Assembly: GCF_016888135.1 (NCBI RefSeq)
Contig: NZ_JACSWB010000217.1
Span: 62,001-126,000 of the forward strand
Length of the DNA: 64,000 nt
Direction of reading: 5' to 3'
From: Leptolyngbya sp. CCY15150
GTDB lineage: Bacteria > Cyanobacteriota > Cyanobacteriia > RECH01
Part shown: positions 1 through 64,000 of the stretch, in pieces
Position numbering within the stretch: position 1 is the stretch's first letter
Layout: every line of letters begins with the position of its first letter
Notes under the pieces: generated by a model
What the model was told of the DNA's origin: nothing
What the model saw: the letters and a program-made list of their open reading frames with translations, nothing else
Databases searched by the model: none
Position numbers and translations under genes: made by a program

Positions 1-874
<874 letters not shown>

Positions 875-1078
875 TTAGGTACATTCCGAGGCATCGCGAC
901 GACCACTCCCCCGATAGGCAGAATCTTGGGTATCCTCTTGAGAGGACAGGTTCCACGATTCACTGATGGCTGGCTGAGTGGGATAGAGATAGACCGATGC
1001 GCAACTGCTGCTAGTTTCGTTAAAGGGAGTAGCGATCGCGATCAGGGCGCTAGTCGAGAGAAGGACGGCAATAGACAT
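875..1078 (-). CDS. Possible small exported peptide (doubtful)
   Basis: A 67-residue frame whose N-terminus (MSIAVLLSTSALIAIATP) reads like a short signal peptide, followed by a polar Ser/Thr-rich tail with two cysteines. There is no clear ribosome binding site and no recognised family. It sits alone between two unrelated genes, so it may be a chance frame. The only support is the hydrophobic leader placed directly at the start codon. Confidence 0.22.
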   Translation of the reverse strand: MSIAVLLSTSALIAIATPFNETSSSCASVYLYPTQPAISESWNLSSQEDTQDSAYRGSGRRDASECT

Positions 1079-1202
1079 GGCAAATGTTCATTTAGAAGTA
1101 TCTAATTCCAAATACGACTGAGGGTTGGCCATGTCAGGACGATTGCCTGGCTCGCCCACAACTTCTCAAGTTTCTTCACGTCACGCCATAGATTGATTAG
1201 AT

Positions 1203-1472
1203 ATGCCGAAATATGTTTTGTGGGGTCGCTACTGCGAGAATGTGCTAGAGAAGCGCGCTCCTTACCGCCAAGCTCATTTGGATGGGCTACAACAGCAGAA
1301 AGACTTAGGCGTCTTGCTCACCATTGGGCCAACCCAAGATGTCACCCAGGTTTTTGGGCTCTACGAAGCCGAGGATGAAGCTACCGTGCGCCGCTGGATC
1401 GAAGGGGATCCCTATTGGCAACACGGTATCTGGACAGAATATGAGGTGAAGGAGTGGATCCAGGCGTTTTAG
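1203..1472 (+). CDS. YciI-like (YCII-related domain) protein
   Basis: An 89-residue single-domain protein of the YCII-related superfamily, which has a dimeric ferredoxin-like alpha/beta fold. Typical features are the opening strand (KYVLWGRYCEN), the loop with an Arg and a His before a helix (APYRQAHLDGL), the GPTQD turn, and the closing section with DPYWQHGIWTEYEVKEW. Family members are proposed to act as small enzymes, but substrates are mostly unknown; I infer no specific reaction. The length is normal. No strong Shine-Dalgarno sequence precedes the ATG. The gene stands alone and a repeat copy follows 28 bases after its stop. Confidence 0.8.
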   Translation: MPKYVLWGRYCENVLEKRAPYRQAHLDGLQQQKDLGVLLTIGPTQDVTQVFGLYEAEDEATVRRWIEGDPYWQHGIWTEYEVKEWIQAF

Positions 1473-1500
1473 CGAACCCTACCCACGTCTGCAGACTAAG

Positions 1501-1598
1501 TAGGTGGACTCAATGCCGTGAAGCTTGCCGGGTTTCGACAACCCTCTTCTCGTCAGAATTTGAGCATTGAGCGACGTCGCTCATTTCGACGTCGAAAC
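1501..1598. repeat. Dispersed repeat, copy A
   Basis: This gene-free stretch between the YciI-like gene and the helicase matches 36661-36756, after glyS. Shared blocks include TAGGYGGACTCAAT, TGCCGG with TTTCGAC, CAACCCTCTTCTC, TTGAGCATTGAGC and ACGTCGAA, with small insertions between them. It shows no coding capacity. It ends in a short GACGTCG-rich inverted segment. Confidence 0.6.
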
Positions 1599-1638
1599 GC
1601 TTGCCCATCGTGACGGTCTCCCACGGATCGACAGAAAA

Positions 1639-3231
1639 CTACCGGAATAATTCAGGAAACTGAGCTTTCCACTGCTCTGCCCCAAATTCAAGCTGAAATT
1701 CTTCAATCACCCAGGTGAGGGGTTTGCGCTGCTGCTGGGCGATCGCCATCAGGTATTGCTTGTAGCGTTGGCGATCGCTGTCGGTGGGAGCATCCCCAAA
1801 AATACAGCCGCGCAGCCATTCATCCTTGGGATGACAGCCAAACTTTTCAAAGAAAGCATGGCGCGTCCAGTTGGGTGAGTTATTGTCGCGAAAATCCTTG
1901 GGACGGCGGCGTTTCAAAAAGCGGCGCATCCGCTGTTCTCGCAACTGACGCAGTTGTTCATCGCTGAGCAGCTCTACTAGGTCATCGGTGAGCAGTTCTG
2001 CTTCGCTGGGCCATTCATGCCCACAGTCAGGACATTCCAACAGAAACGACCAAACTAAGCGATTGCAAGACGGGCATTGCTTAGCGGGCACCGTCGGTTG
2101 ACCGTTCGTCTCTTTAGAGGTGGGCAATCGGTAGGACTGGATATCGTCTGGAAACCCCAGACGCTGCAGATTACCCGCCTGATCTAAAATGATGCCGTGG
2201 GTTTTGCCCGTGGCGGGAGAGATGCGCATCACCCGGCCAATTTGCTGTTGGTGCAGCGCCTTCGACTGGGTGGGGCGCAGCAGCAGCCCCACCTCCACAC
2301 TGGGCTCATCAAAGCCAATGCTAATCACGTTGCAGGAGGTCAGCACCATCAGCTTGCCCTGTTTGAGATCGGCATAGAGCTGCTGTCTTTCTTTAATCGG
2401 CGTGTTGCCCGACACCACATCCGCCGGAACCCCCGCTGCCGTAAAGGCTTCTGCCACATGGCGAGCATGGTCGATATCCACACAGAAGGCAATGGTGCGC
2501 TTATTCGACGTCAGCCGCTGCCACTCATCCACGATGCGCTGCACAAGTTCAGGGCGATCGCAGGCATTTTTTAGATCCCGCTCATCATAATCCCCTGCCA
2601 CCGTCCGCACGCCCTCCAAGCTCATCTGGGTGCCCTTCGGCATGCCAAAGTACTGCATCTTGGCCAAGAAGCCCATCTTTTGCAGTTCCGACGGCACTGG
2701 CGAATGCACTAGGGTTTCCATATGATCGCCCAGTTGTTCTTTGCCCAGTCGGTAAGGCGTGGCGGTCATGGCTAAGTGAACCGCCTTGGCATGGGTGGTG
2801 TAGAGCACCTCTTGGCCAATCTGGCTAAACACCGTGGTGTGGGCCTCATCGTAGAACACCATATGGGCCGGCCAAGTTCGCCACCAATCTCGCTTGGCCA
2901 TGGTTTGGATGCTGGCGATTTGAATGGGCGCGGTGGGATCTTCAGGCCAACCCGCCTTGATAAAGCCGCAGTGTAGCCCAAAGGACTGCATTTTTTCGTA
3001 GGTTTGCCCCACCAGCACATCTAAATGCACGAGAAACAGGAGCCGACAGCCCCGCGACTCTGTATGGGCACAAATCTGCCCACTGATGACGGTCTTTCCC
3101 GCCCCCGTCCCGGCAATAATGGCAACGCGCCGATGCCCTGCCGCCAGCTTTTCGTAGAGATCTTTAATCAGTTGCGATTGATAGGGACGCAGTTGGGGAG
3201 TAGAGGTGGATGAAACCGGTTGGGCAACCAT
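1639..3231 (-). CDS. DEAD/DEAH-box superfamily 2 helicase with zinc ribbon
   Basis: A roughly 530-residue SF2 helicase/translocase that couples ATP hydrolysis to movement on nucleic acid. Motif I GTGAGKT lies near residue 45, motif II DEAH near 130, motif III MTATP about 25 residues later, and motif VI QQIGRVMR near 330. Behind the two RecA-like lobes is a zinc ribbon (CPSC...CPDC, near 385-405) and a basic, helical C-terminal domain. The arrangement resembles SSL2/RadD-like helicases linked to DNA repair, but the exact substrate is unknown. I start at the ATG at 3231 rather than the TTG four codons earlier. A LexA-like site overlaps its likely -10 box. Confidence 0.85.
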   Translation of the reverse strand: MVAQPVSSTSTPQLRPYQSQLIKDLYEKLAAGHRRVAIIAGTGAGKTVISGQICAHTESRGCRLLFLVHLDVLVGQTYEKMQSFGLHCGFIKAGWPEDPTAPIQIASIQTMAKRDWWRTWPAHMVFYDEAHTTVFSQIGQEVLYTTHAKAVHLAMTATPYRLGKEQLGDHMETLVHSPVPSELQKMGFLAKMQYFGMPKGTQMSLEGVRTVAGDYDERDLKNACDRPELVQRIVDEWQRLTSNKRTIAFCVDIDHARHVAEAFTAAGVPADVVSGNTPIKERQQLYADLKQGKLMVLTSCNVISIGFDEPSVEVGLLLRPTQSKALHQQQIGRVMRISPATGKTHGIILDQAGNLQRLGFPDDIQSYRLPTSKETNGQPTVPAKQCPSCNRLVWSFLLECPDCGHEWPSEAELLTDDLVELLSDEQLRQLREQRMRRFLKRRRPKDFRDNNSPNWTRHAFFEKFGCHPKDEWLRGCIFGDAPTDSDRQRYKQYLMAIAQQQRKPLTWVIEEFQLEFGAEQWKAQFPELFR

Positions 3232-3326
3232 GGTCAGCAGCAACTAGAACAAAGAGATCCCTCGAAGGATAGCGAACATTAGGGGCGATCGCACTCCCTT
3301 GCACCGCTCATCTCCTGAGCTCAAGC

Positions 3327-3345
3327 ATTATAGTACAAAAGAACT
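3327..3345 (-). promoter_or_regulatory. Helicase promoter with LexA-like box
   Basis: On the minus strand, about 95 bases before the helicase ATG, a perfect TATAAT sits at 3327-3332. Directly upstream and touching it is AGTTCTTTTGTACT (3332-3345). This fits the published cyanobacterial LexA consensus RGTACNNNDGTWCB at every position but one (T for A in the first half). The overlap with the -10 box would suit a repressor. I saw no clear -35 hexamer. Confidence 0.4.
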
Positions 3346-4039
3346 ATAAAAATCCATTTCGGCAGGGGCGATCGCCCTCTGGTGTTACGGGATAGCCATG
3401 TCAGATTACAAAGCGTTACAGGATTGCCCGCCCCTCATGATTCGTAACAATTACAAACGTCTTCCCCATGACCCGCCGACCTTTTCCCAGATCATGCCGT
3501 GATCTATAAGACTTTATTTATGTTTGCCGCAGAAAGCATCAATTTTTGCCCTGATTTTGTGGGGGCATAGACCCGGTTTATCCAGTCCTAGAGCTTGGCC
3601 TATATGGAGTTCAGCGAACCGCTAGCCCCGGAAAACCCGGTTCTTGCCTGATACTTTTTTGTTTATTGTTCTGATTTTTATAAAAATTAGGTATAAAAAT
3701 TTGGTTTATGGTTTTTATACGTTTTGAGACTGTATTTGAGATATTAAAAGCTAATTATCAAATTCAATCAATTTCTAGATGCTATTTAAAGGGTCTTTTG
3801 ATTGGCGATCGCCTTTTCATTCCCAAGGGATTCATGAATAATGCTGTTCAGTAACCGATCGAGGCTAACGGTTTAGGTTTACAGAGTCGCATCGCGGCTC
3901 GCCCCAATCTTCACTCCCGCATTCATTCCCCCTTTCTAGCGGCATCTCCCTGAGCTGCTCAAGGCTACCGACGACGACTCTAGCCTCAGCTCCAGAGCTG
4001 CCCGCCCCGTCCTCAACGAACACAACAGGAGAACCCAGC
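3346..4039. promoter_or_regulatory. Long AT-rich upstream region of chlL with stacked palindromes
   Basis: Almost 700 bases with no gene. Between about 3500 and 3800 the composition turns sharply AT-rich compared with the rest of the window. It contains a perfect 12-base palindrome TTTTTATAAAAA (3675-3686), followed at once by GTATAAAAA (3691-3699) and its exact inverse TTTTTATAC (3712-3720) around a 12-base loop. This gives four copies of the TATAAAAA half-element in 46 bases. Position upstream of chlL suggests promoter or regulator sites, which is inference. Confidence 0.45.
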
Positions 4040-4903
4040 GTGAAACTAGCTGTTTATGGAAAAGGTGGTATCGGTAAATCCACCACAAGCTGCAACATCT
4101 CCGTAGCGCTCGCCAAGCGCGGCAAGAAAGTTCTGCAAATTGGCTGTGATCCAAAGCATGACAGCACCTTCACCCTGACAGGCTTCCTCATTCCCACCAT
4201 CATTGATACGCTGCAAGAAAAGGACTATCACTACGAAGATGTCTGGCCAGAAGATGTAATCTACAAAGGCTATGGCGGCGTGGACTGTGTAGAAGCTGGT
4301 GGGCCACCCGCCGGAGCAGGCTGCGGCGGCTATGTGGTGGGTGAAACCGTCAAGCTGCTGAAGGAACTCAACGCCTTTGATGAGTACGACGTGATTTTGT
4401 TTGACGTACTCGGCGACGTCGTTTGCGGTGGCTTTGCCGCACCGTTGAACTACGCCGACTATTGCATGATCATCACCGACAACGGCTTTGATGCCCTGTT
4501 TGCCGCCAACCGCATTGCTGCGTCGGTTCGCGAAAAATCTCGCACCCATCCCCTACGCTTGGCTGGATTGATCGGCAACCGCACCAGTAAGCGCGACCTG
4601 ATCGACAAGTACATTGAAACAGTGCCCATGCCGGTACTGGAAATTCTGCCCTTGATTGAAGACATCCGCGTCTCTCGGGTCAAAGGCAAGACCTTGTTTG
4701 AGATGGCTGAGACCGAGCCTGCCCTCAACTATGTCTGTGACTACTATCTCAACATTGCCGACCAGATTTTGGCCCAGCCCGAAGGCGTTGTTCCTAACGA
4801 CGCTCAGGATCGGGATCTGTTTGCCCTCCTGTCGGACTACTACCTCAACCCCACCACACCACAAACCCAACGGGAAGAAGCACCAGACCTGATGATGGTC
4901 TAG
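4040..4903 (+). CDS. chlL: Light-independent protochlorophyllide reductase, iron protein ChlL
   Basis: ChlL is the ATP-dependent electron donor of dark-operative protochlorophyllide reductase (DPOR). The homodimer passes electrons to ChlN-ChlB, which reduces ring D of protochlorophyllide. The 287-residue protein has the NifH-like P-loop GKGGIGKST at residues 7-15 and the two cysteines that hold the intersubunit 4Fe-4S cluster, Cys95 (GAGCGGY) and Cys129 (DVVCGG). The GTG start is set by AGGAG at 4027-4031, eight bases upstream. chlN follows 114 bases later in the same direction. chlB is not in the window. The C-terminus is slightly extended and polar. Confidence 0.97.
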
Positions 4904-4909
4904 ATCTAG

Positions 4910-6430
<1,521 letters not shown>

Positions 6431-6460
6431 ACCCAAGTCTTCTTGCTCTGATATCTACCG

Positions 6461-6481
6461 GGAGTTCGCCCGTCGAACTCC
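6461..6481 (+). terminator. Hairpin after chlN
   Basis: GGAGTTCG (6461-6468) and CGAACTCC (6474-6481) form a perfect 8-bp stem with a 5-base loop, 30 bases after the chlN stop. There is no U-tract, so termination strength is uncertain. Confidence 0.5.
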
Positions 6482-6539
6482 TGGCTATCCTGATCTGGTC
6501 GCAGGGTAGAAGATGGGGAGCGATCGCTCAACCTCAACC

Positions 6540-6631
6540 TGTATAGCATCTCCGCTATAGGGTGCTGTTAGGCGTAGCGCACGGTCTCGTAAGACTTTGT
6601 GCGCTGCGCTTTGCCATACTGAGGCTATACA
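6540..6631. repeat. MITE-like structured repeat
   Basis: A 92-base element bounded by perfect 8-base inverted ends, TGTATAGC (6540-6547) and GCTATACA (6624-6631). Inside are a second copy of the end in inverse (GCTATA, 6554-6559) and an 11-bp near-perfect stem, GCGTAGCGCAC (6572-6582) with GTGCGCTGCGC (6599-6609), which itself encloses GTCT-CGTA-AGAC. Such GGCGTAGCGC cores are familiar from small dispersed cyanobacterial repeats. A minus-strand frame through it (6485-6670) is discarded as non-coding. Confidence 0.55.
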
Positions 6632-6690
6632 ATCCCACCCAGCCGCTAGCCAATAGGGTTTGCGCCCCATAACGTCATCAAGCCCCTAGC

Positions 6691-7122
6691 CTAGAACCGT
6701 CCCCACCATTGCCCACCTCGAAATCGCCAGCGGGGAAATAAGATGCGCATGAGACTTTGGGTGGTGATGAAATAACCTAGCCAGACGAGGCTGTAGTGCC
6801 AGAGGAAACCACCGAGGGGCATGGTGTTGCCAATACCCGGCAGACCTACGGTCGTTAACAGCGTGAGAATGAACAGCCCTTCCCATAACCCCGCCAAGAG
6901 TTGAAACACGGCGGGCCAGTCGTGATCCCAGCGGCGCTGCTGGAGGGCGTGATATAAGGTATCCCAGGCCATCCCGAAGAGCGCAACATAGGCCAAGATG
7001 AGGAAAAAAGGCGGCGACGGATCGCTGGGGTATAGAGTCGTGAACATTCCGGTGATCAGGACGCCCATGGTTGCCAAGATCAGCAGGCGGGTTTGCCAAC
7101 GGCCAAATAGGGTAGGAGTCAT
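6691..7122 (-). CDS. Conserved membrane protein of unknown function
   Basis: A 143-residue protein with about four hydrophobic segments: near residues 12-30, 38-55, 72-92 and 103-125. It ends in an Arg/Trp-rich cytoplasmic tail. No catalytic motif is visible and I do not recognise the family beyond a general impression of a cyanobacterial conserved membrane protein. It begins 14 bases after the stop of the creatininase-family gene on the same strand, so the two are probably co-transcribed. The MITE-like repeat lies just downstream. Confidence 0.7.
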   Translation of the reverse strand: MTPTLFGRWQTRLLILATMGVLITGMFTTLYPSDPSPPFFLILAYVALFGMAWDTLYHALQQRRWDHDWPAVFQLLAGLWEGLFILTLLTTVGLPGIGNTMPLGGFLWHYSLVWLGYFITTQSLMRILFPRWRFRGGQWWGRF

Positions 7123-7136
7123 AGAATTTTGAACAG

Positions 7137-7970
7137 CTAGGAGGGCGATCGCTCCGGAGTATCCTTCCAGGCTTGGGGTTGGCGGAAGCGATAGATATCT
7201 TCAATCACCTGTACCCAACCGTTGGTGACAGAATCCATGATGCGATCGCCTTTGTCAACGGTGGCAACGGTGGGATCGCCGAGGGTGCCGCTGCGGCTGA
7301 GATCGCGGGTTGTCCAGGCAAAGGGAAGCTTGCCCTCCATACTCAACAGACTATCGGTTGGCAACCCTTGGGGATACTCGGCTTGGGCGCGCTCCATCTG
7401 CACCTGATCGGGCAAAATCGAGAGCATGACGCTGGTTTCGGCATCACCGGCATGGATGCCCAACTCCTTCTCCTTCTCCGTCATCAGCTTGCCGGCATCG
7501 TGGGGCGCTCGCCAGGTAAACAGGGGAAACACCAAAAAGTCGTCGTGCTGTTGATGAAGATCTCGGGCGACAATCTCCATAATTTGCGGCTGACCACCGT
7601 GGGCATTGAGCAACACAAATTTCCGAAAGCCCGCGCGGTAGATACTTTCAGCAACCTCCATCAACAGCGCGATCAGGGTTTGGGCAGACAGCGTGATCGT
7701 GCCGGGAAAGTGCCAATGCTCATTGGATTTACCGTAGTGGAGCAGCGGCAGGGCATAGGCAGGGATGGAGGCGTCCAGTTTTGCTAAGGCCTGGCCCGTC
7801 ACCGCAGAGGCGATCGCTGCATCCACCGCTACGGGCAAATGGGGCCCATGCTGCTCAATTGCGCCGATGGGCTGAATGATCACGGTATTTTCTTTGTCGG
7901 GCATGGCCTGGATATCCGTCCAGGTGAGATAGGCGAAGAAGCGATCGGGGGGAATGAAGCCGTGTAGCAT
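7137..7970 (-). CDS. Creatininase-family metal-dependent amidohydrolase
   Basis: A 277-residue protein of the creatininase superfamily, whose members use a binuclear metal site to open cyclic or linear amides. Expected motifs are present: IGAIEQHGPHLPVAVDA near residues 36-52 (Glu, His and Asp ligands), the NAHGGQ motif near 120 and the GIHAGDAETSVML segment near 173-185 that supplies a metal-binding Glu. Cyanobacterial homologues are rarely characterised; the substrate could be a formamide, creatinine-like or ring amide. It is followed at 14 bases by a small membrane protein gene. Function beyond family is inference. Confidence 0.88.
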   Translation of the reverse strand: MLHGFIPPDRFFAYLTWTDIQAMPDKENTVIIQPIGAIEQHGPHLPVAVDAAIASAVTGQALAKLDASIPAYALPLLHYGKSNEHWHFPGTITLSAQTLIALLMEVAESIYRAGFRKFVLLNAHGGQPQIMEIVARDLHQQHDDFLVFPLFTWRAPHDAGKLMTEKEKELGIHAGDAETSVMLSILPDQVQMERAQAEYPQGLPTDSLLSMEGKLPFAWTTRDLSRSGTLGDPTVATVDKGDRIMDSVTNGWVQVIEDIYRFRQPQAWKDTPERSPS

Positions 7971-8046
7971 AGCAGCCCTGAACCATGGTCAATGTGGGAA
8001 TTTTAGCGTATTGCCCCACGCCCTGCCCTACTGCTCCATCTGAACC

Positions 8047-9924
8047 CTACTGCTCTAGCATCTGCAGTTTATAGAGGCTGGCATAGAGGCCACCCTGATC
8101 GAGAAGCTGATCGTGGCTACCCGATTCAATTAAACGCCCTTGCTTGAGCACCAAAATGCGATCAACCTTGCGAATCGTAGATAGACGGTGGGCAATGATG
8201 ATAGCGGTACGCTCTTCTAGAAGCGTCTCTAATGCCTCTTGGATCATGGCTTCGGTGCCTACGTCTAGATTGGCCGTGGCTTCATCAAGCACAAGGATCG
8301 GCGGATTGCGCACGGCGGCACGGGCAAAGGCCAACAGTTGCTTTTGTCCGCCCGACAGATTCGAACCCCGTTCCCGCAGTTGGGTATCGTAGCCCTGGGG
8401 CAGGTGTTCAATAAAGGCGGCGACGTTGGTTTGCACCGCCGCTTGGCGAATCTGCTCAATGGAATAGGTTTCGCCTAGGGAAATATTGCTTTTCACGTCT
8501 CCGGCAAACAGGAAGCCATCTTGGAGAATCACCGCCATGCGCCGCCGCAGTTCGGCTTGGGGCAGATCGCGAATATCCACCCCATCCAGCAAAATATGTC
8601 CCTGGGATGTTTCATAGAGACGGCACAGCAGGCGAATAATCGAGCTTTTTCCCGCGCCAGTGGGGCCGACGAGGGCCACCTTTTCACCGGGGCGAATGGT
8701 GAAGTCTAGGTCATGCAAGACGTATTCGTCAGACTTGTAGCCAAAGTAGACGTGATCAAAGCGAATTTCTCCGGGTGTGGCAGGGGCAACATTCACGAGC
8801 GTATCCGAGCGATCGCTCTCAGCAAGCTCTTTCTCAGATGCGGGGGGAGCGATCGCCTGGGCAAAAGAGAGATGCTCCGGATCCTGGATTTCGATCGGCT
8901 CGCTCATCAGGTTGTGAAAGCGCTCCATCGCTGTCAGACCCGCTTGGATCGCGGTAAATTTTTCAGCAAACTGGCGCAGGGGATTGAACAACCGCTGGGC
9001 AAACAAGATAAACGATGCCAACAGCCCAAAGTTGACCTGGTCTTCCATCACCAGCAAGCCACCGAGCCACAGCACAGCCGCGATCGCCACCAAGGCAATC
9101 CATTCCAACGTAGAAGAAATCGCCGCATCGTAGAGGATAGTTTTGTCTACTTCTTGAACATAGCGCTGGTTGACGGTGCGAAACAGTTGGCTATTAAAGG
9201 CTTCTCGGCGAAAGAGCTGGACGACATTAATCCCCAGAATATTTTCCTGGAGCGCCGCATTCAGCGACGATAGTTCTTCCCTTGCCCGGTAGTTGGCCAC
9301 CCGAAACTTTTGCTGAAAGACGATGGTGACCGCCGTTACGGGTATCAGCATCAGCACCAGCATCAGCGCTAGTTTCCACTGCAGGGAAAACATGATGATA
9401 ATCACCACCAGCATGGATGCTAGATCGCTCACGATGCCGATCGCCCCCGTGGCAAACACATCACCCAAGGCATCCACATCACTGGTGAGGCGGGTAATCA
9501 AACGGCCCACTGGCGTGCGATCGAAAAAGCGTACCGCCAGAGAGGTGACATGGCGGAATAGATCATCGCGGATGCTAGCCGTAATCCGCTGCCCCACCTC
9601 CTGCACCAAGTAGCCCTGAATGCCCACCAAGAGCAACCGCAGGGCAATCGTGGCCACCAAAAGCGACACCAGCAGGTTCAACCCCTGGGACAGGGTGCGT
9701 TCTGCCAAAAAGCCCATAGTCGGCTCATTGCGCAGAAGGGAAATGGCTTGACCGATTAATACCGGCTGCACCGATTCAGCGATCGCCAAGGGCACCAAAA
9801 GCACCATTGAGATGATCAATACCCGCCGGTTTTGGTGGGCATAGGGCAACAGCCGCAAAAAGAGCCGCCAGTCGGTCATGGGGCGGCGACTGGAATCGCC
9901 AAGGGGAGAAGATGCGCTAGTCAT
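8047..9924 (-). CDS. ABC transporter, fused permease-ATPase (exporter type)
   Basis: A half-size exporter of about 625 residues that would act as a homodimer or heterodimer in the plasma membrane. The N-terminal membrane domain has six predicted helices and the typical VRFFDRTPVGRLITRLTSDVD coupling region. The ATPase domain carries Walker A GPTGAGKSS, signature LSGGQ, Walker B ILVLDEATANLD and the H-loop IIAHRLST. Between the domains is a longer-than-usual linker rich in Ala/Glu (around SFAQAIAPPASEKEL). The substrate is unknown; the type includes lipid and multidrug exporters. I start at ATG 9924 because the upstream extension to 10011 looks non-conserved. It is divergent from the DMT gene. 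Confidence 0.92.
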   Translation of the reverse strand: MTSASSPLGDSSRRPMTDWRLFLRLLPYAHQNRRVLIISMVLLVPLAIAESVQPVLIGQAISLLRNEPTMGFLAERTLSQGLNLLVSLLVATIALRLLLVGIQGYLVQEVGQRITASIRDDLFRHVTSLAVRFFDRTPVGRLITRLTSDVDALGDVFATGAIGIVSDLASMLVVIIIMFSLQWKLALMLVLMLIPVTAVTIVFQQKFRVANYRAREELSSLNAALQENILGINVVQLFRREAFNSQLFRTVNQRYVQEVDKTILYDAAISSTLEWIALVAIAAVLWLGGLLVMEDQVNFGLLASFILFAQRLFNPLRQFAEKFTAIQAGLTAMERFHNLMSEPIEIQDPEHLSFAQAIAPPASEKELAESDRSDTLVNVAPATPGEIRFDHVYFGYKSDEYVLHDLDFTIRPGEKVALVGPTGAGKSSIIRLLCRLYETSQGHILLDGVDIRDLPQAELRRRMAVILQDGFLFAGDVKSNISLGETYSIEQIRQAAVQTNVAAFIEHLPQGYDTQLRERGSNLSGGQKQLLAFARAAVRNPPILVLDEATANLDVGTEAMIQEALETLLEERTAIIIAHRLSTIRKVDRILVLKQGRLIESGSHDQLLDQGGLYASLYKLQMLEQ

Positions 9925-10070
9925 GTAGATTTCAGGTGGGGGAAGCGAGGCTGTCAAGGGCAGTGCTACACTGCGTACCACGTTCAGCAAGTCTTTCCCA
10001 CTGTAGCGCATGGGACGCGATCGCTTCCTAGCCTGCCTACCTCACCCTATCCCTCCCCTAGTTCTGAACG

Positions 10071-10952
10071 ATGACCGTACATCAGACGTCTCAAACGCTA
10101 CGAGCCACAGGCATTGGCTTCACCGCCATCATGATGTGGGCTACCTTGGCATTATTGACCAAACTGAGCGGCACCGTGCCCCCGTTTCAGCTTACGGCCA
10201 TGGCGTTTACCGTTGCCTTTGGCATTGGTCTCGCTATGTGGTGGCGGCAGGGCAAGGTCATCTGGTCTCGACTGCGCCTCCCCCTGCCGGTATGGGGCGT
10301 CGGTGTTGCAGGACTCTTTGGCTTTCACCTGTTCTATTTCATCGCCCTCAGCAACGCACCGGCCGCGGAAGCCAGCCTGATTGCCTACCTCTGGCCCCTG
10401 TTGATTGTGCTGCTGTCTGCCCTACTGCCCAACGAATCGCTGCGCTGGTTCCATGGCGTCGGGGCGATCGCCGGTTTTCTAGGAGCTGGTTTACTAATCA
10501 GCAATGGTCAAGCTTTGCGCATCGACCCGCGCTACAGCCTGGGCTATCTGGCAGCGATCGCCGCCGCCCTGATTTGGGCTGGCTATTCTGTTCTATCTCG
10601 GCGGTTTGGCCGCATTCCCACCGATGCCGTCGGCGGATTTTGCGGCGTCACAGCCCTGCTCGCCTGGATCTGCCATGGTCTTTTTGAAACCACGGTCTGG
10701 CCCGTAGGCAGTCAGTGGCTGGCGGTCTTCGGACTCGGATTGGGGCCCGTCGGTCTCGCCTTTTTCACCTGGGACTACGGCGTCAAGCATGGCAACATCA
10801 AAGTTCTAGGTGCCCTTTCCTACCTAGCACCCTTGCTATCGACACTCCTGCTCATAGCCTGCGGCTTTGCCCTACCCAGTTGGAGTGTAGCGATCGCCTG
10901 TCTGTTCATTATCGGCGGTGCCGTTTTAGCCGCGGGCGACATCCTGCGCTAG
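10071..10952 (+). CDS. EamA/DMT-family transporter
   Basis: A 293-residue integral membrane protein with about ten transmembrane helices arranged as two EamA repeats. The first covers roughly residues 12-150 and the second 165-293; the typical end-of-repeat pattern LSYLAPLLSTLLL is visible in the second. Members export amino acids or other metabolites; the opening (TGIGFTAIMMWATLALLTKL) recalls YddG-type aromatic amino acid exporters, but this is only similarity in style. It is divergent from the ABC exporter across 146 bases. Confidence 0.88.
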   Translation: MTVHQTSQTLRATGIGFTAIMMWATLALLTKLSGTVPPFQLTAMAFTVAFGIGLAMWWRQGKVIWSRLRLPLPVWGVGVAGLFGFHLFYFIALSNAPAAEASLIAYLWPLLIVLLSALLPNESLRWFHGVGAIAGFLGAGLLISNGQALRIDPRYSLGYLAAIAAALIWAGYSVLSRRFGRIPTDAVGGFCGVTALLAWICHGLFETTVWPVGSQWLAVFGLGLGPVGLAFFTWDYGVKHGNIKVLGALSYLAPLLSTLLLIACGFALPSWSVAIACLFIIGGAVLAAGDILR

Positions 10953-10986
10953 CGTAGCGATCGATTCACGCTCGAATCCTCACCCA

Positions 10987-11421
10987 CTAGGACGCCATCT
11001 GCGATCCGTTGAACACGTCAAACACCTGACAGCAAAATCGCTTGAGCTTCTCCGCCACCGCCGGGGCAGGCGTGGTATTGCCCACAAACTGCCAGTGGTC
11101 GATCGTTGAAAGCTGCCACTGCTTACCGCGATGGTCAAACCCCACCACATCCACCCCAATCACCCGAGGCGTTGTAGAAAGCGAGCCCTGCCCGAGGCGA
11201 ATTTGCACCAATAAACTGCGGCTTTGGGCAGACCGGCTCACCCCTGGAAAGTGAAACCCTAGGTCAATAGACTCCGGATCCACCAACTCCCGAGTTTCCT
11301 CATCATTCATCCAAGGCTTGAGATCGGCTCGAATATCGGGAAATTCCGATTTGAACAAGTTCACGACGGCTGCAATCTTACTGGCAACCGTCACGTTGGT
11401 TGCTTGTTCTGATGCATTCAC
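10987..11421 (-). CDS. Conserved hypothetical protein
   Basis: A 144-residue soluble protein. The N-terminal third is helical and charged (VVNLFKSEFPDIRADLKPW); the centre looks like a beta-rich domain (IDLGFHFPG...SLLVQIRLGQG...VIGVDVVGFDHRGKQWQLST); the C-terminus is helical with a CC pair. I do not recognise the family. It converges with the DMT transporter gene and is followed on the other strand by another hypothetical gene. Confidence 0.6.
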   Translation of the reverse strand: MNASEQATNVTVASKIAAVVNLFKSEFPDIRADLKPWMNDEETRELVDPESIDLGFHFPGVSRSAQSRSLLVQIRLGQGSLSTTPRVIGVDVVGFDHRGKQWQLSTIDHWQFVGNTTPAPAVAEKLKRFCCQVFDVFNGSQMAS

Positions 11422-11586
11422 GCGCGTTACCCCCTCACCACATGACGATGGATTGATACGAAAAACCTGTGGCCCAGGCGGTCACGAAGCTGCCTCCGTT
11501 AGCAAAATACCGCCGCCATTGAGGCCATCTACCTTCATACTAATAATGTAGCTAACCAGACGTTTTGCTGCTGAGTGTAAGATGCA

Positions 11587-11973
11587 ATGACCGAAACCTC
11601 TTGCCACATTATTGTTGAAGGAAACCCCGCTGTCATCTATGCCAGCCGGAATGGAAAACCTGCCAAAGTCGTTAGAACCCTCGGATCGTTTCTAGAAAAA
11701 TTCTGGCAGGAGCGAGATACGTCTGGCGAACATACCGATACGCCAGAATGTCTCGTTGCTCAAATTATCGTCAGATTTGGGTTTGAAATCTGTGAAGATG
11801 ATTACTCTAATCTACGGGTTGGGCTAAAATACTCGCCCAATGTAGACTATCTCTATTTCATCGGCAGCGATCGCACCCTTAAGCTCTACAGCCCCACCGA
11901 TGCCTACCGGGCGACGCCAAGTCTTGGGGTAGCGGCCTGTCAGGAGTTGGCGATCGAACCTTCGTTGTCCTAG
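11587..11973 (+). CDS. Conserved hypothetical protein
   Basis: A 128-residue acidic protein. It reads as an alpha/beta domain: an opening strand (CHIIVEGNPAVIYASRNGK), a helix with paired basic residues, and two later strands ending LYFIGSDRTLKLYSP. There is no signal peptide or metal motif. I do not recognise a family. It is followed by a strong hairpin at 12031-12060 that separates it from the convergent lysozyme-like gene. Confidence 0.6.
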   Translation: MTETSCHIIVEGNPAVIYASRNGKPAKVVRTLGSFLEKFWQERDTSGEHTDTPECLVAQIIVRFGFEICEDDYSNLRVGLKYSPNVDYLYFIGSDRTLKLYSPTDAYRATPSLGVAACQELAIEPSLS

Positions 11974-12030
11974 ACATGACCTGCCCATGCTAGCCGAGCG
12001 ATCGCCGGCGGTGCTGCGCAAATCCGAGTA

Positions 12031-12060
12031 ACCCTAAGGACAACCTGTCGCCCTTAGGGT
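12031..12060. terminator. Bidirectional hairpin
   Basis: ACCCTAAGG (12031-12039) and CCTTAGGGT (12052-12060) form a perfect 9-bp stem with a 12-base loop between two convergent genes. No T-run is seen on either side. Confidence 0.55.
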
Positions 12061-12141
12061 CAGAGCAACCGTTCAAGCTGGTCTTCTATCCTCCTGACAG
12101 CGTCCTACAGGACTCCCGTATCGTAGACATCTAGTAGACAT

Positions 12142-12993
12142 CTACATCCTAGAAATGTAATTCATCAAGTCATTATCGCGATTCAGCCAGCCGTTGAGAA
12201 ACACACTTTGGCTGGGATTTTGCCGCACCCGCAGGTAGCGATAGTCAATGCGGCTTTGCACATAGCGCCGAGCGGTGGCAGATGTATTGGAGCGATCGAG
12301 GGCACTGCGGGTGATAGGGCCAAAGCCACCATCGGCAGGCACACCGAGGGTTTCCTGCAAAAAGAGCGTAGACCCGCCCACGCCAAAGTTCACCGCCGTG
12401 TCAAAATGCACAATGGCCAAAGGGCGCACCATCAACTGACTGTTGGAGGGCGTCCAATACATGCTGCGATAAATATCTTCCACCTCAGCCTGGGTGATCA
12501 ACCGCACGCTCTGGGTCGGTAGCCCCTTGCGGCGGCGATACTCGTTGTAGGTTCCCGTTGTTACCCCTTTATTAGTTGCGCCACCAATATCCGCCGGGTG
12601 ATCGACAAAGCCACCTTCCCAGCGCAAAGAGAACTGTAGGGCTTCTGTGAAATGATTTCCCGTGGGTGGAGCAGGCGGCGGCGGCGCAGGTGGCGGCGGG
12701 GCAGGCGGCGGCGGGGCAGGCGGCGGAGCAGGCGGCGGGGCAGGCTGCATCCCGGTGGAATTGATAATAAACCGGGCAACCCGAGGCGATAACTCATTGG
12801 GGCGAAACCCAAAGTAGTCGGTAAACTCCCGATAGGCTGCTTCGGTACGCGGGCCCCATAATCCATCGGATGTCCCTACGGGAAAACCCATTAAGTTCAG
12901 CGCACTCTGAAGGGAGCGCACCAAAGCCGTGTTACTCCTCAGTTGAGTGGTGGTATAGGTGACTTGCCCACTGGCGATCGCTTGCAGATCCAT
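12142..12993 (-). CDS. Peptidoglycan-binding GH108-type lysozyme with proline-rich hinge
   Basis: A 283-residue muralytic enzyme. Residues 20-85 look like a peptidoglycan-binding domain (LQSALNLMGFPVGTSDGLWGPRT pattern). A hinge of about 30 residues made almost only of Pro and Ala follows (near 82-112). The rest matches the GH108/ZliS family: RWEGGFVDHP with the catalytic Glu, GGATNKGVT, and a second half with FDTAVNFGVGGST and LGVPADGGFGPITR, which resembles the paired GH108 substrate-binding part. No signal peptide is seen. Such enzymes are often phage endolysins; this could be a domesticated one. It stands alone in the minus orientation. Confidence 0.85.
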   Translation of the reverse strand: MDLQAIASGQVTYTTTQLRSNTALVRSLQSALNLMGFPVGTSDGLWGPRTEAAYREFTDYFGFRPNELSPRVARFIINSTGMQPAPPPAPPPAPPPPAPPPPAPPPPAPPTGNHFTEALQFSLRWEGGFVDHPADIGGATNKGVTTGTYNEYRRRKGLPTQSVRLITQAEVEDIYRSMYWTPSNSQLMVRPLAIVHFDTAVNFGVGGSTLFLQETLGVPADGGFGPITRSALDRSNTSATARRYVQSRIDYRYLRVRQNPSQSVFLNGWLNRDNDLMNYISRM

Positions 12994-13088
12994 GATGGCC
13001 GGGTAGTTGGGTAAAAGGCTTATACAGTTCTACCACCAGACGGCTACACTGTTGGGCGTCTGGGCAGAAAACCACACATCAATTCAGG

Positions 13089-14330
13089 TTAGGTGGTGTA
13101 TTCAGCATTAATCTTGACGTAGTCGTAGCTGAGATCACATCCCCAGGCCACCCCGTGCCCTGTACCGCTTCCCACTCCGACGTTGATTTGTACCGTATTG
13201 GCATCAGGGTCAGAGCTTTCCGCCGCTGCCGTCAAATAGGCACTGGCGGCAGCCCGGTCAAAGGGCAGCGGTTGCCCATAGTCTAGCAATAGGGTATCGC
13301 CGAGGCTAATGCGCAGATCATCTTGGCTGAAGGGCACGCCTGCACGACCAGCAGCAGCGGCAATCCGTCCCCAGTTGGGATCTCGTCCAAAGATGGCTGA
13401 TTTCACCAGGGAGGAACCAGCAATGGTGCGGGCAATTTTGCGCGCCGCTTCATCGCTACTGGCCCCACTCACCGTCACTTCTACTAGACAGGTTGCCCCT
13501 TCCCCATCCCGAACGATCGCTTTCGCTAGGATCATGCAAACTTCCGTCAGCATGGCTTCTAGGGTTTCTGCCTCTGCATTCATGGCGGTAATGGCTGGCG
13601 TACGCGACTGACCATTGGCCAAGGCAATCACGCAGTCGTTGGTGCTCGTATCGCCATCCACCGTAATTTGGTTAAAGCTTTTATCCACCGCCCGCCCCAG
13701 CATCTCTTGCCAGATGTGGGGAGAGACCGTGGCATCACAGGTGATGAAGCTGAGCATGGTAGCCATGTTGGGGTGGATCATGCCCGATCCTTTGGCAATG
13801 CCGCCCATCCGCACGGGGCGATCGCCCACCTGGGTTTCTAACGCGCAAACCTTCGGCACCAAATCGGTGGTCATAATCGCCGAGGCAGCTTGGTCGGAGC
13901 CGGTTTCAGACAACTGCGCCACCACCTTCGGCACCCCCGCCTGCAACTGTTCCATTTTGATGCGCTGCCCAATCACCCCGGTGGAGGCTAGCAGTACCGC
14001 ATCAGCCTCACAGCCCAAGGCTTGGGCCACCGCTTGGGCACTGGCGATCGCATCGTCCCAGCCCTGGCTACCGGTGCCAGCATTGGCCTGCCCCGAGTTG
14101 CACAAAATTGCCCGTGCTGCCGCCTTAGCCTCTAAGCGTTGGCGACAATAGTCTACACAGGCTGCCCGCACATAGCTTGTGGTAAACACTCCAGCAGCGA
14201 TCGCCTCCACATCGGACACAATCAGCGCCAGATCGGGTAATCCAGAAGGCTTCATGCCAGCAACAATCCCTGATGCACGATACCCCTTCGGAGCCGTGAC
14301 TCCCCCTGAAATCACCTGCCATGCTGCCAT
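13089..14330 (-). CDS. argJ: Bifunctional glutamate N-acetyltransferase / ornithine acetyltransferase
   Basis: ArgJ transfers the acetyl group from N-acetylornithine to glutamate and can also use acetyl-CoA, closing the cyclic arginine pathway. The precursor cleaves itself into two subunits before the catalytic threonine; the expected motif GSGMIHPNMATMLSF is present near residue 180-195. Further family motifs are TSYVRAACVDYCR, ILCNSGQANAGTG and the C-terminal GRDPNWGRIAAAAGRAGVPF. I moved the start to ATG 14330, where AAGGAGA sits about 6 bases upstream and the family N-terminus MAAWQVISGGV begins. Confidence 0.96.
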   Translation of the reverse strand: MAAWQVISGGVTAPKGYRASGIVAGMKPSGLPDLALIVSDVEAIAAGVFTTSYVRAACVDYCRQRLEAKAAARAILCNSGQANAGTGSQGWDDAIASAQAVAQALGCEADAVLLASTGVIGQRIKMEQLQAGVPKVVAQLSETGSDQAASAIMTTDLVPKVCALETQVGDRPVRMGGIAKGSGMIHPNMATMLSFITCDATVSPHIWQEMLGRAVDKSFNQITVDGDTSTNDCVIALANGQSRTPAITAMNAEAETLEAMLTEVCMILAKAIVRDGEGATCLVEVTVSGASSDEAARKIARTIAGSSLVKSAIFGRDPNWGRIAAAAGRAGVPFSQDDLRISLGDTLLLDYGQPLPFDRAAASAYLTAAAESSDPDANTVQINVGVGSGTGHGVAWGCDLSYDYVKINAEYTT

Positions 14331-14503
14331 AGGTTCTCCTTCCCCTTGATGCAAGCCCACGTTTCCATCAGTCGTCGTTTGGGACAGGATGGGCCATAAC
14401 TGACCTGAGCTTGGTTAGACAGCAGATGCGATCGCCCACCGTCTACCCGACGCCCATCACCATCCTGTCCATTGAGAATACTGTGAATTGGGGATATGTG
14501 GCC

Positions 14504-14923
14504 CTACTTTTCGATTTTGACCGACAGAATTTTATCGCCTTGGCGAATGGCGTTAACCACATCCATATCCTGGGTTTGACCAAACACGGTATGCACACCA
14601 TCCAAGTGAGGCTGGGGAGAATGGCAAATAAAGAACTGGCTGCCGCCCGTATCGCGGCCACGGTGCGCCATGGACAGGGAACCGGCCATGTGCTTGTTGG
14701 AGTTGATTTCACACTTAATTTCGTAGCCTGGGCCACCGGTGCCCGTTCCCTTGGGGCAGCCGCCCTGAATCATAAAATCAGGGATGACGCGGTGGAAGGC
14801 TAGACCGTCGTAGAACCCATCCTCCGACAGCTTGACAAAATTCGCCACGGTGTTGGGCGCATCTGCATCGAAAAACTCAATCGTAATGGTGCCCTTAGCC
14901 GTTTCCATAATGGCGCGAGTCAT
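14504..14923 (-). CDS. ppiB: Cyclophilin-type peptidyl-prolyl isomerase
   Basis: A 139-residue single-domain cytoplasmic cyclophilin that speeds cis-trans isomerisation of Xaa-Pro bonds. The active-site arginine is in [24 protein letters not shown], and the substrate-binding section has [18 protein letters not shown] and [11 protein letters not shown]. The length is close to the family minimum with no signal peptide, so it is the cytosolic type. A second ATG five codons in ([12 protein letters not shown]) could be the true start. A strong 12-bp hairpin lies upstream at 14967-14993. Confidence 0.94.
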
Positions 14924-14966
14924 ACAATCATCCTCAACTTACTTAGAATTCAAACGTGACATAGTT

Positions 14967-14993
14967 CCTACGCCCATCGTTGATGGGCGTAGG
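14967..14993 (-). terminator. 12-bp perfect hairpin between HAS-barrel-like gene and ppiB
   Basis: CCTACGCCCATC (14967-14978) and GATGGGCGTAGG (14982-14993) form a perfect 12-bp stem closed by a 3-base loop. It lies downstream of the gene ending at 15056 and upstream of ppiB, both on the minus strand, so it most likely ends the first transcript. No clear U-tract follows. Confidence 0.55.
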
Positions 14994-15055
14994 GAGTTCT
15001 CGATTCCCATGGGCACAGCACTGGAGCAGGTGTGGGCTCGATCCATCGACCTACG

Positions 15056-15661
15056 CTACCGCATGGCTCCCATGGTCGTTTTCCAGGACAGCTCTCGGCA
15101 GAGAATTTCCAAGGCCCGCTGATCGCGGCCGAGAAATAAACCACTTTCCACTAAGTCCGTCAGCACCTGCTGGGTGAGTTCTGCGGCAAAGGTACCACCA
15201 CAGTGCAGCAGATGGCTGTAGTAGCAAAACTGAGACTGCTCCTGGGGATTGCGATGAAAGTGATGGATTTCGTCTTGGCTCATGCAAGACACCGGCGTAT
15301 TTACCGGCACCACCACCCGGGGAATGCCGTGGATACCATAGGTGCGATCGCCCTCTCGAATCAAGGTACCAATCAGCACGGTACCCAGTACAGTACGGGT
15401 TTCCTCAATCAGATCGGGGCTGAAGAGCGGATCGGGCTCACTCGACAGCCGCGGCCCGTTATTCAAAAACTGTGGATTAATCAACTGGCTGTTGTAGACC
15501 AGCCCCACAGCCCAATGTCGCCCCTCCTTTTCCTCTAGTTTGACAAACGAGCCAAACCCAAAGGCATCAGCGGAGGGCGGATTATCTACCGCGTAGGCAT
15601 CATCAAGCTGAACAATATAGTCGCAATGAGAATTGGACTTGACGACCTTTCCCAATCGCAT
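15056..15661 (-). CDS. HAS-barrel-like domain protein
   Basis: About 201 residues from MRLGKVVKSNSHCDYIVQ. The N-terminal part (GKVVKSNSHCDYIVQLDD..FGFGSFVKLEE..HWAVGLVYNSQLINP) reads as a small beta-barrel similar to HAS-barrel domains found at the start of HerA-type ATPases and in stand-alone cyanobacterial proteins. A helical C-terminal half contains several Cys and His residues (CYYSHLLHCGG). I moved the start six codons inside the longest frame. The role is unknown; a scaffold or partner function is a guess. Confidence 0.65.
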   Translation of the reverse strand: MRLGKVVKSNSHCDYIVQLDDAYAVDNPPSADAFGFGSFVKLEEKEGRHWAVGLVYNSQLINPQFLNNGPRLSSEPDPLFSPDLIEETRTVLGTVLIGTLIREGDRTYGIHGIPRVVVPVNTPVSCMSQDEIHHFHRNPQEQSQFCYYSHLLHCGGTFAAELTQQVLTDLVESGLFLGRDQRALEILCRELSWKTTMGAMR

Positions 15662-15973
15662 AAACTCACCGCATTCCATAACCGACTATCAACCGGCGGG
15701 TGACCGGCACCCATGGGGGAGCGATCACCTTCAATGCCCAATTCTAGCGCAGGGGTTGGCCAGGTGAACCAGGTTTGCGGTGCATCCCATCGGAATTCTC
15801 TTGCCATTCCATAAAGAATGCCTCCGCGCCCACCCACCATCGACCAAACGGCCCAAGTTGGGTTCAGCCCAGAGGACACTCAAAAGATGTTGCCAAGATG
15901 AGCCGAATAATCCGCACAGAAAGCGCATCACCCACACCGACCTTGACCAAGGTTATCCTGCATCCCGCCCTAC

Positions 15974-16459
15974 TTAGGACATGGATTGAATGATGTAGTC
16001 AAAATAAGGAGCCGCTTCAGACGCATCTTCTTCACTGAGCAGTGCTAGAGACGCATTCTTCAGGCAGCGCACAGCTTCAACCATGCCAGGAACCGGAACC
16101 CCAAGGGAGTTGTACATTTCCCGAACACCAATCAAGCCAATGCTTTCAATCGGCTCTTTAGATCCACACAAGACTCCATAGGTAATCAGGCGCAGATACC
16201 AGCCATAGTCTCGGAGACAAAGGGCCCGCTGTCTCTGTCCATAGGCGTTACCACCTGGAGCAATAAAGTCAGGACGTTTGCGCCAGAGCTGCTTGCTGGA
16301 TTCTTCTACAATTTTTCTCTCATTTTCAGACAGGGTTGTGACGATACGAATTCGTTGCTCACCCGTCTGAAAGAAGCTGCGCATGGTGCTCAGTTCGCCA
16401 CTGCTGGGGTAGCGAAGTTCATCATCGGCATTGAGAATGACTTGGCTAACTACACTCAT
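15974..16459 (-). CDS. apcD: Allophycocyanin B alpha subunit ApcD
   Basis: ApcD is a terminal emitter of the phycobilisome core that passes excitation mainly to photosystem I. The 161-residue protein has the allophycocyanin alpha fold; Cys81 in [13 protein letters not shown] is the phycocyanobilin attachment site, with Asp84 behind it. [18 protein letters not shown] and [19 protein letters not shown] are typical of ApcD and separate it from ApcA. It is a lone gene away from the main apc operon, as is usual for apcD. A second Cys lies near residue 98 (GVLCGSK). Confidence 0.95.
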
Positions 16460-16783
16460 AGTTATCGTAGGAATTTTGTTGAAATGACTAGATTATCAGT
16501 AGTCTAGCGATTATGAGAGCCAGAAGAAAGGAACATCCGCATCAGGCGATCGCTAGGGTATCAGTCCCTATCGTCTCACTAGTCGAGTATTTTGCCAAAG
16601 TTATAACGAACACTAGCTTGAAAAGTCTGGAGAGCAGGCGATCGCTGTCTATCGACCAACCTGCTCTAGGCTTGATATCCCTTGGGTTTCACGCCAAGGA
16701 TCGCGATTGGGGCAGCGATCGCTTTTGTCTAGAAATGTTGCGAAACATTGCGAACCTCTCACGAAAGCGATCGCCCCAGGCTC
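16460..16783. other. Spacer between apcD start and msrB end
   Basis: No gene seen. It contains several HIP1 or near-HIP1 sites and should hold the apcD promoter close to 16480-16530. A weak inverted repeat CTAGA-N10-TCTAG lies there on the minus strand. Nothing stronger was found. Confidence 0.4.
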
Positions 16784-17185
16784 CTAACCTTCCTTGGGCA
16801 CAAAGGTAAGGGCTGCCGAGTTCATGCAGTAGCGCTGCCCGGTGGGGGCTGGGCCATCGTCAAACACGTGCCCCAAGTGGGCTCCACAGGACGCGCAGAC
16901 CACTTCTGTGCGCACCATGAAAAAGGTGCGATCGCTTTCTAGACCCACATGCTCGTCTTGGATGGGAGCCCAAAAGCTGGGCCAGCCGGTGCCGGAATCA
17001 AACTTGGTCTCGGAGCTAAACAGCTCGGTGCCACAGCAGACACACTGGTAAAGTCCAGCTTGTTTGTTGTCGTGGTAAGCTCCGGAGAAGGGCGGCTCGG
17101 TACCTTTTTTGCGGGTGACTTTAAATTGTTCTGGGGTCAGCAGTTGCTTCCACTCGTCGTCGGTTTTCTGAACTTTCTGAATCAT
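16784..17185 (-). CDS. msrB: Peptide-methionine (R)-S-oxide reductase MsrB
   Basis: MsrB reduces the R form of methionine sulfoxide in proteins, repairing oxidative damage. The 133-residue protein has two zinc CxxC pairs (Cys48/51 and Cys97/100), the substrate loop [11 protein letters not shown] at residues 62-72 and the catalytic Cys120 in [10 protein letters not shown] start at ATG 17185 because AGGAGAA lies a few bases upstream and the longer frame adds a basic, non-conserved 33 residues. It is a lone gene in the minus orientation, divergent from rsmB. Confidence 0.95.
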
Positions 17186-17327
17186 GATGCGTTCTCCTAT
17201 AGGTGGCAGGATCGTTCGTGATCGCCTGCATTTAAATCGTTCTACTTGAATTGTTACAAATTTTGAACCCTGGAGGCGAGTCATCGCTCTACCGACAGCG
17301 ATCGCCTGTCCTGTTTTGCCCCGTTGT

Positions 17328-18692
17328 ATGCCCGATTTTATGAAACACTCTCAGCAGGCAGATGCCCGCACCCTAGCATTTCTAGCCCTCAAAGCTATCC
17401 AAAACGGTGGGTTTGCCAATGTGATTGTGGATGATGTGCTCACCCAATCGCCCTTGCCCGATCGCGATCGCCGCTTGGTGGCAGAATTGGTCTACGGCAG
17501 CGTCCGTCGCCAGCGCACCCTCGATACCTTGATCGACCAATTGGCCAGTAAGCCTGCCAGCGACCAACCGCCCGATCTGCGGCTGATTCTTCACCTAGGG
17601 CTCTATCAACTGCGGTATCTCACCCACATTCCAGCTTCAGCAGCGGTGAACACCACGGTGGATCTAGCCAAGCAGCAACGGCTGGGCGGGCTATCGGGGT
17701 TTGTCAACGGTTTGCTGCGTCGCTATACCCGCTTGGCAGAGACCGGCGTAGATCCCTTACAACTCCCCGAGGAAGCGATCGCCCGTCTGGGTGTGCAGCA
17801 CAGCTATCCTGATTGGATCGTACAAGTCTATATGGATCAGCTCGGGTTAGCGGCCGCCGAAACTCTGTGTGATTGGCTCAACCACCCGCCTAGCCTAGAT
17901 CTACGGGTGAACCGTCTACGGGCCTCCGTGGACATCGTCCTCCAAGAGTTTCAGCAAGATGGTCTAGAAGCCGAGCCTGTTCCCCATCTTCCCGATGGCA
18001 TTCGCCTGCGCGGCGGTGCGGTGCGATCGCTGCCGGGATTTCAAGAGGGGCTCTGGACGGTGCAAGACAGCAGCGCTCAGTTGGTCAGCCATTGTTTGGA
18101 TCCCCAGCCAGGGGAAGTGGTGATCGATGCCTGCGCAGCTCCTGGCGGCAAAACCACCCATATTGCAGAACTGATGGGCGATCACGGTACCGTGTGGGGC
18201 TGCGATCGCTATGCCAGTCGCCTCAAGCGTATTGACCAAACGGCCCAACGCTTGGGGCTAACCTCGATTCAAACCTGCCTGGGGGACAGCACTCAGATGG
18301 AGCAGTTTATCGACCAAGGCGATCGGGTGTTGGTGGATGCCCCTTGTTCTGGTCTGGGTACTCTCCACCGCCATGCCGATGCCCGCTGGCGACAAACGCC
18401 TGAGAGCGTTGAGGCGTTGGTGCTCCTACAACAGCAGTTGCTCACCCAGGCAGCTACCTGGGTAAAGCCTGGCGGTTATCTGGTGTATTCCACCTGTACC
18501 CTGCATCCAGCAGAAAACCAAGGTGTCGTCCAGCAGTTTCTCGCCAACCATCCCCATTGGCAGCTTCAGTCGTTATCATCCATGGCGATCGCCACGCCCT
18601 ATGACTCGTCAGCAGGGTGGCTCACGGTTTGGCCCCATAAGCATCACATGGATGGCTTTTTCATGGCCAAACTGCAGCGATCGCCCGCGTGA
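17328..18692 (+). CDS. rsmB: 16S rRNA m5C967 methyltransferase RsmB
   Basis: RsmB methylates cytosine 967 of 16S rRNA using S-adenosylmethionine. The N-terminal ~140 residues form a NusB-like helical RNA-binding domain ([12 protein letters not shown]...[20 protein letters not shown]). The C-terminal domain has the SAM motif [18 protein letters not shown] and the two cysteines of RNA m5C methylases in VDAPCSGLG and [13 protein letters not shown]. Starts at ATG 17328 or 17340 both fit; no strong ribosome site separates them. It is divergent from msrB. Confidence 0.94.
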
Positions 18693-18725
18693 TCTCCTCC
18701 GTAGCAGAGGACGATAGGCCCAGGA

Positions 18726-18938
18726 TCAAGATTGATCCGATGGACTCGAATCGACGTCACTACTCACCTTCGGCACAATGTCAGGACGCTCCGCATCTTC
18801 CCAACCGGGCGGACGCTTGGAGTTATACCAGGCAATGGAACCAATGGCAACCGCAGCAATAAATCCCACAACGTATACCGCTGTAAAGGCAACCGGAAAC
18901 TGAGAAGCTGTCGCGGTTGCATCCATTAATACAATCAT
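18726..18938 (-). CDS. Psb35-like photosystem II assembly protein
   Basis: A 70-residue protein with one hydrophobic helix (FTAVYVVGFIAAVAIGSIAW, residues 18-37) followed by NSKRPPGWEDAERPDIVPKV and a short acidic tail. The helix plus KRPPGWE tail is what I remember of Psb35, a small thylakoid protein that stabilises the CP47 assembly module. The match is from memory, so the name is not used as a symbol. The gene lies between rsmB (convergent) and the penicillin-binding protein gene (same strand). Confidence 0.6.
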   Translation of the reverse strand: MIVLMDATATASQFPVAFTAVYVVGFIAAVAIGSIAWYNSKRPPGWEDAERPDIVPKVSSDVDSSPSDQS

Positions 18939-18978
18939 GGTGTATACCAGTCCTTAATGAGTCAGCCCTACCATCCTA

Positions 18979-19005
18979 GGAGATGCCCCTGAGTGAGTCA
19001 TCTCC
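18979..19005 (-). terminator. Hairpin after the penicillin-binding protein gene
   Basis: GGAGATG (18979-18985) and CATCTCC (18999-19005) pair perfectly around a 13-base loop, 48 bases beyond the stop of the minus-strand gene at 19053. Confidence 0.45.
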
Positions 19006-19052
19006 CCTTAGTTCTATTCCCTAGTATCCCAGATTCACGCCGAGGGCGATCG

Positions 19053-21494
19053 CTATTGGAGGGGAGCCGACTCCAACCCAGGCTCCACAGGCACCGGAGC
19101 CCCTGACGATTCAGGTGCAGGGGGCGGCAGATCGAGCGCTGGCACTTCGGGAGGCACATCTACCGCAGGCGGCTCCTCAACAGGCGGCGCAGACTCGCCC
19201 TCACTGAAGCTATCTTGGGGGGCAGGTGCCGGTGCAGAGTCTGGCGGCGGACTATAGCCCTGATCCGCAGGCTCTTCATAGCTTGGTGCCGCAGGCTCTT
19301 CAGACCAACTTCCAGAGGAAGCCGGCGGACTAGAGCTAGAAGATGCCGACGGAGTTTGTACTTGACCACGAACAGGCTGGGCTTCAACCGTGGGTGTTCG
19401 GCCCTCAAGAGGGGGTAACTCAGGAAAGGACTCTACCGGCAGGTCGTCTACAATGCGACTCATGAAGTCATGCCAGGTGAGGGCAGCGGTAGCGCTAGAT
19501 CCCCATGTCCGAGTACTGTCATCATTGCCCAACCAAACCCCGGTAACTAACTGAGGGATATAGCCAACAAACCACAGATCCCGATAATTTTCTGACGTCC
19601 CTGTCTTGCCGGCCACCGGACGCCCTGGGAGAGAGGCATTGACGCCCGTACCATTTTGCACCACTCCCTGCAGCATCCAGGTGACAATGGCAGCAGTATC
19701 TTCGCCAATCGCCCGCTCTGGCGCCACCTCGGCTTCATAAATCACCGTGCCGTACCGGTTGGTGACGCGCAGAATACCGTGGGGATCAGCATGGAGCCCT
19801 TCAGCCGCCAAGGTGCCATAGGCACTGGTCATTTCCAGCAGGTTCACCTCCGAGGCACCCAGCGCCATGGAGTAGGTCGGCATCAAGGCGGATTGAATAC
19901 CCATTTTGGTCGCCACCTCCACCACCGGAGAAAAACCAACATCAATCAGGGTCTTCACGGCTACGACGTTGATCGACGAAATCAGGGCATCACGAATGCT
20001 GATCGTTCCTCGAAAACTACGGCCATAGTTTTGGGGTTCGTAGCCATCGACCTTAAACGGCGCATCTTCGTAGGTTTTGTACGGAGACATACCACTAGCG
20101 ATCGCCGTCGCATAGACAAAGGTTTTGAAGGTCGATCCAGGCTGGCGCTGGGCTTGGGTGACTCGGTTAAACTGACTATCGTCAAAATCGGTACCACCCA
20201 CCATGGCTTTAATTTCGCCCGTGCGTGGATCGAGGCTCACCAGCGCTGCCTGTTCAAAGGCTTCATAGGTGCCATAGTTGGCAATGGCATTCTCGATGGT
20301 TTCTTCCGCAATCCGCTGCCACTCTAAATTCAGGGTGGTTTCGATCACCAGCCCTCCTAGCTCAAGCTGGTCTTGGGAAATGAGCTCCGGCAGTTGCTGC
20401 TGAATGTAGATGGTGAAATAGGGAATCTCACTGTTGAAATATTTAGGCTCACTTGGATTGAGCGTTAACGACTCAGCGATCGCTGCATCTCGCTCTGCCG
20501 GAGTAATGAACTCAGCTTCAACCATGCGGTTAAGCACCACATCTCGCCGCTGCAGGGCCAACTCAGGATTCACCAACGGTGAGTAGTCGGTGGGAGCGGG
20601 GGGCAGCCCAGCAATCAGCGCGGCTTCCGATAGGGTCAGATCCTCTACAGACTTACTGAAATAGACCCAGGCCGCATCCGCCACACCATAGGCTCCAGAG
20701 CCAAGATAGACCAGGTTGAGATATTGCCCTAAGATGCTATCCTTCTCCAGCTCTTGCTCCATTTTTTGAGCTAAAAGAGCTTCCCGCAGCTTACGTTCAT
20801 AGGTGCGGTCTTGGTCGAGGAACACAATGCGAGCAAGCTGTTGGGTGATCGTGCTAGCCCCTTCTACAACTTCTCCCACCCGGATATTCGTGCGCGCTGC
20901 CCGCACGATCGCCCAGTAGTCTACGCCGTTGTGCTCGTAAAAGTTTTTGTCTTCGGAGGCAATAAACGCATTGACGAGCCTATCCGGCATGGCATCAAAA
21001 GCCACCTTTTCCCGGGTTGCAGGGCCAATGGTATGCAAAATAGTGCCGTCATCAGCCTGGATGGTCAGCGTGCCATCCCGAGCATAGGTGAGCACATCAG
21101 CGGCATTGGGCAGGTCTCGACGCACAGACTCCAGCATGCGCACCGTCGTGAAGTAGCCACTGCCTGCAACACCGACCACCACACCTAGGCTCGCACAAAG
21201 CCAGTACCGTCTATCAAGACGCTTGGGCCGAGGGGACGGAGATCGACGACGCGATCGCTTCCCTCGAACCGAACTGGATGCCGGACTCGATGCCGTATCA
21301 GACACTTGGGCATCCGCTAGGTCAGCGGGCGATCGCTCAGCGCGGGCCGACCACAGGGATCCAAACCAGGAGAGTTTGGGGGTATTAGGACGATTCATAC
21401 CAACCACCTGCGACTGTTTGGTCTGTTTATCACGACTGGGATGCCCCTTCAGCCTCAATTGAAACGTCTTTAGCGTTGTAAGGAAGTTTGTCAC
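19053..21494 (-). CDS. Class A penicillin-binding protein (PBP1A-like)
   Basis: A bifunctional peptidoglycan synthase of 813 residues. A basic, disordered cytoplasmic N-terminus leads to one membrane anchor (YWLCASLGVVVGVAGSGYF, near residue 97-115). The GT51 glycosyltransferase domain shows SEDKNFYEHNGVD, GASTITQQLAR and the QYLNLVYLGSGAYG region. The transpeptidase domain shows the active-site STFK in RQPGSTFKTF, SSIN as the SxN motif, and KTGTSENYRD. The final ~120 residues are Pro/Ser/Glu-rich low complexity, longer than in most relatives. A start at M33 (21398) is possible. Confidence 0.94.
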   Translation of the reverse strand: MTNFLTTLKTFQLRLKGHPSRDKQTKQSQVVGMNRPNTPKLSWFGSLWSARAERSPADLADAQVSDTASSPASSSVRGKRSRRRSPSPRPKRLDRRYWLCASLGVVVGVAGSGYFTTVRMLESVRRDLPNAADVLTYARDGTLTIQADDGTILHTIGPATREKVAFDAMPDRLVNAFIASEDKNFYEHNGVDYWAIVRAARTNIRVGEVVEGASTITQQLARIVFLDQDRTYERKLREALLAQKMEQELEKDSILGQYLNLVYLGSGAYGVADAAWVYFSKSVEDLTLSEAALIAGLPPAPTDYSPLVNPELALQRRDVVLNRMVEAEFITPAERDAAIAESLTLNPSEPKYFNSEIPYFTIYIQQQLPELISQDQLELGGLVIETTLNLEWQRIAEETIENAIANYGTYEAFEQAALVSLDPRTGEIKAMVGGTDFDDSQFNRVTQAQRQPGSTFKTFVYATAIASGMSPYKTYEDAPFKVDGYEPQNYGRSFRGTISIRDALISSINVVAVKTLIDVGFSPVVEVATKMGIQSALMPTYSMALGASEVNLLEMTSAYGTLAAEGLHADPHGILRVTNRYGTVIYEAEVAPERAIGEDTAAIVTWMLQGVVQNGTGVNASLPGRPVAGKTGTSENYRDLWFVGYIPQLVTGVWLGNDDSTRTWGSSATAALTWHDFMSRIVDDLPVESFPELPPLEGRTPTVEAQPVRGQVQTPSASSSSSPPASSGSWSEEPAAPSYEEPADQGYSPPPDSAPAPAPQDSFSEGESAPPVEEPPAVDVPPEVPALDLPPPAPESSGAPVPVEPGLESAPLQ

Positions 21495-22022
21495 TAGAAA
21501 TTCCTGCAGGTCTCACGGTTTATGGAGTATGGCTTGAAAGCCTTCCAACAAACTCAAGCGACTGAATCACTTAATGTTAAGCAAGGTGCAATCTAGAAGC
21601 ATAGCCACATCCTAGGTTCCACAAGCATTCCTGATGTCACAATCGCTTCTAGCCTAGCTCACTCAGGTGCCCAGCCTACTGAATAGAGCAGCTTAAAACT
21701 CCAGCGTCAGGAAACATGAGGTTGTATATGGCTGTACCTTAGCCCACGGCATTGACCTTACGGTATTGATCTAGACTATCGATTGAAAATTTAGCGAATT
21801 ATGAACTTGGTTTTCAAAGTCTTAACACTATGAAGTATTAGTGTATCTTGTCTAGCCCCCTGCAGAAAGATCTCATGGTTCAACGGCTGGGTTCAGTCCG
21901 AGGATAGTCTGTTTGGCTAGGATGGGAGCATTGACCGATGGATTACGGGTTTCAGACACCTTAACCCGTTGCCAAGCATGGAGAGGCGATCGCTTCTATC
22001 TCCCTGATGGTGTCAAGATGTT
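21495..22022. other. Divergent spacer between PBP and EI24 genes
   Basis: No gene or strong hairpin seen in 528 bases. It should hold promoters for both divergent genes. A single GGAAACA motif near 21710 recalls the Yfr2 RNA core, but the second copy and the surrounding helices needed for that family are not evident. Confidence 0.35.
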
Positions 22023-22850
22023 GTGACGCTAGTTGAGTCTATGAGTGCATCAGAACCAAGCAAGAACCATGGAGCCATTCAAACCGGTGGACTAGGGGGG
22101 CTGGTGGCTGGCTTTAGCTATCCCCTGAGGGCGATCGCTTTCCTGCAACAGACCCCGCGCCTAGCCTGGTATGTTTTAATTCCCATCCTCATCAATGTGA
22201 TCGTCGGCGGCACCTTCTACACTTGGGCCCTTTCAGCAGGCTTTAACGGCATTGACGGGCTGATGGCCGGATTGCCCGACTGGGCACGATTTCTGGAACT
22301 GCTCCTGCGGGGCTTACTGGCGATCATCTTGTTGATTGCCACAGGCCTGCTGCTGCTGCAATTTGGCGGCATTCTGGGTTCGCCCCTCTACGGCAGGCTA
22401 TCGGAGGAACTAGAAATTCTGCGCACAGGCCACAAAGCCGAGGATGTCCCTGGCATTGGCAGCATTGTGCGGGATATTTGGCGGGCCATTTTGTTTGAGC
22501 TCAAAAAACTGGTGCTGGTGATCGGGTTAGGACTGCCGCTGTTTTTCGTGGGCTGGTTTCCCGGCATTGGCACAGCGATCGCCACCGTGGGCAGCATTGG
22601 CCTAGGGGTGACCATTGTGTGTTTAGACTTTTTTGATCCGGCCCTCGAACGCCGCCGCCTGCGATTTCGCGACAAGCTAGGCTGGGTGCGCCGCAGTTTT
22701 CCGGCTAGCGCCACCTTTGGCCTAGTCAGCCTGGGGCTGGTGAGTATTCCCTTCGTCAACCTGTTGGCCATTCCCCTTTGCATTACGGCAGGCACCTTGT
22801 TTTTCTGCGATCGCATCTTGCCCAAGCTAGAACCGGGCGATCGCAACTAG
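22023..22850 (+). CDS. EI24-domain (CysZ-like) membrane protein
   Basis: A 275-residue integral membrane protein with the EI24/CysZ domain: GFSYPLRAIAFLQQTPRLAWYVLIPILINV is the typical N-terminal helix pair, and the pattern of paired long helices near 75-105, 150-200 and 230-260 matches. CysZ proteins move sulfate, but cyanobacterial EI24 proteins have no assigned substrate. Starts at GTG 22023 or ATG 22041 are both possible. It is divergent from the PBP gene and ends before a convergent thiolase gene. Confidence 0.82.
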   Translation: MTLVESMSASEPSKNHGAIQTGGLGGLVAGFSYPLRAIAFLQQTPRLAWYVLIPILINVIVGGTFYTWALSAGFNGIDGLMAGLPDWARFLELLLRGLLAIILLIATGLLLLQFGGILGSPLYGRLSEELEILRTGHKAEDVPGIGSIVRDIWRAILFELKKLVLVIGLGLPLFFVGWFPGIGTAIATVGSIGLGVTIVCLDFFDPALERRRLRFRDKLGWVRRSFPASATFGLVSLGLVSIPFVNLLAIPLCITAGTLFFCDRILPKLEPGDRN

Positions 22851-22953
22851 TACCGCAAGATAGAAGAACGAAGACAGAAAAACGAAAAAGACTGCTAGGA
22901 CACACAAGGATTCCTGCTTTAGCAACTAGTCGGGTTACGTCCGCCTCAGAGTA

Positions 22954-24126
22954 CTAGCCATCCCAACGTTCCACCAAGGTGGAAATCCCTAAGCCACCGC
23001 CTACGCCAATCAGCGCCAGGCCGCGCCACGCTCCCGGCGAACGATGGCGAACCAAGTCGGTAAATAACCGCGTCATTAAAATCGCCCCCGAGGCTCCGTA
23101 GGGATGGCCCAGGGCGATCGCACCGCCGCCAGGATTCACCAACTCGGGCGGAATCTCCAAGACATCTAAGCAAGCTAAAACTTGGGCGGCAAAGGCTTCG
23201 TTAAACTCCACGTGGTGTACCTCTGACCAGGTGAGCGCCGGGTGGCGGTGCAGGAGTAATCGAGTTGAGGCTACGGGGCCGATACCCGCCAGATTGGGAT
23301 CCACGCCGGCGATCGCCGCATCCACAAACCGTAGCCCCTGACGAATGCCCAAGGCGCGACATTGCTCCTCCGCCATCATCAACACCGCCGCTGCTCCATC
23401 ATTGATCGGGCAAGCGTTCCCCACGGTCACGGTTCCCTCAGGACTAAACACCGGCGGCAGCTTTGCTAATCGTTCTAGGGACAGATTAGCCCTAGGACAG
23501 TCATCGTCGATCACCCTGGTTTGGCTAGACAGGGACACGGGCACTCGTTCTAGCGCAAAACGTCCTGCCTGCTCCGCCGTGATCGCCTTCTGGTGACTCT
23601 GGAGAGCGTAGGCATCCTGGCGATCGCGACTAATACCGTAGGTTTGTGCCACCTCGTCTGCCGCTGCACCCATATCGGGATCACCGATGGCCTCCGGAGC
23701 AAAGCGGGCCCGATGGGTGAACCGAGGCAGGTCATAGAGGGATGCGGGCTTCTCAATCCGCCAAGGTGCCGTACTCACGCTTTCCATACCGCCAGCCATG
23801 TAGCAATCGCCCGCCCCTGATTGAATCAGCCGAGCTGCGAGATTAATGGCCGCCAACCCCGAGCCACACTGGCGATCCACCGTTAGCCCCGGCACCGACA
23901 CCGGAAAACCCGCCGTCAGCACCGCCAGCCGGGCCGGATTGCCCCCTGGGCCCACGGCATTACCCAGCACCACATCCGCCACCCCATCGGGGCCCAGCCC
24001 CACATCCTCTAGCAAGGCCCGCAGCACCGGAGCCGCCAACTGCTCCACCGACAGCGATCGCAGCGATCGCCCCACCCGCCCAATCGGGGTACGTCGGGCC
24101 GCCACAATAATCGGCGCACGACTCAT
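22954..24126 (-). CDS. Thiolase-fold protein (YhfS-like) lacking the second catalytic Cys
   Basis: A 390-residue thiolase-superfamily protein. The nucleophile Cys87 (VDRQCGSGLAAI), NEAFAAQ near residue 315 and the catalytic histidine in GGGAIALGHPYGASG are all present. The C-terminal CxG motif, normally CIGGG, reads GVGGG here, so Gly374 replaces the second catalytic Cys; the codon is GGC. This argues against a normal acetyl-CoA acetyltransferase and for an altered condensing or acyl-transfer step. Its ATG (24126) overlaps the stop of the acyl-CoA ligase gene by four bases (ATGA), so the two are coupled. The operon continues up to bioY, as in Bacillus yhfU-yhfT-yhfS. Confidence 0.9.
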   Translation of the reverse strand: MSRAPIIVAARRTPIGRVGRSLRSLSVEQLAAPVLRALLEDVGLGPDGVADVVLGNAVGPGGNPARLAVLTAGFPVSVPGLTVDRQCGSGLAAINLAARLIQSGAGDCYMAGGMESVSTAPWRIEKPASLYDLPRFTHRARFAPEAIGDPDMGAAADEVAQTYGISRDRQDAYALQSHQKAITAEQAGRFALERVPVSLSSQTRVIDDDCPRANLSLERLAKLPPVFSPEGTVTVGNACPINDGAAAVLMMAEEQCRALGIRQGLRFVDAAIAGVDPNLAGIGPVASTRLLLHRHPALTWSEVHHVEFNEAFAAQVLACLDVLEIPPELVNPGGGAIALGHPYGASGAILMTRLFTDLVRHRSPGAWRGLALIGVGGGLGISTLVERWDG

Positions 24127-25646
24127 CGCAGCACCTCCAGATCTGGCGTAGCCTCTAGGAGCCATTGTCGCAGCGCTAGACGATCCAGCTTGCCGCTCGG
24201 GGCGATGGGCCAGCGGGAGGTGGTGTAGAACTGCTGAGGACAGTGGGCACGGGGCACCTGGGTGCGCATCCAGGTCAACAACTGTCGCCGCGTCGGTCGT
24301 TCTGCTCCCTGCCATGCCAGCACCGCCACCAAGCGATCGCCCCGCTGCTCATCCGGTACGCCGACCACCACCGCTTGGCGAATGTCTAACCGCTGCTCTA
24401 ACACCTGCTCAAGCTGCCGAGGATAGAGCGTCAAGCCGCCGGTGGTGAGGCGATCGCCCTGCCGTCCGGCCAGATACAGCCAACCTTGGTCATCCAGCCA
24501 GCCGCGATCGCCCACCGTGGCCCAATCCCCAAGCCAGCGCAGCCCCTCCGATTCGTTTGCCAAATACCCCAGGCTGACCATGGAACTTTGGATGGCAATC
24601 CAGCCCACCTCCCCTGGTTCACAGCGATCGCCATTGTCCCGCAACACCGATAGACGAACCCCCTCCATGGCCCGGCCCACGGATGCCGACGGCGGCGACT
24701 CCTGAGATGACCGCAGGCTGACAAAACTTAGCTCGGAAGCACCGTAGTAGGCATAGGTCACCGCCTTCGGAAAAACGGCCGCTGTGGTTGCAGCCAAGGA
24801 CGCCGGACAGCGGCCGCCCGCACAAATCACGCCGCGCACCGAGGGATATACACTGCGCCGCCGTTCTGCCAAACGAGCGATCGCCCCCACCATGGTGGGC
24901 ACCCCCACTAGATAGGTGATCGCCGCCTGATCGAGCAGGCGCAAGCCTTGGCGGACGCTGAAATTGGGCAATAGGTATAGGGTTGCCCCCGCCTGCAAAC
25001 TATCCACAGCGGTGAACAACGACAGGCTGTAGGCCAACGAGCCAGGCACCAAGACGCGATCGCCCGCCCCGATGCCAAATTCCTGACGGCTGACCGCAAA
25101 GCTATCGATCCAAGACTGGTGGTGGCGCAGGATGCCCTTGGGTAGACCAGTTGTTCCCGAGGTAAAGCCAATGTAGAAAGGCGTATCGGGGGCGATCGCT
25201 GGTGGCGTAAACGTCTTTTCCCGTAAGTCCCAGACCGTATCGACATTCCACACCAACAGCCCCGGCGGCAGATGATCGGCAAGCGCAGCCATCCCTTGGG
25301 TATCCGTCACCAGTAAATCTGGCGGGTAGCGGTGCAGAGTAGCCTGGAGCTGAGCTGGCGACCAGTCGGGATTCAGCACCATGGCCACGCCGCCGATCAG
25401 GGCCGTAGACCAGAAAGTGACTAAGGTTTCCAAGCGATTGCCCAGCAGCAAACCGACCCGCAGAGAACAGGCCGCCAGCCGGGCATCATGCCAACGATCC
25501 TGGCGCGCCACGGTCTGCAATCGAGCTGCCATCTGCTGGAGCCGCTGACCCAGATCGCCATAGGTATAGGTGCGATCGCCCATCACCACTGCCGGGCGAT
25601 CGGGCCAAGTTTGAGCCACCCGTAGCAATCCATCTGCGATCATCAT
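24123..25646 (-). CDS. AMP-dependent acyl-CoA ligase (YhfT-like)
   Basis: A 507-residue member of the ANL superfamily that would activate a carboxylic acid to acyl-adenylate and then the CoA thioester. The phosphate-binding motif is FYIGFTSGTTGLPKG near residue 150. TYAYYGASELS and GDRGWLDDQGWLYLAGRQGDR are the A5 and A7-A8 motifs, and PSGKLDRLALRQWL is the A10 motif with the catalytic Lys. The start ATG directly follows the bioY stop (TAA|ATG) and its stop overlaps the thiolase start. The substrate is unknown. MenE was considered, but the neighbours point to biotin-linked acyl metabolism. Confidence 0.92.
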   Translation of the reverse strand: MMIADGLLRVAQTWPDRPAVVMGDRTYTYGDLGQRLQQMAARLQTVARQDRWHDARLAACSLRVGLLLGNRLETLVTFWSTALIGGVAMVLNPDWSPAQLQATLHRYPPDLLVTDTQGMAALADHLPPGLLVWNVDTVWDLREKTFTPPAIAPDTPFYIGFTSGTTGLPKGILRHHQSWIDSFAVSRQEFGIGAGDRVLVPGSLAYSLSLFTAVDSLQAGATLYLLPNFSVRQGLRLLDQAAITYLVGVPTMVGAIARLAERRRSVYPSVRGVICAGGRCPASLAATTAAVFPKAVTYAYYGASELSFVSLRSSQESPPSASVGRAMEGVRLSVLRDNGDRCEPGEVGWIAIQSSMVSLGYLANESEGLRWLGDWATVGDRGWLDDQGWLYLAGRQGDRLTTGGLTLYPRQLEQVLEQRLDIRQAVVVGVPDEQRGDRLVAVLAWQGAERPTRRQLLTWMRTQVPRAHCPQQFYTTSRWPIAPSGKLDRLALRQWLLEATPDLEVLR

Positions 25647-26189
25647 TTAGCGCTTCAAATCCGGCATCGCTCGCCACACCGCCTGCAGAGTCACACTGGC
25701 TAGCACCGCCTTCACCACATCACCGGGAATAAAGGCCGCCGACCCTGCGAGAGCTTGAACAAGGGACAACTTCGCCGCCACCGCCAGCCAGGGCACGCCA
25801 ATGGCATAGACCACGCCCAGACCACCGATGATGTTGATGGCGATCGCTTTCGGTAAATGGGGACGACGACAGAAGCGCTCCATCAGCCAACCAATCACCG
25901 CCGCCGCCACAGGAAATGCCGCCACGAAGCCCCCCGAGGGCCCGAGAAACACGCCCAAACCACCGCGCCCACCGGGCAACACGGGCAAACCAATGGCAAC
26001 CAGTACCACAAACACCAGCAGCGCCAAGCCACCCCGCTTACCACCCAGGATGGATCCGGCTAGCATCACCCCCAGGGTTTGGGCCGTAATGGGCACCGGC
26101 AAGCCCGGCACCGGCACCGGCGGCAGCAGGCCAAGCACCGCCGTTAGGGCTGCAAAAAGCCCCACATAAACTAAATCAAGAGTTTTCAT
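25647..26189 (-). CDS. bioY: BioY biotin transporter (S component)
   Basis: BioY is the substrate-binding membrane subunit of ECF-type biotin transporters and can work with or without BioM/BioN. The 180-residue protein has about six helices and the family pattern LPPVPVPGLPVPITAQTLGVMLAGSILGGKRGG near residues 22-55, plus FLGPSGGFVAAFPVAAAVIGWL and a last section with GSAAFIPGDVVKAVLA. No bioM or bioN is nearby, so it is a lone BioY. It is the first gene of a three-gene operon. An inverted repeat at 26204-26224 sits 15 bases upstream of its start. Confidence 0.95.
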   Translation of the reverse strand: MKTLDLVYVGLFAALTAVLGLLPPVPVPGLPVPITAQTLGVMLAGSILGGKRGGLALLVFVVLVAIGLPVLPGGRGGLGVFLGPSGGFVAAFPVAAAVIGWLMERFCRRPHLPKAIAINIIGGLGVVYAIGVPWLAVAAKLSLVQALAGSAAFIPGDVVKAVLASVTLQAVWRAMPDLKR

Positions 26190-26203
26190 CGCTAGGGCAA
26201 CCG

Positions 26204-26224
26204 TAGTCTTCGCGGGTTAGACTA
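26204..26224 (-). promoter_or_regulatory. Candidate operator before bioY
   Basis: In the 66-base spacer upstream of bioY there is a perfect inverted repeat TAGTCT-N9-AGACTA. A second, overlapping AACC-N12-GGTT pair reads across the same stretch and recalls the AACC/GGTT ends of BirA operators, but the spacing is shorter than in known sites. No -10 or -35 box is obvious. Confidence 0.35.
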
Positions 26225-26255
26225 TAGCGCAAATGCGATCGCCAATTCTACGACC

Positions 26256-26711
26256 CTAGGGGCAGGGCGAATCATCACAGGGCAGGTCTGGGGTGGAACT
26301 GCGGTGGAGCTGCTTTTCCAAAAACACCAGCAAGTCTGCCACCGTGCTGGGTGTGAGTTGATCGAGGCGATCGCTAATGTCCACACCAAACCGTCGGCAA
26401 AAGTCATCACACAGACAAAGCTGCCAATCAAACCAGCAGACATGGGCCCACTGCAGGTCATCATCGAGGCGATCGCTGGGCCGCAGCCGCGCCACCTGCA
26501 AGCCCGAATATTGCTCTAAATGGGTATAGGCAAAGCTAGCCACCGCCCGAGAAATGCCCCACGACTCCCGCAGGACAGCCGCCCACTTATCTAGGCTGAG
26601 GGGAGAGCGATCGCCCAGCCAACTGTTGACCCGCCGTCGAATCCGTAGGTCAGGACTGAGAGCTTGGTAGGTGGAAACATTGCGAACTAGATTTCTAAAC
26701 TTTTGCCACAT
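26256..26711 (-). CDS. Conserved hypothetical protein (possible DUF1493-like)
   Basis: A 151-residue soluble protein. The first half is basic and helical (WQKFRNLVRNVSTYQALSPDLRIRRRVNSWL); the second has the pattern LRPSDRLDDDLQW...DFCRRFGVDISDRLD...TVADLLVFLEKQL, which resembles the acyl-carrier-like DUF1493 fold in layout. The similarity is only by pattern. Four cysteines cluster at WFDWQLCLCDDFC. It lies 66 bases upstream of bioY on the same strand and may or may not share its transcript. Confidence 0.6.
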   Translation of the reverse strand: MWQKFRNLVRNVSTYQALSPDLRIRRRVNSWLGDRSPLSLDKWAAVLRESWGISRAVASFAYTHLEQYSGLQVARLRPSDRLDDDLQWAHVCWFDWQLCLCDDFCRRFGVDISDRLDQLTPSTVADLLVFLEKQLHRSSTPDLPCDDSPCP

Positions 26712-26716
26712 AACCG

Positions 26717-26752
26717 GAAGGACGCCTCGCGCTACGCCGGACCCTTTCCTTC
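26717..26752. repeat. Short inverted repeat with GGCGTAGCGC core
   Basis: GAAGGA (26717-26722) and TCCTTC (26747-26752) flank a GC-rich centre that, read on the minus strand, contains GGCGTAGCGC, the same core as in the element at 6540-6631. It lies 6 bases upstream of the hypothetical gene. It may be a relative or remnant of that repeat. Confidence 0.3.
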
Positions 26753-26882
26753 AGTGTGCCCAAATTGTCATAGAACTCTCAAATCAGCGCCCTGTATCTT
26801 GTCTGCCCCTTGTTGAGCCCTTGATGAATCGTCCATGACATCCCCCCAACAACGCACCGATACCAGCACCAAGCTTTGGGTA

Positions 26883-27254
26883 CTACGTCAATTCCGATAG
26901 CTCCACCACATTGCCATCGGGATCATAAGTGAACAACGCTGCCCGCCCTGAAGCACTGCGCTGCACCGGATAGCCCTGCGCCGTCAGATGATCCGCCGCT
27001 TCATCCACGCTTGCGACCGCAAAGGCTACATGGCGATTTCGTCCCCATTTTTGGCGATTGTGCAGTCCATTGGGCACTTGCTCATCCACCATCAAATGCA
27101 CCTGATACTCACCTAATTGATACCAAGCTCCTGGGTAGTTGAGCGATCGCTCTACCTTAGACAAGCCCAAGATATCGCCATAAAACTGCTCTGCCTGCGC
27201 CAAGTCAGAGACCAATACAGCGGTGTGTAACGGTTGCAGAATCGTAATTCCCAT
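26883..27254 (-). CDS. VOC-superfamily (glyoxalase-like) protein
   Basis: A 123-residue protein with the paired beta-alpha-beta-beta-beta modules of the vicinal oxygen chelate fold. Metal-ligand positions appear as LHTAVLVSDL (His near 10), YQVHLMVDE, HVAFAVASVDE (His near 75) and the closing YDPDGNVVELSE with Glu. These proteins include dioxygenases, lyases and resistance proteins; nothing here fixes the reaction. The length is normal for one subunit. It is a lone gene. Confidence 0.88.
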   Translation of the reverse strand: MGITILQPLHTAVLVSDLAQAEQFYGDILGLSKVERSLNYPGAWYQLGEYQVHLMVDEQVPNGLHNRQKWGRNRHVAFAVASVDEAADHLTAQGYPVQRSASGRAALFTYDPDGNVVELSELT

Positions 27255-27448
27255 ACATAGCCCCCCATGAATAGTACAGATTCCAGATCGTCTATTAAGG
27301 TTCGATGAGACCGATGAACCTGGAACATTTGAGATTGATTTGATACAAACTATCCCCGTAGATGCTCGGACTACCCATTCGATTTAGGCGCGATCGCACC
27401 CCAGAGTTGCGGATCCTACGCTAGCGATCGCCCAAGGAGAATGGCACA

Positions 27449-27501
27449 CTAGACAACGATACAAAATTCACGAATTGTCTAGAACTATTTGTCAGAACTA
27501 T
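27449..27501 (+). promoter_or_regulatory. Nested inverted and direct repeats over the ssb start
   Basis: CTAGACAA (27449-27456) and TTGTCTAG (27475-27482) are an exact 8-base inverted repeat, with AATTC-AC-GAATT (27465-27476) inside. The right arm is also the start of a tandem pair: TTGTCTAGAACTAT (27475-27488) then TTGTCAGAACTAT (27489-27501), the second reaching into the ssb ATG. This layout suits an operator or translational control site. Confidence 0.45.
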
Positions 27502-27868
27502 GAGCCTAAACTCAGTATCCCTAGTCGGACGGGTCGGTGGAGATCCAGACGTGAAGTATTTTGAATCCGGTAGCGTGGTCTGCAATCTGACCTTGGCCGT
27601 CGATCGCCGTCGCCGCAATTCGGATGACCCCGACTGGTTTAGCCTAGAAATGTGGGGAAAAACCGCTGAAGTCGCTGCCAACTATGTGCGCAAGGGCAAG
27701 CTAATTGGCATTACCGGCACCCTTAAGTTTGATCACTGGACGGATCGAAGCACAGGTATGCCCCGTACTCGCCCCGTCATCCGGGTCGATCGCCTAGAGC
27801 TGCTCGGCTCCAAGCGGGAAGATGCAGCTATGAGCGCAGGCCCCGGCCAGAGCTATGACGAATTCTAG
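27500..27868 (+). CDS. ssb: Single-stranded DNA-binding protein
   Basis: A 122-residue OB-fold protein that coats single-stranded DNA in replication and repair. LNSVSLVGRVGGDPDVKYFESG, the LAVDRR stretch and WFSLEMWGKTAEVAANYVRKGKLIGITGTLK match the SSB fold. The C-terminus is short and acidic-aromatic (SYDEF), a shortened form of the protein-interaction tip (DDDIPF in E. coli). It lacks the long Gly/Gln-rich linker of proteobacterial SSB, so it may be the short cyanobacterial type. It starts within a repeat (27489-27501). tRNA-Ala follows on the other strand. Confidence 0.93.
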   Translation: MSLNSVSLVGRVGGDPDVKYFESGSVVCNLTLAVDRRRRNSDDPDWFSLEMWGKTAEVAANYVRKGKLIGITGTLKFDHWTDRSTGMPRTRPVIRVDRLELLGSKREDAAMSAGPGQSYDEF

Positions 27869-27907
27869 GCACCCGGCTTGGTTGAATCCGATTTGATTAA
27901 ATCTAAA

Positions 27908-27980
27908 TGGAGCTAAGGAGATTCGAACTCCTGACCCCCTCAATGCCATTGAGGTGCGCTACCAACTGCGCTATAGCCCC
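27908..27980 (-). tRNA. tRNA-Ala (GGC)
   Basis: A 73-base cloverleaf on the minus strand. The acceptor arm GGGGCTA pairs with TAGCTCC (one G-T pair), the discriminator is A and the T-arm carries GTTCGAATC. The anticodon stem CCTCA/TGAGG encloses the loop ATGGCAT, giving anticodon GGC for alanine. The 3' CCA is not encoded. Confidence 0.97.
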
Positions 27981-28159
27981 GTTTTGTGCATCTCCCATGA
28001 TGCAGTGAAGTATGAGGATTCGTCAAGCCCTAACGCCAAAAAAATCCGTCAGCCGTCCTACTAAAGGTTCATCTCCGTGCGATCGCCTCTGATTTGTCCC
28101 CCCGATTCGCGGTAAATTCTTCGAGTACCCTGTTTTTGAGCGATCGCACGTCTTAGCCT

Positions 28160-29257
28160 ATGACTTCCTCGTTACCCGACCAGCCCAATCCATCCACCGA
28201 TGGCGCGGCCCCCACCCCCGAAGACTTGCAGACCCTCATCACTGCCCTGCGCCGCAAGGAAGGAAACTGGGTGCTGTGGGGCCAATGGTGCCAAACCCTG
28301 CAAAAGGCAGGGCGATCACCCCAGCAAATTTTTGAAGAGACTGGCTTCGAGCCGGCCCAGCAAAATCAGATTATTGTTGCCGCCCAAGTCTATGGCTCCA
28401 TGGTGGAGGTGGGCATCTCGCCGGAGGTGCAGGTCTATTTTGAGCAGCGGGGCAGCGATAGCCTCTACGAATTTCGCATTTTGAGCCAGGAAGACCGGGC
28501 CGCCGCCGCCACTCTCGTGCTCCAGCGCGGCATCGACTCGGAAGGATCGCGGGATGTAGCTAAGGCCATGAAGGAGTTTTCTCGATTCTCCACCCTACCC
28601 AATGGCTTTTCCACCAAAGCCGGAGACGCCGTTGCCTACAGCTACTACAAGCTAGCCCGCCAGCAGCCAGACTTAGCGGAGCGATCGCGCCTGATTGCTC
28701 AAGCCTTGCGCTTCGCCGACACCGATGATGCCCGCCAGCAGATTCAGGAGCTGTTGATGGAAGGAGTGCAGATGCGATCGCGCTCCGCTCCCTTAATTTC
28801 GGTCTATCGCCTAGAAGAGGACGATGAACTGCCTCGGGTACTCCCTGTCGCTGGACGGATGCCCCTCACCTTAGACGACTGGAAAGCCGTGCCCATTGTT
28901 GAAGCTGAGGGCAGCTTCCGCGTGGTGCCCTTCAACGGAAGCGGTGCCTGGGTTGCCTTGCCTGGCTGGTCTGTGGTGCTCCATGCCGATGACCCGGTTG
29001 CCATCCTGGCCCAGAGCGATCAACTGCCACCGCCCCTCGATACGAAATCTGAAGAGGTGCTGGTTTTGGTCGATCGCTCCCAGCGTGACTGGCAAGCAGA
29101 CAGCTACTTTCTCGCAGCGGAAGACAACCACCTCACCGTCCAGTGGTTCGAAAGCCCTCCTGAGCATCCGCTTTTAGGACGGGTGTTGCTAGCTGTCCGT
29201 CCTAAGAAGATCTTGGATGAAGACTACGTCAAAGATCCTTGGCAAATCGACGAGTAG
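28160..29257 (+). CDS. raf1: RuBisCO accumulation factor 1 (Raf1)
   Basis: Raf1 is an assembly chaperone that holds RbcL dimers and helps build the RbcL8 core before RbcS binds. The 365-residue protein has the helical alpha domain (LITALRRKEGNWVLWGQWCQTLQKAG..IFEETGFEP and VYFEQRGSDSLYEFRIL), a flexible linker near residue 205 and the C-terminal beta dimerisation domain (LISVYRLEEDDELPRVLPVAGRMP.. to the end). The N-terminal ~18 residues are Pro/Ser-rich. The gene is away from rbcLXS, as is common. A 9-bp hairpin follows its stop. Confidence 0.93.
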   Translation: MTSSLPDQPNPSTDGAAPTPEDLQTLITALRRKEGNWVLWGQWCQTLQKAGRSPQQIFEETGFEPAQQNQIIVAAQVYGSMVEVGISPEVQVYFEQRGSDSLYEFRILSQEDRAAAATLVLQRGIDSEGSRDVAKAMKEFSRFSTLPNGFSTKAGDAVAYSYYKLARQQPDLAERSRLIAQALRFADTDDARQQIQELLMEGVQMRSRSAPLISVYRLEEDDELPRVLPVAGRMPLTLDDWKAVPIVEAEGSFRVVPFNGSGAWVALPGWSVVLHADDPVAILAQSDQLPPPLDTKSEEVLVLVDRSQRDWQADSYFLAAEDNHLTVQWFESPPEHPLLGRVLLAVRPKKILDEDYVKDPWQIDE

Positions 29258-29286
29258 GCAGCCGGAAGTCCCATAGCTCGAAAGCC

Positions 29287-29313
29287 GGTAGGGCGAGCAC
29301 TGCCCGCCCTACC
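29287..29313. terminator. Bidirectional hairpin between raf1 and lipoprotein gene
   Basis: GGTAGGGCG (29287-29295) and CGCCCTACC (29305-29313) form a perfect 9-bp stem with a 9-base loop between two convergent genes. The GTAGGGCG core is also a familiar dispersed cyanobacterial repeat unit; GTAGGGCG recurs once near 30041. Confidence 0.55.
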
Positions 29314-29340
29314 ACTACGACTCTAGGGAGAATCGTTGGT

Positions 29341-29823
29341 TTAGCCTTCGCCGAGTACTCGGTTCACACAGGTATCGACAATGGCATCAAATTCTGCAGG
29401 AGGCTCCTGCCCTTCGCGGATGTCTTGATCGACTTGTGCAAACTCATCAAAGGTATAGAGAACTTCAATTTCGTCTAGGGTGCAAGCGCAATAATCACCG
29501 GCTTGTTCTGGCGTAGCACCCGCCTGCACAGCCGATGCCTCGCAGCTTTCTAGGAAACTAGATCTCGCCTCTTCCGGATAGGTATTGGCGTCACCGCTAG
29601 CAACAGGTTCTTCCTCCGGAGCAGCTTCTTCAGTAGCATCTGGTTCAGGCGTCTCAGCCGTGCTTGTATCGGGTTCAGGAGCCGCCGCCTCGTCATTGAC
29701 AGGCTCTTCAGTGGTGACATCAGTATCAGGTGTATCTGCTTGATCCGTTTCTCCAGCACAGGCCGGGGCGATCGCCAGCAAAACACAAGCACCAAGCATG
29801 GACAAATATTGTCGAGTCGTCAT
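29341..29823 (-). CDS. Predicted acidic lipoprotein with C-terminal Cys domain
   Basis: A 160-residue exported protein. The leader MTTRQYLSMLGACVLLAIAPAC ends in a plausible lipobox (APA|C), after which about 55 residues are almost only Ala, Pro, Asp, Glu and Thr, a strongly acidic tether. The C-terminal ~80 residues form a small helical domain with four cysteines (ESCEASAV...YCACTLDEIE...VDTCVNRVL) that could form two disulfides. The CACTLDEIE..Y..DEF pattern is seen in small exported cyanobacterial proteins of unknown role. No further function is inferred. Confidence 0.7.
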   Translation of the reverse strand: MTTRQYLSMLGACVLLAIAPACAGETDQADTPDTDVTTEEPVNDEAAAPEPDTSTAETPEPDATEEAAPEEEPVASGDANTYPEEARSSFLESCEASAVQAGATPEQAGDYCACTLDEIEVLYTFDEFAQVDQDIREGQEPPAEFDAIVDTCVNRVLGEG

Positions 29824-30025
29824 AATGTTTTTTTGTTAACCCTATGCAGTGAGTCGGACAGAACCTCGCTCCCAAAAGCGGATGCTTGGCTGATTAGCCA
29901 AGTCAAGAATCGCTAGTGTTGAATTAAGCCATCCCACATTAAAGTATTTGGGGATGGAAGTGCAAACATCAGACAATCTTCGCGGATTTAGGCAGTCATA
30001 CCTGCATTCAGGAACGCCAAGCCAC

Positions 30026-31015
30026 CTAGGGCTGAATTCTGTAGGGCGATTCAATCGGCTCCGCCTCGCCCTTGAGCACGAGGGCTTGATAGACCATACT
30101 GATAATTTCCGCGCGGGTTGCGGGGCGATCGGGCTCTAGCGCTAGGGTTTCAGGATCACCCACCACCAATCCGGCCTCCGTAACCGCCGCCACCGAGGGA
30201 ATTGCCGATTCCGGAATCTGGTCGCGATCGCTATAGATGCCAAGCACCTCATCGAGCGGTCGGGTCGAGGGTTCCAGCGATAGCCCTCGATTCAACGATT
30301 GAAAAAGTTGGGCGCGGGTTAAACCATCCTCTGGATAGAACCGATCCTCTGCATCTCCCGCCAAAAAGCCTGATTTCACCGCCGTCTCAATGGCATCTAG
30401 GGCCCAGTAGTCGTCTGGCACATCTGCAAAGTCTGGCGCAACTCGACGTTCTGGCTGGGGTAGAGAGACATAGAGCAAGGACGCATAGTCAGCACGACTC
30501 ATGGGTTGCTCAGGCTGAAAGGTTTGCCCTGGCAATGGCTCTACATAGCCGAACTGCACCATCTGGTCGATAAATGGCTTGGCCCAATAGTCATCAGGCA
30601 CATCGACCAAGACGATCGCTCCGCCCCTAGCGGTTGCAGATGCTGAACGGCCAGCGGAATTGGTAGACCAATCTTGACGACTACGCGCACCTTGTAAATG
30701 AGCGATCGCCAGCCCCGTGCGGCTTGGTCTGGATGTTGTTGGCAAACTCGTCGGCGATGGGGGACGCTGCATCTCAGCCCTAGGGCGGTCTTCATCCGCC
30801 GCTGCTCCAACGGTCGGGTCCATCACCCTATCCTCAGCCGGCGACACGATGAGCGACTCTCCCGGAGCGATCGCCAATAGGTCATCGAAATGCTGGGCCA
30901 TCCCCCAAACCATCACGCCTCCGACTGAAACGAGGGCCACCACCACGGCTACCCATTCATCTAATCCACCACGGCGATCGGAAGACGATTGAGATTCGGG
31001 GGACATAGGCAACAC
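30026..31015 (-). CDS. Membrane-anchored SLH-domain protein
   Basis: A 329-residue protein. A short cytoplasmic N-terminus precedes one membrane helix (WVAVVVALVSVGGVMVWGMAQ, residues 21-41), then a disordered Pro/Ser/Arg-rich stretch to about residue 135. Three S-layer homology repeats follow: DVPDDYWAKPFIDQMVQFGYV, DVPDDYWALDAIETAVKSGFL and SAIPSVAAVTEAGLVVGD, with their TRAQ/TRAE partners. SLH repeats bind peptidoglycan-linked polysaccharide, so this likely ties the plasma membrane to the wall. No porin barrel is present, unlike most cyanobacterial SLH porins. A later start at M4 is possible. Confidence 0.85.
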   Translation of the reverse strand: MLPMSPESQSSSDRRGGLDEWVAVVVALVSVGGVMVWGMAQHFDDLLAIAPGESLIVSPAEDRVMDPTVGAAADEDRPRAEMQRPPSPTSLPTTSRPSRTGLAIAHLQGARSRQDWSTNSAGRSASATARGGAIVLVDVPDDYWAKPFIDQMVQFGYVEPLPGQTFQPEQPMSRADYASLLYVSLPQPERRVAPDFADVPDDYWALDAIETAVKSGFLAGDAEDRFYPEDGLTRAQLFQSLNRGLSLEPSTRPLDEVLGIYSDRDQIPESAIPSVAAVTEAGLVVGDPETLALEPDRPATRAEIISMVYQALVLKGEAEPIESPYRIQP

Positions 31016-31090
31016 CGCTGCGCATCAACGCCAGTATTATGGCCCAGATCTGTACCAAATGCCAGCGCCAACATCTGGGCCTAGCAGAAC

Positions 31091-32158
31091 CTAGGAGCGG
31101 GACGCATACTGACGAGATTCGACGGAGGCCGCCAGGGTTTTGAGCATGGTCACCGTGGTATCAAAATCGACACAGGCATCGGTGATGCTTTGCCCATAGA
31201 CCAACTGACGGCGATCGCTACAGATTTTTTGGCTGCCAGCTACCAGATGGCTTTCGATCATGACACCCATCAGGTGCTTAGAACCAGCCTTCACCTGAGC
31301 CGCAACGCTCTCTAGCGCATCCACCTGTCGGCGATAGTCTTTTTGAGAGTTGCCGTGGCTGCAATCCACCATGACATGGGAATTCAGCCCCAGTCCTGCC
31401 AGCTTCCCAGCGGCCGTCTCCACATGGGTGACATCGTAGTTGGGCCCTGTACTGCCGCCCCGCAAGACGAGGTGACCATCGGGATTGCCGGTGGTGGCGA
31501 CGATACTGGCTAAACCATCGTGATTGATGCCTAAGAAGCGATGGGGCTGACTAGCGGCCAGCATGGCATTGGCAGCAATATGCAAACTACCGTCGGTGCC
31601 GTTCTTATAGCCAATGGGCATGGAAAGCCCCGAAGCCATCTCCCGGTGAGTTTGGCTTTCGGTGGTACGCGCCCCGATCGCTGTCCAGGAAATAACGTCA
31701 GCAATATATTGAGGAATGATTGGATCCAGCAGCTCTGTAGCAGATGGCAGACCCAATTCAGCTAGATCTAACAGCAGCTTCCGAGCTAGGCGTAATCCTG
31801 TATTGATGTCATAGCTGTCATCTAGGTGGGGATCGTTGATCAGACCTTTCCAGCCCACAGTGGTGCGAGGCTTTTCAAAATAGACCCGCATGACAATCTC
31901 AAGCTGATCCTGCAGCTCAACCCGCAGACGTTCTAGCCTTTGCCCATAGTCGTAGGCTGCCTCTACGTCATGAACCGAGCAGGGCCCCACAATCACCAAC
32001 ATGCGGTGATCTTCGTGGCGCAGAATGTTCCGAATGCGATCGCGTGTGGACTCAACGAGGGTAGCAGCCTGCTCGGTAATAGGCTGCTCGTGGTGAATCA
32101 TCGCCGGGCTAATCAGCGGGCGAGTTTCTACCACATGGAGGTCGTAGGTCTTATGCAT
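31091..32158 (-). CDS. 3-deoxy-7-phosphoheptulonate synthase, class I
   Basis: This enzyme condenses phosphoenolpyruvate and erythrose 4-phosphate, the first step of the shikimate pathway. The 355-residue protein is the AroG/AroF/AroH type (class I alpha). Key motifs are IVGPCSVHD near residue 56, YFEKPRTTVGWKGLINDP near 92, GARTTESQTHREMASGLSMPIGYKNGTDGSL near 160-190, and SHGNSQKDY with the metal His near 265. The N-terminal ~45 residues likely hold the feedback-control site; which amino acid inhibits cannot be read here. It is a lone gene. Confidence 0.94.
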   Translation of the reverse strand: MHKTYDLHVVETRPLISPAMIHHEQPITEQAATLVESTRDRIRNILRHEDHRMLVIVGPCSVHDVEAAYDYGQRLERLRVELQDQLEIVMRVYFEKPRTTVGWKGLINDPHLDDSYDINTGLRLARKLLLDLAELGLPSATELLDPIIPQYIADVISWTAIGARTTESQTHREMASGLSMPIGYKNGTDGSLHIAANAMLAASQPHRFLGINHDGLASIVATTGNPDGHLVLRGGSTGPNYDVTHVETAAGKLAGLGLNSHVMVDCSHGNSQKDYRRQVDALESVAAQVKAGSKHLMGVMIESHLVAGSQKICSDRRQLVYGQSITDACVDFDTTVTMLKTLAASVESRQYASRS

Positions 32159-32329
32159 AATGTCGTTGGTCGAAATTGCAGAGGGGTTCTAACGAAATGA
32201 CAGGCGGTGGAACCAGATAGTTCTATTGTGGGCGCTTTTGGGGCGGAATCCAACTGAATTCGTCCAAGCTTTACCCAAACAAAACAATGCCCTCGCAGAC
32301 GTAAGGGATCGATGTTGCACCATGGCTTT

Positions 32330-32488
32330 TCAGCGATCGCCCATGACCCACGCGAGCAGGCCCAAAGCAATGACAACCCCGATGGACGTTGGCAGATGAA
32401 GGACATCCAACAACCGCAGCGGTAGATATACCAAGACACCCGTGATGCTAAGGGCGATCGACAACAGGATCATCAGACCAACTACCAT
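32330..32488 (-). CDS. Small two-helix membrane protein (52 aa)
   Basis: This 52-residue frame is too short for usual gene-length cutoffs. It reads MVVGLMILLSIALSITGV, then a turn (YLPLRLLDVLHLP), then SIGVVIALGLLAWVMGDR: two membrane helices with a short loop. GAGGAA sits about 7 bases before the ATG, inside the end of the upstream CPXCG gene, and the ATG is only 3 bases after that stop, so the two are translationally coupled. The family is unknown. A longer overlapping frame at 32128-32439 is rejected. Confidence 0.6.
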   Translation of the reverse strand: MVVGLMILLSIALSITGVLVYLPLRLLDVLHLPTSIGVVIALGLLAWVMGDR

Positions 32489-32491
32489 GAG

Positions 32492-32680
32492 CTATTCCTC
32501 ATATCCAGTGTCGATGTCAATCGTTAAGGTTTCTTCATCAATCCGAATGTACAGGACATTAGGACGACAACAAACCTGACAGTCTTCAATGTAAGACTGT
32601 TGATTCCCGCCACTCAAGTCTACAAATGTTGAGTTCATCTCGCCACAGTAGGCGCACATATAGTCGGACGTTGTTTGCAT
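32492..32680 (-). CDS. CPXCG-motif cysteine-rich protein
   Basis: A 62-residue protein beginning MQTTSDYMCAYCGEMNSTF, with a second knuckle ECQVCC-like (EDCQVCCRPNVLYIRID), which gives four metal-binding cysteines (CAYC and CQVC). This matches the small CPXCG-motif family, probably a zinc ribbon; the function is unknown. The acidic C-terminus (DEETLTIDIDTGYEE) is typical. I start at ATG 32680 rather than the longer frame because the extension is non-conserved Arg/Pro-rich sequence. It is followed by a coupled two-helix membrane gene. Confidence 0.8.
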   Translation of the reverse strand: MQTTSDYMCAYCGEMNSTFVDLSGGNQQSYIEDCQVCCRPNVLYIRIDEETLTIDIDTGYEE

Positions 32681-33144
32681 AGCGTAGGTTAGGTCGTGCA
32701 ATGGCCGTGGGGTTGTCGCGCGCTGGTCGCCCGGGCGCGATTGGAACTGGCATGGGTAGGGTCTTCTTCGTATTGTTGCCCATGCCTGGATCATGTCGGA
32801 AGACAGGAGGGCGATCGCGCTTGAGTCCTGGTTGCCCATACCTAGACTGTCACAAAAGCTAGATGGTCATAGAAGCCAGGAGGGCGATCGCCCCGGATCT
32901 GCCATACTGCCATAGAATCCGTGGGCAAATCGTGTTTGTCCCCTTAGACTTGAATTGATCTAAACTCTACGTCTAGCGCTGGGTGGATGATGTTCCTCCC
33001 TATTCAGCGTTGAGGTTCTTCTAGGCTTAGGCAGCGATCGCCCCTGGGGGCAGCTCCACCCCAGCCGATTACCCCTAGGCAGACGTCCACTATCTCAGCC
33101 CTTGTTTAGATTCGCTTTCACGCTACCGGAGAGGATTTGCGGTC
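32681..33144. other. Gene-free spacer before the YdcF-like gene
   Basis: About 460 bases with a few HIP1-related sites (for example near 32812 and 32890). I see no coding frame with family support, no strong hairpin and no repeat. Promoters for the divergent flanking genes should lie here. Confidence 0.4.
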
Positions 33145-34191
33145 ATGTTCGACCTGCTCACCCGTGCCCTGTTGTGGCTGTTAGTTGGAATTGGTCTATG
33201 GTATTTATTCAACAACCTCATTCCAAAAAACTACCTCACATGGCTAGGCGGGTTTGTGCTATTTGCGGCTATTTTTCTAGCCTTTCGAGATCCCAATGAT
33301 CGAATCATTTCGACGGTTTGGACTATTCTATCCTTCCCGCTGCGGCCTCTAGGGTTGGCGATCGTGCTGCTGGTGAATGCCGCTAAACGCAAAGCCTGGA
33401 AAGACATGGCCGCCCGAGAAGCCTCCATTGCCCTAGCCATCTTGCTCATCTGTAGCATCCCCGTTGTTCCCTTTTGGTTATCCAGCCAGATGGAAGCATC
33501 GATCATGGCGGAGGCCAACCCATCGGAGCTCATTGTTCGCCGAGGCGAGACCCCCCTGCCCGTACGCGGCATCGTTGTCCTTGCCACCCGCATCACCCAA
33601 AGCTCCCTCGACCCGGTGCAGCCCATTCGCTACATCAACTCCGATGATCGGATCGGAGCGCCCCTGCGGCAACGCCTCGACCATGCCGCCCAGATCTATG
33701 GGCAAGTGATTGCCATCCAAAATCCATTTCCCCGAGTGATCGTCAGCGGGCAAATTGGCGGTGATACTGAAGCTAACAGCATTCAAAACTTCTTGGTGAG
33801 TCAGGGGGTACGTCCGCGCGACGTTACGGTGGATCGCAGTGGCGCAACGATTTACCGCAGTGCTGTCAATACCAATGAAACCTTTGGCAATCAATCGGGA
33901 GTGGTGATTTTGGTGGCCCCTTCCCTTACGCTGCGCCGGGCAACAGCGACCTTTGCCAAGATCTATCGCCCAAGCGATCGCCTCGTGCGTCCTATCCCCA
34001 CCGACTTAATTCAATTTCAGCCTAGTTCCGGCAGTATTCCGATTCGGGTGACCGATCTCTTACCGAGCGTCGAAGCGCTGGCCTTAACAACCTATATTAT
34101 TGATGAGTATCTCACCTCGATCTACTACTTTTTACGAGGATGGGCCCAGCTTGATTACCCCCTCAACTATGCCAATTGTTGTGGGTTATAG
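33145..34191 (+). CDS. DUF218 / YdcF-ElyC-SanA family membrane protein
   Basis: A 348-residue protein with about four N-terminal hydrophobic segments (residues 5-25, 33-47, 55-78, 90-112) and a C-terminal DUF218 domain (about 135-320). The domain opens with [11 protein letters not shown] and has a conserved polar site ([22 protein letters not shown], then TNETFGNQ). ElyC/SanA-type proteins act in envelope maintenance in E. coli; cyanobacterial members are uncharacterised. It sits 71 bases upstream of glyS on the same strand, and its last residues overlap the longest glyS frame, so co-transcription is likely. Confidence 0.85.
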
Positions 34192-34262
34192 GGTCACGAA
34201 ATGTCCCAAGCGGCCCAGGATGCCAAGCGGCAACAGCAGAGCATAAGGAACGCACGGAGAGC

Positions 34263-36416
34263 ATGGTCACGTTTTTGTTGGAAGTTGGAACCGAAGAACT
34301 ACCCGCTAGCTTTGTTGGGGAGGCGCTAGAGCAGTGGCGATCGCGGATTCCGGCAAGTCTCAGTGAGCAGTTTCTCACCAGCGATCGCATCGAATTTTAC
34401 GGCACCCCTCGGCGTCTGTCCATGGTGATCCAAGGGCTACCGGTTCAACAACCCGATCGCCAAGAGGAGATCAAAGGTCCTTCAGCCCAAGCCGCCTATA
34501 AGGATGGCCAACCCACCAAGGCGCTGCAGGGCTTTGCGCGATCGCGGGGAATTTCCATCGACGACGTCGAAATTCGCACCACGGAGAAGGGCGACTTCGT
34601 CTTTGTGCAACAAACCATTCCAGGGCGACCAACGGCAGATTTGTTGACCGAGCTGATTCCTAACTGGATTTTGAAGCTAGAAGGACGGCGCTTCATGCGC
34701 TGGGGCGATGGTGATCTCCGCTTCCCGCGCCCGATCCGCTGGCTGGTGGCCCTCTTGGATGACGCCGTCCTGCCCCTCACCCTCGATAACGCCTCGGAGC
34801 ATTGCAGCAGCGATCGCCTCTCCCAGGGCCATCGCGTCCTCCATCCAGAACCGGTGGTGATTCCCACCGCAGCCGACTATCTGTCTTGCCTAGAAGCTGC
34901 ATCCGTGCAGGTAGCGGTGAGCGATCGCCGCCAGGCCATTGAACAGTCGATTCATGATCTCGCCACATCCCTGGGCGGCACAGCCCTGGTGAATCCTAGC
35001 CTCTTGGCTGAAGTGACCGACCTGGTGGAATGGCCCACGGCGATCGCTGGCTCCTTTGACCCAGCCTTCTTGGAACTGCCGCCCGAGGTGATTATCACCG
35101 AAATGGAAAGCCACCAGCGCTATTTCCCTGTGCTCAAAGCGGCTGGCTCCAGCGACCTGCTGCCCTACTTCATCACCATTTCCAACGGCGATCCCGCCAA
35201 GTCAGCAATCATCAGCGCCGGCAACGAGCGAGTGCTGCGGGCCCGCCTGTCGGACGGCAAGTTTTTCTTTGATGCCGATCGCACCCAGCCTCTAGAGGCC
35301 TACCTACCACGCCTCGACAGCGTCACCTTCCAAGAAGATCTGGGCTCCGTACGCGAGAAGGTCAACCGCATCACCCGCATTGCTGATGCCATTGCCGACC
35401 AGCTCGATCTATCCCAGGGCGATCGCACCGAGGTGCAGCGCAGTGCCCTGCTGTGCAAGGCCGATCTGGTCACCCAGATGGTGGGCGAATTTCCTGAACT
35501 GCAAGGCGTCATGGGCTCCCACTACGCGATCGCCAGCGGTGAATCGCCCGCCGTGGCCCAGGGCATCATGGAACACTATCGCCCCAAAGGAGCTGGGGAT
35601 GCATTGCCCACCAGCCTCACCGGCCAGGTCGTGGGCTTAAGCGATCGCCTCGATACCCTCGTCTGCATCTTCGGTCTAGGGCTTTTGCCCAGCGGTTCCT
35701 CCGACCCCTTTGCCCTGCGGCGAGCCGCCAATGCCATCGTCCATATTACCTGGGGGGCAGAGCTGCCGATTCAGCTTAATAGCCTGCTAGAGCAGATTTC
35801 CACCGACTTTGCCGCCAGCTTCCAGCGCGACCATGCCGCCATCTTGCTCAGCCAACTGCAAGACTTCTTCTTACAGCGAGTGCGCACCTTGCTACAAGAC
35901 GATTTGGGCATTGACTACGACTTGGTGAACGCCGTTCTGGGCGAAGGGGATGCCGACTATGGCGATCGCGCCCTGAGTAACCTGCTCGATCTCCGCGATC
36001 GCGCTCAATTCCTGCAGACTATTCGCCAAAACCATACCCTCGACGCCATTTACGAAACCGTCAACCGGGCGGCTCGTCTGGCTGCCCAGGGTGATTTAGA
36101 CACCACCTCTCTCGATCCCCAAGACTGGGTGAATCCCAAGTTCTTCCAGCAGCCCTCAGAAACCGCCTTCTACGAAGCCTTGGTCACCCTGCTGCCCACC
36201 ACCCAAACCGCCCTGGCCGAGCGCGACTATCAGCGATTGGTAGACGCCCTCACTGAAATTGCCCCAGTGGTGCGCGACTTCTTTGATGGCCCCACCAGCG
36301 TACTGGTCATGGATCCTGACGCCAGTATTCAACAAAACCGTCTCAATCTGCTAGGGCTACTGCGCAATCATGCGCGGGTGTTAGCTGACTTCGGCGCAAT
36401 TATCAAACCCGCCTAG
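34263..36416 (+). CDS. glyS: Glycyl-tRNA synthetase beta subunit
   Basis: GlyS is the large subunit of the alpha2beta2 bacterial glycyl-tRNA synthetase. The 717-residue protein starts at ATG 34263 with the family opening [15 protein letters not shown]; the longer frame to 34176 is rejected. Characteristic sections are [84 protein letters not shown] and the HD-type middle domain, then the C-terminal DALR-like anticodon region. glyQ is not in the window. A small membrane gene follows after 12 bases. Confidence 0.96.
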
Positions 36417-36428
36417 GAGCGATCGCCC

Positions 36429-36623
36429 ATGCCCGAATTTCCTTGGTCAACGGACGGCAGTACTATTCTGGCTCTAGCCGTCCTGCATTGTGTGATTGGC
36501 GTTACCGCCGCCTTGGTCGCTCAGCGACGCGGCCGACGCTTGGGCAACTGGTTAATCCTCGGCTTGATCGGCGGCACGGCGGCCCTAGTCGCCGCTTGCT
36601 TGGTACCCGCTAAACAAGACTAG
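36429..36623 (+). CDS. Small two-helix membrane protein
   Basis: A 64-residue protein with two hydrophobic helices (ILALAVLHCVIGVTAALVA and WLILGLIGGTAALVAACLV) separated by the basic loop QRRGRRLGN. This compact type, with RRGR-x-x-G-x-W before a Gly-rich second helix, is common in cyanobacteria and has no known role. It starts 12 bases after glyS and is probably read from the same transcript, which ends at a hairpin near 36638. Confidence 0.7.
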   Translation: MPEFPWSTDGSTILALAVLHCVIGVTAALVAQRRGRRLGNWLILGLIGGTAALVAACLVPAKQD

Positions 36624-36637
36624 GAAACCCAGGAACC

Positions 36638-36654
36638 CTCTCGCTGATCGAGAG
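36638..36654 (+). terminator. Hairpin after the glyS operon
   Basis: CTCTCG (36638-36643) and CGAGAG (36649-36654) form a perfect 6-bp stem with a 5-base loop, 15 bases after the last stop codon. A G-run follows instead of a T-run. Confidence 0.4.
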
Positions 36655-36660
36655 CGGGGG

Positions 36661-36756
36661 TAGGCGGACTCAATTCAAGGAAGCTAGGGTGCCGGATTTC
36701 GACTGCGCCCAACCCTCTTCTCATCAAGAGTTGAGCATTGAGCCATGGAGCAACGT
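36661..36756. repeat. Dispersed repeat, copy B
   Basis: Second copy of the element at 1501-1598. It begins TAGGCGGACTCAAT and carries the same blocks CAACCCTCTTCTC and TTGAGCATTGAGC, with insertions of a few bases near 36685 and 36704. The copies lie next to unrelated genes, both just after a gene end. Confidence 0.6.
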
Positions 36757-36766
36757 CGAAGAACCG

Positions 36767-37873
36767 TCATTTGGATGAATCCGCTGATGAATCCGCTGGC
36801 TTATCGTCTTGATTCCGCCGTCGATATTTCTTCGCCTTCGCCTGCAAATCTTGGAAATAGTCTGTTTCAGTAATCTCAGCGACTTCCTGGGATCGTTTGG
36901 CTTGGTTAATTTCAATGCGTAACGCCTTCACCTGATCTTTGAGTTGCTTTTCGCGGGTGACCACTTCCTGCACCATACGCTGGAAGATTTTCGCCAATTG
37001 TCCTAACTCATCCCCTCGCGTCGCCACCGTTTCTAGGCGCTCTTGATGGGTACGCAGCTCCTCCGATTGATCGGTCTCCCCACTGGTCAACTGCTGAGAC
37101 ACCCGAGCCAGATCTTGAATGGGGCGAATTACCGTGGGTTTGAGCAAATTATTCAGGGCAAGAATGGCGATCGCAAACACTCCCAAAAACACCCCCATGA
37201 CCATCACGGATGATTGGCGAGCGGCCTGAAATACGTCATCCGCCGGTACATAGACCACCTGCACCCCAGCAATGGAATCTAGCTCCCAGCCAAAGCCATT
37301 CTCCCGACCATAAAGATCTAGCATGGCCAGGGGTGCATCCTCTGGACGACCATGGCATTCTAGACAGCTTGGGTTTTGAATCGCGATCGGACGAGCACTA
37401 AAGAAAAAGGAGCCTTGAATCGGCAAGGTGCGGAAATCTGACATCTCCCGTTCCTCAGGATGTTTCTGAAAGAACCGAATTAGATCCATTTCAAAGTCAT
37501 CCGCCTGATCCATGGGATTGGTGGGGTTAAACATGGCCTCCTTGTAGGCAACCTCACTAAACCCTGATTGCTCATGCAGCATTTCAAAAACCCGACGGGA
37601 CGAATAGGAGGGCACCGTCTGGGGCAAAAATTCATCCTCGCTGAGAGGGGCCTGCAGCAGTTCCCGAACTTCGCGATCTGTATAATTTCTTACTGAGTCA
37701 ATGGTTTGCAGCAACACCAATCCCTGGGAGGCCACCTGGTTTTCGGCTTTGTGTTGCAGGGCATTGGATAACACCAAACCACCGATCGCACTTCCCAAAA
37801 TAAACACCGCGAGGAGAAGGGCAGAAAATTTTGAGCCCAGTTTTAGCTGGCTGAAGCGGAATGATGAGGACAT
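36767..37873 (-). CDS. Membrane c-heme sensor (Tll0287-like/DUF3365) with HAMP, no output domain
   Basis: About 368 residues from MSSSFRFSQLKLG. A first membrane helix (near residues 17-38) is followed by a periplasmic DUF3365/Tll0287-like domain with one c-type heme motif, CLECH at about 170-174 (PSCLECHGRPEDAP). A second helix (about 223-245) leads to a HAMP domain (PTVIRPIQDLARVSQQLTSG) and a coiled coil ending in a charged Asp/Ser/Lys tail. No kinase, cyclase, phosphatase or chemoreceptor domain follows, unlike most relatives. It probably senses redox or a small ligand through heme. A tandem repeat sits 59 bases upstream. Confidence 0.88.
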   Translation of the reverse strand: MSSSFRFSQLKLGSKFSALLLAVFILGSAIGGLVLSNALQHKAENQVASQGLVLLQTIDSVRNYTDREVRELLQAPLSEDEFLPQTVPSYSSRRVFEMLHEQSGFSEVAYKEAMFNPTNPMDQADDFEMDLIRFFQKHPEEREMSDFRTLPIQGSFFFSARPIAIQNPSCLECHGRPEDAPLAMLDLYGRENGFGWELDSIAGVQVVYVPADDVFQAARQSSVMVMGVFLGVFAIAILALNNLLKPTVIRPIQDLARVSQQLTSGETDQSEELRTHQERLETVATRGDELGQLAKIFQRMVQEVVTREKQLKDQVKALRIEINQAKRSQEVAEITETDYFQDLQAKAKKYRRRNQDDKPADSSADSSK

Positions 37874-37931
37874 GGCGTTTGAGGGGCGATACAACAGAGC
37901 AAGGACAATCAACTAGACAAACCATAAGACC

Positions 37932-37961
37932 ATTAATGCTGGCAGTATTAATGCTTACAGT
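37932..37961. promoter_or_regulatory. Tandem 15-base repeat before the heme sensor gene
   Basis: ATTAATGCTGGCAGT (37932-37946) is followed at once by ATTAATGCTTACAGT (37947-37961); 13 of 15 positions agree. Contiguous direct repeats of this length are typical of binding sites for dimeric response regulators. The site is 59-88 bases upstream of the sensor start on the minus strand. Confidence 0.5.
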
Positions 37962-38306
37962 AACCCTGACTCAACCCATCGGCAGTCGGTACCAAAAATA
38001 GCGAAGCATTGTGTTGTTCATAGTGTAGCTTTCATCTGGAGTACCGCGCGATGGCCCACGGCGATCGCCCCCATCCTCCCTAGAAAGGGAAGCAGGGGTG
38101 GAACTTCCGTCTTGCTTTTATCCGTCTACATAGGTTGGCGACTGAGATCCAGACGCAAAGGGATGCAGCTTTATAAAAGGTTGGCTATTGTAGTGGCACG
38201 ATGGGGGCTCATGTAGGGTCGATGCATGACCGATGATGCGCCCCATGTCTACTGAGCTATGGGATGTGTCAGTGTCAACCCCATTAATCTACCCGATGGA
38301 CGCGCG
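37962..38306. other. Spacer between heme sensor and TPR gene
   Basis: Apart from the tandem repeat just to its left, this stretch shows no gene. A few HIP1-like sites occur near 38060. It should contain the promoter for the TPR gene. The extension of the TPR frame back to 38259 lacks conserved sequence. Confidence 0.35.
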
Positions 38307-39710
38307 ATGAACTACCAACTAATTTCCGTTTCTGTACTAAGTATGACGATGTGGGTCGCTGGAGGCTCCCTGCCCAGTTTTGCCCAAACCATGGAGGAAA
38401 CCCCTCCCGCCGTACAGCCCATCCCCTCGCCAGCCGAGTCAGACTATCGCCGAGGGATCAACGATTTAGACCAAGGAGACTATGACAACGCGATCGCTCA
38501 CTTCACCGAGGCGATCGCTCTTGATCCATCCTACGCTCCAGCCTATGCTGCTCGGGGAACGGCCTACCTCGCTCTGGATAATCTACAGAGTGCCCAAGCT
38601 GACTTCAACCAAGCACTTGCTCTGGATCCAGACAACATCATGGCCTACCAGGGTCGCGGCAATGTCTACACCCGTCTAGAGCGCTATGCCGACGCCATGG
38701 CTGATCTTGAAGATGCCCTACGCCTCGATCCCTCTGCCCCTCTGAGCTACCTCTACCGTGGCATCCTCTACGCCAGTATGGGTGAACATCGCCTGGCGAT
38801 CAGCGACTTTAACGAAGCCCTGACCCTACAGCCAGACTACCCAGAAGCCCTCGTCTACCGAGGCTCTAGCTATACGGCTCTCGGCAACCGGGATGCGGCG
38901 ATCGCCGACTACAGCCAAGCGATCGCCCTGCGCCCTCGCTACACCGAAGCCTATATCAACCGAGGTCTTGCCTACTACAATGCAGGCAACCTAGAAGCAG
39001 GAGCTGCTGACTTCAATGAAGCCATCCGCCTCGATAGCAACTCTGCCAGCGCCTACCTCAACCGCGCCTATGTCTTTTCCGCCGGTGGCAACCTGGCCGC
39101 TGCCCTCAGTGACTATGATGCTGCCCTGGCCCTAAATTCTAACTATGCAGAAGCCCACATGGGTCGTGGGTTAGTCTTATCCGCGACTAATAACCCCGCT
39201 GAGGCGATCGCGGCCTTCAGTCAAGCGATCGCCCTCCGCAACGACTACACCGCTGCCTACAAAGCTCGGGGGGACGTCTATCTGAGTATTGGCGATGCGG
39301 CCAATGCTCTCAACGACTTTGATGCTGCCATTCAGCGCCAGGCAAACTATGCCGAAGCCTACCAAGGGCGCGCCAATGCTCGGTTAGCGCTAGGCGACAC
39401 CAGCGGCTCCATGGCCGATCTTACCCAGGTAATTGCCCTAGATGGCACCAATGCTCGTGCTTATCTCGATCGCGGTTCGCTCCGGGCCGGCATGGGTGAT
39501 ACCGCCGGAGCCATTACAGACTATACAAGCGCGATCGCCAGTAATCCCCAACTTGGTGATGCCTACTACGGTCGTGCTTTATTGCAGGTGGAATTGGGAA
39601 ATCTCAATGCGGCTATGCAGGACTTTGAAACCGCCTCTACCTTATTTCTTGAAATGGGTATGGCAGGTCGGTATCGCGACACTTTGGAGCAAATGCGGGC
39701 GTTGCAGTAG
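38307..39710 (+). CDS. Exported TPR-repeat protein
   Basis: About 467 residues. The N-terminus MNYQLISVSVLSMTMWVAGG ... PSFAQ is a signal peptide with a likely cut after FAQ. The rest is built of about a dozen 34-residue tetratricopeptide repeats with consensus A-x-x-Y-x-x-R-G-x-x-Y...AIxDYxxAIxLxP, starting near residue 45. Such TPR solenoids bind partner proteins; location in the periplasm or thylakoid lumen is inferred from the leader. Repeats are very regular, as in the cyanobacterial TPR proteins that assist photosystem or pilus assembly, but no role can be assigned. A terminator follows. Confidence 0.88.
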   Translation: MNYQLISVSVLSMTMWVAGGSLPSFAQTMEETPPAVQPIPSPAESDYRRGINDLDQGDYDNAIAHFTEAIALDPSYAPAYAARGTAYLALDNLQSAQADFNQALALDPDNIMAYQGRGNVYTRLERYADAMADLEDALRLDPSAPLSYLYRGILYASMGEHRLAISDFNEALTLQPDYPEALVYRGSSYTALGNRDAAIADYSQAIALRPRYTEAYINRGLAYYNAGNLEAGAADFNEAIRLDSNSASAYLNRAYVFSAGGNLAAALSDYDAALALNSNYAEAHMGRGLVLSATNNPAEAIAAFSQAIALRNDYTAAYKARGDVYLSIGDAANALNDFDAAIQRQANYAEAYQGRANARLALGDTSGSMADLTQVIALDGTNARAYLDRGSLRAGMGDTAGAITDYTSAIASNPQLGDAYYGRALLQVELGNLNAAMQDFETASTLFLEMGMAGRYRDTLEQMRALQ

Positions 39711-39736
39711 CCAGTTACGACTCAAATAAGCTTGGG

Positions 39737-39767
39737 GGGACTGGTGAACGGCACAGTCCCTTTTTTT
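39737..39767 (+). terminator. Rho-independent terminator after the TPR gene
   Basis: GGGACTG (39737-39743) and CAGTCCC (39754-39760) form a 7-bp stem with a 10-base loop, followed directly by seven T residues (39761-39767). A run of nine G follows at 39770-39778. Confidence 0.85.
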
Positions 39768-39831
39768 GTGGGGGGGGGAGCGATCGCCGGAGATGACGTT
39801 ATGAATACCATTTGAGGACAAGAGGCAGCAG

Positions 39832-39918
39832 TTGACGAAGATACTGGAGGAGCAGTTTGCTAAAAGTGCGAAACTAGAGGTAGCGATTCAACAAGACTTG
39901 ACCCTATTGAGAATATAG
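39832..39918 (+). CDS. Short leader or remnant coding tail, copy 1
   Basis: A 28-codon frame, open upstream to a stop at 39802, that ends four bases before the antitoxin ATG at 39923. It reads LEEQFAKSAKLEVAIQQDL then LLRI and stop. The same tail recurs at 40569-40697 ahead of the second toxin-antitoxin pair, with most base changes at silent positions. The EQFxxSAxLExxIxxNLxxLG style resembles the C-terminus of type I restriction-modification M subunits, next to which MNT-HEPN genes are often found. It could be a relic of such a gene or a true leader peptide. The start (TTG 39832) is a guess. Confidence 0.4.
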   Translation: MTKILEEQFAKSAKLEVAIQQDLTLLRI

Positions 39919-39922
39919 AAGC

Positions 39923-40234
39923 ATGACAAACAAGACGGGCTTAGGCATCAAGGAGCTGCTGTACGATAGGCGATCGCAGATTCTGGCGATCGCTGAAAAG
40001 CATGGCGCTTATAACGTGCGAGTGTTTGGCTCAGTAGCACGGGGGGAAGCCACTGACAAGAGTGATATTGATTTTTTGGTGGATTACGATTTGGAGAACA
40101 TCACACCTTGGTTTCCAGGTGGGTTGTTGCTGGACTTAGAACAGCTTTTGAACCGCAAGGTGGATATCGCGACAGTGGACATGTTGAAGGAGCAGATTCG
40201 CGATCGCGTGTTGCACGAGGCTGTAACGCTATGA
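39923..40234 (+). CDS. MNT-type nucleotidyltransferase antitoxin
   Basis: A 103-residue minimal nucleotidyltransferase. The active-site pattern GSX10DXD is complete: Gly36-Ser37 in VFGSVARGE and Asp48/Asp50 in KSDIDFLVD. In studied MntA-HepT systems this enzyme transfers AMP groups to a tyrosine of the HEPN partner and so silences it. The start is four bases after the stop of the leader frame. Its stop overlaps the HEPN start as ATGA, so translation is coupled. Composition is AT-richer than the neighbouring core genes, as expected for an accessory module. Confidence 0.9.
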   Translation: MTNKTGLGIKELLYDRRSQILAIAEKHGAYNVRVFGSVARGEATDKSDIDFLVDYDLENITPWFPGGLLLDLEQLLNRKVDIATVDMLKEQIRDRVLHEAVTL

Positions 40235-40563
40235 GGCGTGAGGCGGAGCGGCTACAGGATATTCTGGAGGCGATCGCAGCGATCGAGCAATATACCCGTC
40301 AAGGACGGCAAACATTTGATGAACAAGAGTTAATTCAGGTTTGGGTAGTGCATCATCTTCAGATTATTGGAGAGGCAGCAAATTTGTTGTCGGCTGATTT
40401 GATAAGTCAGTATCAGGAGGTGCCATGGGCACAAATTGTAGCGTTTAGAAATATTGTGGTACATGAGTATTTCCAGGTATCACTGAATTTGGTCTGGTCG
40501 ATTGTTCAGAATAATTTGCCGCTGTTAAAGGTGACCGTGGAAAGGATGGTTCAGGAGCTTTGA
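40231..40563 (+). CDS. HEPN-domain (HepT-like) ribonuclease toxin
   Basis: A 110-residue all-helical HEPN protein. The RX4HXY motif is intact as Arg73-Asn74...His78-Glu79-Tyr80 (FRNIVVHEYF), the ribonuclease site plus the tyrosine that MNT partners modify. I start at ATG 40231, which overlaps the MNT stop (ATGA), rather than the longer frame from 40108 that runs inside the MNT gene. HEPN toxins cut RNA and dimerise through their helices. The next short frame starts 5 bases after its stop, so the operon may continue into the second module. Confidence 0.9.
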   Translation: MRREAERLQDILEAIAAIEQYTRQGRQTFDEQELIQVWVVHHLQIIGEAANLLSADLISQYQEVPWAQIVAFRNIVVHEYFQVSLNLVWSIVQNNLPLLKVTVERMVQEL

Positions 40564-40568
40564 AATCC

Positions 40569-40697
40569 ATGAAGCCAAAAAAGCGATCGCACCATATCTC
40601 ACAACAAGCATCGCCAACAATACTAGAGGAGCAGTTTACTGACTGTGCCAAACTAGAAGTAGCGACTCGACAAAACTTAATCATATTGGGAATGTAG
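40569..40697 (+). CDS. Short leader or remnant coding tail, copy 2
   Basis: A 42-codon frame beginning at ATG 40569, five bases after the HEPN stop. The first half (MKPKKRSHHISQQASP) is basic and unlike copy 1. The second half, ILEEQFTDCAKLEVATRQNL then IILGM, matches the copy 1 tail at about 15 of 25 residues. Its stop is again exactly four bases before the next start codon (40702). It is either a degraded end of a methylase-type gene or a conserved coupling peptide. Confidence 0.4.
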   Translation: MKPKKRSHHISQQASPTILEEQFTDCAKLEVATRQNLIILGM

Positions 40698-40701
40698 CGA
40701 T

Positions 40702-40914
40702 ATGACGCTGAAAGAAAAACTGATATAGGAACTTGAAAAATTGACAGAGGCAGAGTTAGCGAAAGTGCTTGAGTTTGTACAAGTCCACGTTGTGGAGGCT
40801 ACGCCAACGCTTAAAAACCACGCAGCTCAAACCGACACCAACCCAGTGTGGCAAGCTTACCTGGAATCGAAACGGGAGCGAGAGGAGGTGTATCGTCGTC
40901 TTGCAAACTCCTAG
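40702..40914 (+). pseudogene. DUF2281-like antitoxin gene with in-frame amber codon
   Basis: The frame reads MTLKEKLI, then TAG (40726-40728), then ELEKLTEAELAKVLEFVQ and continues to a stop at 40912-40914. Without the amber codon it would be a 70-residue protein of the DUF2281/VapB-like antitoxin style (MTLKEQLLQEI... in relatives); CAG for Gln is the expected codon, one transition away. The end overlaps the toxin start by 14 bases. Restart could occur at TTG 40741 or GTG 40765, but this would remove the N-terminal helix. It could also be a sequencing error. Confidence 0.7.
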
Positions 40915-41293
40915 TTTCATTAATCAGGAAGACGTTCTGTTACTTCATACTGACCCGATTGAAAGTTTTGGTGGCACTCCAGGGCTACGGGATGCTGGAC
41001 TCCTTGATTCTGCCCTAGCACAACCTCAAGCTACTTTTGCAGGTGACTTACTGCATCCTACTATTGAAGAACAGACAGCAGCCTATCTCTACCATTTGGC
41101 AATGAATCATCCCTTTATGGATGGCAATAAGCGAACGGCATTTGCGGTCATGGATACATTTTTGCGGGTGAATGGCTATGTGCTTACGCTAACAAATGAG
41201 CAGGCGCATAATTTAGTACTTCAGGTTGTTGAAGGGAAAGTGGATAAAGCAGGCTTGATCGTTGAGTTAGTAAAGGCAGTACGGGAGAGATGA
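40901..41293 (+). CDS. Doc/Fic-family toxin (death-on-curing type)
   Basis: A 130-residue Fic-fold protein. The signature HPFMDGNKRTAF at residues 70-81 is intact, with the catalytic His70 and the NKR ending of Doc rather than the NGR of AMP-transferring Fic. Doc proteins phosphorylate EF-Tu and stop translation. I start at TTG 40901 because AGGAGGTG lies about 10 bases upstream and the residues after it (QTPSFINQEDVLLLH) fit the family; the frame opens earlier at 40769 but that part is antisense to sense within the antitoxin frame. The partner antitoxin upstream carries an amber codon. Confidence 0.87.
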   Translation: MQTPSFINQEDVLLLHTDPIESFGGTPGLRDAGLLDSALAQPQATFAGDLLHPTIEEQTAAYLYHLAMNHPFMDGNKRTAFAVMDTFLRVNGYVLTLTNEQAHNLVLQVVEGKVDKAGLIVELVKAVRER

Positions 41294-41338
41294 GGATGGG
41301 TTGGGGGCATGGTCATTGATGCCCCCAGTGGTTTGGAG

Positions 41339-42313
41339 CTAACGAACTTGAGCGATCACCGTGCGGTGGCGTGGGGTGTTGGAGGTGATAGTTGGACGGG
41401 TGAAGCCTGCATCGTAGATGGACTGGGCTAGATCTAAGTTAAAGTAGTCATCCAGACAGGGCTCGGTGCTTTTGAGCAGCGTTAGGATATAGGGCGGCAT
41501 TTGGGCATAGATATCCGACTGGGGGTTCATGTCCATAATGGCCAGGTGCCCACCGGGACGCAGAACTCGCCGCGCTTCTTGCAAAATGGCGATCGCTGCC
41601 GATTGGGGCAGTTCGTGGAACAGGAGGTGGGTCGAAACGAGGTCTACGGATGCATCCGGCAGTCCCGTCTGCTCAGCAGCGGCGTGAATCCAGCGAGGTG
41701 CGGGGGATCCAGCAGGGTGCTTGCGAGGAGTTTGATATTGGGCGATCGCCAAGAAATAGGGCGATAAATCGAGCCCCAGGAGCTGGGCATCCGGGAAAAC
41801 TTGCTGGAGGGCAAAAGTGCTCATACCCACGCTACAGCCCAGATCGAGGATGTCCTTGGGCGGATTGGGCAACGCTGCTTTGAGAAGGGTGTGGTAGCTC
41901 TCCCGCAGCCGCGCATCGCCATCGGCAATTTCCTGCTTCGACCAGACGCGAGAATGTACCGCATAGGCAGCCACTTCTACTTCCATCGCCGGCTCCCAAC
42001 CAAGGTTACCTTCTTCATAGGCATGAAAGGACTGCAGGTAATAGTCTGGATAGACGACCGCTGGATTGGTGACGGCTGCCAGCTCCGCTTCCCATTCTGG
42101 CGACAAATCCGCCTGTCCACCCCGCGATCGCAACTGAGCAACTTCCTGGGGCCAGTAGACGCCAATCAACTCGGCCCGCTTGATCATCATGGAGCGGGCG
42201 CGGCTTTTCGCAAGTTGGGCCAGGGGCTTGATGGACAAAATGCCATTCACCAGTTGAGACACTGGGCCAAGGGCGGAGGGGTTGGAGGTCGAAGGATTGA
42301 GAGCGGATGTCAT
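41339..42313 (-). CDS. Class I SAM-dependent methyltransferase
   Basis: A 324-residue protein. The C-terminal ~190 residues form a Rossmann methyltransferase: motif I ILDLGCSVGMSTFALQ near residue 155, the acidic motif II LLGLDLSPYF, and VDLVSTHLLFHELP with ARRVLRPGGHLAIMDMNP as motifs III-IV. The N-terminal ~130 residues are helical (AELIGVYWPQEVAQLRSRGG..YPDYYLQSFHAYEEGNLGWEPAMEVEVAAYAVHSR), a layout seen in cyanobacterial methyltransferases with unknown small-molecule targets. It is a lone gene, convergent with the Doc toxin gene. Confidence 0.88.
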   Translation of the reverse strand: MTSALNPSTSNPSALGPVSQLVNGILSIKPLAQLAKSRARSMMIKRAELIGVYWPQEVAQLRSRGGQADLSPEWEAELAAVTNPAVVYPDYYLQSFHAYEEGNLGWEPAMEVEVAAYAVHSRVWSKQEIADGDARLRESYHTLLKAALPNPPKDILDLGCSVGMSTFALQQVFPDAQLLGLDLSPYFLAIAQYQTPRKHPAGSPAPRWIHAAAEQTGLPDASVDLVSTHLLFHELPQSAAIAILQEARRVLRPGGHLAIMDMNPQSDIYAQMPPYILTLLKSTEPCLDDYFNLDLAQSIYDAGFTRPTITSNTPRHRTVIAQVR

Positions 42314-42548
42314 AGGACGATAACGTGGAATAAAAACGGTAGTGAAAACGTAAATTGACAGAGAAGGGCAATACCATCTATCGCTAAACGATGTCTCGGC
42401 GATGGATCGTCTAGGATAGGCTGACAGGCCTATTATCGCAGGGAATTCTACAGGAACAAGCGATCGCTTGAAACAACCACGATTGTATAGAACCGGTCTA
42501 TCCTAAAAGTTTAGTCGCTCAATAGAGACCATAGCGGAGAAAGATTGC

Positions 42549-45155
42549 ATGTTGCATAGCCAATTTGAAGGATGGTTGGACACCGAGACCCCAAAACATA
42601 AGTCCTTTGAACTGCCCGGCGCAAAACCTCACTACAACCCCGATCGCCCCGGACAAGTTCAGCACATCCGCCTCGACCTCGACCTCGATATCCCCAACCA
42701 GCGCTATCAGGGCACCTGCAGCATCCAGATCCAGCCCATTTGTGACGGCATTGAGCACCTCACCCTTGACGCGGTGGATCTCCAGATTGACGCCGTGCAG
42801 GTCGGCCCCGTCGCCCAGCCCTTTGACTATGACGGGGAATTCCTCAACATTCGCCTACTGACGCCTACCCGCGCCGGTCAACCCTTCACCGTGGCGATCG
42901 CCTACCGGGTGGAACATCCCCAACGGGGGCTCTATTTCATCGCGCCGGATGAACACTATCCCAACAAAGCCACCCAGGTATGGACTCAGGGCGAGGATGA
43001 AGATTCCCGCTACTGGTTCCCCTGTTTTGACTATCCGGGACAGTTGGCCACCTCAGAAATTCGGGTGCGGGTGCCCAAGCCGCTGATGGCGATTTCCAAC
43101 GGCGAGCTAATCGAGACCCAGGAAGACGGCGACTTCAAAATTTTCCACTGGAGCCAGCAGGAGGTGCATCCCACCTATCTGATGACCTTGGCGGTGGGTG
43201 ATTTTGCGGAGCTGCGGGATGAGTGGAACGGCAAGCCGGTCACCTACTACGTGGAAAAGGGGCGGGAAGCCGATGCCCGCCGCACCATGGGCAAGACGCC
43301 CCAGATGATCGAGTTCTTTAGTCAGGCCTACGGCTATCCCTATGCTTATCCGAAATATGCCCAGGTCTGCGTTGAGGATTTTATCTTCGGCGGCATGGAA
43401 AATACCTCGACGACCTTACTCACCGATCGCTGTCTGATTGATGAACGGGCTGCTATTGATAACCGGGGGTCGGAAAGTTTAGTTGCCCATGAACTGGCCC
43501 ACCAATGGTTTGGCGACTTGGTGGTGATTAAGCATTGGTCTCATGCCTGGGTGAAGGAAGGCATGGCGACCTATTCGGAAGTGATGTGGACAGAGCGCGA
43601 GTATGGGGCCGATGAAGCAGCCTACTATCGGCTAAATGAAGCCCGCAGCTATCTGAGCGAAGACAGTTCCCGCTATCGCCGCCCCATGGTCACCCATATT
43701 TATCGAGAAGCGATCGAACTCTACGATCGCCACATCTACGAAAAGGGAGCCTGTGTCTATCACATGATCCGTCGGGCACTGGGGGATGAACTCTTTACCC
43801 GAGCGATCCATGCCTTTGTCAACGACCATGCCCACCAAACCGTGGAAACCATCGATCTACTGCGATCGATTGATAAAACCACCGGCCGCAACCTGCAATT
43901 CTTATTTGATCAATACGTATTTCGTGGCGGACATCCTGACTTCAAAGTGTCCTACAGTTGGGATAACGATAGCCAACTGGCAAAGCTGACGGTAACTCAA
44001 ACCCAAGCCCAAGATGGCGATACCCCCAGCACCAATGGTCTATTTGACCTGAAGATTCCCATTGGCTTCGGCTACAGCGATCGCCCCTCAGACCCCACGG
44101 TATTTACCCTCCGCCTCCATGAGCGGGAGCAAACCTTCTATCTACCACTGCCCAAGAAGCCTCAGTTTGTCAGCTTCGATGTGGGCAATCATACGCTCAA
44201 GACCGTTACTCTAGACTATCCGCTAGCAGAACTGAAAGCCCAGCTCAAATCCGATCCCGATCCCCTCTCTCGCATGTTTGCCGCAGAAGCGATCGCCAAG
44301 AAGGGTGGTCTGGAAGGCGTGCGAGCCCTAGCTGAGGCCCTGCAATCGGATCCGTTCTGGGGCGTGCGGGCGGAGGTCGCGTCTAACTTGGCCAGCATCA
44401 AGCTCGATCAAGCTACGGAGGCGCTGGTGGCTGGACTTCAGGATTCTGAAGCTAGGGTACGCCGCGCCGTCGTCTCTGCCCTTGGCAAAATCAAAACCTT
44501 AGCCAGCTACCATGCCCTGAAGCCCGTGGTGGAGCAGGGAGATGCCAGCTACTACGTGGAGGCTGCAGCCATGGGCGCGATCGCCCACGTCGCCACCAGC
44601 GACTTCAATGGCGAGTCGAAGCAAGACGAGGTGCTAGCTTTACTCCGGTTGGCTCTAGAGACCCGCGCTGGCTGGAATGAAGTGGTGCGTAGTGGAGCGA
44701 TCGCCGGTCTGAGTAAGCTCAAAACCTCCGAAGCGGCCCTGGATCTGATTTTGCAGTACACAGCCCTCGGCGTTCCCCAAGCCCTGCGTCTAGCTGCCAT
44801 CCGGGCCCTCGGCGTAGTTGCCAGCGGCCAGTCCGACACCAACCTGCAGCGCATCCTCGATCGCCTGGATGAACTCGCTGGGGAGTCCTTCTTCCTCACC
44901 CAGGTGTCAGTTGCCAGCGCCTTGGGCAGCATGGAAACTCCGAAAGCGATCGCCATTCTCCAATCCTTGGCCGATCAGACCCCCGATGGTCGGGTGCGCC
45001 GCCGAGCGGAGGAATTTATCCAAAAGGTGCGAGATGCGATTGGCAAGGATAAGGCGGTGAAGAAGCTACAGCAGGAGCTAGATCAACTGAAGAAAGATAA
45101 TCAGGATCTACGCAGTCGTCTGGAAGCACTGGAGGCTAAATCGAAGGAGTCCTAA
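42549..45155 (+). CDS. M1-family aminopeptidase with C-terminal HEAT repeats
   Basis: An 868-residue zinc aminopeptidase. The exopeptidase motif FGGMENTSTT (GAMEN variant) is near residue 280, the zinc site HELAHQWFGD near 318 and the distal Glu in KEGMATYSE about 20 residues later. Residues about 550-830 form HEAT-like helical repeats (EALQSDPFWGVRAEVASNLASIK, GLQDSEARVRRAVVSALGKIK and similar). The last 40 residues are a Lys/Glu coiled coil (KKLQQELDQLKKDNQDL). The HEAT region is typical of the cyanobacterial/TATA-factor-like M1 group rather than E. coli PepN. Confidence 0.93.
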   Translation: MLHSQFEGWLDTETPKHKSFELPGAKPHYNPDRPGQVQHIRLDLDLDIPNQRYQGTCSIQIQPICDGIEHLTLDAVDLQIDAVQVGPVAQPFDYDGEFLNIRLLTPTRAGQPFTVAIAYRVEHPQRGLYFIAPDEHYPNKATQVWTQGEDEDSRYWFPCFDYPGQLATSEIRVRVPKPLMAISNGELIETQEDGDFKIFHWSQQEVHPTYLMTLAVGDFAELRDEWNGKPVTYYVEKGREADARRTMGKTPQMIEFFSQAYGYPYAYPKYAQVCVEDFIFGGMENTSTTLLTDRCLIDERAAIDNRGSESLVAHELAHQWFGDLVVIKHWSHAWVKEGMATYSEVMWTEREYGADEAAYYRLNEARSYLSEDSSRYRRPMVTHIYREAIELYDRHIYEKGACVYHMIRRALGDELFTRAIHAFVNDHAHQTVETIDLLRSIDKTTGRNLQFLFDQYVFRGGHPDFKVSYSWDNDSQLAKLTVTQTQAQDGDTPSTNGLFDLKIPIGFGYSDRPSDPTVFTLRLHEREQTFYLPLPKKPQFVSFDVGNHTLKTVTLDYPLAELKAQLKSDPDPLSRMFAAEAIAKKGGLEGVRALAEALQSDPFWGVRAEVASNLASIKLDQATEALVAGLQDSEARVRRAVVSALGKIKTLASYHALKPVVEQGDASYYVEAAAMGAIAHVATSDFNGESKQDEVLALLRLALETRAGWNEVVRSGAIAGLSKLKTSEAALDLILQYTALGVPQALRLAAIRALGVVASGQSDTNLQRILDRLDELAGESFFLTQVSVASALGSMETPKAIAILQSLADQTPDGRVRRRAEEFIQKVRDAIGKDKAVKKLQQELDQLKKDNQDLRSRLEALEAKSKES

Positions 45156-45216
45156 GCGCTGAGTAAGGAGAGCGATCGCCCTGGTTAACCGTTAATCGGA
45201 CAAGAAGCGATCGCTC

Positions 45217-45648
45217 CTAGGATGAAGGGTCAACAGGAGGATGCCATCCTGCAGAGATCCAGGCTTGCCGCACAGCCACAGCATAAGGGTTATTGAGTCG
45301 CAACGCGATGACAGTAGCTCGTCCAATTGCCGTTAACCCAGCCACGTAAATTCCCTGATTTGTCCAGATAAAATGATCACGCCAACGGTCATGGCGAGGA
45401 TTGAACAGCCTTACTGTATCGCTGGTCACCGGATCTTGAGCCTGGGTTTGGACGCCTTTGTAGGAATTGCATAGACGGCAAGCCAGCCAAAGATTGTCTT
45501 CCTGGTCTGATCCACCGGCTACCTTGGGAAGAATATGCTCGATTTCCAAAACGCCCAAAACATATTTTTGCAGACTTTGGCAGTAGCCGCACCGATCGCC
45601 TGCCTGCTGCCTTACCCGCTGGCGCATCGATTCAGGAATGGGATTCAC
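45217..45648 (-). CDS. HNH endonuclease
   Basis: A 143-residue nuclease with the beta-beta-alpha-metal HNH core: CGYCQ near residue 20, LEIEHILPKVAGGSDQEDNLWLACRLCNSYKG at 35-65 with the His, Asn and second Cys pair (CRLC). The C-terminal part (PRHDRWRDHFIW..GIYVAGLTAIGRATVIALRLN) is the usual tail of this cyanobacterial group. It starts at GTG 45648, overlapping the stop of the upstream gene by four bases (GTGA), so the two are coupled. Many such pairs occur in cyanobacterial genomes; whether they are mobile or a toxin-antitoxin-like unit is unknown. Confidence 0.88.
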   Translation of the reverse strand: MNPIPESMRQRVRQQAGDRCGYCQSLQKYVLGVLEIEHILPKVAGGSDQEDNLWLACRLCNSYKGVQTQAQDPVTSDTVRLFNPRHDRWRDHFIWTNQGIYVAGLTAIGRATVIALRLNNPYAVAVRQAWISAGWHPPVDPSS

Positions 45649-46034
45649 GAATCTAACGGTTCCCTTAGCCCTCGTTTAACCGCCTCACTCAGAGCCGTTG
45701 CTTTTCTCAGCAATCCTTCCTGATAGACCTGCATCAGAGCCGTTAATTCGTTACGCTTCTGGGAATCCAAGAGTCCGGCTTGCTGTTGATCAAGCAGTTC
45801 GCTCAATCGTGCATCCTGGGACGGCTCAAGTTGCAGATTAGCGAAAGCGATAACCTGTTCATCCGTAAGCTCTGCCATGGGTTCCAGCGCTGCACCCGTA
45901 TCACTCACCAAGGGAATGGCGCTGTCAATCGTGTTGGCTAAGACCGTAAGAACGTCTTGATTGGCAAGCCTTGCAAAGCGCTCAGCCCGACGATACGCCT
46001 CATCTGACAAGGTAATAGTAACTTGGGTAGACAT
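45645..46034 (-). CDS. Ribbon-helix-helix-like partner of the HNH nuclease
   Basis: A 129-residue protein. Residues 1-30 (MSTQVTITLSDEAYRRAERF) read like a ribbon-helix-helix DNA-binding start: one short strand, then helices. The rest is helical with many Leu, Gln and Glu (ANLQLEPSQDARLSELLDQQQAGLLDSQKRNELTALMQVYQ), a likely coiled bundle. It overlaps the HNH start by four bases. The pairing suggests a DNA-binding or inhibitory partner for the nuclease, which is inference. Confidence 0.7.
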   Translation of the reverse strand: MSTQVTITLSDEAYRRAERFARLANQDVLTVLANTIDSAIPLVSDTGAALEPMAELTDEQVIAFANLQLEPSQDARLSELLDQQQAGLLDSQKRNELTALMQVYQEGLLRKATALSEAVKRGLREPLDS

Positions 46035-46349
46035 GTTGCCACCTCAAAACTGGCTGGTCACCATACGCAATGGGGAAGCTATCAACGCTTTCCCAACTCA
46101 AGCGATACATTCTAATTGCCCTCGCGACGGGAGCCAGATATCCGTACCGTTTAGAAACAGTACACCTATCATATTGCCCCTCAAGACGACTATGCAACCT
46201 TAGCAGACTCCATCCCTAGGGTCTTCATGGATACATGGCCTGCCTATATTGGAGCCATGCCCTTGAGTTCTTCTCAAGTCGCTATTTGTAAACTTCTGTA
46301 AAGCGCTCTATCATAATGAGCAAGGAGCGATCGCTCCCTGCTTAACGAC
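46035..46349 (+). promoter_or_regulatory. Upstream region of cry-DASH, with HLR1-like site
   Basis: The gene-free spacer between two divergent genes. On the minus strand, 46285-46302 reads TTTACAGAAGTTTACAAA, which matches the HLR1 box of the light-response regulator RpaB at 17 of 18 positions. Possible -10 boxes (TATCAT 46309-46314, CATAAT 46312-46317) follow, so the site would cover the -35 region. GGAGCGATCGCTCC (46324-46337) is a 14-base HIP1-centred palindrome just before the gene. Confidence 0.5.
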
Positions 46350-47837
46350 TTGGAAACACGTGCCGTGACTGCTCCCATTCTCATCTGGTATCGCAACGAT
46401 CTGCGCCTGCATGATCATGAACCGCTGCACCGTGCCCTGAAGGAGCGATCGCCCCTTGTGCCGGTGTACTGCTTTGATCCTCGCCAGTTTGGCCAAACCG
46501 CCTTTGGCTTTCCTAAAACAGGGGCGTTTCGGGCACAGTTTTTGCTGGAGAGCGTGGCGGAGTTGCGGCGGCAGTGGCAGGCCCTTGGCAGTGACCTGAT
46601 TGTACGCTGTGGGAAACCGGAGGAGGTGCTTCCAGAGCTGGCCCAGCAGGTGGGGGCGATCGCTCTTTATTATCACCAAGAAGCTACATCGGAAGAATTA
46701 CAGGTTGAGCAGCAGGTATCCACAGGGCTGACGTCTCTGGGAATTGAGTGCAAATCGTTCTGGGGCGCGACGCTTTATCATCCTGATGACCTACCCTTTG
46801 AGCTGACTCAGACGCCGGAGATTTTTACTCAGTTTCGTAAACAGGTAGAAAAATCCTCTTGCATTAATCCACCTTATCCAGCGCCGACTCACCTGCCAGA
46901 TCTGCCGGGAAATTTGGAGACAGGCGTTTTGCCCACGCTTCAAGATTGGGGGCTAGATGCCCCGGCCATGGATGAGCGGCAGGTGTGGAACGTTCATGGA
47001 GGCGAGACGGCCGGGCGCGATCGCCTTCAGCACTATATCTGGACGCAGGACTGTTTGCGGCGCTATAAGCAAACGCGGAACGGGATGCTGGGGGCAGATT
47101 ATTCCTCCAAGTTTTCGCCTTGGCTCGCGTTAGGCTGCTTATCTCCCCGCTGGATTGCGGCGGAAGTGCAGCGCTATGAAGTGGAGCGAGTAAGCAATGA
47201 CTCGACCTATTGGCTTATGTTTGAACTGCTGTGGCGGGATTACTTTCGGTTTATCTGTGTTAAACATGGCGATCGCGTTTTTTATCCATCAGGACTGCGG
47301 CAGTTACCCATAAATTGGAAACAGGATTGGCCACGGTTTGACCTCTGGTGCCAGGGTAAAACCGGCTTTCCCTTGGTGGATGCCAATATGCGCGAGCTGG
47401 CGGCGACCGGGTTTATGTCCAATCGCGGTCGGCAAAATGTAGCTAGCTTTCTCACCAAAAATCTCGGCATCGACTGGCGTATGGGGGCAGAGTGGTTTGA
47501 ATCGCTGTTGATTGACTATGATGTCTGCAGTAACTGGGGCAACTGGAACTACACGGCGGGCGTGGGCAATGATGCTCGCGGCTTTCGTTATTTCAATATT
47601 GCTAAACAATCCAAGGATTATGATGCCGACGGACAGTATGCCAAGCATTGGTTGCCAGAACTAGCCCAAGTGCCCGCCAGTAAGGTGCATGCACCCTGGA
47701 AACTCAGCGCGGAGGAACAGCGGCGATCGCACCTGCAGATGGGGGTAGACTATCCGCGTCCCATCGTAGATTTGTTCAAATCAGTCCAGGCGAACGAGGC
47801 GATCTACAACGCAGCTTTGGCCCGAGCTGGGCTCTAG
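46350..47837 (+). CDS. Cryptochrome DASH (photolyase family)
   Basis: A 495-residue flavoprotein. The N-terminal photolyase domain opens ILIWYRNDLRLHDHEPLHRAL; the C-terminal FAD domain has GGETAGRDRLQHYIW, YKQTRNGMLGADYSSKFSPWLALGCLS, FELLWRDYFRF and the CSNWGNWNYTAGVGNDARGFRYFNI section typical of the DASH group. Cry-DASH repairs UV lesions in single-stranded DNA and can act in light signalling. There is no ATG; TTG 46350 gives a length closest to the Synechocystis protein and GTG 46365 is the alternative. It is a lone gene with a candidate light-responsive promoter. Confidence 0.94.
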   Translation: METRAVTAPILIWYRNDLRLHDHEPLHRALKERSPLVPVYCFDPRQFGQTAFGFPKTGAFRAQFLLESVAELRRQWQALGSDLIVRCGKPEEVLPELAQQVGAIALYYHQEATSEELQVEQQVSTGLTSLGIECKSFWGATLYHPDDLPFELTQTPEIFTQFRKQVEKSSCINPPYPAPTHLPDLPGNLETGVLPTLQDWGLDAPAMDERQVWNVHGGETAGRDRLQHYIWTQDCLRRYKQTRNGMLGADYSSKFSPWLALGCLSPRWIAAEVQRYEVERVSNDSTYWLMFELLWRDYFRFICVKHGDRVFYPSGLRQLPINWKQDWPRFDLWCQGKTGFPLVDANMRELAATGFMSNRGRQNVASFLTKNLGIDWRMGAEWFESLLIDYDVCSNWGNWNYTAGVGNDARGFRYFNIAKQSKDYDADGQYAKHWLPELAQVPASKVHAPWKLSAEEQRRSHLQMGVDYPRPIVDLFKSVQANEAIYNAALARAGL

Positions 47838-47933
47838 GATGAGATGCGCCGTCCATCGTTGGGGAATGTTACCCAATCTGGATGTTCAGCATCATGGCCT
47901 GCAACTTGGGCATTAAACTAGTAGCGATGACCG

Positions 47934-49574
47934 ATGCGATCGCGGAGTCAGAATGATTTGAGTACTCTAACATCATGGCGCATGAGTCCCGGTTGGCTGA
48001 AGCTAGCCCTGGCGACTCTCCTTCTGCTAGGGATCCTGTTTCGATTTGTCAGTCTCGATGGCAAAATCTACTGGCACGACGAGGCCTACACGTCTCTACG
48101 GGCAGCGGGCTATCTCGGCATTGAAGTTGATGAAGCGCTGTTTCAAAATCAGATCGTTGCGGCTCCTAGCCTGCAGCAGTTTCAAACCATTAAACCCGGT
48201 AGTACGGTCGCCGATACGGTGCGATCGCTGGCCGTGGATGTCCCTCAACACCCGCCGCTCTATTTTGTGATGGCGCGATTTTGGATGCAGTGGTTTGGTG
48301 GATCGGTTGCTGCCAGCCGCGCCCTTGCCGCTGTGATCAGCCTCTTTTCGTTGCCGGCCATGTATGTTCTGGGGGCAGAGCTGTTTCAATCACGATTGGC
48401 AGGAGCGATCGCCGCCGTCCTGCTGGCCCTGTCACCCTTTGATATTTTATTTGCCGAAACTAGCCGTCAGTATAGCTTACAAACGTTTTTGATTATTCTC
48501 AGCAGTTGGCTGCTGCTGCGGGCAGCCCGCCAGCGCTATCGATGGCTATGGGGACTGTATGCCCTCACCGTTGCCGCCGGGCTTTACACCCAACCCTTAA
48601 TTGTCCTCACCTGGATAGCCCATGGGCTCTATGTTGTGGGGCGCTGTGCCGCCGAACCAGCCAGGGGCACCTTTGCCCGACTGAAGCATGGCAGTCGCTG
48701 GCAACCTCTCTGGGGCTATGGGGCAGCAATGGCGATCGCTTTTCTGCTCTTTGCGCCGTGGCTCTGGGTATTTATGACCAATGTGGGGCAGGTAGTTGCC
48801 ACTTCAAGCTGGACAAGCAGCCCCATGGGGCTAGACCGTCTGGCAAAGTTCTGGCTGCTCAGCTTTACCAGTTTGTTTATTGACCTAGACTTTGGGTTTG
48901 AAAACCCCATGACCTTTCTGCTGCGGCTGCCGTTCCTAGTGCTGATTCTGGGAGGATTCTACAGGGTCTGTCGCCGCACAGCTTTACCAGTGTGGCTGTT
49001 TCTGCTCACCATGGGCGTTGTTCCATTTATCTTAATCGCTCTGCCCGATCTGATTCTGGGCGGTCAGCGATCGGCGATCACCCGCTACCTCAATCCTTGC
49101 TTTCCAGCCATACAGCTCGTGGTTGCCTACTGGCTCACCCAAGATTTTGTGCTCAGTAAAACCCAAGGGCGACGCTGGGTCTTGCCCGTTCTACTCACGG
49201 CCAGTATTGTATCCAACACCATGAGCAGCATGGCAACCAGTTGGTGGAGCAAGGATTTAAGTTACCCGAATGACAAAATTGTTAGCCATCTGAACCAAGC
49301 TCAACCGACCGTCTTGATCAGCGATGTGGGGGATACCTTCACCAATCGAGGCGATCTCCTAGGGCTGAGCCATGATCTGGAGAATGAGGTTTTCCTGCTG
49401 TTGCTCACCCAACCGCCAGATCTATCGGCGCTCGATCTGGCCAGCGAGGAGCGATCGCTCTTTGTGTTTCGGCCATCGGCGGCATTGACAACCGTTCTGG
49501 AAAGCCAAGGCACCCTCAGCCCCATGGCAGACTCAGGCGGCAACCTATGGGCATTTGAGCCTCAGGATCCCTAG
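47934..49574 (+). CDS. GT39-like membrane glycosyltransferase
   Basis: A 546-residue polytopic protein with about eleven membrane helices. The first loop after helix 1 carries the DHDE-style acidic motif DGKIYWHDEAYTSLRA expected for GT-C glycosyltransferases of the PMT/ArnT group (family 39), which use lipid-phosphate sugars. The cytoplasmic and periplasmic loops are short until a C-terminal soluble part (from about residue 440) with LSYPNDKIVSHLNQAQ. Target and sugar are unknown. It is a lone gene between cry-DASH and an oxidoreductase gene. Confidence 0.87.
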   Translation: MRSRSQNDLSTLTSWRMSPGWLKLALATLLLLGILFRFVSLDGKIYWHDEAYTSLRAAGYLGIEVDEALFQNQIVAAPSLQQFQTIKPGSTVADTVRSLAVDVPQHPPLYFVMARFWMQWFGGSVAASRALAAVISLFSLPAMYVLGAELFQSRLAGAIAAVLLALSPFDILFAETSRQYSLQTFLIILSSWLLLRAARQRYRWLWGLYALTVAAGLYTQPLIVLTWIAHGLYVVGRCAAEPARGTFARLKHGSRWQPLWGYGAAMAIAFLLFAPWLWVFMTNVGQVVATSSWTSSPMGLDRLAKFWLLSFTSLFIDLDFGFENPMTFLLRLPFLVLILGGFYRVCRRTALPVWLFLLTMGVVPFILIALPDLILGGQRSAITRYLNPCFPAIQLVVAYWLTQDFVLSKTQGRRWVLPVLLTASIVSNTMSSMATSWWSKDLSYPNDKIVSHLNQAQPTVLISDVGDTFTNRGDLLGLSHDLENEVFLLLLTQPPDLSALDLASEERSLFVFRPSAALTTVLESQGTLSPMADSGGNLWAFEPQDP

Positions 49575-49661
49575 GCGATCGCTCCGATCGGAGGATGAAA
49601 CCCTTGGATCCATCAGGCATCATAGGGTTAGATGTCTTCCCCATTTTGACTGACGACCTGT

Positions 49662-51695
49662 ATGACAAAACGTTTCCCACTGGCTTTGGCTGGGCGTTGG
49701 CTGCCCCTTCCCCTAGCTGGCGTCATGGCCGCCCTGCTGCCCCAAGGGGCAATCGCCACCCGCCCACCCGATGCCACCATCGCCTGCGAGATCCTAGTGG
49801 TTGGGGGTGGATTGGCCGGTGTGGCGACGGCCTATGAAGGACTGCTGGCAGGACGCACCGTTTGCCTGACCGAACTCACCGACTGGATGGGCGGGCAGAT
49901 TTCGTCCCAAGGCACCTCTGCCCTCGATGAACGCACCACCCAACGCCTTGAGCAATTCTATTCCCGAGGCTATCTGGAATTACGCGATCGCATCCGACGT
50001 CACTATGGACGCATTAACCCTGGAGACTGCTGGGTCAGCGAGTCTTGTTTCTATCCCTTCGATGGCCATGATCTGCTGGTGGACATGCTGGAGGATGCCG
50101 AACAAGAGGGACGGGGCACCCTGCACTGGTTTCCCAATACCGTCATCAAAGATCTAGACATTCGCGATCGCCAAATCCGCAGCGCGATCGCCATTCAGCA
50201 CCAGCCTGCCCCCGACGCCCCACCGCTCAATACCTTTCACCTATCCAACATCCTAGAGGATGCCTATACCTACGCCGACTCCGAGCGCTTCACGAAAACT
50301 ATTCTGCAGTTCGAACCCCTGATTCCCGAGGGAGAGAGCGATCGCGTCGCCGATTGGTATGTGGTGGAAGCGACCGAAACCGGAGAGCTGATTGCCCTGG
50401 CAGATCTGCCCCACCAGCTAGGTATTGATGCCCTCTCCTACGAAGAACCCTCCTCCTCTAGCCCCACCGACGATCCCTACTGCACCCAAGGGTTTACCTA
50501 CACCTTTGCCATGCAGTCCACCGAAGAGCCCCAGGTTCAGGAACCGCCAGATTTCTACCCCCAGTACGAACCCTACTATAGCTACGAGCTAACCCGCCTA
50601 GCCGATTTCGATCTGGTCTTTACCTACCGCCGCATTTTGGCCCAAGATCCCCAGCCCCAAGGCACCGACCGCAGTATTTATGACTACGAGGTGGCTGTCG
50701 GTGATATTTCCATGCAGAACTGGACCTGGGGCAATGACTACCGTCCCGGCACGGCGGAAGACAATCTGATCTATACCCAAGATCAATTGCGATCGCTTGG
50801 GCAACTCGAACCGGGCGGCTGGCTAGGAGGCCTACGGGTGGAAACCCTGCGTCGCGGCGAAGAAATCTCCCTGGGATACTTCCACTGGTTGGTGGATGGC
50901 GTCACGGATTCCCAACTGGGTGACGGTGTGAAGGAACGCCATCCCAACCACACCTTCCTGAGCGGTCTAGATTCTCCCATGGGCACCGTCCACGGTCTCT
51001 CCAAATATCCCTACATGCGCGAAGGCCGTCGCATTATCGGGCGACCCGATGGCCGCTATCCTGACGGCTTTGTGATTTCTGAAATCGATATTTCCCGCAT
51101 TGACTACGCCGCCGATCCCTTCTACGCCGAGAACTTACCCGACGCCATGTATCGGCGGCTCTTAACGGCGTTAGCAGGACGCAACACCCTTGCGGTGCTC
51201 ACGGGCGACTTGAGTCTCGAAAACTTGAGTCGGCGATCGCGATCGCGGATCTTCCCCGACTCCGTGGGCATTGGTCACTACGCCATCGACTTTCACCCCT
51301 GCATGGCCTTGCATCCCCCAGAAGCACCCGGCAATATAGAGCGCCCTGGAGAACGACAGGGGGCTGGACAGGCCTATCCTTTCCAAATTCCGCTGCGAGC
51401 CCTCATTCCCCAAAACCTGGATAACCTCCTCGTGGCCGGAAAGAGTATCGCCACGAGCCATATCGCCGCCGCCGCCTACCGAGTCCATTCCTTTGAATGG
51501 TCATCTGGGGTCGCCGTGGGCAATACCATTGACGTTGTGCTAGATCGCAATCTATTGCCCTATGATCTTGTGGACAACCTTCTTGCCGGTGAACCAGACT
51601 TGGAACGGCTGCAGCAACGTCTGCGGGAACAAGGCAATCCCATCGCCTTCCCAGATACATCCATCTTTAACGAAGATTGGGATGGCTGGCGTTAA
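49662..51695 (+). CDS. Exported FAD-dependent oxidoreductase
   Basis: A 677-residue protein. A leader (MTKRFPLALAGRWLPLPLAG then MAALLPQGAIA) suggests export, with a possible cut near AIA. The dinucleotide motif EILVVGGGLAGVATAYEGLLAGRTV starts near residue 43. TDWMGGQISSQGTSALDE and the C-terminal LDNLLVAGKSIATSHIAAAAYR..EWSSGVAVGN are typical of the FAD-dependent oxidoreductase family that includes xanthan-lyase-associated and related proteins. A long insertion (about residues 230-340) is rich in Tyr, Pro and acidic residues. The substrate is unknown. Confidence 0.88.
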   Translation: MTKRFPLALAGRWLPLPLAGVMAALLPQGAIATRPPDATIACEILVVGGGLAGVATAYEGLLAGRTVCLTELTDWMGGQISSQGTSALDERTTQRLEQFYSRGYLELRDRIRRHYGRINPGDCWVSESCFYPFDGHDLLVDMLEDAEQEGRGTLHWFPNTVIKDLDIRDRQIRSAIAIQHQPAPDAPPLNTFHLSNILEDAYTYADSERFTKTILQFEPLIPEGESDRVADWYVVEATETGELIALADLPHQLGIDALSYEEPSSSSPTDDPYCTQGFTYTFAMQSTEEPQVQEPPDFYPQYEPYYSYELTRLADFDLVFTYRRILAQDPQPQGTDRSIYDYEVAVGDISMQNWTWGNDYRPGTAEDNLIYTQDQLRSLGQLEPGGWLGGLRVETLRRGEEISLGYFHWLVDGVTDSQLGDGVKERHPNHTFLSGLDSPMGTVHGLSKYPYMREGRRIIGRPDGRYPDGFVISEIDISRIDYAADPFYAENLPDAMYRRLLTALAGRNTLAVLTGDLSLENLSRRSRSRIFPDSVGIGHYAIDFHPCMALHPPEAPGNIERPGERQGAGQAYPFQIPLRALIPQNLDNLLVAGKSIATSHIAAAAYRVHSFEWSSGVAVGNTIDVVLDRNLLPYDLVDNLLAGEPDLERLQQRLREQGNPIAFPDTSIFNEDWDGWR

Positions 51696-51836
51696 TTCTG
51701 CAGCATTGGAGGGCACCCAAACCTTGAAAAAAGTTGCAAAACTTAACCTAAAGACTTGGCAAAATTGCCCAATTCCACCGAGAATGTTAGACAAAGATGA
51801 GAATGATTCATAAATCTTTAGAGGAGGATCACGCAG

Positions 51837-51956
51837 ATGGACTGGAGAATTGTAGTTGTATTGTCGCCGGTCATTTTGGCTGGAAGCTGGGCCTTGTATA
51901 ACATTGGTAAAGCTGCCCTTAAGCAAGTCCAAACCTTTTGGAACCGCGAAGCGTAG
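51837..51956 (+). CDS. psbY: Photosystem II protein PsbY
   Basis: PsbY is a small one-helix subunit at the edge of photosystem II near cytochrome b559. The frame encodes 39 residues, opening MDWRIVVVLSPVILAGSWAL and ending KQVQTFWNREA. The MDWR start, the membrane helix and the basic KQVQ tail match the family. GAGGAGGA at 51821-51828 is a strong ribosome site nine bases before the ATG. At 120 bases it is easily missed by gene-length cutoffs. It is preceded by an FAD oxidoreductase gene and followed by a hairpin and folC. Confidence 0.92.
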   Translation: MDWRIVVVLSPVILAGSWALYNIGKAALKQVQTFWNREA

Positions 51957-52040
51957 GCGATTCATGACGTGCGCGATCAGCAGCGATCGCCTTGAGACCG
52001 GTTTGCCCTCGATTCCATGCTGATGATGTACCCATAGTTG

Positions 52041-52076
52041 AGGGGAGCACACACAAAAAGATCAGTGTGTTCCCCT
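52041..52076 (+). terminator. Hairpin after psbY
   Basis: AGGGGAGCACAC (52041-52052) pairs with GTGTGTTCCCCT (52065-52076) through 12 pairs including one G-T, with a 12-base A-rich loop. It lies 84 bases after the psbY stop. A short TT follows; there is no long T-run. Confidence 0.5.
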
Positions 52077-52179
52077 TCATAGTTGATGTGGGTTTCTTAG
52101 GGATGGGCAACTCAATGGACATCGTGATCGCTTGTGGCTTTTGTGCTGTAAACCTCGCCCTTTACGTCTACCGTTGAAT

Positions 52180-53607
52180 ATGCATCAGGCGATCGCCCTC
52201 GATCCGGCCTATCAGGCCGCAGAGTCTTTACTGCAGCAGTTTGAGCGCTTTGGCGTAGATCTGGGGCTAGATCGCATCCAGCACCTATTGACCAGGCTTG
52301 GATCGCCCCACCACCGGGTTCCGATCATCCATGTCGCCGGTAGTAACGGTAAGGGCTCGGTCTGTGCTTGCCTATCCGCCGTGCTCACAGCAGCCGGCTA
52401 CCGAGTCGGACGCTACACCTCGCCTCATCTAGTGCATTGGTGCGAGCGCATCTGTATTCAAGATCAGCCCATTGCCGCCGCCGACCTCTATGCTGCGCTC
52501 CAAGAGGTGCAGCGCGCCATAGATCCCGATCAGCCCTGTCCCACCCAGTTTGAAGTGTTTACAGCGGCGGCTTGGCTGTATTTTGCCCAACAGCAGGTTG
52601 ATCTGGCGGTGATGGAAGTGGGTTTGGGCGGTCGGCTAGATGCCACCAACGTCTGCGATCGCCCCCTCGTAAGCGTAATCACCTCTCTCAGCCTAGAACA
52701 TTGGCAGCGCCTAGGGCCCACCTTGTCCGATATTGCCCGTGAAAAAGCTGGCATTCTCAAACCCCACTGTCCGGCGGTGATTGGGCCCTTGCCTCCCACG
52801 GCAGAGGCAGTGGTGCGCGGTCGTCTTGAGTCGCTGTCATGTCCTACGGTTTGGGTTGAGCCGGCCCAAGACTGCGGAGAAGGGTGGGCGCTCTACACCA
52901 CACCAGCAGGGCTAGACCCAGTTCCCCCTGGGCAAACCTATCGCTATCCTTTGACCCTACCTGGCCAACATCAGTGCAGTAATTCTGCCGTGGCGATCGC
53001 GGCCCTGCAAGTTCTCCAGCGCCAGGGATGGCAGATCTCAACCCAGCATTTTGACCAAGGTCTGCGGCAGGTGAGCTGGCCGGCTCGCTTACAGTGGTTT
53101 TCCTGGTCGGGCTGCTCGGTCTTGGTGGATGGGGCCCATAATCCAGCCGGAGCCATCGCCCTGCGGCAGTATGTCGATCAATGTATAGCCAAAGGCGATC
53201 GCCTCCAGGCTCCCATCCACTGGGTTGTGGGACTGTTGGCAACCAAAGACCATGCAGACATTTTGCAGCCGCTACTGCGACCAGGCGATCGCCTCTGGCT
53301 AGTGGAGGTTCCAGGCCATGCTTCTGCTGATCCTCAACACCTGATGGAGGTCGCTCATACCGTTTGCCCAACCCTCGGCTCTTGCGAAAGCTATGCCGAT
53401 CCCATAGAAGGGTTGCTGGCAGCGATCGCCACCAGTCAACGCCAGCAATCTCAGTCTCCTAGCGTCATCCTATGCGGGTCGCTCTATCTCATCGGTTGGA
53501 TGTTTCAATCCACCGAATGGGCTACGCTATCAACCACGCTTGATCTGCGCCAACATCCAATCGTTCCTGTCCTCCATGAACCGTTAAAGCCCTCATCGGC
53601 TGGGTAA
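52180..53607 (+). CDS. folC: Dihydrofolate synthase / folylpolyglutamate synthase
   Basis: FolC adds glutamate to dihydropteroate and extends the polyglutamate tail of folates. The 475-residue protein starts at ATG 52180 (MHQAIALDPAYQAAE); the frame to 52132 adds unrelated residues. The P-loop is IIHVAGSNGKGSVCACL near residue 50, then RYTSPHLVHWCERI, FEVFTAAAWLYFAQQ, MEVGLGGRLDATNV and REKAGILKP as in Mur-ligase-type enzymes. The C-terminal domain has LVDGAHNPAGAIALRQY. A HIP1-centred palindrome follows the stop. Confidence 0.95.
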   Translation: MHQAIALDPAYQAAESLLQQFERFGVDLGLDRIQHLLTRLGSPHHRVPIIHVAGSNGKGSVCACLSAVLTAAGYRVGRYTSPHLVHWCERICIQDQPIAAADLYAALQEVQRAIDPDQPCPTQFEVFTAAAWLYFAQQQVDLAVMEVGLGGRLDATNVCDRPLVSVITSLSLEHWQRLGPTLSDIAREKAGILKPHCPAVIGPLPPTAEAVVRGRLESLSCPTVWVEPAQDCGEGWALYTTPAGLDPVPPGQTYRYPLTLPGQHQCSNSAVAIAALQVLQRQGWQISTQHFDQGLRQVSWPARLQWFSWSGCSVLVDGAHNPAGAIALRQYVDQCIAKGDRLQAPIHWVVGLLATKDHADILQPLLRPGDRLWLVEVPGHASADPQHLMEVAHTVCPTLGSCESYADPIEGLLAAIATSQRQQSQSPSVILCGSLYLIGWMFQSTEWATLSTTLDLRQHPIVPVLHEPLKPSSAG

Positions 53608-53631
53608 ACTAAGGACTCACGGTATACTCAC

Positions 53632-53649
53632 GGACAGCGATCGCTGTCC
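53632..53649 (+). terminator. HIP1-centred 18-base palindrome after folC
   Basis: GGACAGCGATCGCTGTCC is a perfect palindrome, 24 bases after the folC stop, able to form a 7-bp stem or better. There is no T-run. It may end the folC transcript. Confidence 0.4.
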
Positions 53650-53776
53650 TGCGTTCGTCAATACGCTGTATCTCCGCCACCATCTTCGGCAGACCCAAAA
53701 CATTCCCTTTTTAAATAAGCAGTATTACAGCAAGGTTCACAATCCCACGGTAGCTATGGATTAGGTCATCACTCCA

Positions 53777-56149
53777 ATGCATTTCTACACCTTGGATCAA
53801 ATTCAAGCTACCCATCGTTCAGAGGTTGGGGATACCGCATTTCACTTGGCCCAAACGCTGCAGCAGGGCTATCCCGTGCTACCTGGCATTGTCATTACCG
53901 CATCTGTGCTGAATGATTTTCTCGAACATATTGACTGGCTGGAGCCCCTATTTGCCGATCTACCCAATTCCACCCTGCATATTGAAGTTGAAGATCCGCG
54001 GCAACTGCAGGCGATCGCCCGTACCATTCGCCAAGCGATCGAAAGCAACCCGTTCACAATCACCCATTGGATCGACGAGGTGCTGCACCTAGCTCAGAGC
54101 TGGTCGTCCAAGCAGGTGGTGCTGAAACCATCCCTGTCCCTCTCGCCGGAAGTTGGCTACTTCTTGCCCGAAGCGTCCACTGAAAGCCTAATTGATGCCA
54201 AGATCTATCCCCTCACGGATCTGGGTTTGCGGGAAGGGGTGCGCCATATCTGGAGCGATTTATTTAGCGCAAAAAGTTTATTTTATTGGCAACGTTTAGG
54301 CATCAGCCTGCAACATATTCAACTGGCTATCCTGGTGCAACCGATCGCCACCCCTGACCTATCCGGTGACTTGTATCTCAACGAGCAGAGCTTAGATATT
54401 CGAGCCATCTGGGGGGTTGATCAAGCGATCGCCACGGGCGAAGTCTGTCCCGATTGGTATCGCGTTGACCTATCCACAGGGCAGATTCTCGACCAAAAAG
54501 TAGAGCAAAAATTCTATCGCTGTGCCGTTCGCCTGCCCGATGCAGCGCCGGAAGCGATCGCACCGATTCCCGCCATTCAGCCAGGGCTAGACTTGGTGGC
54601 GATCGATCCCTCTGAGCAACGAGCCGCCGTTCTGTCTCCCCCCAACCTCTCAGCTCTTCTTGATCTGGCTCGCACGATTGCCCAACAAAACTCTCGCCCT
54701 ATTCGCGTCAACTGGCTCCTCTCCTCGCTCCTCCCCAATCCGACCGTGTGGATCAGCCATATCACGCCGCAAACCCGCCCCTACAACCTATCAGCGACGG
54801 CGCAATCTACGACCCTCACCCATCAGCCGATCTCGATATCACCGGAGACCCTCTGGGGCATTGGGGTCGCCCAAGGGCAAATCTCGGGGCAGGTCTGGGT
54901 TGCTAATGAGCGCGATACCACGCTGCCGAACCTTCCCCCCGACTGTATCCTGGTGGCTACGGTTTTCATGCCCACCTGGTTACCACAACTGGATCATATT
55001 GCTGGCATTATTACTGAGCAAGGCGGAATCACCTCCCATGGGGCGATCGTGGCCCGCGAAGTGGGTATTCCTGCCGTCGTCGGCGTTCTCAATGCCACCC
55101 AGCAACTACATACAGGCGATCGCATTACCGTAGATGGCGATCGCGGCGGCATCTACCGAGGCAACCATCCGCCCATTCCTCCCCTAGAAACGTCCTCCAA
55201 ACACGAGCTAGAGTCACCACCTGCCGATCGTTCGGCCGTGGCCACCGTCTCACCCCATCGCATCCAGCTTTGGGTGAATCTCAACCGCTGGAGCACCCTG
55301 CCCCAGCTTGACACCCTACCCATTGATGGTGTTGGACTGGTGCGGTCTGAAATTGCCTTAATGGAGTTAATTGAGCAGCGCCATCCCCTCGACTGGATTG
55401 CCCAGCACCAAAGTCACCATATCCAAGCCCGCCTAGTTGAACAGCTTCAACGACTGGCCAAAGCCATGGCTCCGCGCCCCATCTTTTATCGATCGCTGGA
55501 TATGCGCTCCCATGAATATCAACTGCTGCGAGGCAGTCCCAGCCTCACGCCGGAAGTCAATCCCATTCTCGGCATGCACGGCACCCTCAGCTACACGCTC
55601 AACCCCGCCTGGTTTCAACTGGAGTTAGCCGCCATCCGCCAAGTCCAGCAGATGGGCTACACAAACATCAATTTATTGTTGCCGTTTGTCCGCACTGTCG
55701 AAGAGTTTCAGTTTTGCCACCAATGGGTGATGCGTGCCGGCTTGACCCAAGTCCAGGCCTTTCAAATCTGGATTATGGCCGAGGTTCCCTCCGTGGTCTG
55801 GCTGTTGCCCGACTACGTGAAAGCTGGGGTGCAGGGCATTGCCATTGGCACCAATGACCTCACCCAACTACTGCTGGCGATCGATCGCGATCATCCAGAT
55901 CTTTCGTCTCGGTTGGATACTCGGCATCCCGCCGTGCTGCGGGCGATCGCTCAATTAGTCAGCACAGCCAAGCAACTGCAGATCCCTTGCTCCATTTGCG
56001 GGCAAATTCCCCTCCAGGATGCCAATCTGCTGCAAACCTTTATTCAATGGGGCATCAGCGCCATCTCCGTCGAACCCCACACGGCTCGACAAATGCATAA
56101 CCTGCTTCTCAATGCAGAGCGATCGCTGTCGAATCAGCATCAGCGATAG
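53777..56149 (+). CDS. PEP-synthase-like protein with divergent nucleotide-binding half
   Basis: A 790-residue protein with the three-part layout of phosphoenolpyruvate synthase. The phosphohistidine domain is intact: TEQGGITSHGAIVAREVGIPAVVG, with His in the swivelling loop. The C-terminal PEP/pyruvate barrel keeps GVGLVRSE, RSLDMRSHEYQLLRGS, NPILGMHGTLSYTLNP, IMAEVPSVVWL, IGTNDLTQLLLAIDRD and CSICGQIP with the catalytic Cys. The N-terminal ATP-grasp half is recognisable by order but has lost the usual RSSATAEDLP-type loop, reading VVLKPSLSLSPEVGYFLPEA. It may use a different donor, act only in transfer, or be regulatory. Confidence 0.82.
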   Translation: MHFYTLDQIQATHRSEVGDTAFHLAQTLQQGYPVLPGIVITASVLNDFLEHIDWLEPLFADLPNSTLHIEVEDPRQLQAIARTIRQAIESNPFTITHWIDEVLHLAQSWSSKQVVLKPSLSLSPEVGYFLPEASTESLIDAKIYPLTDLGLREGVRHIWSDLFSAKSLFYWQRLGISLQHIQLAILVQPIATPDLSGDLYLNEQSLDIRAIWGVDQAIATGEVCPDWYRVDLSTGQILDQKVEQKFYRCAVRLPDAAPEAIAPIPAIQPGLDLVAIDPSEQRAAVLSPPNLSALLDLARTIAQQNSRPIRVNWLLSSLLPNPTVWISHITPQTRPYNLSATAQSTTLTHQPISISPETLWGIGVAQGQISGQVWVANERDTTLPNLPPDCILVATVFMPTWLPQLDHIAGIITEQGGITSHGAIVAREVGIPAVVGVLNATQQLHTGDRITVDGDRGGIYRGNHPPIPPLETSSKHELESPPADRSAVATVSPHRIQLWVNLNRWSTLPQLDTLPIDGVGLVRSEIALMELIEQRHPLDWIAQHQSHHIQARLVEQLQRLAKAMAPRPIFYRSLDMRSHEYQLLRGSPSLTPEVNPILGMHGTLSYTLNPAWFQLELAAIRQVQQMGYTNINLLLPFVRTVEEFQFCHQWVMRAGLTQVQAFQIWIMAEVPSVVWLLPDYVKAGVQGIAIGTNDLTQLLLAIDRDHPDLSSRLDTRHPAVLRAIAQLVSTAKQLQIPCSICGQIPLQDANLLQTFIQWGISAISVEPHTARQMHNLLLNAERSLSNQHQR

Positions 56150-56151
56150 GA

Positions 56152-56766
56152 TTACTCTTCTCGGTCAGGGTTTAAGCGCTCCATCATTTCATACAATTCT
56201 TGGGCGCGATCGCTCCAACGGCTCACCTGATAGTAGGTCTCTAGGAGATTCTCGCCATCTACATAGACCTCCTCCGTCGGATAGGCTTGGATGACCTCAA
56301 TCAAACTAATGGCATCATCATCACTCGCTGACAAAATTAAGGCTGACCGCAACGCCTCTTGGTTAGCTTCACCCGACGAGGTATGAATGGTTTGTCCTAC
56401 CCGCTCCAGCAGCATTTCGCCAACCCAAGAGTTCAACGCCACATCCAAAAATACAAGCCGCATGGGAATAGGGCGCACCAAGGCCCGCTGCAGCTCTTCA
56501 GGATCTTTATCAGTGCGATTGGTGTAGTGCTCTAGATCAGACGACAGTTCACCGGTCTCGGCAAATGCCGCCAGTTCCTCCACCGATAGGCTACGCTCAA
56601 ATCCAGCATAGCGAAATACAATCCGCTCTGCCGCGATCGCATCGGGCATTCCCCATCCCAGGACTAGGCAACTCGACACCATCCCAATCCCGCATAGCCA
56701 TCGATTGCGACCGGTTTGCTTACGACCCATCTTTCTCGTCTCCCACAACGCCAACAGTACCTTCAC
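56152..56766 (-). CDS. Stand-alone DUF1400 exported protein
   Basis: Up to 204 residues; a start at M13 (56730, MGRKQTGRNRWLCGIGMVSS) is also plausible. A leader ending near AIA|AERIVF suggests export. The body follows the DUF1400 pattern found in front of cyanobacterial alpha/beta hydrolases: ERIVFRYAGFERSLSVEELAAFAETGELSSDLEHY, then VRPIPMRLVFLDVALNSWVGEMLLERVGQTI. No hydrolase domain follows; the last section (EVIQAYPTEEVYVDGENLLETYYQVSRW) ends the protein. It converges with the PEP-synthase-like gene, 2 bases apart. Confidence 0.8.
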   Translation of the reverse strand: MKVLLALWETRKMGRKQTGRNRWLCGIGMVSSCLVLGWGMPDAIAAERIVFRYAGFERSLSVEELAAFAETGELSSDLEHYTNRTDKDPEELQRALVRPIPMRLVFLDVALNSWVGEMLLERVGQTIHTSSGEANQEALRSALILSASDDDAISLIEVIQAYPTEEVYVDGENLLETYYQVSRWSDRAQELYEMMERLNPDREE

Positions 56767-56864
56767 TGACGCCTCGCATCGATCAAAAGTTGCCCTGGCC
56801 AGCAGGGAACCATATCGCCTGTGGGGATTTGGTTCATCCTAGGAGAAGCGATCGAGGAGCCCTC

Positions 56865-57176
56865 TTAGGAGCGGCGATCGTCCCGCTCAATCTGCTTCTG
56901 CTCCGCCCGCTTTTCCACGCGAAACAGCCAAACCATCAGCGCCACCACCCCTACCTGCAAAGCAAAGTTAGGGAGCGTAGCAGCCGAGGCTCGTCCTGCG
57001 GCCAGTTCTGCCAGAAAAATGAAGGCTCCGATTAATCCCGAGGCTCCGCAAACCCCATACACAAAAATTCTCAACCCTCGATAGGGTGCTTTGACCTCCG
57101 CCCGCAGCCGAGCCATCATTTCATCATCTAGTCGGGGATTGAGCGGAGAAACGCGATCGCGCGGTGATTTTGCCAT
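56865..57176 (-). CDS. DUF3493 membrane protein
   Basis: A 103-residue protein with two helices (FVYGVCGASGLIGAFIFLAEL and LPNFALQVGVVALMVWLF) after a soluble N-terminus containing RLRAEVKAPYRGLR, the hallmark of DUF3493. Plant members act in photosystem II build-up (LPA3-related), but no test exists for this protein. The charged C-terminal tail is short. It is on the same strand as the kinase and DUF1400 genes, with spacers of 39 and about 100 bases. Confidence 0.85.
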   Translation of the reverse strand: MAKSPRDRVSPLNPRLDDEMMARLRAEVKAPYRGLRIFVYGVCGASGLIGAFIFLAELAAGRASAATLPNFALQVGVVALMVWLFRVEKRAEQKQIERDDRRS

Positions 57177-57215
57177 CTAACCTCAGCCTAGGCATACCCA
57201 TTCACTGCTACCACT

Positions 57216-58832
57216 CTACCAAAATCCCCGCTTACCACTGGGATGAATCGTGGCCCAGTTGGTGCGGGCTGTGGCTAACTGATCATCGGAGACCTTGGCA
57301 CCGGTCAAATCTGCCCCGCAGAGATTGGCTCCTCGCAAGTTGGCATTACTCAGGTAGGCATAGCTCAAATCCGCTCCCCGCAAATTTGCTCCGCCCAGAT
57401 CCGCATGACTCAGGTAAGCCCGGGCCAGGTTGGCATTTTTCAAGACCGCTTGATTCAAATTCGCCCGCCCAAAATCGGCGTTAAACAGGTTGGCATTCTG
57501 GCAGTTTGTTTTTTGCAGCTTGGATTGGTGAAAGCTTGCTCCCGATAGATCAGCCTTCTGCAAGCTCAAGCCCCCCAAGTTGTGAGAGGTGAAGTCGCGC
57601 CGCCCTTTACTGTAGGCTTCTAGAAGCTCCTCCGCCGTTAAACGCGGCATGACTTTGGCGCTTCCTCCTCGCGACGAACTCGTAGAGCCTGTGGCTGTGT
57701 CTGAGGAGGAGGACGATGGCTTGCGCAAAAGCTGATGGCGAGACGCTCCAGGCTGGAGACTGGTAGCATCAGACGCATTGCGCGACTGGCGCGCCCGAAT
57801 AGCCGCCGCAATGCGCGAGGTGGGCGACGATGTAGACATTTCATTGCTGTTGCCAATCGTCCGCCCCATGCCAGACTTAGGCGATCGCGGCGGACGATTG
57901 GCCGTCACCATACTCTGGGCCAAGCTGTCCATGTAGGGCTCTAGATCTAACGCCCGCAGGACATCATTGGCAGACTGGAAACGATGGCGCACCGAGACTT
58001 CCAGCATCTTCTCCAGCACACTGGCAAAATGATCGCTCACATGCACATAGTCTCGCCACAGCATTTCCCCCGTGGCGGGATCATAGTCCATATCCTTCGG
58101 TGATTTGCCAGCTAGTAAATACACGCAGGTAACGCCTAGGGCATACAGATCACTGGCATACACAGGACGCATCGCCATCTGCTCCGGCGGCGCATAGCCT
58201 GGGGTGCCAATGGCGTAGGAGGTCAACGCCGTTTGCTCAGATGCGGCAGCCTTGACTGGGTCAATTTTGTCCTTCACCGCACCAAAGTCAATAAGCACAA
58301 GCTTCTTGTCTTCTGTGCGTCGAATCAAGTTGGCTGGCTTAATATCTCGGTGAATGACCTGCTGGCTGTGAATGTACTGAATCATCGGCAGGACTTCACT
58401 CAGGAATTGCTTCACCCCAGCCTCGCTGAATGGCCCTGAGCCCCTCACTTCCTGCTGCAGCGTGGAGCCACTGATATATTCCTGAACAAGGTAGAACTCT
58501 TGATTGGCCTCGAAGTAGTCGAGCAAGCGCGGAACTTGGGGGTGATTGCCAATCTTGCCCAGGGTTTTAGCTTCACGCTTAAACAACTCGCGCGCCATCA
58601 GCAAAACATTGGGCGATGAGGCGGCAGGGCGGAGCTGCTTGATCACGCAGTGGGGATGGCCAGGTAGCTCTTCATCACGGGCCAGGAATGTTGCGCCAAA
58701 CCCCCCCTGTCCAAGAACCTGTATCGCTCTGTATCGCCCTTGCAGCAGCAATGGAGAACCACAGGCTTGACACAGTTCTGTGTGCGCCAGGTTCTCAGGA
58801 TTAGGGCAAGAGGGGTTTAGACAATAGCTCAT
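57216..58832 (-). CDS. Ser/Thr protein kinase with pentapeptide repeats (SpkB-like)
   Basis: A 538-residue kinase. The N-terminus has a four-Cys motif (MSYCLNPSCPNPE..ELCQACGSPLL) seen in SpkB-type kinases and linked to redox or metal response. The kinase domain (about 34-300) has GQGGFGATFLARD, VIKQL, HRDIKPANLI, DFGAVK and the APPE motif. A Ser/Arg-rich linker (300-400) leads to about ten pentapeptide repeats with A(D/N)LxxAxLxxA (about 425-515). In Synechocystis SpkB is tied to oxidative stress and motility. The gene is divergent from the tRNA-Arg region. Confidence 0.92.
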   Translation of the reverse strand: MSYCLNPSCPNPENLAHTELCQACGSPLLLQGRYRAIQVLGQGGFGATFLARDEELPGHPHCVIKQLRPAASSPNVLLMARELFKREAKTLGKIGNHPQVPRLLDYFEANQEFYLVQEYISGSTLQQEVRGSGPFSEAGVKQFLSEVLPMIQYIHSQQVIHRDIKPANLIRRTEDKKLVLIDFGAVKDKIDPVKAAASEQTALTSYAIGTPGYAPPEQMAMRPVYASDLYALGVTCVYLLAGKSPKDMDYDPATGEMLWRDYVHVSDHFASVLEKMLEVSVRHRFQSANDVLRALDLEPYMDSLAQSMVTANRPPRSPKSGMGRTIGNSNEMSTSSPTSRIAAAIRARQSRNASDATSLQPGASRHQLLRKPSSSSSDTATGSTSSSRGGSAKVMPRLTAEELLEAYSKGRRDFTSHNLGGLSLQKADLSGASFHQSKLQKTNCQNANLFNADFGRANLNQAVLKNANLARAYLSHADLGGANLRGADLSYAYLSNANLRGANLCGADLTGAKVSDDQLATARTNWATIHPSGKRGFW

Positions 58833-59418
58833 GCGGCGTTTCTCATCTCATCTCAACCGCTAGGTGTCATGGGGTAGGGGGCTTCACTAATTGTGACACT
58901 TTCCTAAATCTATGTTTCCTAGAAAGTCATCAGAAGGTGTCAAATTTGGGGAAAATTTCTTGAAGCGTTGCTAAACGTTACAGCAAAAGGGTTGAAGGAT
59001 CCGTAAACGTAACCGCTAATACCATCTATTCATCTGAACCAACAGCAAACAGGCGATCGCTCAAGGTTGCGTCCGATTGCTGCTCTACCCCATGATACAA
59101 AGATAGCGCGTCATTGAATCACAGCTATCTCGCAGCCATCGTCAGGACAAGGCCTGGTTTAAGCACGCAACCTTACACCCCCTAGATTAATTTAATACCC
59201 GATCTTTGGGTTAGATGCCACTGGGTATTGCCCATCATTGTCTAGCCAAGCAACCTTTTCTAGACTTCTTTTTCCGTATATTTGCGCTTGTCAACCAATC
59301 TAGGATCTTCAGGCGTGGTGCGGACTCAGGATGCACACTGAGAAAACAGCATCACCAAGCAACCGGAAACCAAGCAGCCTCAAGATGATTGCCGAGGCAA
59401 TGTGTCTGAGCAAACGCG
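58833..59418. other. Gene-free spacer between kinase and tRNA-Arg
   Basis: About 590 bases with no supported gene. A short AT palindrome (AAATTT-N5-AAATTT) lies near 58939. The kinase promoter should be near its left end. No RNA gene was recognised in the remainder. Confidence 0.4.
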
Positions 59419-59445
59419 ATCGCCCCTCACCATGAGAGTGAGGGG
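59419..59445 (-). terminator. Hairpin after tRNA-Arg
   Basis: CGCCCCTCAC (59419-59428) and GTGAGGGGCG (59436-59445) form a perfect 10-bp stem with a 7-base loop, 24 bases downstream of the 3' end of the minus-strand tRNA. A short TTT follows on the minus strand. Confidence 0.7.
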
Positions 59446-59468
59446 CGCAAAATACCTGTAAAATTAAA

Positions 59469-59541
59469 CGAGCATGAAGGGATTCGAACCCCCGACCCTC
59501 AGAACCGGAATCTGATGCTCTATCCACTGAGCTACATGCCC
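59469..59541 (-). tRNA. tRNA-Arg (CCG)
   Basis: A 73-base cloverleaf on the minus strand. GGGCATG pairs with CATGCTC (one G-T pair), the discriminator is G, the D-arm is AGCTCAGTGGATAGAGC and the T-arm has GGTTCGAATCC. The anticodon loop TTCCGGT gives anticodon CCG for arginine. No CCA is encoded. Confidence 0.97.
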
Positions 59542-59575
59542 TTATTCAGTGAGTATAGCACTTCTCTAAACACCT

Positions 59576-60073
59576 ATGACCTATCAAGTTCTGTTTGTTT
59601 GCCTCGGCAACATTTGCCGATCACCCTCGGCTGAAAACATCATGAACCACCTGATTCAACAGCGAGGGCTCAGCGATCGCATTCAGTGTGACTCAGCAGG
59701 CACATCCAGTTACCACATCGGCAGTTCCCCCGATCGCCGCATGGCCGCCGCTGCTCGCCAGCGGGGCATTGAGCTGCGGGGACAGGCTCGGCAGTTGACC
59801 GCAGACGACCTCGATGCCTTTGACCTGATTTTGGCCATGGATCGGGAGAACTACCGCGACATCTGCGCCCTAGATATCAGTCAACGCCATCACGCCAAAA
59901 TCAAGCTGATGTGTGAGTTTTGTCAGCACCATACCGACCGAGACGTCCCCGATCCTTACTATGGAGGAGCAGAAGGCTTTAACTATGTGATTGACCTGCT
60001 GCTGGATGCCTGTGAAGGGCTGCTCGACCACATCATTAGCCTCGATCCCGCCATATTCGATAGCGCTAGTTAG
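59576..60073 (+). CDS. Low-molecular-weight protein tyrosine phosphatase
   Basis: A 165-residue phosphatase that removes phosphate from tyrosine through a cysteine intermediate. The P-loop CX5R is Cys9 to Arg15 (FVCLGNICRSPSAE), and the general-acid Asp lies in DVPDPYYGG near residue 122. The length and fold are normal. Related bacterial enzymes act with tyrosine kinases in exopolysaccharide control or in stress responses. It lies next to tRNA-Arg and converges with a NarL-type regulator gene. Confidence 0.93.
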   Translation: MTYQVLFVCLGNICRSPSAENIMNHLIQQRGLSDRIQCDSAGTSSYHIGSSPDRRMAAAARQRGIELRGQARQLTADDLDAFDLILAMDRENYRDICALDISQRHHAKIKLMCEFCQHHTDRDVPDPYYGGAEGFNYVIDLLLDACEGLLDHIISLDPAIFDSAS

Positions 60074-60083
60074 CCACCCAGAC

Positions 60084-60770
60084 CTAGATCAGGTGATGTT
60101 CTAGGGCAAAACGCACCAGTTCCGCCCGATTACTCGTGGTAGTTTTGCGCAGTAAGCTGCTGACATATTTTTCGACGGTGCGTGGGCTGAGATGTAGGCG
60201 ATCGCCAATTTGAGCATTCGATAAACCATCCGACAGGAGACCCAGCACATCCTGTTCTCGGGTCGTCAAATCTGGCGTATCGAGGGTGGTTAAGGGATGG
60301 GGTGCTTTAGCGTCATCACCGTAGGAGTTTGGCCGCGAGACATCTTTTCCCGACGTCGCGACAGCCTGCGTCCGCGCGTGCCATTCCGTTTGGATCATCT
60401 GCGATCGCTCTAGCAAATTGCGCACGATGGCTCCCAGTTCCACCAATTCAAACGGCTTAGCCAGGTAGGCATCACAGCCCAGCTTGTAGCCTCGAACTCG
60501 CTCTTCTGTCCGGGTTCGAGCCGTCAGAAAAATAACCGGCAATAGGCGAAACATCGGCTGACGGCGCACCTGATTGACCAACTCATACCCATCCAGAAAG
60601 GGCATCGTCACGTCGGTGATTAACAAATGGGGAGAATGTTTCTCGATCACCGATAGGGCTTCCCGACCATCTTCGGCAACAATCACAAGATAGCCTGCTA
60701 GTTCCAGATAGTCGCTGATAGATAGGCGAGTCCCTGGGTCATCTTCTGCGACGAGAATAGTCAGCGGCAT
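60084..60770 (-). CDS. NarL/FixJ-family response regulator
   Basis: A 228-residue transcription factor. The receiver domain (1-120) has the acidic pocket AEDDPG, the phosphate-accepting Asp in LLITDVTMPFLDGYE and the conserved Lys in AYLAKPFE. A linker of about 45 polar residues leads to a LuxR-type helix-turn-helix (LTTREQDVLGLLSDGLSNAQIGDRLHLSPRTVEKYVSSLLRK). Within cyanobacteria it resembles Ycf29-type regulators, though this is by style only. No partner histidine kinase is nearby. The spacer upstream is unusually structured. Confidence 0.9.
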   Translation of the reverse strand: MPLTILVAEDDPGTRLSISDYLELAGYLVIVAEDGREALSVIEKHSPHLLITDVTMPFLDGYELVNQVRRQPMFRLLPVIFLTARTRTEERVRGYKLGCDAYLAKPFELVELGAIVRNLLERSQMIQTEWHARTQAVATSGKDVSRPNSYGDDAKAPHPLTTLDTPDLTTREQDVLGLLSDGLSNAQIGDRLHLSPRTVEKYVSSLLRKTTTSNRAELVRFALEHHLI

Positions 60771-61389
60771 AAGTAGAGAGTAGAGTGACGAAATTAGCTC
60801 ACAGCTTCAAGGTTGAGAAGCATAGATATAGACTGCATTCCAACGTAACATGCCCGTCTGAAGTGCTTCAACGACGCCCCCATAGAGTCATCTTATCTAC
60901 CCACGGTCTGCACCAGAGCTGATTGCAGCTCTCCATCTAACTGGCCTTAGCGATTAACAGCATAGCGCCAGAAATAGCTCACGGAGTCGAAGAGTGTGGT
61001 GCTCAACAAGGCACTCTACCTTTGTTGGTCGCTCAAGATCACAGGTTCTTGAGCCAAGATCAGGAGGGCATCTCTGCAAGCTCGTTAAACCTCAACTACC
61101 ATGATGAGGTGTAGATATACACTAGGCTAGCAGCGCTGAACCTACTTGCTTAACCCAGCATCCAAGCGATCATGTTCAACCACGTTATTGGTATAAGCAT
61201 AACGTGAAATTTCCATTGCCCTAGTCGTGACTTGTGAAGAGCATGGAATTCTTTTGCGATCGCGATCGCCAGCAATGCCTCACTCAGATGAGCGGTTCAT
61301 GGTGCTTGGGGTTGCCTATCCTAGAGTTCCCAGCTCGGTAGCTCCAAGCTAGCCTACCCCAAGCCTGAATCTGTCCTCCCCCCTGCGCT
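60771..61389. other. Structured gene-free region, possible RNA
   Basis: No gene seen in about 620 bases. The middle holds several exact hairpins: AGAGCTG-N4-CAGCTCT (60915-60932), AGAGTG with CACTCT (60991-60996 and 61012-61017), and GCTCAAGA-N8-TCTTGAGC (61031-61054). A second stem, CAACAAGG with CCTTTGTTG (61004-61011 and 61019-61027, one bulge), uses the loop of the second hairpin and cannot form at the same time. This may be a small RNA or leader, but no known family was recognised. It also holds the regulator promoter. Confidence 0.35.
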
Positions 61390-62088
61390 TTACACGCTCA
61401 TCAACATAGTGGACAGGAGGCCTTGAAAAAGATTCATGCCATCGGTATTGCCCAGCATGGCATCCGCGGCCCGTTCCGGGTGTGGCATCATGCCTAGAAC
61501 ATTGCCTTGGCGATTGCGAATGCCAGCGATATGGTTAAGCGATCCATTTGGGTTAGCTTCAGGCGTTAGCTCTCCAGCACGATTGCAATAGCGAAACAGC
61601 ACCTGCTGATGAGTTTCTAGCTCGTTGAGGGTTGCTTCGTCGGCATAGTAGCACCCCTCTCCATGGGCAATGGGCAGGGTGATCACCTGTTGCGGTTGGT
61701 AGGCCTGCGTCCAGGGCTGCACCGATCGCTCCACTCTCACCGAAACGCGATCGCAGACAAAATGGAGATCCCGATTTCTCACTAAAGCTCCGGGCAAGAG
61801 ACCCACTTCAGTCAGCACTTGGAAGCCGTTGCAAATCCCTAGCACCCACTTTCCCTTCTGGGCATGGTCTAGGGTAGCTTGGATGGCGGGAGAAAAGCGG
61901 GCGATCGCCCCACAGCGTAGGTAGTCTCCATAGCTAAAGCCACCGGGCACCACCATCACATCGAGATCATCAATATCCTGATCTTGGTGCCAGACCATAC
62001 GCGTGGGCTGGCCGAGCAACCCCTGGGTGACCATGGCCACATCGCGATCGCAATTTGATCCAGGGAAGACAATGACGCCAAATTTCAT
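61390..62088 (-). CDS. purQ: Phosphoribosylformylglycinamidine synthase, glutaminase subunit PurQ
   Basis: PurQ hydrolyses glutamine and hands ammonia to PurL for the fourth step of purine synthesis. The 232-residue protein is a class I amidotransferase: nucleophile Cys in GICNGFQVL near residue 86, and the His-Glu pair in MMPHPERAADAM near 198. VVPGGFSYGDYLRCGAIA is typical. purS lies 14 bases upstream on the same strand, giving the usual purS-purQ order. purL is not in the window. Confidence 0.96.
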   Translation of the reverse strand: MKFGVIVFPGSNCDRDVAMVTQGLLGQPTRMVWHQDQDIDDLDVMVVPGGFSYGDYLRCGAIARFSPAIQATLDHAQKGKWVLGICNGFQVLTEVGLLPGALVRNRDLHFVCDRVSVRVERSVQPWTQAYQPQQVITLPIAHGEGCYYADEATLNELETHQQVLFRYCNRAGELTPEANPNGSLNHIAGIRNRQGNVLGMMPHPERAADAMLGNTDGMNLFQGLLSTMLMSV

Positions 62089-62102
62089 GTAGGGATCCTC
62101 TA

Positions 62103-62384
62103 CTAGTTCGATACAGACGCCGGGGCGATCGCATCCACCAACTCAAACCGATAGTTTTCAATGACTGGATTGGCCAGCAGTTGATCACACATGCGATCGA
62201 GCTGGCTCTCCGCTTCATCCGCCGTGGCAGCCTGGAGCGTCAGTTCCACATATTTACCAATCCGTACCCCCTCTACATTATCGTAGCCAAGATGCTTCAG
62301 GCCAGACTGGACGGCTGTCCCAGCGGGATCGAGCACCGAAGGGCGCAGGGTGACATAAATTCGGGCGTGATAGGTCTGAGTCAT
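62103..62384 (-). CDS. purS: Phosphoribosylformylglycinamidine synthase subunit PurS
   Basis: PurS is the small structural subunit that bridges PurL and PurQ. The 93-residue protein has the family pattern YHARIYVTLRPSVLDPAGTAVQSGLKHLGYDNVEGVRIGKYVEL and the second helix pair with QLDRMCDQLLANPVIENYRFEL. It starts at ATG 62384 and ends 14 bases before purQ, so the two are co-transcribed. Confidence 0.95.
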   Translation of the reverse strand: MTQTYHARIYVTLRPSVLDPAGTAVQSGLKHLGYDNVEGVRIGKYVELTLQAATADEAESQLDRMCDQLLANPVIENYRFELVDAIAPASVSN

Positions 62385-62541
62385 CGTCTCTCTACGGAAT
62401 ACAGGACATTATAAACAGACGGGCTGTGGGCGCTGCTCCGCAGTCCGACCGAGCAACGAGCATCCTAGCATTCCCAGGTTTACTCTCTCATAGTTCTATG
62501 GGTCTGATGAAATGATTTAGGTTGAGCAGCGCTCTATGTCA

Positions 62542-62578
62542 TAATCTTTAACAGAGATTCTAATCTTTAACAGAGATT
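62542..62578 (+). promoter_or_regulatory. Tandem palindromic 18-mers upstream of rubA
   Basis: TAATCTTTAACAGAGATT occurs twice, at 62542-62559 and 62561-62578, spaced by one base. Each copy holds the inverted repeat AATCT-N7-AGATT. The pair lies about 175-210 bases before the rubA start and looks like a two-site operator. Confidence 0.45.
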
Positions 62579-62601
62579 TTATCTCATCTACTACAGCCCA
62601 G

Positions 62602-62751
62602 AGACACTGGGTGGTGCTGCCTGTGGAGGACGGTTGCTTGGGAACCCCGATGAAGCAGGAAACCCCAACCGCGAGGCAGGGGAGCCCGTACTCGTCCCAG
62701 GAGGGTGAGTGGGGGACACATGTCACTGTTGTCCGTACAGAGGGTAGAGCC
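62602..62751 (+). other. Possible IS605-type right-end remnant fused in frame to rubA
   Basis: The rubA frame stays open upstream and reads [14 protein letters not shown] then [15 protein letters not shown]. This PVE...PxKQE pattern resembles the C-terminal tail of TnpB/OrfB proteins of IS200/IS605 elements in cyanobacteria, by memory only. No TnpB catalytic part remains. The DNA is G-rich and repeat-like here. It could be a leader region left by an old insertion. A minus-strand frame at 62517-62759 is its shadow. Confidence 0.3.
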
Positions 62752-63168
62752 ATGACCACTGACGCTGCCGACTCCGGCGAGACAAATCCAACTACGGCTG
62801 CTGACGTAACCGGTCAGCCAGACGAGTCCGCTGAGAATCCCACGGCTCCTTTAGAACCGAAAGACCTGGATCGCTATGAATGTCGCTCCTGTGGCTATGT
62901 GTATGAGCCGGTGAAGGGAGACGGACGGGCCGTTGAACCAGGCACTCCATTTGAAGATCTATCCATTGTTTGGCGATGCCCGGTCTGTTCAGCCCGAGCT
63001 AGCCAGTTCAGCAATATTGGCCCCACCGGCAACCCATCCGGCTTTAAAGAAAACCTAGGCTACGGGTTAGGTGTGAATCGCCTCACCCCTGGGCAAAAAA
63101 ATATTCTCATTTTTAGTGCCTTGGGAATTGGAGTCCTGTTCTTCCTCAGCCTTTATGGGCTGAAGTAG
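62752..63168 (+). CDS. rubA: Membrane-anchored rubredoxin RubA
   Basis: RubA is a thylakoid rubredoxin needed for assembly of photosystem I and II in phototrophs. The 138-residue protein has a long acidic, Thr-rich N-terminus, the rubredoxin domain with the four iron cysteines ([12 protein letters not shown] and [13 protein letters not shown]) and a C-terminal membrane helix ([20 protein letters not shown]). The start at ATG 62752 is preferred over the in-frame extension. ycf48 follows after 85 bases, the usual rubA-ycf48-psbEFLJ order. Confidence 0.95.
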
Positions 63169-63253
63169 AAAACCTCTCCATCAAGGGCGATCGCTCTTCT
63201 CCCCAAGCGTCCATCCGGTGTTCAGAATTGCTTAATCCTTAGACCCATTGATC

Positions 63254-64000
63254 ATGCTGTCCTTTCCTAAGTCCATCGCTCGATTTGTCATTCTGTGTGT
63301 TGCCCTGTTGTTCGCGAGCGGCTGCACCAACGCCTATTTAGAAGGAACGGCCACCAACGCTTGGCATACGGTCAGTATTCCAACCGATGCCACCCTCCTC
63401 GATATTGCCTTTGCTGAGGATGCCCAGCATGGTTGGCTGGTTGGCAAACAGTCTACCGTCCTAGAAACGAACGACGGCGGCGTCAACTGGAAGCTGCGAT
63501 CGCTTGACTTGGGCGACCAAAATTACAACTTGAACTCCGTTAGTTTTTACAACAACGAAGGGTGGATTGTGGGCCTACCCAGCCTGCTTCTGCACACCAC
63601 CGATGGCGGCGACAGTTGGTCTCGCGTGCCCCTAAGTGATCAGCTTCCCGGTTCACCAGATACCATCACGGCCCTGGGAGACGGCATCGCAGAACTCACT
63701 ACCGACATTGGGGCGATCTACCGCACCCAAGACGCCGGGCGAAATTGGCGCGCCATGGTCACCGAAGCTGTCGGGGTCTTGCGCAACATTTCCCGTTCCG
63801 CCGATGGTCGCTATGTGTCGGTGTCGTCCCGAGGCAACTTCTATTCAACCTGGGTTCCCGGAGATGACGTCTGGGTACAGCACAATCGCAACAGCTCTCG
63901 CCGGCTGCAGAACATGGGGTTCACGGCCGATGGACGGCTATGGCTGATCGCCCGTGGTGGCATCGTTCAATTTGGTGAAACTGAGGATGATTTAGAAGCT
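63254..64000 (+). CDS. ycf48: Photosystem II assembly factor Ycf48 (partial)
   Basis: Ycf48 (HCF136 in plants) binds early D1 and helps form the photosystem II reaction centre. The 249 visible residues open with a lipoprotein leader ([20 protein letters not shown] then ASGC|T), followed by BNR-type beta-propeller blades: [53 protein letters not shown] and further GWxV/Dx-GG repeats. The frame is open at the right window edge, so the last blades are missing. psbEFLJ would be expected beyond the edge. Confidence 0.95.

Follow-up and report, generated by a model that had tools for sequence, protein, structure and literature searches.

A BioY–YhfT–YhfS operon that may re-extend shortened biotin in a cyanobacterial genus apparently without biotin synthesis

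Results and discussion

Three abutting genes of Leptolyngbya sp. CCY15150, located within a stretch of 64,000 nucleotides (the window), encode a predicted component of a biotin transporter, an acyl-CoA ligase and a thiolase-fold protein that has lost an established catalytic base, in a genus that appears to have lost its biotin synthesis genes. The operon is real and conserved, and belongs to a known but uncharacterized operon type. We tentatively propose that it was laterally acquired and that it scavenges and re-extends shortened biotin in a genus without biotin synthesis; the fuller reading, of an undescribed biotin-repair pathway that uses the Cys378-less thiolase as a ketosynthase and has replaced biotin synthesis in a cyanobacterial genus, is held with slightly less confidence. 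The pathway, as proposed, would be new.

Organization and origin of the operon

All three genes are on the minus strand and are arranged head to tail, as listed here.

26190..26255, minus strand: short region 5' of bioY, putative promoter; BirA-like palindrome absent
25647..26189, minus strand: bioY, 180 aa; predicted S component of a biotin (ECF-type) transporter; PF02632
24123..25646, minus strand: AMP-forming acyl-CoA ligase, YhfT-type, 507 aa; PF00501/PF13193
22954..24126, minus strand: thiolase-fold acyltransferase, YhfS-type, 390 aa; Thiolase_N and Thiolase_C

An earlier note, made from the sequence alone, had described the three genes as abutting through TAA–ATG and ATGA junctions, and both can be read in the sequence: at the bioY–ligase junction GCGCTAA is followed directly by ATGATG, and the ligase and thiolase-fold genes overlap by ATGA (CGATGAGTC). 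The program-called ORF of the thiolase-fold protein is 453 aa long and starts within the ligase gene; GGAGG is found 5' of the thiolase-fold ATG, and the 390-aa start is likely to be the biological one. A simple scan of 26190..26255 found no sigma-70-like site. The upstream neighbours are a 151-aa ORF, with no match in Pfam or NCBIfam, and a glyoxalase-fold gene, and the convergent gene downstream encodes an EI24/CysZ-family membrane protein.

BioY matched PF02632 at 133.7 bits (cut-off 25) and is 57% identical to BioY of the Azospirillum bioMNY operons; it is a lone BioY, as had been claimed, with no EcfA or EcfT gene beside it in the window. The ligase matched the AMP-binding family PF00501 (185 bits) and AMP-binding_C, and the motifs read from its sequence, namely the P-loop FTSGTTGLPKG, YGASE and the catalytic Lys in PSGKLDR, are intact. 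Its most specific NCBIfam match was NF005797/PRK07638, at 324 bits (next 225), below the cut-off of 518, and that of the thiolase-fold protein was NF005212/PRK06690, at 376 bits (next specific match 305), the cut-off of 498 not being reached. We regard these models as representing YhfT and YhfS of B. subtilis, respectively, and the two cut-offs appear to be tuned to Bacillus. Assignment as an o-succinylbenzoate-CoA ligase (MenE) was rejected, because the ligase scored 149-175 bits against MenE models, compared with 324 bits against PRK07638.

The parallel that the earlier note had drawn with the yhfU-yhfT-yhfS (bioY-yhfT-yhfS) operon of B. subtilis holds, both in family matches and in gene order, the same three families occurring in the same order, and the Bacilli members share one Cys378-less thiolase-fold clade with the window protein. 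Association of bioY with yhfS/yhfT is known in both B. subtilis and S. aureus (PMC11089781), and yhfS-yhfT of S. aureus (vraAB) is, like the B. subtilis operon, a member of the BirA regulon. The window operon differs from its Bacillus and Staphylococcus counterparts in having no BirA box, in its cyanobacterial host without BioB or BioF, and in scoring below the NCBIfam cut-offs. In the open-licence literature, we found no function assigned to YhfT or YhfS, which are listed in the biotin regulon of Bacillus and Staphylococcus as, respectively, a putative ligase and a putative acetyltransferase.

The operon has a GC content of 62.4%, compared with 54.5% in its flanks, and contains 4.3 HIP1 octamers per kb, compared with a window average of 2.8; the GC offset, combined with dense HIP1, is consistent with an operon that was gained laterally and has been resident for a long time. 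In trees, the window thiolase-fold protein was nested among alphaproteobacterial and actinobacterial sequences (8 rows, 98/92; 11 rows, 100/99), and the genus probably acquired the operon laterally from other bacteria. The nearest operon is that of Azospirillum lipoferum (thiolase-fold protein 64%, ligase 38% and BioY 57% identity), although EcfA/EcfT, and in some cases an MFS gene, are part of the operon in Azospirillum, Shimia and other Alphaproteobacteria but not in the window. Assembly contamination was rejected, given that the flanks are cyanobacterial, that the neighbourhood is repeated in a second genome of the genus (G388) and partly in a third (G387), and that HIP1 is dense.

The thiolase-fold protein has lost Cys378

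The third gene does encode a thiolase-fold protein, as had been supposed, matching Thiolase_N at 234 bits and Thiolase_C at 91 bits; like the Pfam matches of BioY and the ligase, these are far in excess of the gathering cut-offs. Cys378 serves as the base of the Zoogloea thiolase (PMC3406046), in which the Ser247 and Met288 positions line the active site (PMC7337054). The window protein shares the fold and domains of canonical thiolases (TIGR01930) and keeps Cys87, Asn309 and His341 (equivalent to Cys89, Asn316 and His348), but has Gly374 in place of the catalytic Cys378 of the CxG motif, Cys239 in place of Ser247 and Ala280 in place of Met288. The loss of Cys378 was not part of the earlier note.

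To place these substitutions, 45 proteins encoded beside YhfT-type ligases were aligned with 25 ordinary thiolases. Every protein in the alignment has Cys89 and His348. Of the 45 YhfS-type members, 44 have Asn316, and the Cys378 position is occupied by Gly in 42, Ser in two and Ala in one; in addition, 44/45 have Cys at the Ser247 position, and Leu, Pro or Ala replaces the pocket residue Met288 in 45/45. The Zoogloea sequence in this alignment served for residue numbering alone, and the Cys378 column was independently confirmed by a PDB alignment and by the ordinary thiolases, which have Cys378 in 25/25 cases. The 45 Cys378-less proteins form a single clade with a support of 100/100. Judged by these residues, the YhfS-type partner is not a normal thiolase, and the trait is family-wide; identification of the window protein as an ordinary beta-oxidation thiolase was rejected on the loss of Cys378 and on its clade membership.

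The loss leaves two readings of the chemistry: either the enzyme would catalyse a decarboxylative condensation, for which a base at position 378 is dispensable, or the base would have been relocated to Cys239, which, at the Ser247 position, could substitute for Cys378 and so give a non-decarboxylative thiolase. An AlphaFold model built with six sequences was left out of considerations of geometry, because its mean pLDDT was 65 and its active-site stretches were below 50.

Biotin genes of the host

A check of the bio genes of the host, which the earlier note had advised, showed both BioB and BioF to be missing. BioB was not found in any of the three genomes of the genus (the host, G000, together with G388 and G387), the best match being 36 bits against a cut-off of 225, and neither was a BioF ortholog; the host genome is 99.96% complete, and the sister genus (G386) gave matches of 390 bits for BioB and 411 bits for BioF. 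The sole BioD-like match in the host is orthologous to a second paralog in G386 (49%, with the same neighbour gene) and not to the BioD of the bio cluster, and was rejected, as a paralog, as proof of a biotin pathway in the host. BioY is present in the genus, with two copies in G000 and G387.

The genus appears to have lost its biotin synthesis genes and is probably biotin-dependent, a need for biotin being presumed because acetyl-CoA carboxylase generally requires it. BioB was found in nearly all of the oxygenic cyanobacteria sampled, with at least four genomes of the same class lacking a match among the genomes listed (G000, G147, G177 and G332), and the genus would be a rare cyanobacterial lineage that is likely to depend on biotin. 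The earlier note had envisaged a route for either salvage or synthesis of a biotin-precursor acyl chain; salvage is favoured, but synthesis is ruled out, because a precursor acyl chain cannot serve biotin in a host with neither BioB nor BioF.

Distribution and related operons

The genome searches scored the best five to eight candidates per genome, and all counts of carriers are therefore lower bounds. The possibility that the cluster might lack conservation in relatives was not borne out, since the operon is present in each of the three genomes of the genus, in the same neighbourhood where this is visible; within the cyanobacteria it was found in this one genus alone, and in no other of the 386 genomes sampled. 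Among these 386, only the host gave a thiolase-fold match of this rank (375 bits, the next being 307), and the other cyanobacterial loci that were fetched encode ordinary thiolases by the Cys378 check. In G388 the thiolase-fold gene is 96% identical and the surrounding ORFs have the same succession of lengths. G387 appears to be Leptolyngbya sp. DLM2.Bin15, since locus L041 lies in G394, whose coordinates in the BioB search coincide with those of G387; bioY and the ligase are 97% and 91% identical, respectively, the upstream side is the same, and the thiolase-fold gene ends at the contig end after 74 residues.

Beyond the cyanobacteria, a survey for the bioY-ligase-thiolase order found it in Alphaproteobacteria, Actinomycetota and Bacilli, and its repetition in Shimia, Sporolactobacillus, Azospirillum (with bioM and bioN), Streptantibioticus and many Bacilli places it beyond chance; conservation of the operon spans four phyla. 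At least three carriers were found among 289 alphaproteobacterial genomes, an undercount in that the top six thiolase candidates per genome were scored.

Some of the Bacilli operons are larger. Locus L114 has the order bioY-ligase-YhfS-hotdog-MaoC-FabG-EcfA-EcfA-EcfT-FabK, and L113 has the same gene set minus the adjacent bioY. The enzymes of L114 include a FabK-like protein (283 bits to TIGR03151) and a FabG-like protein (190 bits), both below the equivalog cut-offs, and a HadB-like dehydratase; from their family matches, the ketoreductase, dehydratase and FabK-type enoyl reductase of L113 and L114 would constitute a full reductive two-carbon elongation cycle. FabK-like genes also adjoin YhfS in L117, L124 and L128, as do FabG-like genes in L118, L119, L121 and L125, and a further 12 loci have the order ligase-YhfS-small-small, in which the second of the small proteins is remotely related to MaoC (probability 96% in HHalign, E=1e-8). 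However, SDR and MaoC genes frequently accompany ordinary thiolases as well (12/15 and 4/15, respectively), so that FabK, BioY and EcfT alone are distinctive neighbours. The genomes holding L113 and L114 (G848 and G870) are without BioB, and a reductive cycle placed by a biotin transporter, in genomes unable to close the biotin ring, suggests the lengthening of a molecule that already bears the ring.

Proposed re-extension of shortened biotin

From the gene content, its conservation, the gene loss in the host, the loss of Cys378 and the accessory enzymes of relatives, we infer the substrate, chemistry and direction of a repair route, together with its malonyl units and its use of host FAS steps. 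BioY would import biotin and side-chain-shortened vitamers, such as bisnorbiotin, and the ligase would turn the imported vitamer into a CoA thioester. The thiolase-fold enzyme would then load the acyl group onto Cys87 and condense it with a two-carbon unit, the donor probably being malonyl-CoA/ACP, with decarboxylation in the manner of a ketosynthase; a malonyl donor is proposed because the base Cys378 has been lost. Keto reduction, dehydration and enoyl reduction would restore the full side chain, and a thioesterase would free the biotin. The window operon contains no ketoreductase, dehydratase or enoyl reductase, and housekeeping FAS II would thus have to supply these steps in its host; the larger Bacilli operons would employ dedicated FabG-, MaoC- and FabK-like enzymes.

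Human serum contains bisnorbiotin and biotin in similar amounts (PMC9106636), and, were the proposal true, the breakdown products of biotin in nature would be a usable source of the vitamin. We found no account of norbiotin salvage in the open-licence literature. The lost thiolase base, the elongation cycle beside a transporter in genomes without BioB, and the cyanobacterial genus without BioB and BioF make the proposal testable now.

Regulation and alternative roles

BirA-like palindromes (≤1 mismatch) lie upstream of 17/34 YhfS-type loci in Bacilli, compared with 0/15 ordinary thiolase loci (p=7e-4, a value which is only indicative because related loci are not independent). Such boxes imply expression when biotin is short, which fits its acquisition and not its breakdown, and in S. 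aureus BirA represses both yhfS-yhfT and bioY (PMC6391492, PMC7235819). The boxes, and the control of yhfS-yhfT by BirA (PMC6391492), would also suit a biotin-sparing role, which we consider rather unlikely, in which the ligase and thiolase-fold enzyme use acetyl-CoA to extend fatty acids that have been scavenged, by reverse beta-oxidation, with Cys239 as the base, and so bypass malonyl-CoA when biotin shortage stops acetyl-CoA carboxylase. The full elongation cycle of some operons and the Cys at the active-site Ser247 position in 44/45 members (PMC7337054) are consistent with this role, but the established base is lost in 45/45. Furthermore, alphaproteobacterial BirA is without a DNA-binding domain (PMC5343134); we found no BirA operator in the alphaproteobacterial members scanned and no BirA box in the window, where the best match had six mismatches. 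Shared regulation alone is therefore insufficient to explain the BioY/ECF linkage that is kept in the Alphaproteobacteria, or the operon of a box-less cyanobacterium, and we consider it likely that the link runs through the substrate. A scan of the alphaproteobacterial operons for BioR boxes gave none that scored above shuffled sequences.

In the re-extension of biotin proposed here, the window protein would work like the FabH-like BioZ of biotin metabolism, adding two carbons to a CoA-activated acid by a Claisen reaction (PMC11089781), although it belongs to the thiolase family, not FabH, and its host is without BioF and BioB to use pimelate. BioZ uses glutaryl-CoA and malonyl-ACP, and it is not known where B. 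subtilis obtains its pimelate (PMC11089781). A BioZ-like synthesis of the pimelate moiety, by activation of glutarate or a similar acid and addition of two carbons to give a pimeloyl thioester, could be the source of pimelate in organisms that use BioW. BioB is indeed present in 29/36 Bacilli carriers and the operon is thus not confined to auxotrophs; a tie between the operon and BioB loss in Bacilli was rejected, BioB being present in 110/214 non-carriers. However, BioB is absent from the other seven, Sporolactobacillus among them, from two Shimia and from one Bartonella-type MAG, and the full-cycle operons themselves sit in genomes without BioB; pimelate synthesis is refuted for the present host, which lacks both BioB and BioF, and seems improbable as the general role.

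We also doubt that the ligase acts in metabolic trapping, making biotinyl-CoA and thereby driving uptake through a lone BioY without an ATPase module, with the thiolase-fold protein transferring or hydrolysing the biotinyl group. The absence of adjacent EcfA/EcfT in the window agrees with trapping, and acyl transfer needs only Cys89 and His348, both of which are kept, but many carriers have EcfA/EcfT in the operon, making trapping unnecessary, and trapping does not account for the neighbouring genes for ketoreductase, dehydratase and enoyl reductase.

Least probable is an unrelated acid as the substrate, with bioY present by chance or through co-transcription only, for, although YhfT-YhfS pairs have no adjacent bioY in 20/44 loci and the Rhizobium etli locus has a thioesterase in its place, bioY is in the operon at 24/44 YhfS-type loci compared with 0/15 ordinary thiolase loci (p=1e-4), the arrangement is conserved across four phyla, and BirA-like boxes are found even at L131, L132 and L134, where bioY is not adjacent.

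Operons related to the window operon

A complete FAS-like elongation cycle is joined to an ECF biotin transporter in one operon at two of the loci compared, L113 (genome G870) and L114 (G848), although bioY itself is non-adjacent in L113; both genomes are without BioB. The AMP-forming ligase and the thiolase-fold protein YhfS also occurred together in three further arrangements.

Further arrangements of the ligase and YhfS genes
L119 and L125 (G838 and G889): ligase-YhfS-SDR within a longer gene run including EcfA-EcfA-EcfT
L120, L122, L126, L127, L130-L135, L139 and L142: ligase-YhfS, then two small proteins
L046 (Rhizobium etli plasmid): a gene for a 4HBT thioesterase, then ligase-YhfS; no bioY

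The L119/L125 run may be a cluster for biosynthesis of a biotin derivative; it also encodes an amidohydrolase-like protein (572-579 aa) and several ~400-aa proteins, the first of them glycosyltransferase-like by eye. The two small proteins appear to occupy a VraC-like position; the second of them has no Pfam match and is a divergent hotdog protein of the MaoC type.

Start of the window thiolase-fold gene

Mechanical ORF calling gave a 453-aa thiolase at 22954-24315 of the window, of which the 63-residue N-terminal extension is false, falling inside the ligase gene; the gene starts at 24126.

BioY and BioB in cyanobacteria

The host genome has a second bioY (C207:216001-216441, locus L153; 110 bits), with no operon partner recognised, which is probably the native cyanobacterial copy. 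A comparable BioY is present, as second or sole BioY, in G387 (same genus) and G386 (sister genus). Among the genomes of the class listed, three more (G147, G177 and G332) gave no BioB match and are possibly additional biotin-dependent cyanobacteria.
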